From contig PKDD01000021.1 of NCBI GenBank assembly GCA_002862465.1, positions 1 to 51,416 on the forward strand: 51,416 bases of DNA, read 5' to 3'. Under the pieces are notes generated by a model. That model saw only the letters and a list, made by a program, of their open reading frames with translations. It ran no database searches and was not told where the DNA came from. Within the stretch, counting starts at the first letter, position 1. Every line of letters begins with the position of its first letter. This document shows positions 1 through 51,416 of the stretch, one piece after another. The translations under genes were made by a program, and so were the position numbers. This DNA is from Haliea sp. (GTDB lineage Bacteria; Pseudomonadota; Gammaproteobacteria; Pseudomonadales; Halieaceae).

Positions 1-921
1 GGCTGGTGGGATGAGTGTATTGGGCCAGGCAAGCCAATCGACACTAACCATTTTTTTGTTGTCAGTCTCAACAATCTAGGTGGCTGCCATGGCTCCACTG
101 GACCCACCGCCATTAACCCGGCAACAGGAAAGTCGTGGGGGCCTGATTTTCCGCCTATGCGAACCACGGACTGGGTTCACAGCCAGGCGAAGCTGGCAGA
201 TTATATCGGCATTGATTGCTGGGCAGCGGTCGTGGGTGGCAGTCTCGGCGGCATGCAAGCGATGCGCTGGTCACTAGAATTTCCTCAGCGCATTCGGCAC
301 TGTATCGTCATTGCGGCAGCTCTGAAGCTTAGCGCCCAAAACTTGGCTTTCAACGAGGTAGCCCGTCAAGCTATTGAATCTGATCCGAATTTTTTTAAGG
401 GCACCTATCAAGATCACGACCAAATACCCACTCGCGGATTGGCGCTGGCGCGCATGATCGGCCACATCACCTACCTGTCAGACGATGCCATGGCAAACAA
501 GTTTGGGCGTGATTTGCGATCTGGAAGTTTGGACCGCGGGGACACTGCCGGTGCAGAGTTTCAGGTGCAAACGTATCTGCGTTATCAGGGCAGTCAATTC
601 TCTGGCAATTTCGATGCCAATACCTATATCTTAATGACTCATGCTCTGGATTACTTCGACCTAGCCTTGCAATATGACAACGATCCTGTTGCGGCCTTCC
701 GCAATGCAAGATGCAGTTTTTTTGTGGTTTCATTTTCCACTGACTGGCGCTTCTCTCCTATGCGCTCGCGAGAAATAGTCAATGCACTGATTGCCGCAGA
801 CCGGCCTGTCAGTTATGCAGAAATTCAAGCTAATGAGGGCCACGATGCATTTTTGATGCCCATTCCGCGCTACCTCGATGTATTTCGCGCCTACATGCAG
901 CGCGTGGCGGAAGCCAACTAA
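1..921 (+). CDS. metX: Homoserine O-acyltransferase MetX, 5' end cut off by the window
   Basis: Acylates the hydroxyl of L-homoserine with acetyl- or succinyl-CoA, the committed step of methionine synthesis in the cytoplasm. The frame is open from base 1 and begins within the conserved N-terminal region ([10 protein letters not shown], then [10 protein letters not shown]). The alpha/beta-hydrolase nucleophile elbow GGSLGGMQ carries the Ser, and the Asp (STDWRFSP) and His (NEGHDAF) of the triad are present near the C terminus. Compared with full-length family members of about 380 residues, some 65 N-terminal residues lie outside the window. The stop overlaps the metW start (TAATG), so the two are translated together. 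Whether acetyl- or succinyl-CoA is used cannot be settled from this view; identity as MetX is secure. Confidence 0.96.
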
Positions 922-1511
922 TGCGCTTGGATTTATCCCATATTCAGCGCTGGATCGCACCGGGCTCTCGCGTGTTAGATCTCGGGTGCGGGGACGGTAT
1001 ATTTCTAGAATTCCTGCGCGACCAAAGGCAGGTCCGCGGCACCGGCCTCGAAATCGACCAAGCCTATATCACCGCGGCTATCGCACGCGGGCTCGATGTC
1101 GTAGAGCAAAATATGGACGAAGGCCTATCGAACTTTCCCGACCGCAGTTTTGATACTGTCGTCCTAGCACTTGCTCTGCAGGCAGTAAATTATCCGGACC
1201 GTGTACTAGAAGAGATGCTGCGCATCGGCCGCGAGGGTATTGTTACTTTTCCTAATTTCGGCCATTGGCGGTGCCGCTTGATGCTGGGTATTCGCGGACA
1301 TATGCCGGTATCGAGTTTCATGCCCCATACGTGGTACAACACCCCTAACATCCATTTTTGCACTGTGAACGATTTCGAAGATCTTTGCCGAGAGAAAGGT
1401 ATCCGCATCTTAGCGAGAAATATGGTGGGAAATACTAGCCGTCCGCCTATGCTGTCCAGAAAATGGCCTAACTTATTCGCCACCACGGCGATCTACCGTA
1501 TTACCCGATAA
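921..1511 (+). CDS. metW: MetW, class I SAM-dependent methyltransferase fold protein paired with MetX
   Basis: MetW accompanies MetX in many proteobacteria and is required with it for efficient methionine synthesis. The 196-residue product opens with [12 protein letters not shown] and has a SAM-binding motif I (VLDLGCGDG, about residues 19-27), then an acidic loop at GLEID. The later NFGHWRCRL and MPHTWYNTPNIHFCT stretches are typical of the MetW family. The start ATG shares one base with the metX stop, which fixes the start. No own promoter is visible. Its catalytic substrate is not evident from the sequence. Confidence 0.95.
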   Translation: MRLDLSHIQRWIAPGSRVLDLGCGDGIFLEFLRDQRQVRGTGLEIDQAYITAAIARGLDVVEQNMDEGLSNFPDRSFDTVVLALALQAVNYPDRVLEEMLRIGREGIVTFPNFGHWRCRLMLGIRGHMPVSSFMPHTWYNTPNIHFCTVNDFEDLCREKGIRILARNMVGNTSRPPMLSRKWPNLFATTAIYRITR

Positions 1512-1512
1512 T

Positions 1513-1953
1513 ATGCGCTCATACCTCCTCATGCTTTCTACGCTTACTTGGCTGGCACTGCCTTCAGGTACGGCACTAGCGCAAAAAATGGAAAAGTTCG
1601 GACCTTATGAACTCTATTACAGTGTAGTCAATACCACATTCCTTGATCCGGAAATCGCGTCTAATTACGACATCGTGCGAGGAGAAAAACGTGCCATTCT
1701 CAATCTAGCCGTGCGCGAAAACCTAGCCGCAGGCAGTGCCGCTCGCGCCACCAAATTAAAAGGTCGCACGTGGGACCTAATACAGAGTCAGACACTCGAG
1801 TTCAGTGAAGTTCGCGAAGGTAACTCCACTTACTACATCGCCGAATTCCAATTTATCAATGAAGAATGGCGTTTCTTCGAGATAGATTTTCGGCCCGAGG
1901 GCGCTGAGCAAACATACACCTTTAAATTCAAACAGCAGCTCTACATCAATTGA
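1513..1953 (+). CDS. DUF4426 family secreted protein
   Basis: A 146-residue protein with a clear Sec signal peptide (hydrophobic LLMLSTLTWLALP, likely cleavage after TALA, about residue 23). The mature part, beginning QKMEKFGPYELYYSVVNTTFL, resembles the DUF4426 family, which commonly sits between metW and rdgB in Pseudomonas-like genomes. It is predicted to be a small periplasmic beta-rich protein. It starts one base after the metW stop codon and its own stop overlaps the TTG start of rdgB, so it belongs to the metX-hemW operon. Its function is unknown; nothing in the sequence links it directly to methionine or heme metabolism. Confidence 0.85.
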   Translation: MRSYLLMLSTLTWLALPSGTALAQKMEKFGPYELYYSVVNTTFLDPEIASNYDIVRGEKRAILNLAVRENLAAGSAARATKLKGRTWDLIQSQTLEFSEVREGNSTYYIAEFQFINEEWRFFEIDFRPEGAEQTYTFKFKQQLYIN

Positions 1954-2558
1954 TTAGCTACCTTATTGATAAAGAAGTCGTGGTCCTCGCTAGCGGTAAT
2001 GCTGGGAAATTACGCGAGTTGGGTGAGATTCTGGCCCCCCTAAATGTGATGCTCAAACCTCAATCACAATTCAAGGTGCCGGAGGTAGAAGAAACTGGCT
2101 TCACCTTTGTCGAAAATGCGATTATCAAAGCACGAGCGGCCGCGCAACACACTGGGTTACCCTCGATTGCAGATGACTCCGGCATTGAGGTTGACCACCT
2201 AAACGGCGCGCCTGGGATTTACTCTGCACGATATTCAGGGGACGGCGATGAGGCTAACAATGCCCGCTTGTTGCAAGAGCTAGGAGATACGCCGGAGGAG
2301 CAGCGAGGCGCTCGCTTTCAATGTGTGCTGGTTTACATGCGACATGCTCTGGACCCAACACCGGTGATTTGTCAGGCAAGTTGGGAAGGATTTATCTTGT
2401 TTGAGTCTCGAGGGGACGATGGCTTCGGTTACGACCCCTTATTTTTTTTACCCGAGTATCAGTGCAGTTCTGCACAACTGCCAGCCGCCATAAAAAATCG
2501 TGTTAGTCACCGCTCGAAGGCTAGCAGTCTTCTATTCGAAGCTCTGCGCCTGCGTTGA
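1950..2558 (+). CDS. rdgB: dITP/XTP pyrophosphatase (HAM1/RdgB family)
   Basis: Hydrolyses non-canonical purine nucleoside triphosphates (dITP, XTP, ITP) to the monophosphate, keeping deaminated purines out of DNA and RNA. Family signatures are all present: VLASGNAGKLRE near the N terminus, FVENAIIKARAAA, the catalytic IADDSGIEVD, the GVYSARYSG-like GIYSARYSGD, the C-terminal DGFGYDPLFF and the SHRSKA tail. The product is 202 residues, the usual size. The start is TTG, overlapping the stop of the upstream gene by three bases (TTGA); no ATG is available before the conserved N terminus. Confidence 0.96.
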   Translation: MISYLIDKEVVVLASGNAGKLRELGEILAPLNVMLKPQSQFKVPEVEETGFTFVENAIIKARAAAQHTGLPSIADDSGIEVDHLNGAPGIYSARYSGDGDEANNARLLQELGDTPEEQRGARFQCVLVYMRHALDPTPVICQASWEGFILFESRGDDGFGYDPLFFLPEYQCSSAQLPAAIKNRVSHRSKASSLLFEALRLR

Positions 2559-3697
2559 TGCAACTCCCCCCACTGGGACTTTATGTTCACTTGCCCTGGT
2601 GCGAGCGCAAGTGTCCTTACTGCGATTTCAACTCCCATGAAGCTACGGATATTCCCCAGGACAACTATATCCGAGCGTTATTACAAGATTTGCGCAAAGA
2701 CTCTCCGATGATTCAGGGGCGAACCGTAGATACCCTGTTTATCGGTGGCGGCACGCCCAGTCTTTTTTCTGCCGAAGCGATCCAAAGACTAATGCGCGGT
2801 ATTGCAGAGTTGATTCCACTTTCTCCGACACTAGAGGTAACGATGGAGGCTAATCCTGGCAGCGCAGATGCAGACAAATTTTACGCGTTCAAAGACGCGG
2901 GTATTAATCGATTGTCAATTGGAATTCAGAGCTTCAACAGCGCTCATCTGCAGACGCTCGGACGTGTGCACACAAGCGACCAAGCTTATGCCGCCATTAA
3001 TTTTGCGCGTCAGGCTGGCTTCAGTAGTTTCAATCTGGACGTAATGCATGGACTTCCGGATCAAACCTTGCTCAGTGCCAAAATGGATCTGCTAGCGGCG
3101 ATCGCCTGCAAGCCTTCGCACCTTTCATGGTATCAGCTGACCATCGAACCAAATACGATGTTTCATAAGCATCCACCACTACTGCCAGTTGAAGATGAAC
3201 TAGCAGACATACAACAATGCGGCGAGAAACTTCTTGCCGACAACGGTTACGCACAATATGAAGTGTCGGCTTATAGCCAAAAAGGCTTTAACTGCCGGCA
3301 TAATAGTAATTACTGGTCCTTTGGAGATTATCTGGGTATCGGTGCAGGTGCTCACGGAAAAATTAGCTTTCCCGATGGGCGAATCAAGCGCTATAACAAA
3401 CGGCGCCAACCAAGAGAATATCTATCGACCGCCTCTCAGGCCTTTGTTGCCAGCACTCAAACACTGCGTAGTGATGAAATCGTGGGGGAGTTTATGATGA
3501 ATGCTCTACGCCTAAATGACGGTTTTACCTTACAACACTTTACGTCTCGAACGGGATTGGACTACACACAGTTAGAACCGCAGCTAGAAAGGCTCTGTCA
3601 GCGCGGATTACTTGCACGTGATAGAAATATTGTCAGGGCTACGGACACGGGCCGGCGGTTTTTAGACAGTGTCATTGCTACATTTTTCCCTGACTGA
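2558..3697 (+). CDS. hemW: Radical SAM heme chaperone HemW (coproporphyrinogen III oxidase-like)
   Basis: HemW proteins bind heme and deliver it to target enzymes; they resemble HemN but are not the oxygen-independent oxidase. The radical SAM motif CERKCPYC (CxxxCxxC) lies about residues 15-22 after GLYVHLPW; the three-Cys spacing without the fourth HemN Cys favours HemW. Further signatures are FIGGGTPSLF, EANPGS, RLSIGIQSF and NLDVMHGLPDQT. I chose the ATG at 2558, which shares a base with the rdgB stop (TGATG), over the TTG one codon earlier. Length is 379 residues, typical. Its 3' end overlaps the convergent trmB gene by 20 bases. Confidence 0.95.
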   Translation: MQLPPLGLYVHLPWCERKCPYCDFNSHEATDIPQDNYIRALLQDLRKDSPMIQGRTVDTLFIGGGTPSLFSAEAIQRLMRGIAELIPLSPTLEVTMEANPGSADADKFYAFKDAGINRLSIGIQSFNSAHLQTLGRVHTSDQAYAAINFARQAGFSSFNLDVMHGLPDQTLLSAKMDLLAAIACKPSHLSWYQLTIEPNTMFHKHPPLLPVEDELADIQQCGEKLLADNGYAQYEVSAYSQKGFNCRHNSNYWSFGDYLGIGAGAHGKISFPDGRIKRYNKRRQPREYLSTASQAFVASTQTLRSDEIVGEFMMNALRLNDGFTLQHFTSRTGLDYTQLEPQLERLCQRGLLARDRNIVRATDTGRRFLDSVIATFFPD

Positions 3698-4400
3698 TCT
3701 GCTGCTCTGAGCGATTAACACGGGAGAAGACTAGATCCCAAACGCCATGGCCAAGCCGCTCACCTCGCGCCTCAAACTTGGTAAGCGGACGGTATTCGGG
3801 ACGGGGAGAGAACTGGCCCGCGCCGCAGGTATTGGATAACCCGTTGGCGCTGCTGAGAACAGCCATCATCTGCCTCGCATAATCTTCCCAGTCAGTTGCT
3901 AGATGCAGAGTGCCGCCTAGCTTAAGCTTCCTAATCGCTTGCGCAACAAAAAGAGACTGAATAAGTCGGCGTTTGTGGTGACGTCTCTTGTGCCAAGGAT
4001 CGGGGAAAAAAATTTGTATGGTGTCCAGCGATTCAACAGGGATACAATCGGATAAGATTTCTACCGCATCATGGCAATACACTCGAAGATTATCAATGCC
4101 GCGCTCTTCCATACTGTGTAGCAACTTACCGACACCAGGTGAATGGACTTCAATGCCTATAAAATTTGTTTCTGGGCTGGCCTCCGCCATATCAAGCAGC
4201 GACTGCCCCATCCCAAAACCGATCTCCAGCGTCCGTGGACCAGAGCGACCAAATATTGTATCGAACGCTATTTCACGGCGGTCATACTCTAGGCCCCAAC
4301 GCTGCCAGTTCTTTTCAAGAGCACGTTTTTGCACCTGTGTCATACGACCGGTGCGCAGGACATAACTGCGAACGCGCTTTTCCTTGTCGAGATCGGCCAT
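3678..4400 (-). CDS. trmB: tRNA (guanine-N7)-methyltransferase
   Basis: Transfers a methyl group from SAM to N7 of G46 in tRNA variable loops. The SAM motif EIGFGMGQSL, the EVHSPGVG acidic loop and the hallmark PDPWHKRRHHKRR are all visible. Of several in-frame starts I chose the ATG at 4400 (protein begins MADLDKEKRVRS, 240 residues, matching the family length of about 239), because it has a GAGGA ribosome site at good distance; the ATG at 4415 has its GGAG only two bases upstream. The gene lies downstream of the DUF423 gene on the same strand and its tail overlaps hemW. Confidence 0.95.
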   Translation of the reverse strand: MADLDKEKRVRSYVLRTGRMTQVQKRALEKNWQRWGLEYDRREIAFDTIFGRSGPRTLEIGFGMGQSLLDMAEASPETNFIGIEVHSPGVGKLLHSMEERGIDNLRVYCHDAVEILSDCIPVESLDTIQIFFPDPWHKRRHHKRRLIQSLFVAQAIRKLKLGGTLHLATDWEDYARQMMAVLSSANGLSNTCGAGQFSPRPEYRPLTKFEARGERLGHGVWDLVFSRVNRSEQQISQGKM

Positions 4401-4425
4401 GAGAATCCTCGCCATTACTCCACAA

Positions 4426-4803
4426 TCAAACCAGAAGCTTCCAACCCGCCGCGGCCAAACACGCCCAGGCAGCGATAAATGCCAAACCACCAAATGGGGT
4501 AATCGCTCCCAACCAGCGCATCCCAGTGAAACTCAAAAGGTAGAGGCTGCCAGAAAATACTAAGATCCCAATCACAAATAACCACCCGCTGCTTTTAAGT
4601 AACGCCGTCGGAGGCTGACTAAGCGCTATCGCTCCAACCATCAAAAGTGCGAAGGTATGGTAAAAATGGTACTGCACGGCGGTTTCAAATACATTGAGGG
4701 CCTGATCATCCAGTCTACCCTTGAGAGCATGCGCTCCAAATGCACCGAATAAAACAGCTAACATGCCGCTGATAGCGGCTAAGGTAATAAATAATTTTGC
4801 CAT
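4426..4803 (-). CDS. DUF423 family small inner-membrane protein (YgdD-like)
   Basis: A 125-residue protein with four hydrophobic segments (residues roughly 5-25, 45-62, 70-90 and 98-120). The N terminus with LFGAFGAHALKGRLD and the AVQYHFYHTFALL stretch are the recognised DUF423 signatures, shared with E. coli YgdD. Function is not established. It lies between rpoH and trmB on the same strand, 25 bases ahead of the chosen trmB start and 50 bases after rpoH, so the three could share a transcript. Confidence 0.88.
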   Translation of the reverse strand: MAKLFITLAAISGMLAVLFGAFGAHALKGRLDDQALNVFETAVQYHFYHTFALLMVGAIALSQPPTALLKSSGWLFVIGILVFSGSLYLLSFTGMRWLGAITPFGGLAFIAAWACLAAAGWKLLV

Positions 4804-4853
4804 GTAAATAGTAGCACTCAGAGGCGGTAAAACTGCCTCTGCTATAAAGTTAT

Positions 4854-5708
4854 CTAAACGGGGATGGCCACACGAAGCTTTTTCATCGCACTTTGTTCAA
4901 GCTGTCTAATGCGTTCTGCAGAAACACCGTGCTGTGCTGCAAGCTCGTGCAGAGTAGCCTTCTTTTCCGCGAGCCAGCGCTGCGACAGAATGTCACGGCT
5001 ACGTTCATCTAGATTAGCCAAGGCATCGTGAAGCTGCGCTTCACTATTATCCTGCAACTCACTGGATTCTAACAACTGAGCAGGGTCGCCGCTGTGGTCC
5101 TCGAGGTAATACTGGGGGGCGTGCCAACCGTCATCGTCATCAGCATCAATCGGCTGATCGTAGCCAAGGTCACGACTACTCAAGCGACCTTCCATACGCT
5201 GCACTTCGTGCACTCCCACACCTAAATCATTTGCAATGGCCTGCGCCTCATCTGCGCTTAACCAAGATAACGTCTTTTTCGCACTGCGCAGATTAAAAAA
5301 TAATTTGCGTTGTGCCTTAGTCGTGGCAACTTTGACTATGCGCCAGTTTCGCAAAATGAATTCATGCATTTCTGCTTTGATCCAGTGCACCGCGAAAGAC
5401 ACCAAACGAACACCTTTCTCAGGATTGTAACGCTTGACCGCTTTCATCAGGCCAGCATTACCTTCTTGAATCAAATCAGCCTCGGCAAGGCCGTAACCAG
5501 AATAGCTGCGCGCAATGTGCACCACAAAACGTAAATGCGACATTACCAGTTCGCGTGCGGCCTGCACGTTTTCGTTATAATACAAATCTTCACCCAACTC
5601 TCTCTCGCGCTCTATACTCAACACAGGAATACGACTCACAGCCTGCACATAAGCAGACAAGCTGCCTCCAGGAACCATCTGATCAATCGGTTGTAAATTC
5701 TGTTTCAT
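4854..5708 (-). CDS. rpoH: RNA polymerase sigma factor RpoH (sigma-32)
   Basis: Directs RNA polymerase to heat-shock promoters. At 284 residues it equals the E. coli length. Region 2 is clear (LVMSHLRFVVHIARSY, then DLIQEGNAGLMKAVKR and SFAVHWIKAEMHEFI), the sigma-32-specific RpoH box is present (QRKLFFNLR, about residues 132-140), and region 4 ends with a helix-turn-helix (LHELAAQHGVSAERIRQLEQSA). It lies downstream of ftsYEX as in most gammaproteobacteria, but a 156-base gap with its own regulatory sites separates it. That gap holds a perfect CIRCE operator and a sigma-E-like promoter, so transcription is probably controlled by both envelope stress and an HrcA repressor. Confidence 0.97.
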   Translation of the reverse strand: MKQNLQPIDQMVPGGSLSAYVQAVSRIPVLSIERERELGEDLYYNENVQAARELVMSHLRFVVHIARSYSGYGLAEADLIQEGNAGLMKAVKRYNPEKGVRLVSFAVHWIKAEMHEFILRNWRIVKVATTKAQRKLFFNLRSAKKTLSWLSADEAQAIANDLGVGVHEVQRMEGRLSSRDLGYDQPIDADDDDGWHAPQYYLEDHSGDPAQLLESSELQDNSEAQLHDALANLDERSRDILSQRWLAEKKATLHELAAQHGVSAERIRQLEQSAMKKLRVAIPV

Positions 5709-5741
5709 TATTACGTTTCTCTATCTGTCTATGACATAATT

Positions 5742-5768
5742 TTAGCACTCAATGAGTTAGAGTGCTAA
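5742..5768. promoter_or_regulatory. CIRCE operator (HrcA binding site) upstream of rpoH
   Basis: The inverted repeat TTAGCACTC (5742-5750), nine-base spacer, GAGTGCTAA (5760-5768) matches the CIRCE consensus at all 18 arm positions with the canonical spacer length. CIRCE is bound by HrcA, a repressor of chaperone genes. It lies 33 bases upstream of the rpoH ATG and overlaps the predicted -10 and start point of a sigma-E-like promoter, a position suited to repression. A smaller dyad (ACTC AAT GAGT, 5747-5757) is nested within. No hrcA gene is in the window. Confidence 0.92.
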
Positions 5769-5783
5769 TGTCAGAAAAGTTCC
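5757..5783 (-). promoter_or_regulatory. Sigma-E (RpoE)-like promoter of rpoH
   Basis: On the minus strand GGAACTT (5783-5777) matches the sigma-E -35 consensus exactly, and TCTAA (5761-5757) fits the -10 element, separated by 15 bases. E. coli rpoH has a sigma-E promoter (P3) of the same kind, which makes the location sensible. The predicted start point is near 5750, giving a leader of about 42 bases. The spacer is at the short end of the usual range, so this remains a prediction. Confidence 0.6.
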
Positions 5784-5864
5784 GTAACATTACCAATAAA
5801 AGACTTTATATTGTATTAAATTCAATGGGTTGTAGGATAACCTATTAATTCGGCTACAGCCGTT

Positions 5865-6848
5865 CTAACGTGGCTCAATACGGGCTAAGTGACGCGACAC
5901 TGCAAGCCAGGCACCTGCTAGGCCGAGCAAGCCACCTAGAATTACGAGATTCAAGCTGCCCATAACTCCAAACCCGCTCAGCTGAAATGCGCTCTCGTAG
6001 AGCATTGCTAGGTCACTTATGGGTTTTTCCAGTGACCACAGAGCGGCTGTTACCAGCAGGGCGGCCAGCACACCTCCGCCGACGCCATACCAGAGTCCAG
6101 TATACAAAAATGGCCTTCGCACAAAGCCGTTACTTCCGCCAATCAGCTTAACGATAACAATCTCATCCCGACGACTTTCAATTGCAAGCCTTATGGTGTT
6201 GCCGAGGATTAGCACCACTCCAACGACCAGCATGCCTCCTATTGCCAAAACCAGGCGGCGACTTAGTGCCATCAGGCTGTTCAGCCGCTGCAGCCACTCC
6301 ATATCCAACACCGCCTCCGCCACATCTGAATGGCCCTGCAACTCCGCACGCAGTGCCGATACGCCGCGTCCATCTAGAGCAGCATCAGGCGTCACCAACA
6401 GCACATCTGGTAACGGGTTTGCCTGCATGCTCGCCAGTACGTCTGCAAAACCTGACAGCGTGCGAAACTCGTCTAAAGCCTCATCGCGCAAAATAGCGCG
6501 TGTCTCGCTAACGTCATCTCGCGCGGCCAACTCCACTTCAATCTCTCGTAATCTATCGAGCGAGACCTCTCCCTGCAAAAAAAGGGAGATTTGTGCCGGA
6601 CTATCCCAGCCAGCAGTTACCCGGGTCATATTGTCCAATGCAACATTCAAACCAACCGGCAAAGCGAGCGCGATACCAATCACCAGCCATGTCAAGAAAC
6701 TGGAGCCCAGGCTGTCGAGCACTCGCATCAGGCTGTCGGCAGCCGACAGGCGGTGGTGCTGTATCCAGGCTTTGACATGCCCTCGCAAGTCCGTCCGGCT
6801 TAAGCTAGCGCCCTCCTTGCGCCGACCAGTGTCTTTTTGACCCTTCAC
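5865..6848 (-). CDS. ftsX: Cell division protein FtsX (permease-like subunit)
   Basis: Membrane partner of FtsE; the FtsEX complex transmits ATP-driven signals to periplasmic amidase activators at the division site. The 327-residue product has a basic cytoplasmic N terminus, a first membrane segment (FLTWLVIGIALALPVG, about residues 50-66), a large periplasmic domain, and three C-terminal membrane segments (about 200-220, 255-275 and 295-315). The TRLAIESRRDEIVIVKLIGG motif before the third segment, here IRLAIESRRDEIVIVKLIG, is typical. Its start overlaps the ftsE stop by four bases, in the conserved ftsY-ftsE-ftsX order. Confidence 0.96.
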   Translation of the reverse strand: MKGQKDTGRRKEGASLSRTDLRGHVKAWIQHHRLSAADSLMRVLDSLGSSFLTWLVIGIALALPVGLNVALDNMTRVTAGWDSPAQISLFLQGEVSLDRLREIEVELAARDDVSETRAILRDEALDEFRTLSGFADVLASMQANPLPDVLLVTPDAALDGRGVSALRAELQGHSDVAEAVLDMEWLQRLNSLMALSRRLVLAIGGMLVVGVVLILGNTIRLAIESRRDEIVIVKLIGGSNGFVRRPFLYTGLWYGVGGGVLAALLVTAALWSLEKPISDLAMLYESAFQLSGFGVMGSLNLVILGGLLGLAGAWLAVSRHLARIEPR

Positions 6849-7510
6849 TGCGCCCTGCCGCTGACCAAGCAGCCTTGGCTTAAAGTAATAATACGGTGAC
6901 GTAAGCGTGAAATAAGAACCAAGTCATGACTGGCGATTAATACGGTGACGCCTACCTGGTTGAATGCCTCAAAAAGGTTCATAATTTCGGCCGACAATGT
7001 CGGATCAAGGTTTCCGGTGGGCTCGTCCGCCAGCAAGATTTTTGGCTTGCCCACCACCGCCCTGGCAATACCTACACGCTGCTGCTCACCACCGGACAGC
7101 GAGATAGGCATGGCTCGCTCTCGATTAAGCAACCCTACTTTATCTAAAGCCGCGCGCACTCTTCGCCCGACCTCTCTAGCCTCGTAACCCGCTATAATCA
7201 GCGGCAGAGCCACATTATCAAATATGGTCCGATCAAACAGCAACTGATGATTCTGGAATACGACGCCTATGCTGCGGCGATGTTGCGGAATATTGCGGGG
7301 GCGGACCCCTGCCAAATTTTGACCGTTCACTATCACTTGGCCGCGACTGGGTCTATCCATCAGCATGATCAGGCGCAACAGTGTGCTTTTTCCGGCACCT
7401 GAATGACCAGTGAGAAAAACGAGTTCATCCTGGGCTATCTCGATGGTGATTTCCCGCAAGGCATCACGACCCTCGCCATAGCGTTTGCTAACTCGGTTAA
7501 AGCTAATCAT
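6845..7510 (-). CDS. ftsE: Cell division ATP-binding protein FtsE
   Basis: ABC-type ATPase that drives FtsX at the septum. The 221-residue product has Walker A GHSGAGKST (about residues 35-43), the Q-loop VVFQNHQLL, signature LSGGEQQRV, Walker B ILLADEPTGNLD and the switch His in IASHD. It overlaps ftsY upstream and ftsX downstream by four bases each, giving a tightly coupled operon. Confidence 0.97.
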   Translation of the reverse strand: MISFNRVSKRYGEGRDALREITIEIAQDELVFLTGHSGAGKSTLLRLIMLMDRPSRGQVIVNGQNLAGVRPRNIPQHRRSIGVVFQNHQLLFDRTIFDNVALPLIIAGYEAREVGRRVRAALDKVGLLNRERAMPISLSGGEQQRVGIARAVVGKPKILLADEPTGNLDPTLSAEIMNLFEAFNQVGVTVLIASHDLVLISRLRHRIITLSQGCLVSGRAQ

Positions 7511-8604
7511 GCAGAGGCGTCACCCTCATCAAACAAGGCCTCAATAAACGTCTCTGCTGCAAAAGGCCGCAGATCGTCGACGGCCTCACCTACACCGATA
7601 AATCGGATTGGAAGCCCGAGTTTTTTCGCGATCGCAAAGATAACTCCGCCTTTTGCGGTACCGTCCAATTTGGTCAACGTCAGGCCTGACACGCCTACCC
7701 ATCGCTGAAAATGTTCGGCTTGAGACAATGCATTCTGTCCCGTGCCCGCATCCAAAACTAACATAATTTCATGCGGTGCAGCCGTGTCGATTTTACGCAT
7801 GACCCGAACCACTTTTTCCAGTTCCTCCATGAGATTATCCTTGTTATGCAAGCGACCAGCTGTATCGGCAATCAGTATATCCACCCTCCTAGCCTGCGCT
7901 GCTTGCAATGCATCAAAAATAACAGACGCGCTATCTGCACCCTTATGTTGAGCTATGACCGGCACATCGTTACGCGCTCCCCAGACCTCAAGCTGCTCAA
8001 CTGCGGCCGCCCTAAACGTATCACCTGCGGCCAGCATGACGGAGTGCCCTGCGCTGATATAATGTTTTGCCAACTTACCAATCGTGGTCGTCTTACCAAC
8101 ACCATTAACGCCCACCATTAAAATGACAAATGGCTGGTGACCATGAACCTCTAATGGGGCTTCACAAGGCCGAAGTAGCGCTAGTAGCTCCTCTTGCAAG
8201 GCACCTTGCAGAGCGTCTGGTCGCATCAGTTCATTGCGTGAAACGCGAGCCATAAGCCGGTCAATAATTTCTACCGTCGCATCAACACCAACATCTGCCA
8301 GCAGCAGTCGCGTCTCCAACTCTTCAAAAAGTTCAGCGTCAATTTCTTTACGGCCCAGAAACAGGGTGCCCAGGCCTTGCAGTAACGTACCACTAGTTCG
8401 TCCCAAGCCACGACGTAGTCGAGCAAAAACGCTGCCTTTTGACAATCCCGCTGGTTCTGGCTCTAGTACTGACTCTGGCTCTGTTGCGCGTACCGCAGCG
8501 TCAGCCGGCTGCACTTGAAGCGAGTTGGCTTCGGCCACTGACGAGTTTATATCAGATGGCGCCTGTGCATCGTCTACCTGGCTTTTACTTTTAAAAAATT
8601 TCAT
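7507..8604 (-). CDS. ftsY: Signal recognition particle receptor FtsY
   Basis: SRP-receptor GTPase that docks ribosome-nascent-chain complexes at the inner membrane. The 365-residue product has a variable acidic N-terminal A domain (about residues 1-65), then the N domain, then the G domain with GVNGVGKTTTIGKLA (P-loop), DTFRAAAVEQL, DTAGR and TKLDGTAKGG. It is the first gene of the ftsYEX operon and is transcribed divergently from rsmD, with 80 bases between them. Confidence 0.97.
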   Translation of the reverse strand: MKFFKSKSQVDDAQAPSDINSSVAEANSLQVQPADAAVRATEPESVLEPEPAGLSKGSVFARLRRGLGRTSGTLLQGLGTLFLGRKEIDAELFEELETRLLLADVGVDATVEIIDRLMARVSRNELMRPDALQGALQEELLALLRPCEAPLEVHGHQPFVILMVGVNGVGKTTTIGKLAKHYISAGHSVMLAAGDTFRAAAVEQLEVWGARNDVPVIAQHKGADSASVIFDALQAAQARRVDILIADTAGRLHNKDNLMEELEKVVRVMRKIDTAAPHEIMLVLDAGTGQNALSQAEHFQRWVGVSGLTLTKLDGTAKGGVIFAIAKKLGLPIRFIGVGEAVDDLRPFAAETFIEALFDEGDASA

Positions 8605-8684
8605 ATGCGCCGTGCTAAAGTGTGGTCGTGCAAATATTAGTCTTGGAAGATCTCTATCGTACCACCCTTAGATTCGGCGAAGAA

Positions 8685-9266
8685 ATGACAAGATCAGAGA
8701 AACACACGGGAAAGCGTCAAAAAGTGCGGATCATTGGGGGGCAGTGGCGTGGTCGTAAGCTTTCATTTACACCCGCTGACGGGTTGCGCCCAACAGGAGA
8801 CAGAATAAGAGAAACACTGTTCAACTGGTTGGCCCCGGCGATTCAGGGAGCCCGATGCGTCGACCTGTTTGCCGGTAGCGGCGCACTTGGACTGGAGGCG
8901 CTTTCTAGAGGGGCGAGCCACTGTGACTTTGTTGACAGCTCAAATGCAGCACTGAGCCAAGTAAGCGAACACTTAAATAGCCTTGAGGCCGCGGATCGGG
9001 GTCAGTGCCATCCTGTGTCAGCCCAGCAATTTGTAGCGAGCGCGACTCAAGCATATGATATTGTATTTGTTGATCCACCTTTCATGCAGCAACTGGTGGC
9101 ACCGATTTGCGAAGCACTGGCGGTGCAACACTTGTTAAATAAGAATGCGCTGATCTATATTGAAACAGAGGCGATAACCTCACCTCCCAAAGTTCCAATG
9201 GACTGGAAACTGCACCGAGAGAGGGTTGCTGGGAGCGTGGCGTATCACCTGTTCAGCCCTTGTTGA
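8685..9266 (+). CDS. rsmD: 16S rRNA (guanine(966)-N(2))-methyltransferase RsmD
   Basis: Methylates N2 of G966 in 16S rRNA using SAM. The product shows RIIGGQWRGRKL at the N terminus, GLRPTGDRIRETLFNWL, the SAM-binding DLFAGSGALGLEALSRGA and the catalytic DPPF. I start at the ATG at 8685 (193 residues, beginning MTRSEKHTGK); the upstream in-frame alternative at 8622 adds 21 residues not expected in the family. It faces ftsY divergently, as in other gammaproteobacteria. Confidence 0.95.
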   Translation: MTRSEKHTGKRQKVRIIGGQWRGRKLSFTPADGLRPTGDRIRETLFNWLAPAIQGARCVDLFAGSGALGLEALSRGASHCDFVDSSNAALSQVSEHLNSLEAADRGQCHPVSAQQFVASATQAYDIVFVDPPFMQQLVAPICEALAVQHLLNKNALIYIETEAITSPPKVPMDWKLHRERVAGSVAYHLFSPC

Positions 9267-9301
9267 TCTAACAGACGGTGATCAGCGATAACGGTTATTA
9301 A

Positions 9302-9859
<558 letters not shown>

Positions 9860-9866
9860 TAGCTGG

Positions 9867-10679
9867 TCAGCGCTGACAGGTGGCGCAAAAGACGCTGCTG
9901 CGCTGCCCCAGGCGTATTTCCCGTAGCGATGCGTCGCAACGCTTGCAGCATTGGCCTGCTCTGCCATAAACCAAGAGTTGCTGAGCGAAATATCCGGGGC
10001 TGCCGTCACCCCCAACAAAATCTCTTAGAGTAGTCCCTCCGTCATCTATAGCAGAAGTGAGTACTTGCTTTATATTTTCGGCGAGACGCTGGTAGCGGGC
10101 TAGCGAGACTCTTCCGGCAGCGCGATCTGGACGAATTCCAGATATAAACAGAGCCTCGTTAGCATAAATATTGCCAACACCAACCACCACCTTGCCATCC
10201 ATGATGAAATTCTTAACGGGACCCTTCCGGCCCCGAGAACGCTGATACAAGACATCGCCGTCAAAATTTGAAGAAAGAGGCTCGGGCCCGAGATGAGCTA
10301 ATAACGGGTGATTCTCGCCAACAGCGAGCCAAAGAAAACATCCGAAGCGCCGCGGGTCGTGATATCGCAGGCATACTCCATCGTCCAGCAGAATATCGAT
10401 GTGATCGTGACGGGCGGGGGGAGCATCGACATTAACCAAGCGCAGGGACCCAGACATTCCCAAATGCACCAATAGCGAGCCTATCTGCATGCGAAAGAGC
10501 AGATATTTAGCGCGGCGCTCTACTGCCTCGATAACCTGTCCATCCAGCAAAATAGGCAATTGATCCGGCACCGGCCAGCGCAATCGAGACTCTCGCACAA
10601 CCACTCGAGTAATCATCCGGCCAACACAATGCGGCTCCACTCCGCGACGAGTAGTTTCTACTTCTGGCAGTTCGGGCAT
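9867..10679 (-). CDS. mutM: Formamidopyrimidine-DNA glycosylase (Fpg/MutM)
   Basis: Bifunctional glycosylase/AP lyase that removes 8-oxoguanine and formamidopyrimidines. It begins [13 protein letters not shown], which carries the catalytic Pro2 and Glu3. The [12 protein letters not shown] motif with the conserved Asn is present, and the C terminus has the four-Cys zinc finger (C-C-x-R-C ... FCATCQ). At 270 residues it is the normal length. It is transcribed in the same direction as rpmG-rpmB but follows a terminator, so it probably has its own promoter. Confidence 0.97.
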
Positions 10680-10725
10680 GGCGGATTGTCTTTTTTATGC
10701 TGCAGCACAGCGGACCCAAAAACAA

Positions 10726-10751
10726 AAAACCCCAGCCATAGCCGGGGTTTT
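10726..10751 (-). terminator. Rho-independent terminator after rpmBG
   Basis: The arms AAAACCCC (10726-10733) and GGGGTTTT (10744-10751) form an eight-base-pair stem with a ten-base loop, two of whose positions could pair further. Read on the minus strand, the stem is followed by a T-rich tract (TTTGTTTTTG), as expected for an intrinsic terminator. It lies 25 bases past the rpmG stop and 46 bases ahead of the mutM start. Confidence 0.85.
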
Positions 10752-10776
10752 AGTTATCTTTCCTAACCAAAAGAGC

Positions 10777-10932
10777 CTATTTAATTTTTCCTTCTTTGTA
10801 CATGACATGCTTGCGTACTACCGGATCGTATTTTTTCATTTCCAATTTATCAGGTGTGGTACGCTTGTTTTTATCTGTAGTGTAGAAGTGACCCGTTCCA
10901 GCAGATGAATTCATTCTTACTTTATCTCTCAT
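10777..10932 (-). CDS. rpmG: 50S ribosomal protein L33
   Basis: A 51-residue gene read directly from the sequence. The protein begins [19 protein letters not shown] and ends MYKEGKIK, closely matching proteobacterial L33. It has no zinc-binding Cys pairs, so it is the zinc-independent type, and it therefore offers no zinc-dependent paralog switching on its own. It starts 12 bases after the rpmB stop, with AGGAGAATT upstream as ribosome site, in the usual rpmB-rpmG operon. Confidence 0.96.
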
Positions 10933-10944
10933 CCCAATTCTCCT

Positions 10945-11181
10945 TTAAACATTTTCACCGCGAGCACGAAGATCTTCCAGAACTTTCTCGATCCCCAACT
11001 TATCAATGATGCGCATACCCTTGGTTGATACTCGCAAGCTCACAAAGCGCTTCTGTGAGGGCAACCAAAAACGGTGTTGGTGCAGGTTGGGTAAAAAACG
11101 GCGACGAGTGCGGTTCTTCGCGTGTGATACGTTGTTTCCCGATACCGGACGTTTCCCGGTGACCTGACAGACTCTAGCCAT
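10945..11181 (-). CDS. rpmB: 50S ribosomal protein L28
   Basis: A 78-residue basic protein beginning [17 protein letters not shown] and containing [16 protein letters not shown] and [12 protein letters not shown], all typical of L28. I use the ATG at 11181, which has GGGAG nine bases upstream, and not an upstream in-frame codon. It is the promoter-proximal gene of rpmB-rpmG, and a good sigma-70 promoter lies about 90 bases upstream. Confidence 0.97.
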
Positions 11182-11273
11182 GATGTTTGTCTCCCAAAAT
11201 AGACGCGGGATTTCCAATAAAAATACGCATGATTTAGCGGCCTAAACGAGGCACAGGCCACGCAGAGCGCGAC

Positions 11274-11302
11274 TTTATACCAGAACATCCCAACCATAGC
11301 AA
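11274..11302 (-). promoter_or_regulatory. Predicted sigma-70 promoter of rpmB-rpmG
   Basis: On the minus strand TTGCTA (11302-11297) and TATAAA (11279-11274) are separated by exactly 17 bases. The predicted start point is near 11267, leaving a leader of about 85 bases before rpmB. Both hexamers are near consensus and the position between radC and rpmB is appropriate. Confidence 0.6.
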
Positions 11303-11357
11303 GCGCTTCAGAGATGGCGAAACGGCATATTGCATAAAACGTCGTACATACTGCGCC

Positions 11358-12032
11358 TCACAGCAGCCCTTCATCTGCAAACGAATACTCTCGACCGCAA
11401 CCGACGATGATGTGATCCAGTACTCGGATATCCAACAATGACAGTGCAGAACATAGCCGTTCGGTGATTCTGCGATCGCAGCTACTGGGCTCGGCAATTC
11501 CAGAGGGATGGTTATGCGCAAAAATAACTGCGGCCGCGCCATACTGCAGCGCCCTTATCGCCACTTCACGAGGATAAACCGCCGCCCCATCCAGCGTGCC
11601 AAAAAACAAATCTTCACAACGCAGCACCCTGTTCTGGCTATCCAAAAATAAACAGGTGAACACCTCTGCGTTATGACTCCCCAAGTGATATTGAAGAAAG
11701 CGCCTTGCTTCTCCGGGACTGGTGAGCACATCCGCAGCAGACGCCTTCTGAAAAGCCTGACGACGCGCTAACTCCATCGCTGCGTGCAAGCGGGCATATT
11801 TCGCTGGGCCAATGCCAGAACAGGCGAGCAACCTACTGCGGTCTGACCGCAGAAGCCCACTGATGCCATCAAACTCTTGGAGGAGACTGCGCGCCAGATC
11901 TAGCGCACTGCTGTCCTGACAGCCCGTATTAAGCAACAATGCCAGTAGCTCCCCATCTGACAACGCTGCAGCGCCTCGCTGCAATAATTTATCTCTAGGC
12001 CCTTCGCCGAATGCCCAGCCGGATATGCTCAT
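11358..12032 (-). CDS. radC: RadC family JAB1/MPN metalloprotease-like protein
   Basis: The JAMM zinc-ligand motif HNHPSG followed by a downstream Asp (PSSCDRRIT) lies in the C-terminal domain. The N-terminal part carries a helix-hairpin-helix (LLACSGIGPAKYARL), and EVFTCLFLDSQNRVL is the usual domain start. I start at the ATG at 12032 (224 residues, beginning MSISGWAFGEGPRDKLL), which matches family starts. RadC is no longer thought to be a classical repair protein and its biochemical role is unclear. It is divergent from coaBC, as in E. coli and Pseudomonas. Confidence 0.94.
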   Translation of the reverse strand: MSISGWAFGEGPRDKLLQRGAAALSDGELLALLLNTGCQDSSALDLARSLLQEFDGISGLLRSDRSRLLACSGIGPAKYARLHAAMELARRQAFQKASAADVLTSPGEARRFLQYHLGSHNAEVFTCLFLDSQNRVLRCEDLFFGTLDGAAVYPREVAIRALQYGAAAVIFAHNHPSGIAEPSSCDRRITERLCSALSLLDIRVLDHIIVGCGREYSFADEGLL

Positions 12033-12129
12033 ATGCGCCCCTTCACAAGCTACCTGCCGCAGCAGTGTCAAATATGGCTTTACAGTGGTATCTTTCCTAG
12101 TAGGTTATCTTCCCAGTTTGAGCAAATAC

Positions 12130-13332
12130 ATGGCACATCTTTTCAATCGCAATGTCCTGCTCGGCGTCAGCGGCGGAATCGCAGCCTACAAATCGGCAGA
12201 ATTGGTCAGGCAACTCCAACAACTTGGTGCCACTGTCCGCGTAGTCATGACGCGCGGTGCACAAGAGTTTATTACCCCTCTGACACTTCAAGCGCTTTCA
12301 GGTAATCCGGTGCACATCGAATTACTAGATGAACAGGCTGAGATGGGAATGGGCCACATTGAGCTCGCGCGCTGGGCCGACCTGCTGCTGATCGCCCCGG
12401 CGACGGCTGACCTAATCGCTAGACTAAGCGCCGGCCGAGCCGATGACCTGCTCTCGACAGTCGCTCTGGCAACAGCAGCGCCGCTAATGCTGGCTCCGGC
12501 AATGAATCAACAAATGTGGAAAGACCCTGCCACGACAGCCAACATAGACACACTGTCATTCAGAGGTATCCGGATAATCGGCCCTGCAGCGGGCCAACAG
12601 GCCTGTGGTGATATCGGCCTCGGGCGTATGGAAGACCCCTCTATTATCGCCGACGCTGCGGCCTGCCTATTTCAGAATAGCCATCTCGCCGGCAAGCACA
12701 TCATGATAACAGCGGGCCCCACCCGAGAAGCCCTAGACCCGGTGCGCTACATATCCAATAACAGTTCTGGGAAAATGGGCTACGCGCTCGCAGCTGCTGC
12801 TGTAGATGCAGGCGCCATTACCACATTAGTGAGCGGCCCAGTGACGCTGAAGCCACCCGAGCGCATTCAGTTTCTGAGCGTACAAAGTGCGCAGCAAATG
12901 CTAGACCAGTGCATTGAGTTGATTCCAGAGTGTGATATTTTTATTGGCTGCGCTGCCGTAGCAGATTATCGCCCCACTAAAATGGACAATCAGAAAATCA
13001 AAAAAAATCAGGCTAAAATGACCCTGCAACTGGAACGCAATCCCGACATTATTTCGGCAGTAGCTGCAAGTAAGCATCGGCCGTTCACGGTTGGCTTTGC
13101 CGCCGAAACCAATAACGTTATCGCCTACGCCAGGGACAAAATGCAAAGAAAAGGCCTTGATATGATGGTAGCTAACGACGTGTCCAATCACACTATAGGT
13201 TTTAACAGCGATAATAATGCTGTTACTGTTCTTTGGCATGATGGAGAAAATACCTTGAAGCTCGCGAGCAAAGCCTCTATCGCACAACAGATTATTCATA
13301 TAATTGCTCATCAAACTCGACAAAACAGCTAA
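12130..13332 (+). CDS. coaBC: Bifunctional phosphopantothenoylcysteine decarboxylase/phosphopantothenate-cysteine ligase
   Basis: Carries out steps two and three of CoA synthesis from pantothenate. The N-terminal CoaC flavoprotein domain shows GVSGGIAAYKSAEL, the active-site region LAPAMNQQMW and ACGDIGLGRM with the conserved Cys. The C-terminal CoaB domain begins near ITAGPTREALDPVRYISN and includes AAVADYRP and KxKK-like KIKKNQAK. The ATG at 12130 gives 400 residues. In most relatives dut follows; here the next gene, algC, starts only seven bases after the stop. Confidence 0.96.
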   Translation: MAHLFNRNVLLGVSGGIAAYKSAELVRQLQQLGATVRVVMTRGAQEFITPLTLQALSGNPVHIELLDEQAEMGMGHIELARWADLLLIAPATADLIARLSAGRADDLLSTVALATAAPLMLAPAMNQQMWKDPATTANIDTLSFRGIRIIGPAAGQQACGDIGLGRMEDPSIIADAAACLFQNSHLAGKHIMITAGPTREALDPVRYISNNSSGKMGYALAAAAVDAGAITTLVSGPVTLKPPERIQFLSVQSAQQMLDQCIELIPECDIFIGCAAVADYRPTKMDNQKIKKNQAKMTLQLERNPDIISAVAASKHRPFTVGFAAETNNVIAYARDKMQRKGLDMMVANDVSNHTIGFNSDNNAVTVLWHDGENTLKLASKASIAQQIIHIIAHQTRQNS

Positions 13333-13338
13333 AAATAA

Positions 13339-15721
<2,383 letters not shown>

Positions 15722-15814
15722 CCCGCATAAAGTGATAAAAATCCTCCCCCATTATGGCTCACCTTATTGCAGGCAAGACGGGTAATCGTCTAGCATTGGC
15801 TAATAATTTATTCG

Positions 15815-16462
15815 ATGTGGAATGCTATGCCCCCTAGAAAATCTCAAAGGCGACAGCAAATATTGGAAGCCCTCGCTCAAATGTTGGAGAGCGGCCAAGG
15901 TAGTCGGATCACTACAGCAGGCCTTGCCAAACAGGTCGGAGTCTCCGAGGCTGCTCTTTACCGTCACTTTCCCAGCAAGTCAAAAATGTTTGAAGGCCTT
16001 ATCGAATTCATCGAAGACACGCTATTCGGCCGCATTAATATCATTTTGAACGATGAGCAATTTGCCGCGGTACGGTGCGAAAAAATGCTTATGCTTTTAC
16101 TCGTCTTTGCTGAACGCAATCCTGGGCTTACCCGCATTCTCACCGGTGATGCACTAGCGGGGGAAACCGAGCGTCTGCACGTCCGTGTGGCGCAACTATT
16201 TGATCGCTTCGAGACTCAGCTTAAGCAAGTCATTCGAGAAGCAGAATTGCGCGAGGGTCTGCGGCCCAGTATCCCTTTACCCGCAGCAGCCAACTTGCTA
16301 ATAGCGGCAGCAGAAGGGCGTCTCTCACAGTACGTCCGCAGCGGCTTTCAGCGGCTTCCAACCACAGAGTGGCCTCGTCAATGGGAGTTATTGATGGATG
16401 GCTTTTTTCGCGAAGCCGTCACTGCGCCACTTTCAGGGCAAACCACCCGTTTTAGTCGCTAG
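15815..16462 (+). CDS. slmA: Nucleoid occlusion factor SlmA (TetR family)
   Basis: Binds specific chromosomal sites and blocks FtsZ assembly over the nucleoid. The N-terminal helix-turn-helix (ITTAGLAKQVGVSEAALYRHF) is followed by a region nearly identical in pattern to SlmA (PSKSKMFEGLIEFIEDTL, ERNPGLTRILTGDAL). Two in-frame ATGs, 15815 and 15827, are possible; I list the first, giving 215 residues. Its location between argB/coaBC and pyrE supports the SlmA assignment over other TetR proteins. Its stop codon lies inside a perfect hairpin. Confidence 0.93.
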   Translation: MWNAMPPRKSQRRQQILEALAQMLESGQGSRITTAGLAKQVGVSEAALYRHFPSKSKMFEGLIEFIEDTLFGRINIILNDEQFAAVRCEKMLMLLLVFAERNPGLTRILTGDALAGETERLHVRVAQLFDRFETQLKQVIREAELREGLRPSIPLPAAANLLIAAAEGRLSQYVRSGFQRLPTTEWPRQWELLMDGFFREAVTAPLSGQTTRFSR

Positions 16463-16483
16463 CGCGGTGGTGGAACCGCGCTA
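16460..16483. repeat. Perfect 9-bp hairpin spanning the slmA stop codon
   Basis: TAGCGCGGT (16460-16468) and ACCGCGCTA (16475-16483) are exact inverted repeats around a six-base loop. The first three bases are the slmA stop codon. There is no T-tract on either side, so it is not a standard intrinsic terminator; it lies between the convergent slmA and pyrE genes and could stabilise the 3' end or aid termination. Confidence 0.6.
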
Positions 16484-16539
16484 CTTCGCAAGGTGCTCGA
16501 CGCGCACACCGCCCGCAGCCCACCCCAGTTGCGCATAAA

Positions 16540-17184
16540 TTAAACTCCATACTGCTGACGATATTGCTGCATGGCGGCCAAAGCTCCCGGAGGCCTCTGA
16601 TCTTCGTCCTCCAAATAATCAATAATGTGGCCCATGTTAATTATACTTAAGACCGGCGCGCCATAGGCTCGTTCCACCTCCTGCACAGCCGACAATTGGT
16701 TCAGCCCTCTCTCCTGTCGATCGAGGCCGATAACAACGCCCGCTAGAGTAGCGCCGACATCATCGATCATCTCGATCACCTCGCGAACCGCGGTTCCCGC
16801 TGTAATAACGTCATCGATGACCAGTACGCGCCCTCGCAAAACTGCTCCCACCAGCACACCACCCTCACCGTGTGATTTAGCTTCTTTGCGATTATAGGCA
16901 TACGGTACATCCAGCCCGTGTTGGTCAGCCAGAGCGACCGCGGTAGCCGCGGCCAAAGGAATACCTTTGTAGGCAGGCCCTAACAAAACATCAAACTGTA
17001 CGCCCGAGTTCACGATGCAGTGCGCATAGCACCGTCCCAGGGCCGCGAGTGCGGCACCCGTTGAAAATGCTCCTGCATTAAAAAAATAGGGGCTTATGCG
17101 GCCTGACTTAAGGGTAAACTCACCGAACTTTAACACCTCATTGCTACGGGCAAGCTGAATAAATTCTGTTTGGACTGCGTGCAT
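16540..17184 (-). CDS. pyrE: Orotate phosphoribosyltransferase
   Basis: Forms orotidine 5'-phosphate from orotate and PRPP, the fifth step of pyrimidine synthesis. The PRPP-binding motif [13 protein letters not shown] is clear, as are the N-terminal [19 protein letters not shown] and the flexible-loop [11 protein letters not shown]. The 214-residue length is standard. It is divergent from the Crc-like gene, with a 264-base gap that shows no other gene. Confidence 0.97.
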
Positions 17185-17448
17185 AACAACTATAGATCCT
17201 TAAACGAAGCATTGTATTCCACCGGTTAGGCTATAGAATACCCAAATCTGATTTTTTTCACTTTTTAACACCCAGAACCGAGCAGTTACTTGGTCTGCCG
17301 ACACTAATATGGGATAGGACGGCGGGACTGCTGAGCAACGAACAAAACCATCGCTGGCAGAATCACTCAGACAGGAAGTCGGCGAAATGCTTAAATTATC
17401 GAGTAAACCAGGCGTCATAATACGCGCGCTTATATCAAGGGATCAAAA

Positions 17449-18213
17449 ATGAGGATCATTAGTATCAGTGCGGATGGCATCAAAAATGCCGCAGAGAAAG
17501 GTATGTTTGACTGGCTAAACGAGCAGGATGCAGATTTTATCTGTGTGCAAGACCTGCAGTGTTCAGAATATGACTTGCAGGATAAAGCCTTTTTCCCAGA
17601 GGGATATAACGCTTATTTTTTCGACGACGCGGGTGGTAAAGCCAACGGCGTTGCTATCTATTGTCGACAAATGCCTAAGGCAATCATGACAGGCCTCGGT
17701 TTCGCCGACTTTGATATGGAAGGCCGCTATATTCAGGCAGATTATGAACACCTCAGCGTGGCCTGCCTTTTAGCCCCGCGGGTAGAGTCAGATGATGCGT
17801 CGCAACAAGCCCGAAAAAACGAATTTTTCGCGCTCCTCGGTAGCCACCTACAAAAAGTCCGCAACAAACGCCGAGAGTTCATCATCTGTGGCAACTGGAA
17901 TATCGTGCACAATGCCGCAGATGTGCAGGATAGCCAGCGTAATGCAACGGTCTCAGGTTTTCTAGCCGAGGAACGCCAGTGGATGGACGAACTACTAGAG
18001 TCGGGTTATATCGACGCATTCCGGGAAATTAGCTCAGATCAGGACGAGTTCACTTGGTGGCCAGATGGAGAACGCGGCACAAATGGCTGGCGCACAGACT
18101 TTCATTTGATCTCCCAAGGCCTCAAGTATGCCGTGGATTACGGCGCTATTTACAAGATCAGGCCGTTCTCTTCTCATGCTCCGGTCATTATGGACTACGA
18201 TATCGAGCTTTAG
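17449..18213 (+). CDS. crc: Crc-like catabolite repression protein (inactive exonuclease III fold)
   Basis: The 254-residue protein has the exonuclease III/AP-endonuclease fold but sits between pyrE and rph, where Pseudomonas has crc. Crc works with Hfq to block translation of catabolic mRNAs and has no nuclease activity. Compared with ExoIII from memory, several catalytic positions differ: FNING becomes ISADG, the metal-binding Glu of LQET is Asp (VQDLQ), GDxN becomes GNWN, and SDHAP becomes SSHAP. The C-terminal His and an Asp in WRTDFHL remain. An AAGGGA ribosome site precedes the ATG. Hfq is not in the window, so the regulatory role is inferred from synteny and these changes. Confidence 0.8.
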   Translation: MRIISISADGIKNAAEKGMFDWLNEQDADFICVQDLQCSEYDLQDKAFFPEGYNAYFFDDAGGKANGVAIYCRQMPKAIMTGLGFADFDMEGRYIQADYEHLSVACLLAPRVESDDASQQARKNEFFALLGSHLQKVRNKRREFIICGNWNIVHNAADVQDSQRNATVSGFLAEERQWMDELLESGYIDAFREISSDQDEFTWWPDGERGTNGWRTDFHLISQGLKYAVDYGAIYKIRPFSSHAPVIMDYDIEL

Positions 18214-18231
18214 GTTGCGTCCGCACTAGGT

Positions 18232-18954
18232 TTATCCAGAAGCTAGCGCGGCTTCTTGTAACGCGATCAACTGCTGTATCCCGTTGGACGCTAAGTCCAG
18301 CATGCCATCAAGTTCCTCGCGAGCAAACGGCGCCTGCTCAGCCGTACCCTGTACTTCAATGAATCCCCCAGACTTTCCCATTACAACGTTCATGTCAGTA
18401 TCCGCTGCAGAGTCCTCGGGATAATCTAGGTCCAACACAGGAACCCCTTGGTAAATTCCCACTGACACTGACGCTACCATTTGCAGCAAAGGGTCATCCT
18501 TGATAAGTTTTTCACGCTGTAAATAATTCATGGCGTCGACGAGAGCAACGCAGGCTCCAGTGATTGCCGCAGTGCGAGTGCCGCCGTCTGCCTGAATTAC
18601 ATCGCAATCTATCATTATCGTGTTTTCACCGAGCTTCGAAAAGTCAATCGCCGCGCGCAATGCGCGGCCTATTAGGCGCTGAATTTCTAATGTGCGCCCG
18701 CCCTGCTTTCCCCGAGAGGCCTCCCGGCCCATGCGGCTGCCTGTTGAACGCGGCAGCATGCCATACTCTGCGGTCACCCAACCCTGACCTTGGCCGCGCA
18801 TAAAGCGAGGGACGCCCTTTTCCACTGACGCTGTACAAATGACTTGGGTGTCACCGAAGCAAACCAGCACTGACCCCTCGGCATGCCGCGTATAGTTGCG
18901 GGTAATAATGATTTCTCTCAGTTGCGTGGCTAAGCGTCCACTAGGTCGTTGCAT
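18232..18954 (-). CDS. rph: Ribonuclease PH
   Basis: Phosphorolytic 3'-5' exoribonuclease that trims tRNA precursors. The 240-residue product shows [13 protein letters not shown] at the N terminus, [20 protein letters not shown] (phosphate-binding region) and the [19 protein letters not shown] motif with the catalytic Asp. It is full length with an intact C terminus (unlike the frameshifted E. coli K-12 gene). It converges on the crc-like gene with only 18 bases between stops. Confidence 0.97.
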
Positions 18955-19105
18955 GGCTTTACTCCGTTGTATTCAGTCCGCAGGTAAGTATACGCGAGCC
19001 GGCAAGCTAAAGTAGGTAAATAGCGTCACTGCAAGCCACTCTGTCTGCACTAATAACAAACTGCTACACTCATCACCTGGTAACGAAAATGGAGCACCGG
19101 CTGCA

Positions 19106-19972
19106 ATGATTCAAAGCATGACCGCATTTGCTCGAGAGACTGCCGACATTGGGCAAGGCACTCTGACGATAGAACTGCGTTCGGTTAATCACCGCTATCT
19201 AGACTGCAGCTTTAAACTACCTGATGCACTGCGAGCCCTAGAGCCAAAGTTGCGGGAGCACACCTGTGCCAGCCTATCTAGGGGCAAAGTCGACTGTATG
19301 ATGCGGCTGCAGGGACCACAGGCAAAAACCGAAGCGTTGCATATTGATGCCGCTCGCCTCGATGCGTTACTGCAGGCGACCGGCATAATCCAGAAACAGC
19401 TGGGCAGTGTAGCGCCCATCAACCCTCTGGAAGTATTGTCGTTCCCCGGTATCTGCTCTTCCCCAGAAGCGTCAGAGGAGCAGTTGCAAAAGGAGGCGCT
19501 GTCCCTGTTCAGTAAAGCACTGAAAAATATGCAGCAAAACCGTTGCCGGGAGGGGCTAACGTTAGAGGCGCTGGTACTCGATCGCATGACGTTGGTTGAA
19601 GCAGAGGTAAATACCACGCGCAAAATATTGCCCGAACTGATGCAACATCAGCGCGACCGCATCGTTCATAGAATCGCAAATTTAGAGGTGGACGTCGACC
19701 AGGGGCGGCTGGAGCAAGAGCTCGTTTACATGGCCCAAAAAGCCGATGTAGATGAAGAGCTAGATCGTCTCGATATCCATATGAACGAAGTGCGGCACAC
19801 ACTCAAAGAGGGCAGCCCCTGCGGCAGGCGCCTAGATTTTCTGATGCAAGAACTAAATCGAGAGGCCAACACCCTGTCTTCGAAGTCACAATCGGCGACC
19901 ACAACCCAGAGCGCGGTAGAGTTAAAGGTACTCATCGAGCAGATGCGCGAACAAATACAAAACATTGAGTAG
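19106..19972 (+). CDS. yicC: YicC family endoribonuclease
   Basis: YicC-type proteins are endoribonucleases linked to small-RNA decay. The 288-residue product begins MIQSMTAFAR and has the N-terminal signature LRSVNHRYLDCSFKLP, and the C-terminal DUF1732 region with MNEVRHTLKEGSPCGRRLDF and MQELNREANTLSSKS, which supplies the conserved His and Glu residues. It lies 36 bases ahead of gmk on the same strand, the usual arrangement. Confidence 0.93.
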   Translation: MIQSMTAFARETADIGQGTLTIELRSVNHRYLDCSFKLPDALRALEPKLREHTCASLSRGKVDCMMRLQGPQAKTEALHIDAARLDALLQATGIIQKQLGSVAPINPLEVLSFPGICSSPEASEEQLQKEALSLFSKALKNMQQNRCREGLTLEALVLDRMTLVEAEVNTTRKILPELMQHQRDRIVHRIANLEVDVDQGRLEQELVYMAQKADVDEELDRLDIHMNEVRHTLKEGSPCGRRLDFLMQELNREANTLSSKSQSATTTQSAVELKVLIEQMREQIQNIE

Positions 19973-20626
<654 letters not shown>

Positions 20627-20647
20627 TGTATTTGCGGCCATTAATAC

Positions 20648-20678
20648 TGGACGCATACCGGGTATGCTGCGCTATAAT
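20648..20678 (+). promoter_or_regulatory. Promoter-like region with a perfect operator-like dyad ahead of rpoZ-spoT
   Basis: GCATACC G GGTATGC (20653-20667) is a perfect seven-base inverted repeat with one central base. It lies immediately upstream of TATAAT (20673-20678), a consensus -10; the best -35 candidate is TGGACG (20648-20653), with a long 19-base spacer, so the promoter is only tentative. A one-base centre suits a dimeric protein's binding site better than an RNA hairpin. The factor is unknown. Confidence 0.4.
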
Positions 20679-20817
20679 GTTCGGCCGAGTCGTCGTAAAT
20701 TAGCTACGCGGCAGGCAAATAGGCGTCGTCACCATTGATGGCTCCTTACCTTTAGTGAGTTGTGTCTCTAGGTCAACACCTTGAAGTAGCACACGAAACA
20801 ATAGGAAGTACTGAATA

Positions 20818-21078
20818 ATGGCACGCGTAACCGTTGAAGATTGTTTGGAAAACGTCGCAAATCGCTTTGAGCTGGTTATGGTCGCTAGCAAGCGCGCCAG
20901 GCAATTGGCCACCGGCGGCAAAGACCCCCTAGTACTAGAAGAATCGGACAAGAGCACGGTCATTGCCCTACGCGAAATTGCTGAGGGACTAGTAACCAGC
21001 GAAATTCTCAGCCGAGCCAGCGAAATAGCGGCCGAAGAAGAGCTCGCAGAAGTCTTTGAGGCCAGCGAAGCGCTTTAA
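20818..21078 (+). CDS. rpoZ: DNA-directed RNA polymerase omega subunit
   Basis: Small subunit that assists assembly of the beta' subunit and forms part of a ppGpp-binding site in RNA polymerase. The 86-residue product begins [20 protein letters not shown] and includes [12 protein letters not shown], both diagnostic. It precedes spoT by 40 bases, the usual pairing of a ppGpp target with a ppGpp enzyme. Confidence 0.97.
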
Positions 21079-21118
21079 GCTCCGCGGGCATCACTAATAC
21101 GGGCCGCAAATTAACTGC

Positions 21119-23236
21119 ATGCAAACCCTTGATGCCCTAAATGTCACCCTCCGTAGTTACCTCAACACCGAGCAAACTAACCACGTAAATCGCGCCTATT
21201 TTTTTGCCGAGCAGGCGCATTATGGGCAACAGCGGCACAGTGGCGACCCATACGTAAGCCATCCTCTTGCAGTCGCTGGCATCCTCGCCGATATGCATAT
21301 GGACCATCAAAGCCTGATCGCAGCTATGCTGCATGATGTCATTGAAGACACCGGTATCGAGAAGACTGCCATCGGCGAGCAGTTCGGCCCCACGGTCGCC
21401 GAATTAGTCGATGGAGTCAGTAAATTGACACAGATGGAATTCCAGTCCCTCGAAGAGAAACAGGCAGAGAATTTTCAAAAAATGGCGTTAGCCATGGCCC
21501 GAGATATTCGCGTAATTCTAGTGAAGCTTGCCGACAGGTTGCACAATATGCGGACATTGGGGGTTTTAAAATCTACCAAGGCTCGCCGCATCGCGCGCGA
21601 AACGCTAGACATTTACGCTCCCATCGCCGCGCGCTTAGGCATGAACACAGTGCGCCTTGAGTTTGAAGAGCTAGGTTTTAGCGCTCTATACCCGATGCGA
21701 GCTAGACGCATAGACGCGGCTCTAAGAAAGTCGGTTGGGCATCGCAAGGAACTCACGGAACAGGTTCGTCATCAGATTGAAGTTACGCTCGAGCAGGAGG
21801 GCCATGAGATTTGTGTGATTGGACGCGAAAAGCACCTATACAGCATCTACAGAAAAATGAAGTCTAAACACAAATCGTTTTCCGAGATCACAGATATCTA
21901 TGCCTTTCGCATTGTTGTGGACACTGTCGACACCTGTTATCGCGTCCTAGGTTGTATCCATAGTCTCTACAAGCCGGTACCCGGGGAATTCAAAGATTAC
22001 ATCGCTATTCCCAAAGCCAATGGCTATCAGTCACTCCACACCGTCCTAATGGGTATGCATGCGGTGCCGATTGAGGTTCAAATCCGCACTCAGGAAATGG
22101 AAGACATGGCCAATAAAGGTATCGCCGCCCACTGGTTATACAAAACTGACGGCCAGACCAACACAAGTAGTCATGCCCGCGCCCGAGAATGGGTGCAGGG
22201 CTTGCTGGAGATGCAGCAACGCGCAGGCAATTCCCTAGAATTTATCGAAAGCGTCAAAATTGATCTCTTTCCTGATGAAATTTATGTCTTTACGCCAAAG
22301 GGCCGCATACTTGAACTCCCGCGACGTGCCACTCCCGTGGACTTTGCCTACGCCGTGCATACAGACGTCGGCAGCAGTTGTGTGGCTTGTCGGATAAATC
22401 GGCGCCTGTCGCCACTGTCCGAGCCTCTGCAAAGCGGCCAGACCATTGAAATTCTAACCTCTACCGGAGCCCAACCTAATCCAGCCTGGCTCGACTACGC
22501 CGTTACTGCCAAAGCGCGCTCCAACATTCATCATTTCCTGAAAAGTCAGACTTTGGATGACTCTGTGGCCCTTGGGCGTAACCTGCTGGATAAGGGCCTC
22601 ATGGGTTTTGGCACCAATTTGGCAAATCTTGCCGAAGACAGACTGCAGGACTTTCTGTCACAACAACACCACGAAAGCCTAGACGATTTGCTGGTGGATA
22701 TCGCTCGCGGCAATCGACTACCGGAATTCACTGCACAACAACTCTTGAGCGGCTTAGAGGAGGACCCATCGCAGCAACATCGTGACAGCGTCCAACCTGT
22801 AGCCATCTGCGGAACGGAAGGCTTCATGGTCGGCTATGCGAGATGCTGCCACCCAGTACCCGGAGACCTTATTGAGGGTTACCTAAGTCTCGAAAAAGGC
22901 GTAGTTGTGCACCGAGAACAATGTAAGAATCTCGCCGATATACGCGATCATAACGAGCGACAAATAGCGCTGCGCTGGGACGACAATGTGGAAGGCGAAT
23001 ACTCCGCAGAACTCCGTGTTGAAGTCGAAAACCGTCGCGGAATGCTCGCAGTGATTGCCACTCGCATTAATAGTATGAACGTTAATATCGAAAAAATATC
23101 TACCGAAGACAAAGACTATCAGTTCACTTATGTCAATTTAGAAATACTGGTACACGGCAGAGTGCATTTGGCGAGAATCATGAAGCGCCTGCGCACCATC
23201 AATCACGTGCACAAAGTTAACCGCGTCAAAAACTGA
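21119..23236 (+). CDS. spoT: Bifunctional (p)ppGpp synthetase/hydrolase SpoT
   Basis: Makes and degrades the alarmone (p)ppGpp. The 705-residue protein has an N-terminal HD hydrolase domain with HPLAVAGILADM and intact HDVIEDT, then the synthetase domain with YAFRIVVD and GYQSLHTVL. A TGS domain (about residues 390-450, VFTPKGRILELPRRATPVDFAYAVHTDVG) follows, then the conserved CCHPVPGD motif and a C-terminal ACT domain (LRVEVENRRGMLAVI). The intact HD residues argue for SpoT over RelA. It follows rpoZ and precedes ridA by 42 bases. Confidence 0.97.
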   Translation: MQTLDALNVTLRSYLNTEQTNHVNRAYFFAEQAHYGQQRHSGDPYVSHPLAVAGILADMHMDHQSLIAAMLHDVIEDTGIEKTAIGEQFGPTVAELVDGVSKLTQMEFQSLEEKQAENFQKMALAMARDIRVILVKLADRLHNMRTLGVLKSTKARRIARETLDIYAPIAARLGMNTVRLEFEELGFSALYPMRARRIDAALRKSVGHRKELTEQVRHQIEVTLEQEGHEICVIGREKHLYSIYRKMKSKHKSFSEITDIYAFRIVVDTVDTCYRVLGCIHSLYKPVPGEFKDYIAIPKANGYQSLHTVLMGMHAVPIEVQIRTQEMEDMANKGIAAHWLYKTDGQTNTSSHARAREWVQGLLEMQQRAGNSLEFIESVKIDLFPDEIYVFTPKGRILELPRRATPVDFAYAVHTDVGSSCVACRINRRLSPLSEPLQSGQTIEILTSTGAQPNPAWLDYAVTAKARSNIHHFLKSQTLDDSVALGRNLLDKGLMGFGTNLANLAEDRLQDFLSQQHHESLDDLLVDIARGNRLPEFTAQQLLSGLEEDPSQQHRDSVQPVAICGTEGFMVGYARCCHPVPGDLIEGYLSLEKGVVVHREQCKNLADIRDHNERQIALRWDDNVEGEYSAELRVEVENRRGMLAVIATRINSMNVNIEKISTEDKDYQFTYVNLEILVHGRVHLARIMKRLRTINHVHKVNRVKN

Positions 23237-23278
23237 GCACCCGCACAATCTGCGCTGGCAATAAAATGGAGAGCCGTC

Positions 23279-23662
23279 TTGAGTAATCGCGCCGTCATTT
23301 CGACACCTGCTGCCCCTGCCGCCATTGGCCCGTATTCGCAAGCAGTCAAAGTGGGCAATACCGTATGGCTATCCGGCCAAATCCCGCTTGTGCCTGGCAC
23401 CTCCGAGTTGGTGTCCGACAATATAATAGAACAGGCGGTGCAGGCCTTTCAGAATCTGAGTGCGGTTGCAGAAGCGGCCGGGGGGGGCCTCAAAAATGCA
23501 GTTAAAATTAACATCTCACTCACTGACCTCGCACATTTCTCAGTGGTAAATGAAGTTATGTCACGCTTCCTCGAAGAACCCTTTCCAGCCCGCGCCTGCG
23601 TGCAAGTGGCCGCACTGCCCAAGGACGCGCAGATTGAAATAGAAGCCGTTCTAGCGCTTTAA
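23279..23662 (+). CDS. ridA: RidA family reactive intermediate/imine deaminase
   Basis: Hydrolyses reactive enamine/imine intermediates from PLP enzymes. The 127-residue protein shows AAIGPYSQAVKVGNTVWLSGQIP, the NLSAVAEAAG stretch, and the C-terminal PARACVQVAALPKDAQIEIEAV with the substrate-binding Arg. The start is TTG with GGAG seven bases upstream; no ATG is available. It follows spoT, as in Pseudomonas. Its stop overlaps the stop of the convergent gene by four bases (TTAA). Confidence 0.93.
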   Translation: MSNRAVISTPAAPAAIGPYSQAVKVGNTVWLSGQIPLVPGTSELVSDNIIEQAVQAFQNLSAVAEAAGGGLKNAVKINISLTDLAHFSVVNEVMSRFLEEPFPARACVQVAALPKDAQIEIEAVLAL

Positions 23663-24534
23663 TTCTGCACAAGCAGCGCGCCGTATCCGCTTTTATAGTC
23701 GGGATAAATTAGCTTATAGCCACTGCCATGTAACGCTTTATTTCGACAACGCTTGTGGCCGCTTTGACCCCGCCCACTAGATTGATCGATTGAGCCGAGT
23801 ACTCTCTGCTGCGGCAGCACCGCTAACCCCATTGCCCCTGCCAACCAGACTTCCACTTCGTAACGAGGTGCCGGCGCATCATCCACTCCAATGTAAAGGG
23901 ACTCGATTGTTGTCCCTGCATCGATCAACTGCAGCAAATGCGCCAGAAAGCCCGCACAATCATCTCGATGAATGCGATTGGTATAGCGCACAGGCTCCGG
24001 GTGACATACTTCTCCCCTTTGGACCCTCGCCACAAAGCGACTTCCCGAGATGCCGTATATGCCGGCAAATCTCACCACTGACGCATTATGCGCCGAGGCC
24101 AGCAGTTGCTGCTCGGCAGAAATTATTGCCAGGGCGCAAGGATCATCGTCATTCAGAGGACTATCATCATCCACCCAGCCTCCATGGGCCTCGGCAAAAA
24201 CACGGGTGCTGCTTACCATCAGTATATGGCGCGGTCTATGCGGGCCCAGACCAGAGATCAAATGACTCATAGCCGCCTGAAAACCGGCTTTATACCCCGC
24301 TGCAGTTCGGTCTGCAGGGTTAAAAGTAGCGATAACATAGTCCGGCGCTAACTGCCTTATAAAATCCAAGCTTGCGGGCTGAGTATAGTTCGCTGCATGA
24401 GCAACAAATTCAGCTGGCAACTTTGAAATATCGCGCCTCACACCGGCAACATCGCAACCCTGTGCCTTAAGAAGTCTACCAGTACGAATACCAATATCGC
24501 CGCATCCGACAATTAGAACAGAACTGTGCTTCAT
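23659..24534 (-). CDS. NAD(P)-dependent epimerase/short-chain dehydrogenase-like protein
   Basis: A 291-residue Rossmann-fold protein with an N-terminal dinucleotide motif (VLIVGCGDIGIRTG) and a later VSSTRVF stretch that resembles the catalytic-Ser region of atypical extended SDRs (YeeZ-like). A canonical YxxxK is not obvious; the corresponding region reads ISAEQQLL, which suggests a non-standard active site. Substrate unknown. It is divergent from oxyR with only 54 bases between the starts, so the two may share regulation by OxyR, though no OxyR motif was identified with confidence. Confidence 0.75.
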   Translation of the reverse strand: MKHSSVLIVGCGDIGIRTGRLLKAQGCDVAGVRRDISKLPAEFVAHAANYTQPASLDFIRQLAPDYVIATFNPADRTAAGYKAGFQAAMSHLISGLGPHRPRHILMVSSTRVFAEAHGGWVDDDSPLNDDDPCALAIISAEQQLLASAHNASVVRFAGIYGISGSRFVARVQRGEVCHPEPVRYTNRIHRDDCAGFLAHLLQLIDAGTTIESLYIGVDDAPAPRYEVEVWLAGAMGLAVLPQQRVLGSIDQSSGRGQSGHKRCRNKALHGSGYKLIYPDYKSGYGALLVQN

Positions 24535-24588
24535 ATATTAATCACTCACTGGTTACACTAGGGAACTTATTAACAAGACTGAGACCCC

Positions 24589-25494
24589 ATGACATTAACA
24601 GAACTGCGCTATCTTGTAGCACTGGCCGAATCAGGCCATTTTCGCAAAGCGGCTGAGCAATGCAACGTCAGTCAGCCCACTCTGAGCATCGCCATCAAAA
24701 AACTAGAGGCAGAGCTAGGTGTCTGCCTGTTCGAGCGAGCGCGGCACAAAGTGGCCACAACACCCACAGGTGAGCTTATCGTAGGGCAGGCTCGCACGGT
24801 TTTGCGAGAGACGCAAAATCTCCGGCTACTGGCAGAGCAGGGCAAGGATCCAATGGGTAGCATGCTCTCCGTCGGCGCGATCTATACCGTAGGTCCCTAC
24901 CTGTTCCCGCGCCTGGTGAGTCGTCTACAACAATTGGCCCCCAATATGCCGCTATTTATCGAGGAGAGCTACACCGCCAGTCTGCGAATCAAGCTAAGCA
25001 ACGGTGAGTTGGATGCCATTTTTGTTGCGCTGCCATTTACTGAAACGGACGTGGTCACACGCACACTTTTCGATGAACCCTTTGTTGTGTTGCTGCCAAA
25101 AGACCACCCACTGGCTGCACACCCACACATCAAGGCCCACAGCTTGGCCGAACACCAGGTGCTTCTAATGGGTGAGGGCCATTGCTTCCGCGATCAAGTA
25201 TTGGAAGCCTGTCCTGGCCTGCAACAGGCTATACGGGAAAAATATGCGCAGGGGGATACCGTAGTAGAGGGCGGCTCGCTGGAAACCCTGAAGCACATGG
25301 TGGCGAGCGGCCTGGGTATTACTGTTTTGCCAAAGTCAGCAGCCAATGAAGCGATCTATGGCGACAAATCACTGGTATTGCGGCCGTTCGAAAGCCCAGT
25401 GCCTTGCCGCAGCATAGCTTTAGCTTGGCGTGCGAGTTATCCGCGAGCAGAGGCTATCGATATTCTCATCGATGCCCTCCGGCCTAAACAATAG
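24589..25494 (+). CDS. oxyR: Hydrogen peroxide-responsive LysR regulator OxyR
   Basis: Activates peroxide defence genes when oxidised. The 301-residue protein has the LysR N-terminal helix-turn-helix (HFRKAAEQCNVSQPTLSIAI). Counting from the ATG, the redox-active cysteines fall at residues 199 (GEGHC) and 208 (EAC), exactly the OxyR numbering, which separates it from other LysR proteins. recG follows after one base, the same order as in Pseudomonas. Confidence 0.96.
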   Translation: MTLTELRYLVALAESGHFRKAAEQCNVSQPTLSIAIKKLEAELGVCLFERARHKVATTPTGELIVGQARTVLRETQNLRLLAEQGKDPMGSMLSVGAIYTVGPYLFPRLVSRLQQLAPNMPLFIEESYTASLRIKLSNGELDAIFVALPFTETDVVTRTLFDEPFVVLLPKDHPLAAHPHIKAHSLAEHQVLLMGEGHCFRDQVLEACPGLQQAIREKYAQGDTVVEGGSLETLKHMVASGLGITVLPKSAANEAIYGDKSLVLRPFESPVPCRSIALAWRASYPRAEAIDILIDALRPKQ

Positions 25495-25495
25495 C

Positions 25496-27565
25496 ATGAT
25501 AGATGGTATTTCTAATATTTCAGTAACAGAACTCCGCGGAGTAGGGCCTAAGCTCGCAAGTACGCTCGCCGATTACGGCGTTCGACACGTTGAAGATCTT
25601 CTATTTCACCTCCCTCTCCGCTACCAAGACCGCACGCGGGTAACCCCCATTGCGGCGGCTAGTGAGGGCGCTGATGTAGTGATAGAAGGAGAAGTACGAG
25701 CGGCAGATGTGGTCTTTGGGCGGCGTCGCAGTCTTGTGGCGCGCATTCAGGACGGCAGCGGAACGCTGACCCTGCGCTTTTTCCATTTTAGCGCCGCGCA
25801 GAAAAACAACCTGCAAAGCGGCAGTCGACTACGCTGCTTCGGACAGGTTCGTCGCGGCGGCAGCGGCTTAGAAATGTACCACCCCGAATATCGTGTACTA
25901 CAAGGCGAGGAGGTCGCCGTAGAAGAAGCTTTAACTCCGATCTATCCGACCACAGCCGGTATCGGCCAAAACCAGTGGCGGAAACTCTGTAAGCAAGCCC
26001 TCGACCGTCTCCACAAGGGACAAGTCGATGAACTATTACCTCTCAGCGACAAATACCCTTATGAGCTTACTAAAGCGCTGCAGTACCTGCACACACCGCC
26101 CCCTGATGCCGCCCAAGAATTATTGCGAGAAGGCAAACATCCGGCCCAGTTGCGGCTAGCCCTAGAGGAATTAGTGGCGCACAATCTATCGCTTCACCGG
26201 CTACGAGAGCAACAGCAAGAAGAGGGTGCACCAGCCCTGCCGCTGAACAAGGCACTACTTGAATCATTTCTTACCGAGTTGCCTTTTACTCCAACGCACG
26301 CACAGCTCAGAGTGCTGCAAGAAATCGCAAGTGATTTGGCCAAACCTGTTCCAATGCTGCGACTGATACAAGGTGACGTGGGCTCAGGAAAGACCCTGGT
26401 AGCGGCCGGTGCAGCACTGCAAGCTATCAGTAACGGCTGTCAGGTCGCGATCATGGCACCTACCGAAATATTGGCGGAGCAGCACTGGCGCAACTTTTAT
26501 CAGTGGTTCGAGCCCCTCAACATCACCATGGAGTGGCTGAGTGGCCGAACCAAAGGCAATAAACGGACAAACGCTCTGCGGCGTATCGCTTCCAGTGACG
26601 CAAGCCTCATCATAGGCACCCATGCGCTATTTCAAGACGATGTGGCCTTCGGGTGTTTAGGTTTAGTTATTGTGGATGAACAGCACCGGTTCGGAGTCCA
26701 CCAGCGCCTTGCGCTAACTAAAAAAGCATCGCCACGGCTCGGCCGAGCCCATCAATTGGTCATGACGGCAACCCCAATTCCCCGCACGCTTTCCATGGTC
26801 GCCTACGCCGATCTCGACTGTTCAGTTATCGACGAACTACCGCCGGGCAGGCCCTTAGTCGCCACGGCACTGATCGATAGCAGCCGACGCGAGGATGTAG
26901 TAGCGCGAGTTGCAGCCGCCTGCAGCACTGGTCGCCAGGCCTACTGGGTCTGCACACTCATTGAAGAAAACGATGTGCTGCAGGCTCAGGCCGCAGAAGC
27001 TACTGCTGCAGAGTTGCGTAACAGCTTGCCTAATCTAGCAATAGGATTAATTCACGGACGGCTGAAACCGTTGGAGAAGGCCGCAATAATGGCCGCGTTC
27101 AAAAATGGCGAGTTGGCCTTGCTAGTGGCCACAACGGTCATTGAGGTTGGCGTAGACGTGCCGAACGCTAGCCTAATGATCATAGAAAACCCCGAGCGAC
27201 TTGGTCTGGCTCAATTGCATCAGCTACGCGGACGGGTAGGCCGAGGCGAACAAGCCAGCCACTGTGTACTGTTATATCAAACCCCACTGTCGGCCAACGG
27301 CAAACAGCGCCTTTCTGTTATGCGAAAAAGTTCAGATGGATTCTACATCGCCGAGAAAGACTTGGAACTGCGCGGCCCAGGAGAGGTGTTAGGCACCCGA
27401 CAGACCGGTCTGATGGAATTCAGAATCGCCTCGCTACCAACACACAGTCACCTGCTGGACACGGTGCAATCCATTGCAAACACCATTCGTGAATCCTATC
27501 CAGAACGAACTGCCCCTCTGATTCATCGCTGGACAGGCTCTGGCCAGCAATTTGCAAAGGTTTAA
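25496..27565 (+). CDS. recG: ATP-dependent DNA helicase RecG
   Basis: Remodels stalled replication forks and branched DNA. The ATG at 25496, one base after the oxyR stop, gives 689 residues beginning MIDGISNISVTELRGVGPKL; a longer reading would overlap oxyR. The N-terminal wedge/OB domain includes LLFHLPLRYQDRT. Helicase motifs include Walker A GDVGSGKT, Walker B VIVDEQHRFGVHQR, motif III MTATPIPRTL, and the C-terminal EVGVDVPNASLM and QLRGRVGRG. Confidence 0.97.
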   Translation: MIDGISNISVTELRGVGPKLASTLADYGVRHVEDLLFHLPLRYQDRTRVTPIAAASEGADVVIEGEVRAADVVFGRRRSLVARIQDGSGTLTLRFFHFSAAQKNNLQSGSRLRCFGQVRRGGSGLEMYHPEYRVLQGEEVAVEEALTPIYPTTAGIGQNQWRKLCKQALDRLHKGQVDELLPLSDKYPYELTKALQYLHTPPPDAAQELLREGKHPAQLRLALEELVAHNLSLHRLREQQQEEGAPALPLNKALLESFLTELPFTPTHAQLRVLQEIASDLAKPVPMLRLIQGDVGSGKTLVAAGAALQAISNGCQVAIMAPTEILAEQHWRNFYQWFEPLNITMEWLSGRTKGNKRTNALRRIASSDASLIIGTHALFQDDVAFGCLGLVIVDEQHRFGVHQRLALTKKASPRLGRAHQLVMTATPIPRTLSMVAYADLDCSVIDELPPGRPLVATALIDSSRREDVVARVAAACSTGRQAYWVCTLIEENDVLQAQAAEATAAELRNSLPNLAIGLIHGRLKPLEKAAIMAAFKNGELALLVATTVIEVGVDVPNASLMIIENPERLGLAQLHQLRGRVGRGEQASHCVLLYQTPLSANGKQRLSVMRKSSDGFYIAEKDLELRGPGEVLGTRQTGLMEFRIASLPTHSHLLDTVQSIANTIRESYPERTAPLIHRWTGSGQQFAKV

Positions 27566-27598
27566 ATATCGGTTGCCGCTCCTGATACCAACTCTGTG

Positions 27599-28150
27599 CT
27601 AACCAAGAAACAACGCCTGCCAGCGCCTCTCCAGTTCATCTGCACCGATAGCGCTCAGGGCTTCCATATTCCTGCATGGAATTTGCTCAGGATTAGCAAA
27701 GTCATCCAATGCACGGCTTATCATGTTTTCTCTCAGCAGATGAATAATCGGGTAGGGTGCCCGATTACTAAAGTGACTAGCGGCGTCTGAGGCCTCTCCT
27801 GCAAAGCGATATTGTGGATGGAAACTGGCCAACTGCACAATACTCTCGAGGCCAGCAGCAACCAAGAGATCCTGTGCCTCATCCACAAATTGCAAGTAGT
27901 CTTCGAACATGTGCAGTGCCTGGGGAAACACCACGAGGGTAGTTGCGACATCCCGCTCCGCGCTACGCTGCAGTAAATCCAGCTCCTGCAGGACCATCCC
28001 ACGCAAATCCGCTATCCGTACTTGTTCACAAACGACTATACGCAGATTGACCGCTCTCAACAGTGGGCGCGCGAAAGGACACAGATTCAAATCAACAACA
28101 AAATCACGCAGCCAACGCCGTACATGGCGCTCAGCGTCGACAGTCAGCAA
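27599..28150 (-). CDS. DUF1415 family protein
   Basis: A 183-residue protein of the DUF1415 family, recognisable from the N-terminal RWLRDFVVDLNLCPFARP, the VVFPQALHMFEDYL stretch, and FHPQYRFAG with APYPIIHLLRE. The family function is unknown; the conserved CPFA and HPxxxF motifs suggest a small enzyme. It starts with TTG at 28150, 27 bases after the rubredoxin-reductase gene, and an in-frame stop just upstream excludes a longer N terminus, so both are probably cotranscribed. It converges on recG. Confidence 0.8.
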   Translation of the reverse strand: MLTVDAERHVRRWLRDFVVDLNLCPFARPLLRAVNLRIVVCEQVRIADLRGMVLQELDLLQRSAERDVATTLVVFPQALHMFEDYLQFVDEAQDLLVAAGLESIVQLASFHPQYRFAGEASDAASHFSNRAPYPIIHLLRENMISRALDDFANPEQIPCRNMEALSAIGADELERRWQALFLG

Positions 28151-28177
28151 CAGTACCGGCGCCTATAGAGAGTCATA

Positions 28178-29548
28178 TCACGCCATAATCGCCGGTAATT
28201 CTTTCTGCAAAACTATTTTGTCTTTAATTGCTTCACCGGTCAGCGCAAAACCAAGTAGCTTGCCGCCGCTGTCACGAAACTGCGCGTTGACATTGCTGCC
28301 ATCGGCCACAATAGTCCAGTCTCCCTCTGACCCACGCTCAACGGGCGCCACCACCACCGGGCAAGCAGGCGTTTTAATAGTCACCGGCATGGCTCCGTAG
28401 CTGACCTCAGTGGCCTGACCCGCTAGCGTTTTGCCCAACGCTTTAGCAGCCGCCATCAGCGGAGCGACATAAACTAACACGTGTCCGTCAACCTCTGCGC
28501 AATCACCCATCGCATAGACGTGACTAGCACTGGTCTCTAAAAGACGATTGGTAACAACACCGCGATTTACAACGATACCGCTGGCCCTAGCTAAATCGAT
28601 GCGTGGCCGCACGCCAACCGCGGAAATGACGATGTCGGCGGCAACAGTCTCGCCATTATTAAGGCTCACAATCACACCCTTTTCCGCTTTGTTCACGGCA
28701 GTCACCAAGGGGCCGAAATGAAACTTCGCACCTTTCTGCTCCAAAGCAGTCTGCACTGCCTTACCTGCAGGTTCCGGCAACAAGGTTGGCAGACAGTACC
28801 CAAGAGGGTCTATCACCTCCACCTGAAATCCACCATTAATTAAGTCATTGGTGTATTCGCATCCGATCAGACCGCCTCCAATGATACACACCTTTTTCAC
28901 CCCATTCTGAGCAACCGCGACGCGAAAGTCGGCGTAGTCCAGCAAATCATTAACGGAGTAAACAAGTTCATGTCCATCGCCCTCAATCGGGGGGCGAATC
29001 ACTTCGGCACCAAGGGCCAGAACCAATTCTCGGTAGTGGATTACGGTCTCAACATCACCAACCTTAATCAATTGACGCTCGGTATCAATTTCAGTCACTT
29101 TGGTCATGGTCCAAACGCTAGCTTTTAGCTGGCGTGCCATGCTCCCCGCGTCCAACTGAGCCAGATCATCAGCCGAATGGTCTTTAGTATACCCTGTGGA
29201 AAGCATTGGCTTGGAATAGGAGCGTCCGTCATCCGACGTGATAATGATGAGCGGCGTATCAGTATCGTGCTTGCGAAACTCTTTGGCCAAACCATAGCCT
29301 GACAAGCCTGTTCCGATAATAACGACCGGCGCATGAACTTTGTCAACCGTAGGCTCATCATGGTGAGGTAGGTCGTCGATCGGCGACTCTTTCAGTAATT
29401 CAAAGTCTTCCTTGCCGACCCCGCAGTCAGGACACAACCAATCTTCCGGAACATCCTCCCACTTGGTGCCAGGTGCGATACCATCGTCTGGCCACCCTTC
29501 TTTCTCGTCATAGATCAGGCCACAAACGATACATTCCCATTGACTCAT
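28178..29548 (-). CDS. Rubredoxin-rubredoxin reductase fusion
   Basis: Electron-transfer flavoprotein that would pass electrons from NAD(P)H to its own iron centre. Residues 1-55 are a complete rubredoxin with CxxC pairs at C6/C9 (ECIVCG) and C39/C42 (CPDCG). From about residue 73 comes an FAD-dependent NAD(P)H:rubredoxin reductase with the FAD motif GTGLSGYGLAKEF, a second Rossmann motif (CIIGGGLIGCEY) and the FAD-binding YAMGDCAEVDG. In Pseudomonas these are separate rubA and rubB genes near ubiC-ubiA. I start at the ATG at 29548 (456 residues); a GTG four codons earlier is possible. Likely partners are alkane hydroxylase or oxygen-stress enzymes, neither in this window. Confidence 0.9.
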   Translation of the reverse strand: MSQWECIVCGLIYDEKEGWPDDGIAPGTKWEDVPEDWLCPDCGVGKEDFELLKESPIDDLPHHDEPTVDKVHAPVVIIGTGLSGYGLAKEFRKHDTDTPLIIITSDDGRSYSKPMLSTGYTKDHSADDLAQLDAGSMARQLKASVWTMTKVTEIDTERQLIKVGDVETVIHYRELVLALGAEVIRPPIEGDGHELVYSVNDLLDYADFRVAVAQNGVKKVCIIGGGLIGCEYTNDLINGGFQVEVIDPLGYCLPTLLPEPAGKAVQTALEQKGAKFHFGPLVTAVNKAEKGVIVSLNNGETVAADIVISAVGVRPRIDLARASGIVVNRGVVTNRLLETSASHVYAMGDCAEVDGHVLVYVAPLMAAAKALGKTLAGQATEVSYGAMPVTIKTPACPVVVAPVERGSEGDWTIVADGSNVNAQFRDSGGKLLGFALTGEAIKDKIVLQKELPAIMA

Positions 29549-29782
29549 GCTACATCTCACTCTTTAAACTACTTGCGGAGGTCTTCACTTCCCGCGCACG
29601 TGATGAGCATTGTTACATCATCACAAACGCGGATAAATTCAGAAACCGAACACTATAGAGTTGTACAATAATTGTGCAAGAGTTTTTTCCCGCTACGCTT
29701 CTGGAAATTTGGGTCGACAGTGCTATTGCAAGCGCACTCCCGATAAAGCATTCTCGCCACTCGAGTTAAGGATGTCATACGA

Positions 29783-30436
29783 GTGCAACCGTCCAATCTC
29801 GCGCTGGTGCGGCGACCGCAGTGGCGCAAACGCATACCCGTTGAGCCGAGTTGGCGATCCGAGCATCTCTATGCCCAAAAAACTCTGCCCCCAGATTTAC
29901 GCAGTTGGTTATTAGACAACGGCTCTCTAACTACCCGACTGATAGAGTCTAGAAAGGGTGTATTCAGTGTAAAGCGACTGTATCAGGGGTGGGAGGTGCC
30001 GCTAAGATCCGAGCGCCGGCTGTTAGCTTTGCCGCCTCGGCAGATCGCCTTAGTGCGCGAGGTCGCTCTATTATTGGACGATAACGTTGCAGTATTTGCT
30101 CGGAGCATCTTTCCCATTACGAGCCTGAATGGCAGCCTGGCACATCTGCGCCGATTGCAGAATAAATCGCTAGGAGCTTTCCTATTTAAGCATCCCCGCA
30201 TGCGCCGCTATCCGTTTGAACTATCGCTCATGCCGGGGAACAGTGACTACCTACCCGAGCACCTGCGCCAACCCGAGCCCGCCTGGGGGCGGCGCTGTCG
30301 CTTCGAGATTGGCGAAAAAAAACTGATGGTGAGTGAAATATTTCTGAGAGCTTTTACGCCCTGGGAAGCACCGCCTTCGATGAACCGAGCACAGCGCGGC
30401 AAGATCAGCACTGCATTTATGCCGCTAAACCAGTAA
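29783..30436 (+). CDS. ubiC: Chorismate lyase
   Basis: Removes pyruvate from chorismate to give 4-hydroxybenzoate, the head group of ubiquinone. The 217-residue product has family-like segments WLLDNGSLTTRLIE, RREVALLLDD-like VREVALLLDDN, the VFARSIFP stretch and the C-terminal VSEIFL with the conserved Glu. The start is GTG at 29783, somewhat longer at the N terminus than E. coli UbiC (165 residues), so a downstream start is possible. ubiA follows after 33 bases. Confidence 0.9.
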   Translation: MQPSNLALVRRPQWRKRIPVEPSWRSEHLYAQKTLPPDLRSWLLDNGSLTTRLIESRKGVFSVKRLYQGWEVPLRSERRLLALPPRQIALVREVALLLDDNVAVFARSIFPITSLNGSLAHLRRLQNKSLGAFLFKHPRMRRYPFELSLMPGNSDYLPEHLRQPEPAWGRRCRFEIGEKKLMVSEIFLRAFTPWEAPPSMNRAQRGKISTAFMPLNQ

Positions 30437-30469
30437 GCTACGCCGTTTACCGTGCCGCAATAGGCTGCA

Positions 30470-31339
30470 ATGATAACCTCATCCAAAACTCACACGCTGC
30501 TGCAACTGATTCGCTTTGATAAGCCGATCGGCACGCTGCTCCTGCTATGGCCCGCACTTTGGGCACTTTGGCTCGCTGCGCAGGGTGTGCCTGACTACAC
30601 ACTACTCGCTATTTTTCTGGCCGGCGCCTTTGTCACCCGCTCCGCCGGTTGCATCATCAATGATCTCGCTGACCGGAATTTAGACGGCGCGGTAGCGCGC
30701 ACGCATGCTCGACCACTGGTGACTGGGGCAGTCTCTGTTCGAGAGGCGGTGACTCTGTGTATAGCACTGCTGTTCGTCGCGTTTATACTGGTGCTTTTCA
30801 CCAACCGATTGACAGTCATGCTCGCAATTGGTGCAGTGATACTGACCGCCAGCTACCCGTTTATGAAACGCTACATGCAACTGCCCCAACTAATCTTGGG
30901 TGCAGCATTTTCTTGGAGTATTCCAATGGCCTTCGCTGCACAAAGTGGTGTCTTACCTTCTTCACTGTGGCTGGTCTATCTGGGAAACCTACTCTGGACT
31001 ATGGCTTACGATACGGCCTACGCGATGGTGGACCGGGAGGACGACCTCAAAGTAGGCATAAAGTCCGCCGCTATATTATTTGGCCCTTACGACCGCCTGA
31101 TAATTGCACTGCTGCAGGCTTCTAGCCTGACATGTCTTTATTTGGCCGGACAAGCCTTCGAACTTGGCTTCTATTACAACATATCGCTGATCGTGTCCGC
31201 TGCTCTGTTTTGCTATCACCAATATCTGATCCGCGAACGCAAGCCAGATCTGTGCTTTAGGGCCTTTTTGAATAACAACTGGGTGGGCATGGCAATCTTT
31301 GTCGGCATAGCACTCAGCTACCTTACACACGATGCCTAA
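30470..31339 (+). CDS. ubiA: 4-hydroxybenzoate octaprenyltransferase
   Basis: Integral membrane enzyme that prenylates 4-hydroxybenzoate. The 289-residue protein has about eight hydrophobic segments and the two Asp-rich motifs: NDLADRNLDG (first) and DREDDLKVG (second), which bind the magnesium-diphosphate. It forms an operon with ubiC. Its last codons overlap the start of the next gene by eight bases. Confidence 0.97.
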   Translation: MITSSKTHTLLQLIRFDKPIGTLLLLWPALWALWLAAQGVPDYTLLAIFLAGAFVTRSAGCIINDLADRNLDGAVARTHARPLVTGAVSVREAVTLCIALLFVAFILVLFTNRLTVMLAIGAVILTASYPFMKRYMQLPQLILGAAFSWSIPMAFAAQSGVLPSSLWLVYLGNLLWTMAYDTAYAMVDREDDLKVGIKSAAILFGPYDRLIIALLQASSLTCLYLAGQAFELGFYYNISLIVSAALFCYHQYLIRERKPDLCFRAFLNNNWVGMAIFVGIALSYLTHDA

Positions 31340-32504
31340 GCCGCCAGTGGCCCTCGCTAGGCATCCAGAGGCATTCACATCGGAGTTTGTTGACAGCCTC
31401 AACCAGATCTCTGCGGCAAAGTGGAATGCTATCGTCGGTGTGGACTATCCCTTTCTGCGTCACGACTTCCTACTTGGACTAGAAACAACTGGATGCACAA
31501 CAGCAGAAACCGGATGGCAGCCATCCCATTTACTCCTGCGTTGTGACGGCAAATTAGTGGCAGTTATGCCGCTCTATCTGAAGACACATTCATACGGCGA
31601 GTATGTATTCGACTGGTCTTGGGCCGATGCCTGGCGACAGAGCGGCCTTGCCTATTATCCGAAATTACTTACCGCAATACCTTTTACTCCCGCTACAGGG
31701 CCGCGCTTATGCGTCTCTACTGGCGTTGATTCGAACCAGTGCTTCCACGCCGCGTTGGACGCGGTAAAAACCATGGCCACACAGCGGAATATTTCATCTT
31801 GGCACCTACTGTTTCCCGATCAGACCATGAGTGAAACACTGCTCCGCGAGGGCTTGCATCGCCGCGCCGGCACTCAGTTTCACTGGTTCAACGATAACTA
31901 TCGTTGTTTCGACGATTTTCTCGCGACCTTCAACAGCCGCAAACGCAAAGCATTAAAGAAAGAGCGTCGGCGTGTGGCAGAGCAAGGACTGGTGCTAAAA
32001 ACACTGACGGGGGCACATATTACTAAGCAAGAGTGGGAGCAGTTCTATCGCTTCTACCAGATGACTTACGCCAAGCGCAGTGGCCATGGTGGATACCTAA
32101 GTCGTGATTTTTTTGTCACTACCGCTGCAGGCATGGGAGACCAAGTCGTTATGGTGCTAGCCTATCTTGATACGCGCGCCGTAGCCGGGGCTCTCTATTT
32201 CTGTTCTAGTGATACGCTTTTCGGGCGCTACTGGGGCTGCGAAGAAGAATATGACTGCCTACACTTTGAGGCCTGCTACTATCAAGGTATTGAGTACTGC
32301 ATCGCCAATAATTTATCGCGCTTCGACCCGGGAGCACAGGGAGAGCATAAAATTCAACGTGGCTTTCGCCCCATAACTACATGGTCCAATCACTGGATTG
32401 CAGACCCTAATCTGTCATCAGCCGTAGGTGACTTCACTCATCGCGAGGAAGAGCAAAACGACCTGTACCGGGAGGCTGCGGCAAAAATGCTGCCTTTCAA
32501 ATAA
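31332..32504 (+). CDS. FemAB-like GNAT family N-acetyltransferase (COG3146/DUF482)
   Basis: A 390-residue protein with the features of the FemAB-like COG3146 family: WNAIVGVDYPFLRHDFLLGLE near the N terminus, the YGEYVFDWSWADAW stretch, FNSRKRKALKKERR, and the C-terminal FDPGAQGEHKIQRGF. Related proteins are annotated as peptidoglycan-related aminoacyl/acyl transferases, but the substrate is unproven. Its start overlaps ubiA by eight bases, so it is translated with it. It converges on yaaA with 32 bases between. Confidence 0.8.
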   Translation: MPKPPVALARHPEAFTSEFVDSLNQISAAKWNAIVGVDYPFLRHDFLLGLETTGCTTAETGWQPSHLLLRCDGKLVAVMPLYLKTHSYGEYVFDWSWADAWRQSGLAYYPKLLTAIPFTPATGPRLCVSTGVDSNQCFHAALDAVKTMATQRNISSWHLLFPDQTMSETLLREGLHRRAGTQFHWFNDNYRCFDDFLATFNSRKRKALKKERRRVAEQGLVLKTLTGAHITKQEWEQFYRFYQMTYAKRSGHGGYLSRDFFVTTAAGMGDQVVMVLAYLDTRAVAGALYFCSSDTLFGRYWGCEEEYDCLHFEACYYQGIEYCIANNLSRFDPGAQGEHKIQRGFRPITTWSNHWIADPNLSSAVGDFTHREEEQNDLYREAAAKMLPFK

Positions 32505-32536
32505 TAGATTCCTGATACTAACTGTGCGAACAGGAT

Positions 32537-33316
32537 TTAAGCTGGACGGTTTTTGCGGTTAAACACCCATTCGCGCGCACTCGATTCGGATTTGCTGTAA
32601 CAATATCCGTCGGTGTTGAATGCTTTGATGGCCTCAGGTTCATCTAATTCATTATCGAGAATAAACCGAGCCATTTGTCCACGTGCTTTTTTTGCAAAAA
32701 AACTGATCACTTTGTACTTGTCGCCCTTCAAGTCTCTGAACACCGGCGTGATAACACCGCCGTCCAGACTTTTCGGCTTTATCGACCTGAAATATTCGTT
32801 AGACGCGAGATTAACCAGCACCTTGTTGCGCGAGTCTTGCAGTTGACGATTGATAGCCTTAGTGATGTCATCGCCCCAAAATTCGTAGAGGTTTTTCCCT
32901 CCACGATTGACGAACTTAAGACCCATTTCAAGCCGATAGGGCTGCATTAAGTCGAGCGGACGCAATAACCCGTAGAGACCAGAAAGGATACGCAGATGGC
33001 TCTGCGCAAAAATGAGCTGCGCCTCGGTCAAGGTCGAAGCTCTCAAGCCAGTATAAACATCGCCTTTAAATGCCAATATCGACTGTTTAGCATTGTTCGA
33101 TTCAGAAGGCCCGCCCCAATCTATAAAGCGGCGATGATTCAGCTCTGCAATGTTCTCACTGACGCCCATTAAAGCCTGAATATCCTGTTGGCTGAGTGCA
33201 CGTGCATCGTCTACAAGGGCAGCAGACCGAGCCAAAAACTCAGGCTGAGTAGCGCTTAAAGTGCCCGCAGGTGTGTCAAAATCCAGTGTTTTTGCCGGCG
33301 ATAAAACAGTTAACAT
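32537..33316 (-). CDS. yaaA: Peroxide stress protein YaaA (DUF328)
   Basis: YaaA limits intracellular iron and so reduces Fenton damage during peroxide stress. The 259-residue protein begins MLTVLSPAKTLDF and contains FKGDVYTGLRA, ILSGLYGLLRPLD and NLASNEYF, plus the C-terminal SFFAKKARGQMARFI, all typical of the family. The gene stands alone on the minus strand and is the last housekeeping gene before the exopolysaccharide locus. A regulatory tie to oxyR elsewhere in the window is possible but no site was found. Confidence 0.94.
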   Translation of the reverse strand: MLTVLSPAKTLDFDTPAGTLSATQPEFLARSAALVDDARALSQQDIQALMGVSENIAELNHRRFIDWGGPSESNNAKQSILAFKGDVYTGLRASTLTEAQLIFAQSHLRILSGLYGLLRPLDLMQPYRLEMGLKFVNRGGKNLYEFWGDDITKAINRQLQDSRNKVLVNLASNEYFRSIKPKSLDGGVITPVFRDLKGDKYKVISFFAKKARGQMARFILDNELDEPEAIKAFNTDGYCYSKSESSAREWVFNRKNRPA

Positions 33317-33723
33317 TCGGTTAAGTCCAAAGTAAAGGCCGATGGCGGAATCGCTTTCTCATCATTATAGGCAATATGATACCCCGTGACATTGAAATTT
33401 AAAAAGAGCCTTCCTTCATCATTGTAACCATTCCGATGCTCCAACTGCCAAACCAGCATGCAGCGCTACGCAAGGCTGCTACGACAACTAAGCGCATTAA
33501 CCGCCTCAGGCATGCTCCTCAACCTATTGATATATCGAAAGAAACAGTGTAACTTGACTCGATGTTTTGGTGATTCAATGCACATAAATACAAATGCCAT
33601 GGTAGCGGCCACAGGGGGGCAACACACGTCAAGAACCCTACAATAAAATAAAAAGCGCTCCGGAAGCACTAAAACGAGCAATTAATCTATAATAGAATGG
33701 CGAAAGAACGTGTGGAGAGGGTA
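33317..33723 (+). other. Intergenic region between yaaA and the exopolysaccharide operon
   Basis: About 400 bases between divergent genes. Short open frames here lack credible ribosome sites and family features, so I call none. The region ends in an A+T-rich stretch with a consensus -10 element (separate entry). A weak imperfect hairpin (AGCGCT CCGGA AGCACT, just upstream) was noted but not called. No clear sigma-54 element was found on either strand. Confidence 0.6.
33688..33693 (+). promoter_or_regulatory. Consensus -10 element for the exopolysaccharide operon
   Basis: TATAAT, 30 bases upstream of the export-protein ATG at 33724, would give a start point near 33700. The position where a -35 is expected (around 33665-33670, AGCACT) is poor, so an activator may be needed. 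The site supports the 33724 start over the earlier in-frame ATG at 33697. Confidence 0.35.
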
Positions 33724-34290
33724 ATGTCGAACTGCATTATACGCAAAATACTCGTACCGTTGAGTGGCATTTTAGTCTGTTTGTCAGCGGGGACCTTTGC
33801 CAATCCGTATTTTGTCAATCCGGGAGATACCCTTCGAGTGGATGTATGGAGCGAGGATCTCCTGAGCCGTGATGTCCTGGTGCGCCCCGACGGCTTTATC
33901 AGCCTGCCAATGATCGGCGAGATCGACACGAGTGGAAGTACCCCGCCAGAGGTCAGTGATGCAGTCGCGCAAGCCCTAGGTAAGTTTATGAAGGATACAC
34001 CGCAAGTGGTTGTCTCTCTTCAGGCGGTTGAAGGCAACAAAATTTACGTGATGGGCAAGGTGCTACGCCCCGGCGAATATAACATTACCAGTGAGACCGA
34101 CATCATTCAGGCACTCGCACTCGCAGGCGGGCTCAATACGTTTGCCGCCGAAAATGACATTTTAATTTTAAGGCGCGAAGCCGACGGAACGCAGACGGCG
34201 ATCCCATTCGAATACGCAACAGTCAAGGATGGAGAAGAATTGCATACCAATATTGTGCTGCGTAGCCGCGATATTGTGGTTGTTCCTTGA
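33724..34290 (+). CDS. Short OPX-type polysaccharide export protein (exosortase locus type)
   Basis: A 188-residue protein with a Sec signal peptide (LVPLSGILVCLSAGTFA, cleavage before NPYF). The mature part starts with the polysaccharide export domain (YFVNPGDTLRVDVWSEDLL, then VRPDGFISLPMIGEI), followed by one SLBB-like segment (NKIYVMGKVLRPGEYNIT, IIQALALAGGL). It is half the length of E. coli Wza, lacks the C-terminal amphipathic helix that forms the outer-membrane pore, and has no G/A/S before its Cys, so it is not a lipoprotein. The ATG at 33724 has a strong GGAGAGG site. It is probably a periplasmic collar that needs a separate outer-membrane channel. Confidence 0.88.
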   Translation: MSNCIIRKILVPLSGILVCLSAGTFANPYFVNPGDTLRVDVWSEDLLSRDVLVRPDGFISLPMIGEIDTSGSTPPEVSDAVAQALGKFMKDTPQVVVSLQAVEGNKIYVMGKVLRPGEYNITSETDIIQALALAGGLNTFAAENDILILRREADGTQTAIPFEYATVKDGEELHTNIVLRSRDIVVVP

Positions 34291-34314
34291 TTGCCAGACT
34301 CCACCACTCAAAAA

Positions 34315-35502
34315 ATGTTCAGACGAACACACATTATCTGCTGTCATACTGGGCGCCACTCAGCCTGCATACTGCTTGCCTTTTTAATCTCTGCGAAGGC
34401 GCAAGCCAATGAATATTCTGTAGACTATCAAGTTAGAGGTGGGGCGAGTTACAACGACAACGAGGGGCTGAGCCGGGACGACAAGCGTGAAACTTATGGC
34501 GCCAGGGTGACTGTGCCCATTAGTTTCGCAATGCGCAGCAATCGGGCCAGCGCTTCATTGCAAAGCGAATTTAAATCTATCAAATTTGATGACAGTGGAT
34601 ACAACAGTAATGACCAGAACTACCAAGGTGATACTGCCTACCAACTGGAGCGTGGATCTGTGAGTGCCACTGCTGGCTACCTACGTGGCTCAACTCGAAG
34701 TACTGAGTTTCTCGACACCGGTCGAATTGGGGGAGTATCCACACGCGTCGAGCGTTTAAATGCTGGGACTAGCGCCTCTTATAACTTGATGGAAGATAAT
34801 CGTGCCTTCGCCAATTTAACTTACGGAAAGACGGAATATGCAAGTCCTCGCTATATAGGCGGCACAATTATTGGTGCGAGTTTTGGCGGCATCCATCAGT
34901 GGACGGAACGAACCTCGCTGTCGCTGAGAGGCAATGTCTCCCGATATCAAAATGATGCCGTTCGACAGCTAACATCAGACATCATTGGCTCTCAAGCGGG
35001 ATTTAATTCCGTACTGTCGGAGCGCCTAAACGCGTCTCTCAGTGGCGGAGTCACGTATGTCGAAACATCGATCGATTCCAGTTCGCCTTCAGCCCGATCA
35101 GATTCTAACACCACGGGATACGTCATCAATGGGGCCGTGGACTACGAGCAAGAGCGATATTTACTCTCGGCGACTTTGGCTAGAAGTATCAGGCCTACAG
35201 GCAATGGTGATCTAAACATATTTGACCAAGTTACCGTGACCTACCGTTATAAACTGTCAGAACTGAATGCTTTTGAGGCAAGGCTTCTTGGGGGCAACAA
35301 CGAAGCTCTAGAAGGTTCGCTAGGCAATGACCGCACATTTGCACAAGCTCGTTTAGGTATTAGTCATAAGTTAACGCAATTCTGGAGTATTTCTGGCGAA
35401 TATACTTATCGGTATCAGGATAATGGTCGCGGCGCGGCTCAGTCTAACGCCGTGCAAATCAGCATAACTTTTAGTCCCGAGAAGTACATATGGTCGCGTT
35501 AA
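34315..35502 (+). CDS. Outer-membrane beta-barrel protein of the exopolysaccharide locus
   Basis: A 395-residue protein with a signal peptide (CILLAFLISAKAQA, cleavage near ANEYS) and then repeated alternating polar/hydrophobic strands with aromatic residues, such as ATAGYLRGSTR, NLTYGKTEYA and YTYRYQDNG, a pattern typical of a large barrel. It resembles the outer-membrane proteins found after the export gene in PEP-CTERM loci (TIGR03016 kind). The start is uncertain: ATG at 34315 or TTG at 34291, neither with a good ribosome site; translation coupled to the upstream gene is likely. It may provide the outer-membrane pore for the polymer. Confidence 0.8.
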   Translation: MFRRTHIICCHTGRHSACILLAFLISAKAQANEYSVDYQVRGGASYNDNEGLSRDDKRETYGARVTVPISFAMRSNRASASLQSEFKSIKFDDSGYNSNDQNYQGDTAYQLERGSVSATAGYLRGSTRSTEFLDTGRIGGVSTRVERLNAGTSASYNLMEDNRAFANLTYGKTEYASPRYIGGTIIGASFGGIHQWTERTSLSLRGNVSRYQNDAVRQLTSDIIGSQAGFNSVLSERLNASLSGGVTYVETSIDSSSPSARSDSNTTGYVINGAVDYEQERYLLSATLARSIRPTGNGDLNIFDQVTVTYRYKLSELNAFEARLLGGNNEALEGSLGNDRTFAQARLGISHKLTQFWSISGEYTYRYQDNGRGAAQSNAVQISITFSPEKYIWSR

Positions 35503-35551
35503 CACGACAGTTGTCCCCTAGACACTCCAGTTTAAAAGGAATCGTTTTTGA

Positions 35552-37318
35552 ATGAACAGCGAACATGAACATGTAAAGTCCATGGATGACTATTTTGCTA
35601 TGATCAGGCGGCGCAAGTGGGCTATGGCCATACCCGCGGTTATTATTTTTGCATCCGCAATAGTATTGGCCTTTGCTCTACCCGCCACCTATCAATCGCA
35701 AGCCACAATTCTGGTTCAACAGCAGGCCGTAGCTAATGCCTTTGTGCAAAGTAGTGTTACCAGTTTTGCAGCACAACAGGTGCAGACTATTTCCCAGAGG
35801 GTTCTCACTGTCGCTAACATTAGCACAATCGTCGAAGAGTATAACTTGTATGGGCAGGCAGATGCCGAAACTAGCTCCCGCCTTCCTGGCACTGAATTAG
35901 CATTACTATTTCGTGAAGACACGGATATAGAGATGGTTAGCGCAGATGTGATAGACCCTAATACGGGCAGAGCTACAGAAGTGACTATCGCGTTTACGCT
36001 GGCATTTACAGCTGTATCCAGACAGAGCGCACAAAAGGTTGCCAGTAGGCTAGTGACCCTCTTTTTAAATGAAAACCTAGATATTCGTGCCGGCCAAGCC
36101 GACAGCACGGCGGAATTTTTCGACCTAGAAGGCCAGCGATTAACTCGTGAGGTGGCTGACATTGGCGAGAAGCTCGCTACATTCAAGGCAGTTAATGAAG
36201 GCAGCCTTCCTCAGCTGTATCAATACAACCTGAATATGCTTGAAAGAACGACACAGCAGCTGACAAACACGGATCTGCGGATGCAGGAATTAAAGACACG
36301 TGAAATTGAGCTTGCCTCACGGCTCGCACAGTTGAGTCCTTTTTCTCCTGTCATGCTGCCCACTGGAGAGCTAGTACTGAGCGACGATGACAGGCTAAAA
36401 GCTGCTCAGTCGGAATATAGACGAAAATCCGCAATATATAATGAGAGCCACCCTGATGTGGTCCGACTTGCCCGTGAGATACAAGTTCTGCAGGCGGAGT
36501 TGGGTGTAGAAACAGATATCGAGGACCTGCGGGGACAACTGCAGGGCCAGCAACGGCATCTTGGTGAACTGCAGAGTAAATATCTTGATGATCATCAGGA
36601 CATTAGGAATACCCAGCAGCTAATTAGCCAATTGAAAACAAGTATTAGAGCCGCGGGAAATGCTGGGGCTGTAAATTATACCCCAGAAGCGGACAATCCA
36701 GCGTATATCTTGCTGAGCACACAACTCAGTGCGACCAAGCTAGAGGTCCAGTCTCTTGTAAAGCTTCAAGCCGAGCTGCAAGAAAAATCTGAACGCTATC
36801 AAGAGATAATAAAAAATGCGCCTGATGTAGAAAAAGATTACGAAGCTCTGCAGCGTGATTACCAAACCGCCACCGCCAGATATCAAGAAATTAAGCGGAG
36901 GCAGCAAGACGCACAGACATCCAAAAGCATGGAAGAAAACCGTAAGGGCGAGCGCTTTATCCTTATTGAGCCTCCCGTGGTGCCATCTGAGCCTATCAGT
37001 CCAAATCGTCCTGCAATTATCTTTTTGGGCCTATTACTGGCCGCAGGGTCAGGCATCGGCTTGGCTCTCTTGCGCGAGAGCTTGGATGGTGGCATCCAGA
37101 GCACAGGTGAGTTGGCGAGCATTATGGGCGAGCCCCCTCTCGTAACTATTCCCTACATTGCAAATGAATTGGATATGGCGAAGAAGCAAAGTAGCTCTCG
37201 ACGAAGCCTGCTAGCAGCGGCCACAGTCGGCGTCGTGCTCGTGCTCTGTGTGCACTTTTTTTACCTGCCACTCAACATACTCTACTTCGTGATCCTCAAT
37301 AAGCTGGGACTTAGCTAA
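35552..37318 (+). CDS. Wzz-like polysaccharide co-polymerase (exosortase-locus chain-length determinant)
   Basis: A 588-residue inner-membrane protein with an N-terminal membrane segment (WAMAIPAVIIFASAIVLAFAL, about residues 30-50), a long periplasmic coiled-coil region (about 180-460, rich in Gln and Leu), and a second membrane segment (AIIFLGLLLAAGSGIGLALL, about 488-507) preceded by the Pro-rich PPVVPSEPISPNRP motif. A third hydrophobic segment (LLAAATVGVVLVLCVHFFYLP, about 552-572) lies near the C terminus, which is less common. It follows the barrel gene with an AAGGAA site. The stop overlaps the start of the kinase-like gene, so the two likely work as a pair in chain-length control. 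Confidence 0.9.
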   Translation: MNSEHEHVKSMDDYFAMIRRRKWAMAIPAVIIFASAIVLAFALPATYQSQATILVQQQAVANAFVQSSVTSFAAQQVQTISQRVLTVANISTIVEEYNLYGQADAETSSRLPGTELALLFREDTDIEMVSADVIDPNTGRATEVTIAFTLAFTAVSRQSAQKVASRLVTLFLNENLDIRAGQADSTAEFFDLEGQRLTREVADIGEKLATFKAVNEGSLPQLYQYNLNMLERTTQQLTNTDLRMQELKTREIELASRLAQLSPFSPVMLPTGELVLSDDDRLKAAQSEYRRKSAIYNESHPDVVRLAREIQVLQAELGVETDIEDLRGQLQGQQRHLGELQSKYLDDHQDIRNTQQLISQLKTSIRAAGNAGAVNYTPEADNPAYILLSTQLSATKLEVQSLVKLQAELQEKSERYQEIIKNAPDVEKDYEALQRDYQTATARYQEIKRRQQDAQTSKSMEENRKGERFILIEPPVVPSEPISPNRPAIIFLGLLLAAGSGIGLALLRESLDGGIQSTGELASIMGEPPLVTIPYIANELDMAKKQSSSRRSLLAAATVGVVLVLCVHFFYLPLNILYFVILNKLGLS

Positions 37319-38169
37319 TGGACTCTTTGCAAGAAGCAATCGAAAAAGCACGCCTAGAGCGAGAAGGTTTGATAGGCAAGACGCCAGCTGTTGGTGAGTC
37401 GCAAAAAGGTGCAGTGCCGGAAGCATCAAAGAGAACAGAGGATTCTAAAGACGCTTTTGAAGCAGGAAGAAATCCATCACCATTGCGCTCCCAAGTTCAA
37501 TACAGCGCAACCCGTCGCGTCCAGTTAGATGAGGGAATACTATCAGCTAACCGCATTATAGCGTCAGATATCCATGACCAGCGTGTAGAAGCCTATCGTC
37601 AGTTGCGCAGCCAAGTGCTTATTAGCATGAAACGTAACGACTGGCACAGCCTAGCCATAACAAGTGCCCAAGAAAACGCCGGCAAGACTCTGACTGCTAT
37701 CAATCTTGCGATCTGTATGTCGCAAGAGGTTACAAACACTGTGATGCTAGTAGATTTGGACCTTCGCACCCCGCAAGTCCACACGACTTTGGGTGTCAAT
37801 ATTGATAAAGGTATTGTGGATCACCTCCTCCATAGTGAACCCCTTGAGAATATTCTTATTAACCCAGACTTTCCGCGTTTAGTTGTGTTGCCAGGCTTAC
37901 CTCAGGGTAGCCACTCCTCCGAGATTCTTTCCTCTCCTGAAATGAGTGTTTTCATGGATGAGATTACCAATCGCTATCCGGATCGGATTATCATATTTGA
38001 CCTGCCTCCGCTTCTGCGCAACGATGACGCTATCGTGTTTGTGCCCAAAGCCGACGCCTTCTTATTTGTTGTGGAACAAGGTGTAACGCGTCCAGAAGAA
38101 ATCGAACGTTCCCTGCAGCTACTTGGGCCCTCTAAGATGGTGGGTACCATACTTAATAAAGCTCGATAG
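37318..38169 (+). CDS. BY-kinase-like ATPase of the exopolysaccharide locus (CpsD/CapB family)
   Basis: A 283-residue cytoplasmic P-loop protein. Walker A is AQENAGKT in TSAQENAGKTLTA, Walker A' is MLVDLDLRTPQV, and Walker B is IIFDLPPLLRNDDA, the layout of bacterial tyrosine kinases that partner Wzz proteins. The N terminus (about 90 residues, Lys/Glu-rich) contains no domain I recognise. The protein ends at ILNKAR and has no C-terminal tyrosine cluster, the usual autophosphorylation tail, so kinase activity is uncertain. It overlaps the Wzz-like gene by one base (TAATG). Confidence 0.87.
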   Translation: MDSLQEAIEKARLEREGLIGKTPAVGESQKGAVPEASKRTEDSKDAFEAGRNPSPLRSQVQYSATRRVQLDEGILSANRIIASDIHDQRVEAYRQLRSQVLISMKRNDWHSLAITSAQENAGKTLTAINLAICMSQEVTNTVMLVDLDLRTPQVHTTLGVNIDKGIVDHLLHSEPLENILINPDFPRLVVLPGLPQGSHSSEILSSPEMSVFMDEITNRYPDRIIIFDLPPLLRNDDAIVFVPKADAFLFVVEQGVTRPEEIERSLQLLGPSKMVGTILNKAR

Positions 38170-38188
38170 CCGCTTGGAATCTGGTTGT

Positions 38189-39094
38189 ATGTACTCTAAT
38201 TTTTTCAGCCTAAAAGATAAACCGTTTAGCCTTATTCCTGATGGGGATTCTGTTTTTTTATCGCCCGGGCACACCGCAGCATTTAGCATGCTGGAGTTCG
38301 GCTTACTGGAACAGGTGGGCATCACCGTTATTACGGGAGAAGTTGGCAGTGGAAAAACGACCCTTGTTCGACACCTCCTCAGCAGAATCGACTACAGTCA
38401 ACTGACAGTGGGCCTCATCGGCACGGCACATAGTTCTTACGGGACACTGCTCAAGTGGATAGTCACTGCTTTTCGAATATCCATAGAAAGCAATGACGAG
38501 AGTGCGTTATTACAGTCGGTGCAACAGTTTTTAGTCGATCAATACGCAAGCGGCAAACGGACCGTCGTAATTGTTGATGAAGCGCAAAACATGTCGACAC
38601 AAGATCTAGAGTCTTTGCGCTTATTGACCAATATTAACGCCGATAAAAATCAGTTATTGCAGATAATTCTGATCGGTCAACCTGAGTTACTGCAAAAGTT
38701 TTTTGCGCCGGGGATGTCTCAACTCGCTCAGCGAGTTTCTGCTGAATATAATCTAAGCCCGCTGAGCCTATCTGATACGCTGGGATATGTGCGTCATCGC
38801 ATTGAGTCAGTTGGTGGACAACGTGACCTGTTCGATTTGTCTTCCTTACTAGCCGTGTATTATTTTAGCGGCGGCTTACCACGCATCATCAACACGCTCT
38901 GCGATGGAGCACTAGTAGTGGCCTACGGTAAAAGCATCGCCACCGTAAATCTCGCCATTCTCCTAGAGGTTGTAAGCAGCAAACGAATTGGCGGCATACA
39001 CCGCGACGGCATTGATGACCCTGAAAGAGAAGCTGTTAGGAACACGGTGCTAAAAATGAACGACATCGACCTTTACAGCATGGTTCAGCGTTAA
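38189..39094 (+). CDS. ExeA/GspA-like AAA ATPase of the exosortase locus
   Basis: The 301-residue protein begins MYSNFFSLKDKPFSLIPD, the typical start of ExeA-like ATPases, then Walker A GEVGSGKTTLVRHLL and Walker B VVIVDEAQNM, followed by LRLLTNINADKNQLLQIILIGQPEL. This matches the PEP-CTERM locus ATPase kind (TIGR03015). ATG 38189 is preferred over an upstream frame that would overlap the kinase gene by 47 bases. It sits directly ahead of the exosortase and probably energises part of EPS assembly, though its precise role is not known. Confidence 0.9.
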   Translation: MYSNFFSLKDKPFSLIPDGDSVFLSPGHTAAFSMLEFGLLEQVGITVITGEVGSGKTTLVRHLLSRIDYSQLTVGLIGTAHSSYGTLLKWIVTAFRISIESNDESALLQSVQQFLVDQYASGKRTVVIVDEAQNMSTQDLESLRLLTNINADKNQLLQIILIGQPELLQKFFAPGMSQLAQRVSAEYNLSPLSLSDTLGYVRHRIESVGGQRDLFDLSSLLAVYYFSGGLPRIINTLCDGALVVAYGKSIATVNLAILLEVVSSKRIGGIHRDGIDDPEREAVRNTVLKMNDIDLYSMVQR

Positions 39095-40696
39095 ATGCAG
39101 TCTGTGAGTTCAGAATCGACAGCCGCCGGCGGCACGGGATACCGAGCGCTGCTAATGCTGTTCGTCTCAATTGGGTCTCTAGGTTTCATCTTCACCAATA
39201 GCCTGCTGGAAATGGAGTATCGCTGGTCGTCAATGGAGCAGTACAGCTATGGCTATATGGTCCCCATCGTGGCTCTGTTCCTATTATGGCAAAAAATAGG
39301 TGCAATAAAGGCGATGGATTGGCAGCCAACATGGTGGTCCTTTGGCTTAATGACGCTGGCACTATCAGGCTGGTGTTTGGGTGAACTTAGCTCGCTCTTC
39401 ATTATCGTACACTACAGCTTTTTGTTGGCGGTAATTGCCCTGACGATGGCCGTGACTGGCTGGCGCGGTGCACTACTGTTATGGGCGGCCTTGGTTTACC
39501 TCGTGTTTATGATACCACTCCCCTCGTTTATCTTGAATCAACTTTCTACCGAGCTGCAATTGATATCAACGCAGATCGGTGTTGCCGTTATCCGTTTAAT
39601 GGACATCAGTGTGTTTGCCGAAGGTAATGTTATTGATCTCGGAAATTATCAGCTGCAGGTTGTAGAAGCTTGCAGCGGCCTGAATTATTTATTCCCGTTA
39701 ATGAGCTTTGGCTTTTTAATAGCGGTGCTATATGAGGGTCGCCTCTGGCACCGCTGGCTTATTTTTTTAGCGACAATTCCTATTACGGTTTTAATGAATA
39801 GCCTGCGCATCGGTATCATCGGCGTAACTGTTGAATACTGGGGCATCGAAGCCGCAGAGGGGTTTCTGCATTCATTTGAAGGTTGGTTTGTGTTTATGGC
39901 CTGTCTGGCCCTGCTCACACTATTAATCTGGGCACTTAACATACGTAATACAGATGGCCATAGTGCACTCCACCGAATCAACCTCCTCTATCCATCTCTG
40001 GCGGAAATAAAGCTTGTCTCATCAGGCACACGAGCAACAAACCGCACGCTCATGGCTACCATGATACTGTGCGTCTTGGCGGTCCCTGCGAGTATGACGC
40101 TTGTGACTTCGGAGGAAATCGTCCCTAAACGCGAGCTGTTTTCCCAGTTCCCGCTAATTAAAGGCAATTGGGTTGGCCAAGGCGATATTATTGAAGAGCG
40201 AGTCCTCGACAAATTGCTTCTGTCTGACTATATCTTGGCTGATTACCATCGCTCCGGTGACGTCATGCCGATCAACTTGTACGTGGCCTACTATGGGTCG
40301 CAACGCACTGGCGCTGCCATTCACTCCCCGCGCAGCTGTATCCCTGGTGGCGGGTGGGAGATTACTGACCTGAAGCAGATAGAAGTGTCTAACGCGCTGG
40401 GTATGGAGGGGCTTTTCGTCAACAGGACCATCATTCAACTGGGCGACCAGCGTCAGCTGGTCTATTACTGGTTTCAACAGCGCGGCCGCACGTTCACAAG
40501 TGAATATATGGCCAAGTGGTACCTTTTTCAGGACGGAATCACCATGGCGCGCAGTGACGGCGCATTGGTCCGACTCATTACACCTATCCCCCCGAACGGC
40601 GATGAGGCAGCAGCAGATGAGCGTTTACAAGAGTTTCTACGCGAGTTTCACCCCGAGTTGGCTCGTTTCATTCCAGGCGGAAACGTAGGACTATGA
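39095..40696 (+). CDS. Exosortase fused to an EpsI domain (XrtA/XrtD type)
   Basis: Integral-membrane cysteine protease/transpeptidase that processes PEP-CTERM-type sorting signals. Residues 1-310 have about eight membrane segments and the catalytic triad C193 (EACSGLNYL), R238 (NSLRIG) and H259 (LHSFEGW). Residues about 330-533 are an EpsI domain with GNWVGQGD, AAIHSPRSCIPGGGW and the YYWFQQRGR stretch. The fused layout and the IHSPRSCIPGGGW motif look most like exosortases specific for VPLPA-CTERM signals (XrtD), but XrtA cannot be excluded. It starts directly after the ATPase stop. No protein with a matching C-terminal signal is in the window. Confidence 0.9.
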   Translation: MQSVSSESTAAGGTGYRALLMLFVSIGSLGFIFTNSLLEMEYRWSSMEQYSYGYMVPIVALFLLWQKIGAIKAMDWQPTWWSFGLMTLALSGWCLGELSSLFIIVHYSFLLAVIALTMAVTGWRGALLLWAALVYLVFMIPLPSFILNQLSTELQLISTQIGVAVIRLMDISVFAEGNVIDLGNYQLQVVEACSGLNYLFPLMSFGFLIAVLYEGRLWHRWLIFLATIPITVLMNSLRIGIIGVTVEYWGIEAAEGFLHSFEGWFVFMACLALLTLLIWALNIRNTDGHSALHRINLLYPSLAEIKLVSSGTRATNRTLMATMILCVLAVPASMTLVTSEEIVPKRELFSQFPLIKGNWVGQGDIIEERVLDKLLLSDYILADYHRSGDVMPINLYVAYYGSQRTGAAIHSPRSCIPGGGWEITDLKQIEVSNALGMEGLFVNRTIIQLGDQRQLVYYWFQQRGRTFTSEYMAKWYLFQDGITMARSDGALVRLITPIPPNGDEAAADERLQEFLREFHPELARFIPGGNVGL

Positions 40697-42318
40697 TTCA
40701 GCTTCTATATTTGTATAGTTTTTTCATCGGGCTGCTGTCATCGCTGATATTAATACCGATTTTAGTAAAATATGCGAGCCACCTAGGTTTAGTGGACAAC
40801 CCCGTCGGAAGCTTACGAAAGCTTCATGAAGCTCCGATGCCACGCAGTGGTGGGCTAGGCATTATCATCCCAACAGCCATCGCAACACTCATCATCTTGC
40901 CATGGGACGACGCAGTTTTGAGTTTCCTATTCAGCAGCCTAGTCATTGTCGGCTTTGGACTTATGGATGACGTTATGGAACTCAAGCCTGTTCAAAAGCT
41001 TATCGGCCAGGCATTGGGGGTCTCCCTCGCCATGGTCGGCGGCATGGTCATCAGCACCGTCCCTTTTATAGACAATGCCCCAACCTGGATGGGCTATGCG
41101 CTGACCTTTGTCTTCGTTATGGCTGTTATTAATGGAGTAAATTTTTCTGATGGCATGGACGGACTAGCCGCCGGCACCACACTTATGGCGCTAGTAGTCA
41201 TATTCCTGCTGGCGCTGGACAGCAGTAATGTTCAAGTGGCGATTATTGCTGCGTCCATTTGTGCTGCATTAGTTGGATTTCTCCGCTTCAACACGCATCC
41301 GGCAAGCATTTTTATGGGTGATGCCGGAAGCCAATTTTTAGGTTTTAGTCTGGCTTGGCTAGCTATAACCGTAAGTCAAGCTGAAGCATCAACTCTGACC
41401 CCCTTACTACCATTACTGATTTTAGGTATTCCAGTTATGGACGTCCTACAGGTTATTTGCGTGAGGATCAAAAAGAAACTTCCACTACCCGGCCCTGACA
41501 AAGAGCACTTCCATCACCAGATTGCCAAACTCGGATTAACGCAGGCAGGTGTCGTAGCAACTATCTACATGTTGCAACTCATTCTCCTCTCGGGTGCTTT
41601 CTTGCTAAAAAATGACGCGGACAGTTCAGCGCTCGGTTTCTACTTTTGTTATTTAGTTGGCGTCTTAGGGCTCTTATACTTTGCTCATGTGCAAGGCTGG
41701 AGAATGAGAGGCGCGAACACTTTTGCAGGTCTTAATCGGCGAAACGGGGTATTTAGGCGGCTTAGCTTCTTGCATCCTTATTCAGGAAAATTCTATGGCG
41801 CCGTGACTGCCGTTCTATTGTGCGTATTTGCCTTACTGTCGACTGCAATGCCAAAGGGCTTCATTTACATAGCCTTAATTCTAGCGACTGGCATAGTGTG
41901 TCTCAAAATCGTTGCGAACACCCGATGGACGTTGTTGATCGCCAGAATGTCCACCTATACAGCAACTATATTTTGCGTATACGGCATGACGCTGTCGGTA
42001 ACTCCGGATGCATCGTTCAGCTTTTTTGATCTGTTTCTTGTTATTTTGACTGTGGCATTAGCGATCTCCATCCGCACCACTCGAAAAAAGTATTTCTGGC
42101 TCACCCCGCAAGACTTGCTTGTACTGTTTTTCGTCATATTACTCGCTCCTACATTATCATTAGACCTTGGAGCAAATGTGAACTCCGGAGCCCTTATATT
42201 TAAGACTATTTTGCTACTCTATATCTGCGAATATGTAATCGCCAGAGGCTACGTTGCCCAAAAGCGGCTTACCAATGCAGCGCTGCTTTCACTATTTCTC
42301 CTTTCGGTAAACCTTTGA
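40693..42318 (+). CDS. Polyprenyl-phosphate sugar-1-phosphate transferase (MraY/WecA family) with C-terminal membrane extension
   Basis: Transfers a sugar-1-phosphate (in WecA, GlcNAc-1-P) to undecaprenyl phosphate and so starts the repeat unit. The 541-residue protein has the family motifs: RSGGLGIIIPT, LMDDVMELKPVQKLIGQ (catalytic Asp pair), NFSDGMDGLAAGT, FMGDAGSQFLGF and KEHFHHQIAKLG (the metal-binding HxH). These occupy about the first 350 residues; the last 190 form another set of hydrophobic helices, longer than WecA (about 367). It overlaps the exosortase gene by four bases (ATGA). Confidence 0.92.
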   Translation: MIQLLYLYSFFIGLLSSLILIPILVKYASHLGLVDNPVGSLRKLHEAPMPRSGGLGIIIPTAIATLIILPWDDAVLSFLFSSLVIVGFGLMDDVMELKPVQKLIGQALGVSLAMVGGMVISTVPFIDNAPTWMGYALTFVFVMAVINGVNFSDGMDGLAAGTTLMALVVIFLLALDSSNVQVAIIAASICAALVGFLRFNTHPASIFMGDAGSQFLGFSLAWLAITVSQAEASTLTPLLPLLILGIPVMDVLQVICVRIKKKLPLPGPDKEHFHHQIAKLGLTQAGVVATIYMLQLILLSGAFLLKNDADSSALGFYFCYLVGVLGLLYFAHVQGWRMRGANTFAGLNRRNGVFRRLSFLHPYSGKFYGAVTAVLLCVFALLSTAMPKGFIYIALILATGIVCLKIVANTRWTLLIARMSTYTATIFCVYGMTLSVTPDASFSFFDLFLVILTVALAISIRTTRKKYFWLTPQDLLVLFFVILLAPTLSLDLGANVNSGALIFKTILLLYICEYVIARGYVAQKRLTNAALLSLFLLSVNL

Positions 42319-42357
42319 GCACTTTAATCAGCAATAGCACCCTAAGAGGCCATATCA

Positions 42358-44748
42358 ATGCAGTTTAGATCCTTTGCCCTTATCATACTGACTCAACTTA
42401 CACTTATAGTCTTTCTCGGCGGGTGTTCTTCAAGCGAGGAAGTGCAAGCGGATTATGTCAATCGTGCGCAAGAGCACTATGATGCGGGTGATCTTAAAAA
42501 AGCACGAATAGAAATCAAAAATGTTTTCCAGATTAACCCCAATAACCCTCAGGCTCGCTTCCTATTAGCGCTTATCCATGCAGAGGACGCCAACTGGCGT
42601 GAAGTGGCCAAAAACTTAACGCGCGCGGTAGAGTATGCGCCTAACTTTGTAGATGCGCGTATCAAATTAGGGGGACTTTATTACCGCACTTTTCGACCTG
42701 ATGAACAAATCCTTGAGCAAGCAGATGAGGTGCTGGCTATAGATCCTGGTAATGCAGATGCCCACGCACTGCGAGCCGTTGTATTTAGACGGCAGGGGGA
42801 AGAAACAAACGCTATTAAGGAAGCACAGCTCGCGCTAGATAATGTGCCTGGGCACGTTGGAGCGAGCTCTTCGCTGGCGGCAATCTACACAGATCAGGAC
42901 CCTGAACTCGCACTAAAATACATTGACAACAGTATTGAGATGAACCCCTCGGACAGCATTCCAAAAGAGGTAAAATTGGCGCTTCTATCTAAACAAGAAA
43001 AAACTGACGGCGTCATCGCTGTGTATAGAGAGCTTATTGCTGACAGCCCAGATGACATCGGGTACTACTCTCGCTTGACGCAGTATCTTAGGCTTAATGG
43101 CCGTAACGACGAAGCAGATGCGCTGCTCCGCGCTCTCGCGACCTCTCCTCGCGATAGCCTCGAGTTTAAAATCTGGATAGCCCAAGCTCTGTCACGCGAC
43201 ACGCTGCATGACATGGCGGAAACCACGATCAAAGGATTTATTGTAGATCATCCAGAGGAATATCAGCTGCGTTTTGCGCTAGCGACACTTTATTTGGTAT
43301 CACAACGACCGGCGGATGCCGATGCAATTTATCGAGAAGTTATCGCACTTGATGTGGATGGTGCAGATGCACAAACAGCCCGAGGGAATATTGCTTACCT
43401 TGCATGGGTGTCAGACAAAGATCGCGCCGTCTCAGAGACCATGGTACAAGAGATTCTGACCATAGAGGAGGGCAATGCACTCGCCCTCCAGTTAAGAGCG
43501 AGCTTTAAACTTCTAGACGGTGATAACGTAGGTGCAACATCGGATCTGCGCCTTGCATTAAAATCTGATCCAACGTCGATTGGTACAACTCTTGTACTGG
43601 GAGACGCCTATAGCGTGAGTGGTTCCTTGGATCTTGCCCTCGATGCTTATCGTACTGTCCTTGAGTTGTCACCTAACAACGCAGTTGGAGTGGAAAAAAT
43701 TTCCGCGCTACTGATTAAACAGGGGGACTATACTGCCGCAGACCCGATACTGACCAGCTATCTGGAGCAAGCTCCGAAAGATGTCAATGCCCTTATTTTA
43801 CTAATCGAGTCTTATACCTTACAGGAACGCTGGGATGATGCATTAGCGTCCGCCGCAATCATAACAGGTCTAGAGCAGCACGTGGCACAAGGCACTTACC
43901 TCAAAGGCCGCGTGCTTTTTGCGCAGAAAGAGTATCCAGCTGCAATAGCCGCATTTGAAGAGGTCCTGCAACTTGAGCCAAATGCAGTTGAGGCGCTTTC
44001 GTATCTAGTCAATACTATGCTCCTAACAGGAGAGGTTGTTCTCGCACAAGAATACTTGTCGAAACATATACAAGCATACCCGCTGCAAGACCATGCGCTC
44101 GAACTACAAGGGTCTGTATACCTCCGTTCCGGAAATTTTGATGCCGCGATAGAGAGCTTTCGAGCTGCACTTGCAATAAGTCCTCAACGCTTATCCGCTC
44201 AAGTGGAAATAGGCAAGGCACTTCAAGCGCAGGGTAATATGGTCGGCGCACTTAAAGCATATGACGATGCCCTAGAATTGGAGCCCGATAATATCGGCCT
44301 GTTAAATCTTAAAGCGGGTTTACTCGAAGCAATGAAACGATACCAAGACGCTGTAGATATGTACAACTTAGTATTGACCATCGATGGGGATCAAATAATT
44401 GCGTCCAACAACTTAGCCATGCTTTTAGCAGATCATTTTCCAAGTGACGAAAACTATTCTCGGGCACTTCAACTAACCACTGAGTTTGAAGATACCAATA
44501 TAGCCGTGCTTCTGGATACTCGTGGCTGGATTCACTATAAAATGCAAGATTACGCTAGCGCTAAACGATTGTTAAAACGAGCGGTTGCGGCGGATGGAGA
44601 TCAAAGCGTATTCCGATTCCATTTGGGGATGACATATTACAAACTCGGAGATAAAAAATCTGCCAAAGTGGAATTAGAAAATGCTCTTGCAAACCAAAAA
44701 ACATTTGTAGGCTCTGATGAGGCGTCTAAATTAATTAAAATCCTTTAA
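42358..44748 (+). CDS. PrsT-like TPR repeat lipoprotein of the exopolysaccharide locus
   Basis: A 796-residue lipoprotein with a signal peptide ending in the lipobox LGGC (C23), followed by tandem tetratricopeptide repeats over almost the full length, for example HYDAGDLKKARIEIKNVFQINP and DDALELEPDNIGLLNLKAG in degenerate form. This is the architecture of the PEP-CTERM system TPR protein (TIGR02917, PrsT). TPR lipoproteins in EPS systems act as periplasmic scaffolds for secretion complexes. It starts 39 bases after the transferase gene and is the last gene of the plus-strand operon. Confidence 0.88.
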   Translation: MQFRSFALIILTQLTLIVFLGGCSSSEEVQADYVNRAQEHYDAGDLKKARIEIKNVFQINPNNPQARFLLALIHAEDANWREVAKNLTRAVEYAPNFVDARIKLGGLYYRTFRPDEQILEQADEVLAIDPGNADAHALRAVVFRRQGEETNAIKEAQLALDNVPGHVGASSSLAAIYTDQDPELALKYIDNSIEMNPSDSIPKEVKLALLSKQEKTDGVIAVYRELIADSPDDIGYYSRLTQYLRLNGRNDEADALLRALATSPRDSLEFKIWIAQALSRDTLHDMAETTIKGFIVDHPEEYQLRFALATLYLVSQRPADADAIYREVIALDVDGADAQTARGNIAYLAWVSDKDRAVSETMVQEILTIEEGNALALQLRASFKLLDGDNVGATSDLRLALKSDPTSIGTTLVLGDAYSVSGSLDLALDAYRTVLELSPNNAVGVEKISALLIKQGDYTAADPILTSYLEQAPKDVNALILLIESYTLQERWDDALASAAIITGLEQHVAQGTYLKGRVLFAQKEYPAAIAAFEEVLQLEPNAVEALSYLVNTMLLTGEVVLAQEYLSKHIQAYPLQDHALELQGSVYLRSGNFDAAIESFRAALAISPQRLSAQVEIGKALQAQGNMVGALKAYDDALELEPDNIGLLNLKAGLLEAMKRYQDAVDMYNLVLTIDGDQIIASNNLAMLLADHFPSDENYSRALQLTTEFEDTNIAVLLDTRGWIHYKMQDYASAKRLLKRAVAADGDQSVFRFHLGMTYYKLGDKKSAKVELENALANQKTFVGSDEASKLIKIL

Positions 44749-44843
44749 ATCAGGCGATTGTCTAATTAACGACTGAACCATGATGATATGTTGACATGCC
44801 CCGAGTTCAACTGCACTTTTTGGTATACCGGCGTGTAGAACCG

Positions 44844-46040
44844 CTATAGAAACAAAAGCCTATAAGCCTCTAGCAGTTTTGGTTCTTCGTATTTCCACTC
44901 TAGTTCTTTGAGAATACGATTTCGACCAAAATCACCCATGGTCTTTCTCTTGATCTTATCGTCAAGTAAAGAAAGTATTTTTTCTGCTAAGTCTTCCGTA
45001 TCATTCTTGCGTGCGTAGAGAGATGCCTCTTGGGCTGAAAACCGCCCTTCGCTTAAATCGAACTGCACAATGGGCTTTGCCAGCGCCATATATTCCATGA
45101 TTTTATTCATCGTAGACTTATCGTTCATGTCATTAGCCACGTCAGGATTTACACAGACATCGGCTGTATTGAGCATTTGCAGCATCTGCTGATCTGAAAC
45201 TCGCCCAGTAAATGTAACATAATCGTCAACCTTTAATTCCGTTGCGTAAGCCTGAAGGCTGGCAAGTTCCGTTCCACCTCCTACCAACCCAAAGTGCACA
45301 TCAGTTCGATTCTTTTGCTGTACGATGTATTGCAACGAGCGCAATAAGTAATCAATGCCTTCTTGCTTGCCCATCACGCCAACATAACCCACTAAATATT
45401 TTCGGCCCCGTTTAAGCGCGGGGACTGCTTCGATAATTTTCAAACGATCAAGCTTGGGGCCGCTTCTAACCACGGTTACTTTGTCAGGCTCCATGCCTCC
45501 CCGGTCTATCGCTATTTGTTTGTAAGACTCGTTGGTGGCGATAGACCTATCAGCTGTCCTAAACGTCAGCCTCTCACAAAGTAGCATCAAACGATAAAAC
45601 AAGTCGCGCCGACCAAACTTAGCTTCATAGAGTTCAGGATTAATATCATGGTGATCGAAAAGGAATTTCTTGCGGAAAAAGAGCTTGAAAAATCCGCCGA
45701 CAAGAAAAATTAAATCCGGTGGATTGCAGGCATGGACCGCATCAAAGCCTCTGTTAAACAACACTTTGAATGCCAGATAAAACTCCCAATATAGTGCAAC
45801 ACTGTACTCTAATGCATAACCGAAAGCGCCCTCAGCTTCTGGCGGTAATGGATGCCGATAAATGTGAATCCCATCAAGGTATTCATACTTCTCTTCATAG
45901 CCTTTGCCCATAGGGCAAATAATCGAAACTTGGTAGCCATTTTGATAAAGAGTTGTAGCCTCCTGCCAGACTCGACGGTCGAATGGTGAGGGGAGGTTTT
46001 CAACTATAAAGAGGATTCGCTTACCAGCAGATGCCATCAT
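44844..46040 (-). CDS. GT4 family glycosyltransferase
   Basis: A 398-residue retaining-type glycosyltransferase with the GT-B fold. The N terminus has FIVENLPSPFDRRVWQEA, commonly seen in polysaccharide glycosyltransferases, and the C-terminal domain begins at YLVGYVGVMGKQEGIDYL and contains FTGRVSD and MNKIMEYMALAKPIVQF with the conserved Glu. Signals of membrane association are absent. I use ATG 46040, with GGGGCGG upstream; this overlaps the algD-like stop by 20 bases. It is the last gene of the minus-strand group and converges on the TPR gene; the 95-base gap shows no clear terminator. Confidence 0.88.
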   Translation of the reverse strand: MMASAGKRILFIVENLPSPFDRRVWQEATTLYQNGYQVSIICPMGKGYEEKYEYLDGIHIYRHPLPPEAEGAFGYALEYSVALYWEFYLAFKVLFNRGFDAVHACNPPDLIFLVGGFFKLFFRKKFLFDHHDINPELYEAKFGRRDLFYRLMLLCERLTFRTADRSIATNESYKQIAIDRGGMEPDKVTVVRSGPKLDRLKIIEAVPALKRGRKYLVGYVGVMGKQEGIDYLLRSLQYIVQQKNRTDVHFGLVGGGTELASLQAYATELKVDDYVTFTGRVSDQQMLQMLNTADVCVNPDVANDMNDKSTMNKIMEYMALAKPIVQFDLSEGRFSAQEASLYARKNDTEDLAEKILSLLDDKIKRKTMGDFGRNRILKELEWKYEEPKLLEAYRLLFL

Positions 46041-47334
46041 ACCGCCCCACAATACTGCGATGATTGACTATCCTAACCAAGTCAACAATCACCTGCTCTT
46101 CATTTGTCATAGCTATTATGTTTTTAAATTCGGGCGCGCTGTTACCAATAACGATGGTCTGCCCATGGGAAATGGCCTCTTCGAGCGTATCCACCATCAG
46201 CGAGGAAATATGTGGGATAGCATTAAGGATATAGTCTTTATTGGCGCCTGTCAGTCTTGCGAGGTTTACACTCCTATCATACAGGCAGAGGTCATAGCCC
46301 TTACCGATGAGGCACTCTACGACTTCAACCAGCGGGCTTTCTCGTAGGTCATCGGTCCCTGCCTTAAAACTAAAACCGAGTATCGAAACTTTTTTATTAC
46401 CCTTACCCGTAACCATCGCTACGCCACGATCAATTTGCTTAGCGTTGTTAGCAAGAATGTTCCCAATCAGCGGAAGTTCTAAATCGAGCGACTTCGCTTT
46501 ATAATTTAGCGCCCGCACATCTTTCGGCAGGCATGACCCGCCAAATGCGAAACCTGGCTTCATGTAATACGGTGAGAGGTTAAGCTTCGTATCCTGGCAA
46601 AAAATGTTCATGACATCGTGACCGTCAATGCCAACAGCTTTGCAAAGATTACCAATTTCATTGGCAAAACCGACTTTAACCGCATGCCACACATTGTCAG
46701 TGTATTTCACCATCTCCGCGGTTTCGATATCGGTACGAATGAGTGGCGCGCTCAGTTCACAGTACAACTGTACTAATAACTCGCCGCTTGTTGTGCCAAT
46801 TTCTCCAATAACCGTCTTGGGTGGATTGTAGTAATCATATATCGCTGTCCCCTCACGCAAGAATTCGGGGTTATTGCAAACACCAAAGTTGATTCCTGCC
46901 TTTTTATCTGAAGCCCTTTCAAGAGCTGGGATCACAACGTCACGCATACTGCCGGGTAACATCGTACTGCGGACCACTACGACATGAAAATCATCCTTAT
47001 TTCGCAATACCGAGCCGATGTCTTCACATACTCGCTCTACAAAAGATAAATCTAAGTTGCCATTTGCTTGACTGGGAGTGCCAACAGAAATGAATGAAAC
47101 CGTTGTATTAGTGACTGCGTAGTGCGCATCACTAGTAGCGGCTAATCGCTGACTGTTCACGCCTTCTGTCAGCAGCGGTTCCAGATCCTTTTCGATAATT
47201 GGAGCCAGACCCTGATTAATTAAATCCACCTTGGTAGGGTTAGGATCAACACCGATCACGGTATGCCCGTCACTACTCAAACATGCGGCGGAAACAGCCC
47301 CCACATAGCCCATGCCAAAAATGCTGATGTTCAT
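46021..47334 (-). CDS. algD: GDP-mannose 6-dehydrogenase (AlgD family)
   Basis: Oxidises GDP-mannose to GDP-mannuronate in two NAD-dependent steps. The 437-residue protein begins MNISIFGMGYVGAVSAACLS (Rossmann motif) and has the catalytic Cys at residue 268 (FGGSCLPKD), the same number as in Pseudomonas AlgD, and shares its C-terminal ending GICW, which UDP-glucose dehydrogenases lack. NPEFLRE, VWHAVKV and SFKAGTDDLRESPLV are also typical. The substrate is therefore probably GDP-mannose, supplied through algC. I start at the ATG at 47334; an upstream in-frame alternative adds 12 implausible residues. The downstream glycosyltransferase overlaps it. Confidence 0.9.
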   Translation of the reverse strand: MNISIFGMGYVGAVSAACLSSDGHTVIGVDPNPTKVDLINQGLAPIIEKDLEPLLTEGVNSQRLAATSDAHYAVTNTTVSFISVGTPSQANGNLDLSFVERVCEDIGSVLRNKDDFHVVVVRSTMLPGSMRDVVIPALERASDKKAGINFGVCNNPEFLREGTAIYDYYNPPKTVIGEIGTTSGELLVQLYCELSAPLIRTDIETAEMVKYTDNVWHAVKVGFANEIGNLCKAVGIDGHDVMNIFCQDTKLNLSPYYMKPGFAFGGSCLPKDVRALNYKAKSLDLELPLIGNILANNAKQIDRGVAMVTGKGNKKVSILGFSFKAGTDDLRESPLVEVVECLIGKGYDLCLYDRSVNLARLTGANKDYILNAIPHISSLMVDTLEEAISHGQTIVIGNSAPEFKNIIAMTNEEQVIVDLVRIVNHRSIVGRYDGICW

Positions 47335-47435
47335 ACTGTGGGTGCTACAACTAGAGATGTGTAGACACATACTACTGTGTACATTCCTATCAACGCAATG
47401 TAGTCAGGGGTTATTTTACGCACTCCTCTTTGACG

Positions 47436-49427
47436 CTAAAGTATGATGTCCACAATTAGCGTAGTAGGGCCGCTGACCTTGACGCTTTCTAGGGCCGTTA
47501 TTATCGGCGCTTTGACATCATAAGCCCTTGATATCCAGCCGGTTATGGGATTTTCGGCTCCGCTGGCCACATTAAGCTCACGATTAAAAACAGGATTAAA
47601 CAAAAATCGCACACTGCAACTCTCGCGTGTTACAGATAATGCATCTTGCCCAACTACAACCTCAGAGTCTTCCGCAAAGTGCCACATACGTTCGACCAGA
47701 TGTTGGCCCTTACATTCGATATGGTCAGTTATCCGAAACCGACGCAAGTGCGCGTTGTATTCTACCTCTCTCCGGTGAGTAACGGGATCCTCTAGGCGAT
47801 GATAACCGTTGTGACTTGCCACTAAGCGCTGAGCTTTTTCCTCACTTTGCCATAGTTCGCACTCCGCTTCAGCCTTATGAGTCCACATAAAGTTACCGCC
47901 AGATTCAGATTGGTCCTTGGAATCTATACACACCGTATTGTGCGCTAATGTCCCCCTGAAATAGTCTCTCCACGCTTTTTGTGTGTGGTAAGCATATGTG
48001 CCGGGATCCACTAATATTTCATAACCCGCTACCGACAGCACCAAAGACAGTGCATCTGCATGCCCGTGCGCCGCAATACCGAGATAACCCAGCGGGCCCA
48101 CATCGACAATGCATTTGACTTCACTATCAGTATCAAAGTCACCACCAAGAATATAGTAGCCGCCAGTAGCGTAGCTTCTTTTTATATTCGCTTTCGCCAG
48201 ACTAGAGCTGCCTCGTCGGAGGTCATCAGCGCCCGCCAACCACCGAGTCTTATCGTCGATAGCGCCGGCTTTTGCTGAATACTCCGGTCGACCAAACAGC
48301 AACCCTCCTGTCGCCAACAGAGACTTGTAAGGGCAAAACTCCCTATCGAGACATAGACGGGTGACGTAGCCATCGTCAGCATCTCCAATCATAGGTACGT
48401 TACCGTTGACGTCCATAATCGACGCTAGAAATCCAACCATCTGATCAAGCCGCTCCCAATAGACAGCGGGAAAATTATGATCTGTCGATCTTGCCGCCAA
48501 ACCAGAAAAAAGTAGGAAATCGAGGACAAATTGCTGATAAGAAATAGCCTGCTCTCGATTTACCCCATCCTCGGTATTCTGTGTAAGCGCCTCATGGAGC
48601 AAAGTGTCATAGGAATCTTGTCTCCACTGCTTACAACGCTGCCAGAAGGGCCATGTAACCGAAGCAATATATAAACCGGCAGCCTCACCAATAAGGTGGT
48701 TGTTTGCGGAAGAGTAACGGGACCAATACAAATCAATGCTATGGCAATGCTGATAGATGGAACGAAGCCAGCGTTGACGCAACGCCTGGCCTTCGCTTCC
48801 CTCAAAAATTTCGGATCGTTCACCGCCGATTAACTGCCACACGATAGACCAATTTATTAAGCGAATCCCCAGCTCTAAGGAACTGGTCCAATTAGGCCCT
48901 AAGGGATAAGGACACTGGTCTAACCAAGACGATAGCTGCTTTGCAAAACCATCAAGAAATCGTGGCTCTCTCGACAGAGCATATGCCTGTGCCAGCGCAA
49001 CCCACTGCAAGTGTCGGTTTGGCTCCCAAAGATACTTGATATCCCCAACCAGATCAGAGTTTCGATAATCCAAAGACCGACCGAAAGTCAGAGGCGCCTG
49101 AATCCCAGATTTAGGGTCGGTGTTCCACAGGGGAATAGAACCCAAATTGGCTGGTCTCAACGCAAAAATAGGCACTTCGCCGGCCAGCACGCGTTCAGCC
49201 TCCTCTACATAACAACCCGCCGGCATCGCCTTAGCAGATCGCAACCAGGGCTTAACCTCAATAGAGATATCTGGGTCGGGAGGCAATTTGGCGCTAAAGA
49301 ATCCAAGGCGCTGCAAGTTTATCAGGCCTTTTTCTCTGACACGATGCAATATCTCTGGCATCGACATGCAGCGCAGACGATTCCAAAACCATTTCAATTT
49401 TTCACTAATTTTTATGAACGCACTCAT
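47436..49427 (-). CDS. Heparinase II/III-family polysaccharide lyase-like protein
   Basis: A 663-residue protein resembling heparinase II/III and alginate-lyase families. The N-terminal helical (alpha/alpha-toroid) part shows NWTSSLELGIRLINWSIVWQL and NNHLIGEAAGLYIAS; the C-terminal part has GIAAHGHADALSLVLSVAG, GTYAYH, RGTLAHNTVCIDSKDQSE, typical of the beta-sandwich domain with catalytic His/Tyr candidates. No signal peptide is visible, although related genes are normally secreted, so its compartment is unclear. Family members here are commonly annotated in exosortase-type EPS loci and could trim a uronic-acid polymer. It lies 101 bases upstream of the AlgD gene on the same strand. Confidence 0.86.
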   Translation of the reverse strand: MSAFIKISEKLKWFWNRLRCMSMPEILHRVREKGLINLQRLGFFSAKLPPDPDISIEVKPWLRSAKAMPAGCYVEEAERVLAGEVPIFALRPANLGSIPLWNTDPKSGIQAPLTFGRSLDYRNSDLVGDIKYLWEPNRHLQWVALAQAYALSREPRFLDGFAKQLSSWLDQCPYPLGPNWTSSLELGIRLINWSIVWQLIGGERSEIFEGSEGQALRQRWLRSIYQHCHSIDLYWSRYSSANNHLIGEAAGLYIASVTWPFWQRCKQWRQDSYDTLLHEALTQNTEDGVNREQAISYQQFVLDFLLFSGLAARSTDHNFPAVYWERLDQMVGFLASIMDVNGNVPMIGDADDGYVTRLCLDREFCPYKSLLATGGLLFGRPEYSAKAGAIDDKTRWLAGADDLRRGSSSLAKANIKRSYATGGYYILGGDFDTDSEVKCIVDVGPLGYLGIAAHGHADALSLVLSVAGYEILVDPGTYAYHTQKAWRDYFRGTLAHNTVCIDSKDQSESGGNFMWTHKAEAECELWQSEEKAQRLVASHNGYHRLEDPVTHRREVEYNAHLRRFRITDHIECKGQHLVERMWHFAEDSEVVVGQDALSVTRESCSVRFLFNPVFNRELNVASGAENPITGWISRAYDVKAPIITALESVKVSGPTTLIVDIIL

Positions 49428-49583
49428 TACTTTTTATCTTTATCTCTAAAAAACAAGCGCCCATCCACGATTCGAATAGGTTAAACTGCGAATGCGCTAA
49501 AAAAATAATCGACACAATTACAACATTAATTATACGTAAAATTGCTTGCCTCGTTGGAATGCTACACGTAGAAGGTCTCTTCA

Positions 49584-50723
49584 ATGGCACGAAAAAAAAT
49601 TCTAATATTGACACCCAGCCTACATAATAGTGGCGGGGTCGCCAATTATTACAGCATTCTCCAAAACAAATTCCCATTTGACTATAAATTCTTCACCGTA
49701 GGAAAGCGGGATGGCGCTATTCAGCACGACACCAAGGTCAGCCATATTGTGAGGTTGATCTCCGACTACTTCACATTTATTCGCGTCTTATGCCGCAACG
49801 ATCTCGACCTCATCCTTCTAAATCCATCTCTTAATTTCAATGGCTTGAATCGAGACTATGTTTTTTATCTTATTGCAAAGCTCGCGAAAAAGAAAACTAT
49901 TGTGTTTTTCAGAGGGTGGGATGACGCGTATGCTAACGTAGTTTTCAGTGGGAAATTTCGTTATTTTTTCCGCCCTTTACTGCGTACAGACGGGTTTATC
50001 GTATTAGCCAGTTGCTTTAGAGATACCATCTTGCCTCATTTGACGACGTCACGTATTTTTATTGAATCAACAATATTCGACGAGCGTATATTGCCACAAG
50101 GCTACAACGCGCTCCGTAACCTAAAAAACCCTAACGAGAAACTACGAATGCTCTTTCTCTCTCGCATCGAGACAGATAAAGGTATTTATGAGGCCATCTC
50201 AGCATATAAATCCCTTAGAGCCAACCATGTCAATGTCGAACTTATAATTGCAGGGAACGGCAGCGAAGCTGCCAATGTCAAACTACTAGCTACCGACGAT
50301 ACCGACGGAGGTCTGCGCTACTTGGGAAGAGTAAGCGGTTCGGAGAAGGCCGATGCACTCTTATCATCGAGCATACTATTGTTCCCATCAACGCATGCTG
50401 AAGGAATGCCCAATACTGTTCTAGAGGCAATGGGGTGTGGACTAGCTGTTTTGACGACCAAGGTCGGGGGAATAAATGATTTTTTTAACGCCGATTTGAT
50501 GGGAGCCGAGTTGGGCGGGAATCTTACTCAAGAAATTATAAACGCTGTTTCGGATCTGGCGAGCGACGATGCTCGTCTTAAATCAATCTCCGAATATAAC
50601 TATAACTTCGCAGCAAAATACTTCTATTCTGAAAAAGTAGTAACACGCCTCGATAATGTTATTGACTCGATAATCTGCAATTCCAGCTGTGAATCCGTCT
50701 GGTACGAATCTGAAGCAACCTAG
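49584..50723 (+). CDS. GT4 family glycosyltransferase
   Basis: A 379-residue GT-B glycosyltransferase. The N terminus has ILTPSLHNSGGVANYYSIL (nucleotide-sugar enzyme start) and the C-terminal half has FLSRIETDKGIYEAI, LIIAGNGSE, YLGRVSGSEKADAL and the catalytic region PSTHAEGMPNTVLEAMGCGLAVLTT with the conserved Glu residues. The ATG at 49584 has AAGG about eight bases upstream. It is divergent from the heparinase-like gene with 156 bases between, which should hold both promoters. Sugar specificity cannot be inferred. Confidence 0.88.
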   Translation: MARKKILILTPSLHNSGGVANYYSILQNKFPFDYKFFTVGKRDGAIQHDTKVSHIVRLISDYFTFIRVLCRNDLDLILLNPSLNFNGLNRDYVFYLIAKLAKKKTIVFFRGWDDAYANVVFSGKFRYFFRPLLRTDGFIVLASCFRDTILPHLTTSRIFIESTIFDERILPQGYNALRNLKNPNEKLRMLFLSRIETDKGIYEAISAYKSLRANHVNVELIIAGNGSEAANVKLLATDDTDGGLRYLGRVSGSEKADALLSSSILLFPSTHAEGMPNTVLEAMGCGLAVLTTKVGGINDFFNADLMGAELGGNLTQEIINAVSDLASDDARLKSISEYNYNFAAKYFYSEKVVTRLDNVIDSIICNSSCESVWYESEAT

Positions 50724-51416
50724 CCAGAACTCCAGTGCGATGCAGCTCGCAACCGTATACGACCTAGCGATTATTTATGTTCCTTCTGATGTTCTTATTG
50801 GCTATGATGTATTGGCTCAACCAAAGATGGGTATTATAAGCCGCGCTTCTTTAAAGGAAACCCTATGCGCATAAAGCGATGGGGCGGTAGGCATAGACTT
50901 CCCTCGCTCGGCAACGCGAAGCTCGAAACAACGCATAAGTGGATAGGTAGCGTCGGAATAAGTCTCGGTAATGATAGGTTATTTAGCTACGCCGATGGCT
51001 TTCATAAGAAAGCGCATATTTTTCCTAATCACAAACGTAAGTTAGTCCTGCCAAAAAGTTCTGACCAAAACGGCCCGATCGAGACGCCGCAGATCAAGGA
51101 AGGCCGTCGCGTAGGCGCTGAGGGGTCAGCAAGTGCTTGGGCGACATGCCACAAGACGCAACTACACAACACGCTAAACGAGTTTCAGCGGTTTAATGGA
51201 GGAGTGAGCATTTTTTTACTCGAGATTGCGATATCGTTCTTTGCTGCATCAAACCTTTTGCGCCATTTTTATGCGCGGAATTCCACTTTCGACACCACAC
51301 CCATCAAAAATGCTATTTATAAAACTGAAGGCAAGAGCCGCAGTACTCTAAAGATTGGTAAGCTAAATACATCGAACCTCGGTCTCGGCGTCTATGCGTA
51401 CGGCTGATAAACTACA
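50724..51416 (+). other. Region without a recognisable gene at the window end
   Basis: About 690 bases follow the last glycosyltransferase. One open frame (50865-51407, 180 residues) has an AAGGAAA ribosome-like site four bases before its ATG, but its translation shows no recognisable domain and its composition is unlike its neighbours; one hydrophobic stretch (VSIFLLEIAISFFAA) is the only feature. It could be a short unknown gene, a decayed gene, or untranslated leader for a gene beyond the window. An 8-base GGCGGTAG (50883-50890) resembles the RfaH ops core. Confidence 0.35.

Follow-up and report, generated by a model that had tools for sequence, protein, structure and literature searches.

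In this Haliea genome, the sigma-32 gene rpoH is preceded by a perfect CIRCE operator, a predicted HrcA site, which, as judged from its sequence and conservation, is a real, conserved regulatory site. The operator overlaps a predicted sigma-E-type promoter of the same gene. The window, the whole stretch of 51,416 nucleotides that was analysed, carries rpoH on the minus strand at positions 4854-5708, with its ATG at 5708. The operator lies 33 bases from this ATG, at 5742-5768, and is a perfect palindrome of 27 bases, TTAGCACTC-N9-GAGTGCTAA, that is assigned to neither strand. The first-pass annotation had described a perfect CIRCE at this position and had called the match far beyond chance, and both statements are borne out. 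A motif search matched 18 of 18 arm positions with 0 mismatches around the nine-base spacer, and this site is the sole CIRCE match in the window at up to 3 mismatches, a threshold at which shuffled sequences average 0.01 matches; a chance origin was dropped on this basis.

The identity of rpoH, which encodes a protein of 284 aa, is given by the NCBIfam model TIGR02392 (388.8 bits against a cut-off of 323.1). Upstream on the same minus strand are ftsY (7507-8604), ftsE (6845-7510), and the immediate neighbour ftsX (5865-6848), which lies 156 bases before rpoH. E. coli rpoH likewise has ftsX upstream.

HrcA and the CIRCE operators of the genome

A genome search for hrcA and for further CIRCE sites, proposed in the first-pass annotation, returned the repressor gene and one other perfect operator. 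CIRCE was sought with up to 3 mismatches across the whole assembly (3.30 Mb in 182 contigs, 97.8% complete) and was found in three places: before rpoH, before groES, and within an ABC-transporter-like open reading frame on contig C39 (L003 844-1668). The last of these has 3 mismatches and is probably a chance match. The operator of groESL, for which control by HrcA and CIRCE is the known case, is located on contig C23, 98 bases before groES, and is as perfect as the one at rpoH. It comes after a TTGACT-N16-TAGAAT promoter (L002, G000:C23, 1470-1560). Directly downstream of the groES operator is a sigma-32-like promoter, CTTGAA-N13-CCCCAA, so that repressor control and sigma-32 control look separable at this locus.

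The hrcA gene is found on contig C74, where it is followed by grpE, and is recognized by TIGR00331 (314.2 bits, cut-off 197.2) and PF01628 (196.8 bits); its product is related to 1STZ (E 8.2e-21). The interval between hrcA and grpE contains a sigma-32-like box, CTTGAA-N14-CCCCAT. No such box turned up before hrcA with either of the two patterns applied, and the whole-genome search found no CIRCE with up to 3 mismatches there. A related arrangement has been predicted in silico in Geobacter sulfurreducens, in which a perfect CIRCE is situated at -51 of rpoH (PMC545781, available part). This bacterium shares with the present genome the perfect CIRCE at rpoH, the hrcA gene, and a CIRCE at groESL, the latter described as the only constant HrcA target in the available part of that paper. 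However, it belongs to another phylum and, unlike the genome studied here, also has a CIRCE before hrcA.

The gene for sigma-E, rpoE, is present as well (TIGR02939, 307.6 bits, cut-off 236.15). At the rpoE locus (L237), one regular expression found no sigma-E promoter pattern, and autoregulation is not required of every sigma-E promoter.

Conservation of the rpoH operator

Within the family, a sample of 55 loci among 98 matches, representing 27 of 28 genera, was compared. Every one of these loci has a CIRCE with at most one mismatch before rpoH (47 perfect, 8 with one mismatch), and hrcA is present in all 75 family genomes of good quality.

Beyond the family, 184 genomes of the class that are at least 90% complete served as the source set; 173 have rpoH, 135 have a CIRCE with up to 2 mismatches somewhere, and 134 have hrcA. 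The census drew on 120 of the 173 rpoH genomes, among the matches listed, with one genome for each family other than that of the Haliea genome. An rpoH gene preceded by CIRCE with up to 3 mismatches occurs in 92 of the 120 families sampled. The rarity implied in the first-pass annotation is not supported, given this count and the earlier prediction in Geobacter sulfurreducens. The best match at the 120 rpoH loci is perfect in 47, has one mismatch in 30, two in 9, three in 6, and six to nine in 28, and none of the 120 has its best match at 4-5 mismatches. Moreover, the operator at rpoH tracks the repressor gene, being present in 89 of 96 genomes with hrcA versus 3 of 24 without it (Fisher p 1.4e-14, a descriptive value because census rows share descent and relatedness was not corrected; the two states were joined by hand, and four of the 89 hrcA calls are fragments below the curated cut-off). 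Seven of the 28 genomes that lack CIRCE at rpoH do have hrcA (G301, G212, G250, G171, G125, G247, and G220).

The three genomes with an rpoH operator in which hrcA was not found are G227 (1 mismatch), G234 (0), and G174 (3). In the first two, either an assembly gap or another reader of the site may account for this state, whereas the third has the kind of site expected from decay. The operator at rpoH might be a relic, inherited although HrcA has ceased to bind it. For the present genome, this explanation is scarcely credible: nothing in favour of it is seen here, and both the predominance of perfect operators in the family and the presence of hrcA in all of its good-quality genomes argue against it.

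A further sample, ordered by RpoH score and containing many complete genomes, has CIRCE at rpoH in 7 of 28 loci of the own class and in 0 of 11 loci of the same order outside the own family, which indicates that the trait, though common, is patchily distributed. Of 20 rpoH genes from other classes of the phylum, none has a CIRCE at up to 3 mismatches; four CIRCE-like arm variants occur there, the best of them before rpoH with 4 mismatches (L268). In two families, represented by L129 and L126, a second CIRCE-like repeat adjoins the first before rpoH.

Promoter elements overlapping the operator

Sigma-E promoters can take the form GGAACTT-N15-TCTAA, and this is what the minus strand in front of rpoH reads, in keeping with a GGAACTT / TCTRA-type promoter whose elements are 15-16 bases apart. 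The putative -35 element GGAACTT (5777-5783, minus strand) is located 8 bases before the operator, and the putative -10 element TCTAA (5757-5761, minus strand) follows at 15 bases. The -10 element straddles arm and spacer, as it is composed of the last two bases of the left arm and the first three bases of the spacer. The operator thus overlaps the predicted sigma-E-type promoter of rpoH, from which the expected transcription start is inferred, and the overlap changes what HrcA would regulate. The sigma-E consensus was compared with E. coli rpoH; because the pattern search at the rpoE locus was empty, the only sources of the consensus for this host are E. coli and the observed conservation. 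In E. coli, the sequence GAACTT-N16-TCTGA, to which the promoter in the window is likened, occurs about 120 bases before the rpoH start codon and is the sigma-E promoter P3 of that gene. E. coli rpoH lacks CIRCE, the best match in 3 kb having 7 mismatches, and a search of the E. coli control genome for hrcA gave no match.

Both promoter elements are conserved together with the operator. In the family, GGAACTT with at most one mismatch is found 7-8 bases from CIRCE in 50 of 55 loci (the five without it are L165, L174, L181, L185, and L187), and TAA opens the spacer in 49 of 55. Across the class, GGAACTT with at most one mismatch is found at 7-10 bases in 48 of the 92 rpoH sites (shuffles: mean 0.76, largest 3), and with up to two mismatches in 65 (shuffles: 5.9, largest 14). 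GAAC sits exactly 11 bases before CIRCE at 53 of the 92, and the sigma-E-type spacing of 16 is the commonest. CIRCE sites at other genes served as controls; these were 33 of 35 non-rpoH sites in 25 of the same class genomes, chosen because their sites were listed, comprising 10 hrcA sites identified by coordinates and 23 groES sites identified by a short motif. GAAC at 9-13 bases marks 65 of 92 rpoH sites versus 1 of 33 control sites, and the spacer begins T-N-A in 45 of 92 versus 2 of 33. The overlap is not universal, since 27 of the 92 class sites have no GAAC at 8-14 bases. The rpoH loci L080 and L146 show a GAACTT...TC-N-RA pattern without CIRCE.

The exact composite of operator and promoter has 48 matches in the GTDB 220 collection, all before rpoH. 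These include genomes of Haliea, Halioglobus, Pseudohaliea, Parahaliea, Chromatocurvus, and Halieaceae bacterium, many titled Gammaproteobacteria bacterium, and one of Spongiibacteraceae; Halioglobus pacificus (L202) and Parahaliea mediterranea (L217) are among the carriers. A first search for the composite in 369 class genomes had given 12 matches, of which 11 lie before rpoH and 1 at groESL.

A second promoter, of the sigma-70 type, is suggested by the sequence of the operator itself. On the minus strand, TGCTAAAAT (5739-5747), composed of right-arm bases and the three that follow, would provide an extended -10, and TTAGCA (5763-5768, minus strand), in the left arm, would provide a weak -35-like hexamer 18 bases before TAAAAT. 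N-A-T follows CIRCE in 46 of 55 family loci. In the class, the extended -10 TGCTAANAT, formed by the right arm and an A-T two bases after the operator, occurs at 63 of 92 rpoH sites versus 3 of 33 controls. Additionally, position 3 of the left arm has changed so that it reads TTG instead of TTA, a better -35, in 27 of 92 class sites, and the mirror position has changed in only 2; this asymmetric drift fits a -35 constraint. Nearly all control groES sites come instead after a TTGA...TATTA-like promoter. The groES operators follow TTGAC...TATTA and, unlike the rpoH sites, come without GAAC and TGCTAANAT.

It could be argued that HrcA acts on rpoH solely via a sigma-70 promoter, either upstream or of the extended -10 type, and that GGAACTT/TCTAA is not used by sigma-E here. 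The drift toward TTG agrees with this, as does the near-equal frequency of TGCTAANAT and GAAC at the rpoH sites (63 and 65 of 92), and N-[AC]-T is found in 22 of the 27 sites without GAAC. However, a sigma-70 promoter alone was dropped because GGAACTT is kept at a fixed distance in nearly all family loci. Moreover, A occupies the third spacer position in 59 of 65 sites that have GAAC but in 13 of 27 without it, as would be expected of a -10 partner, and E. coli rpoH carries the corresponding pattern upstream. An exclusive role for sigma-70 is therefore considered unlikely.

Within the mRNA, the inverted repeat might alternatively form a stem-loop in the 5ʹ leader that alters stability or translation. 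The stem does fold in RNA; yet the stability of the leader does not exceed that of shuffled sequences (z 0.08), with nothing beyond the palindrome's own stem, and a main function of this kind was dropped for that reason. Furthermore, a transcript from the sigma-E-type promoter would start inside the spacer and would not contain the left arm, the letters of the arms are conserved rather than their pairing alone, and the presence of the operator follows that of hrcA. Together, these points make a role in the leader very improbable.

Proposed control of rpoH and its meaning

A DNA operator superimposed on the beginning of the rpoH promoter region is well favoured by the evidence, and HrcA bound to it would block transcription by sigma-E and probably also by sigma-70. 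A dimer of HrcA on this site would mask the -10 element and the expected start of the sigma-E-type promoter, as well as both hexamers of the possible sigma-70 promoter, including the extended -10 in the right arm. With its promoter elements covered in this way, rpoH would be kept from RNA polymerase by simple occlusion. In Helicobacter, HrcA sites overlap -35/-10 elements (PMC6032397, available part).

The HrcA/CIRCE reading put forward in the first-pass annotation stands in that hrcA is present and the operator is conserved where hrcA is, but it missed the overlap with a sigma-E-type promoter. HrcA requires GroEL for activity and loses it when misfolded protein occupies GroEL, as established in Bacillus and Chlamydia; Mogk 1997 and Wilson 2005 are said to document this requirement. 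Misfolded protein would thus inactivate HrcA through a shortage of free GroEL and release rpoH jointly with groESL, and envelope stress would supply sigma-E for rpoH. Transcription of rpoH would then depend on two conditions at once, the availability of sigma-E (or sigma-70) and a scarcity of free GroEL, and a rise in sigma-32 would yield more GroEL, closing a negative loop. The earlier suggestion that a single repressor would govern the level of the entire sigma-32 regulon goes beyond the evidence, because rpoH may have other promoters and sigma-32, in E. coli, is also controlled after transcription. A more extensive proposal stands an even chance of being correct: the operator would hold three signals, namely a sigma-E -10, an extended sigma-70 -10, and the HrcA palindrome over both; rpoH would sense envelope stress and a lack of GroEL jointly; and this would be an early state in the class, of which the E. 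coli sigma-E promoter is a remnant left after loss of hrcA and CIRCE.

The survey of beta-, gamma-, and epsilon-proteobacteria by Permina and Gelfand in 2003 may have named rpoH among the targets of HrcA, so CIRCE at rpoH in this class is not claimed as new. The literature covered on HrcA, CIRCE, and rpoH, part of it in extract and exclusive of that survey, reports no CIRCE at rpoH beyond PMC545781. Within the same coverage, neither the overlap of a sigma-E promoter with CIRCE at rpoH nor its extent across the class was found in print, and the available part of the Geobacter sulfurreducens study describes no such overlap at its rpoH operator (PMC545781). Operator and repressor are of a known kind; their predicted fusion with the sigma-E promoter of rpoH is the part that appears to be new.

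Textbook accounts of sigma-32 control mostly draw on E. coli, a species that lacks HrcA. If the present reading is true, transcription of rpoH in many relatives of E. coli is coupled at one site both to GroEL, by way of HrcA, and to the state of the envelope, by way of sigma-E, and the two classical bacterial heat-shock strategies, repressor and alternative sigma factor, would be arranged in series rather than in parallel. The rpoH site would also offer a plain test of how a single operator can accommodate overlapping promoters that use different sigma factors. Two alarm systems, the heat-shock repressor and the envelope stress response, would then appear to converge on a few dozen bases of DNA.
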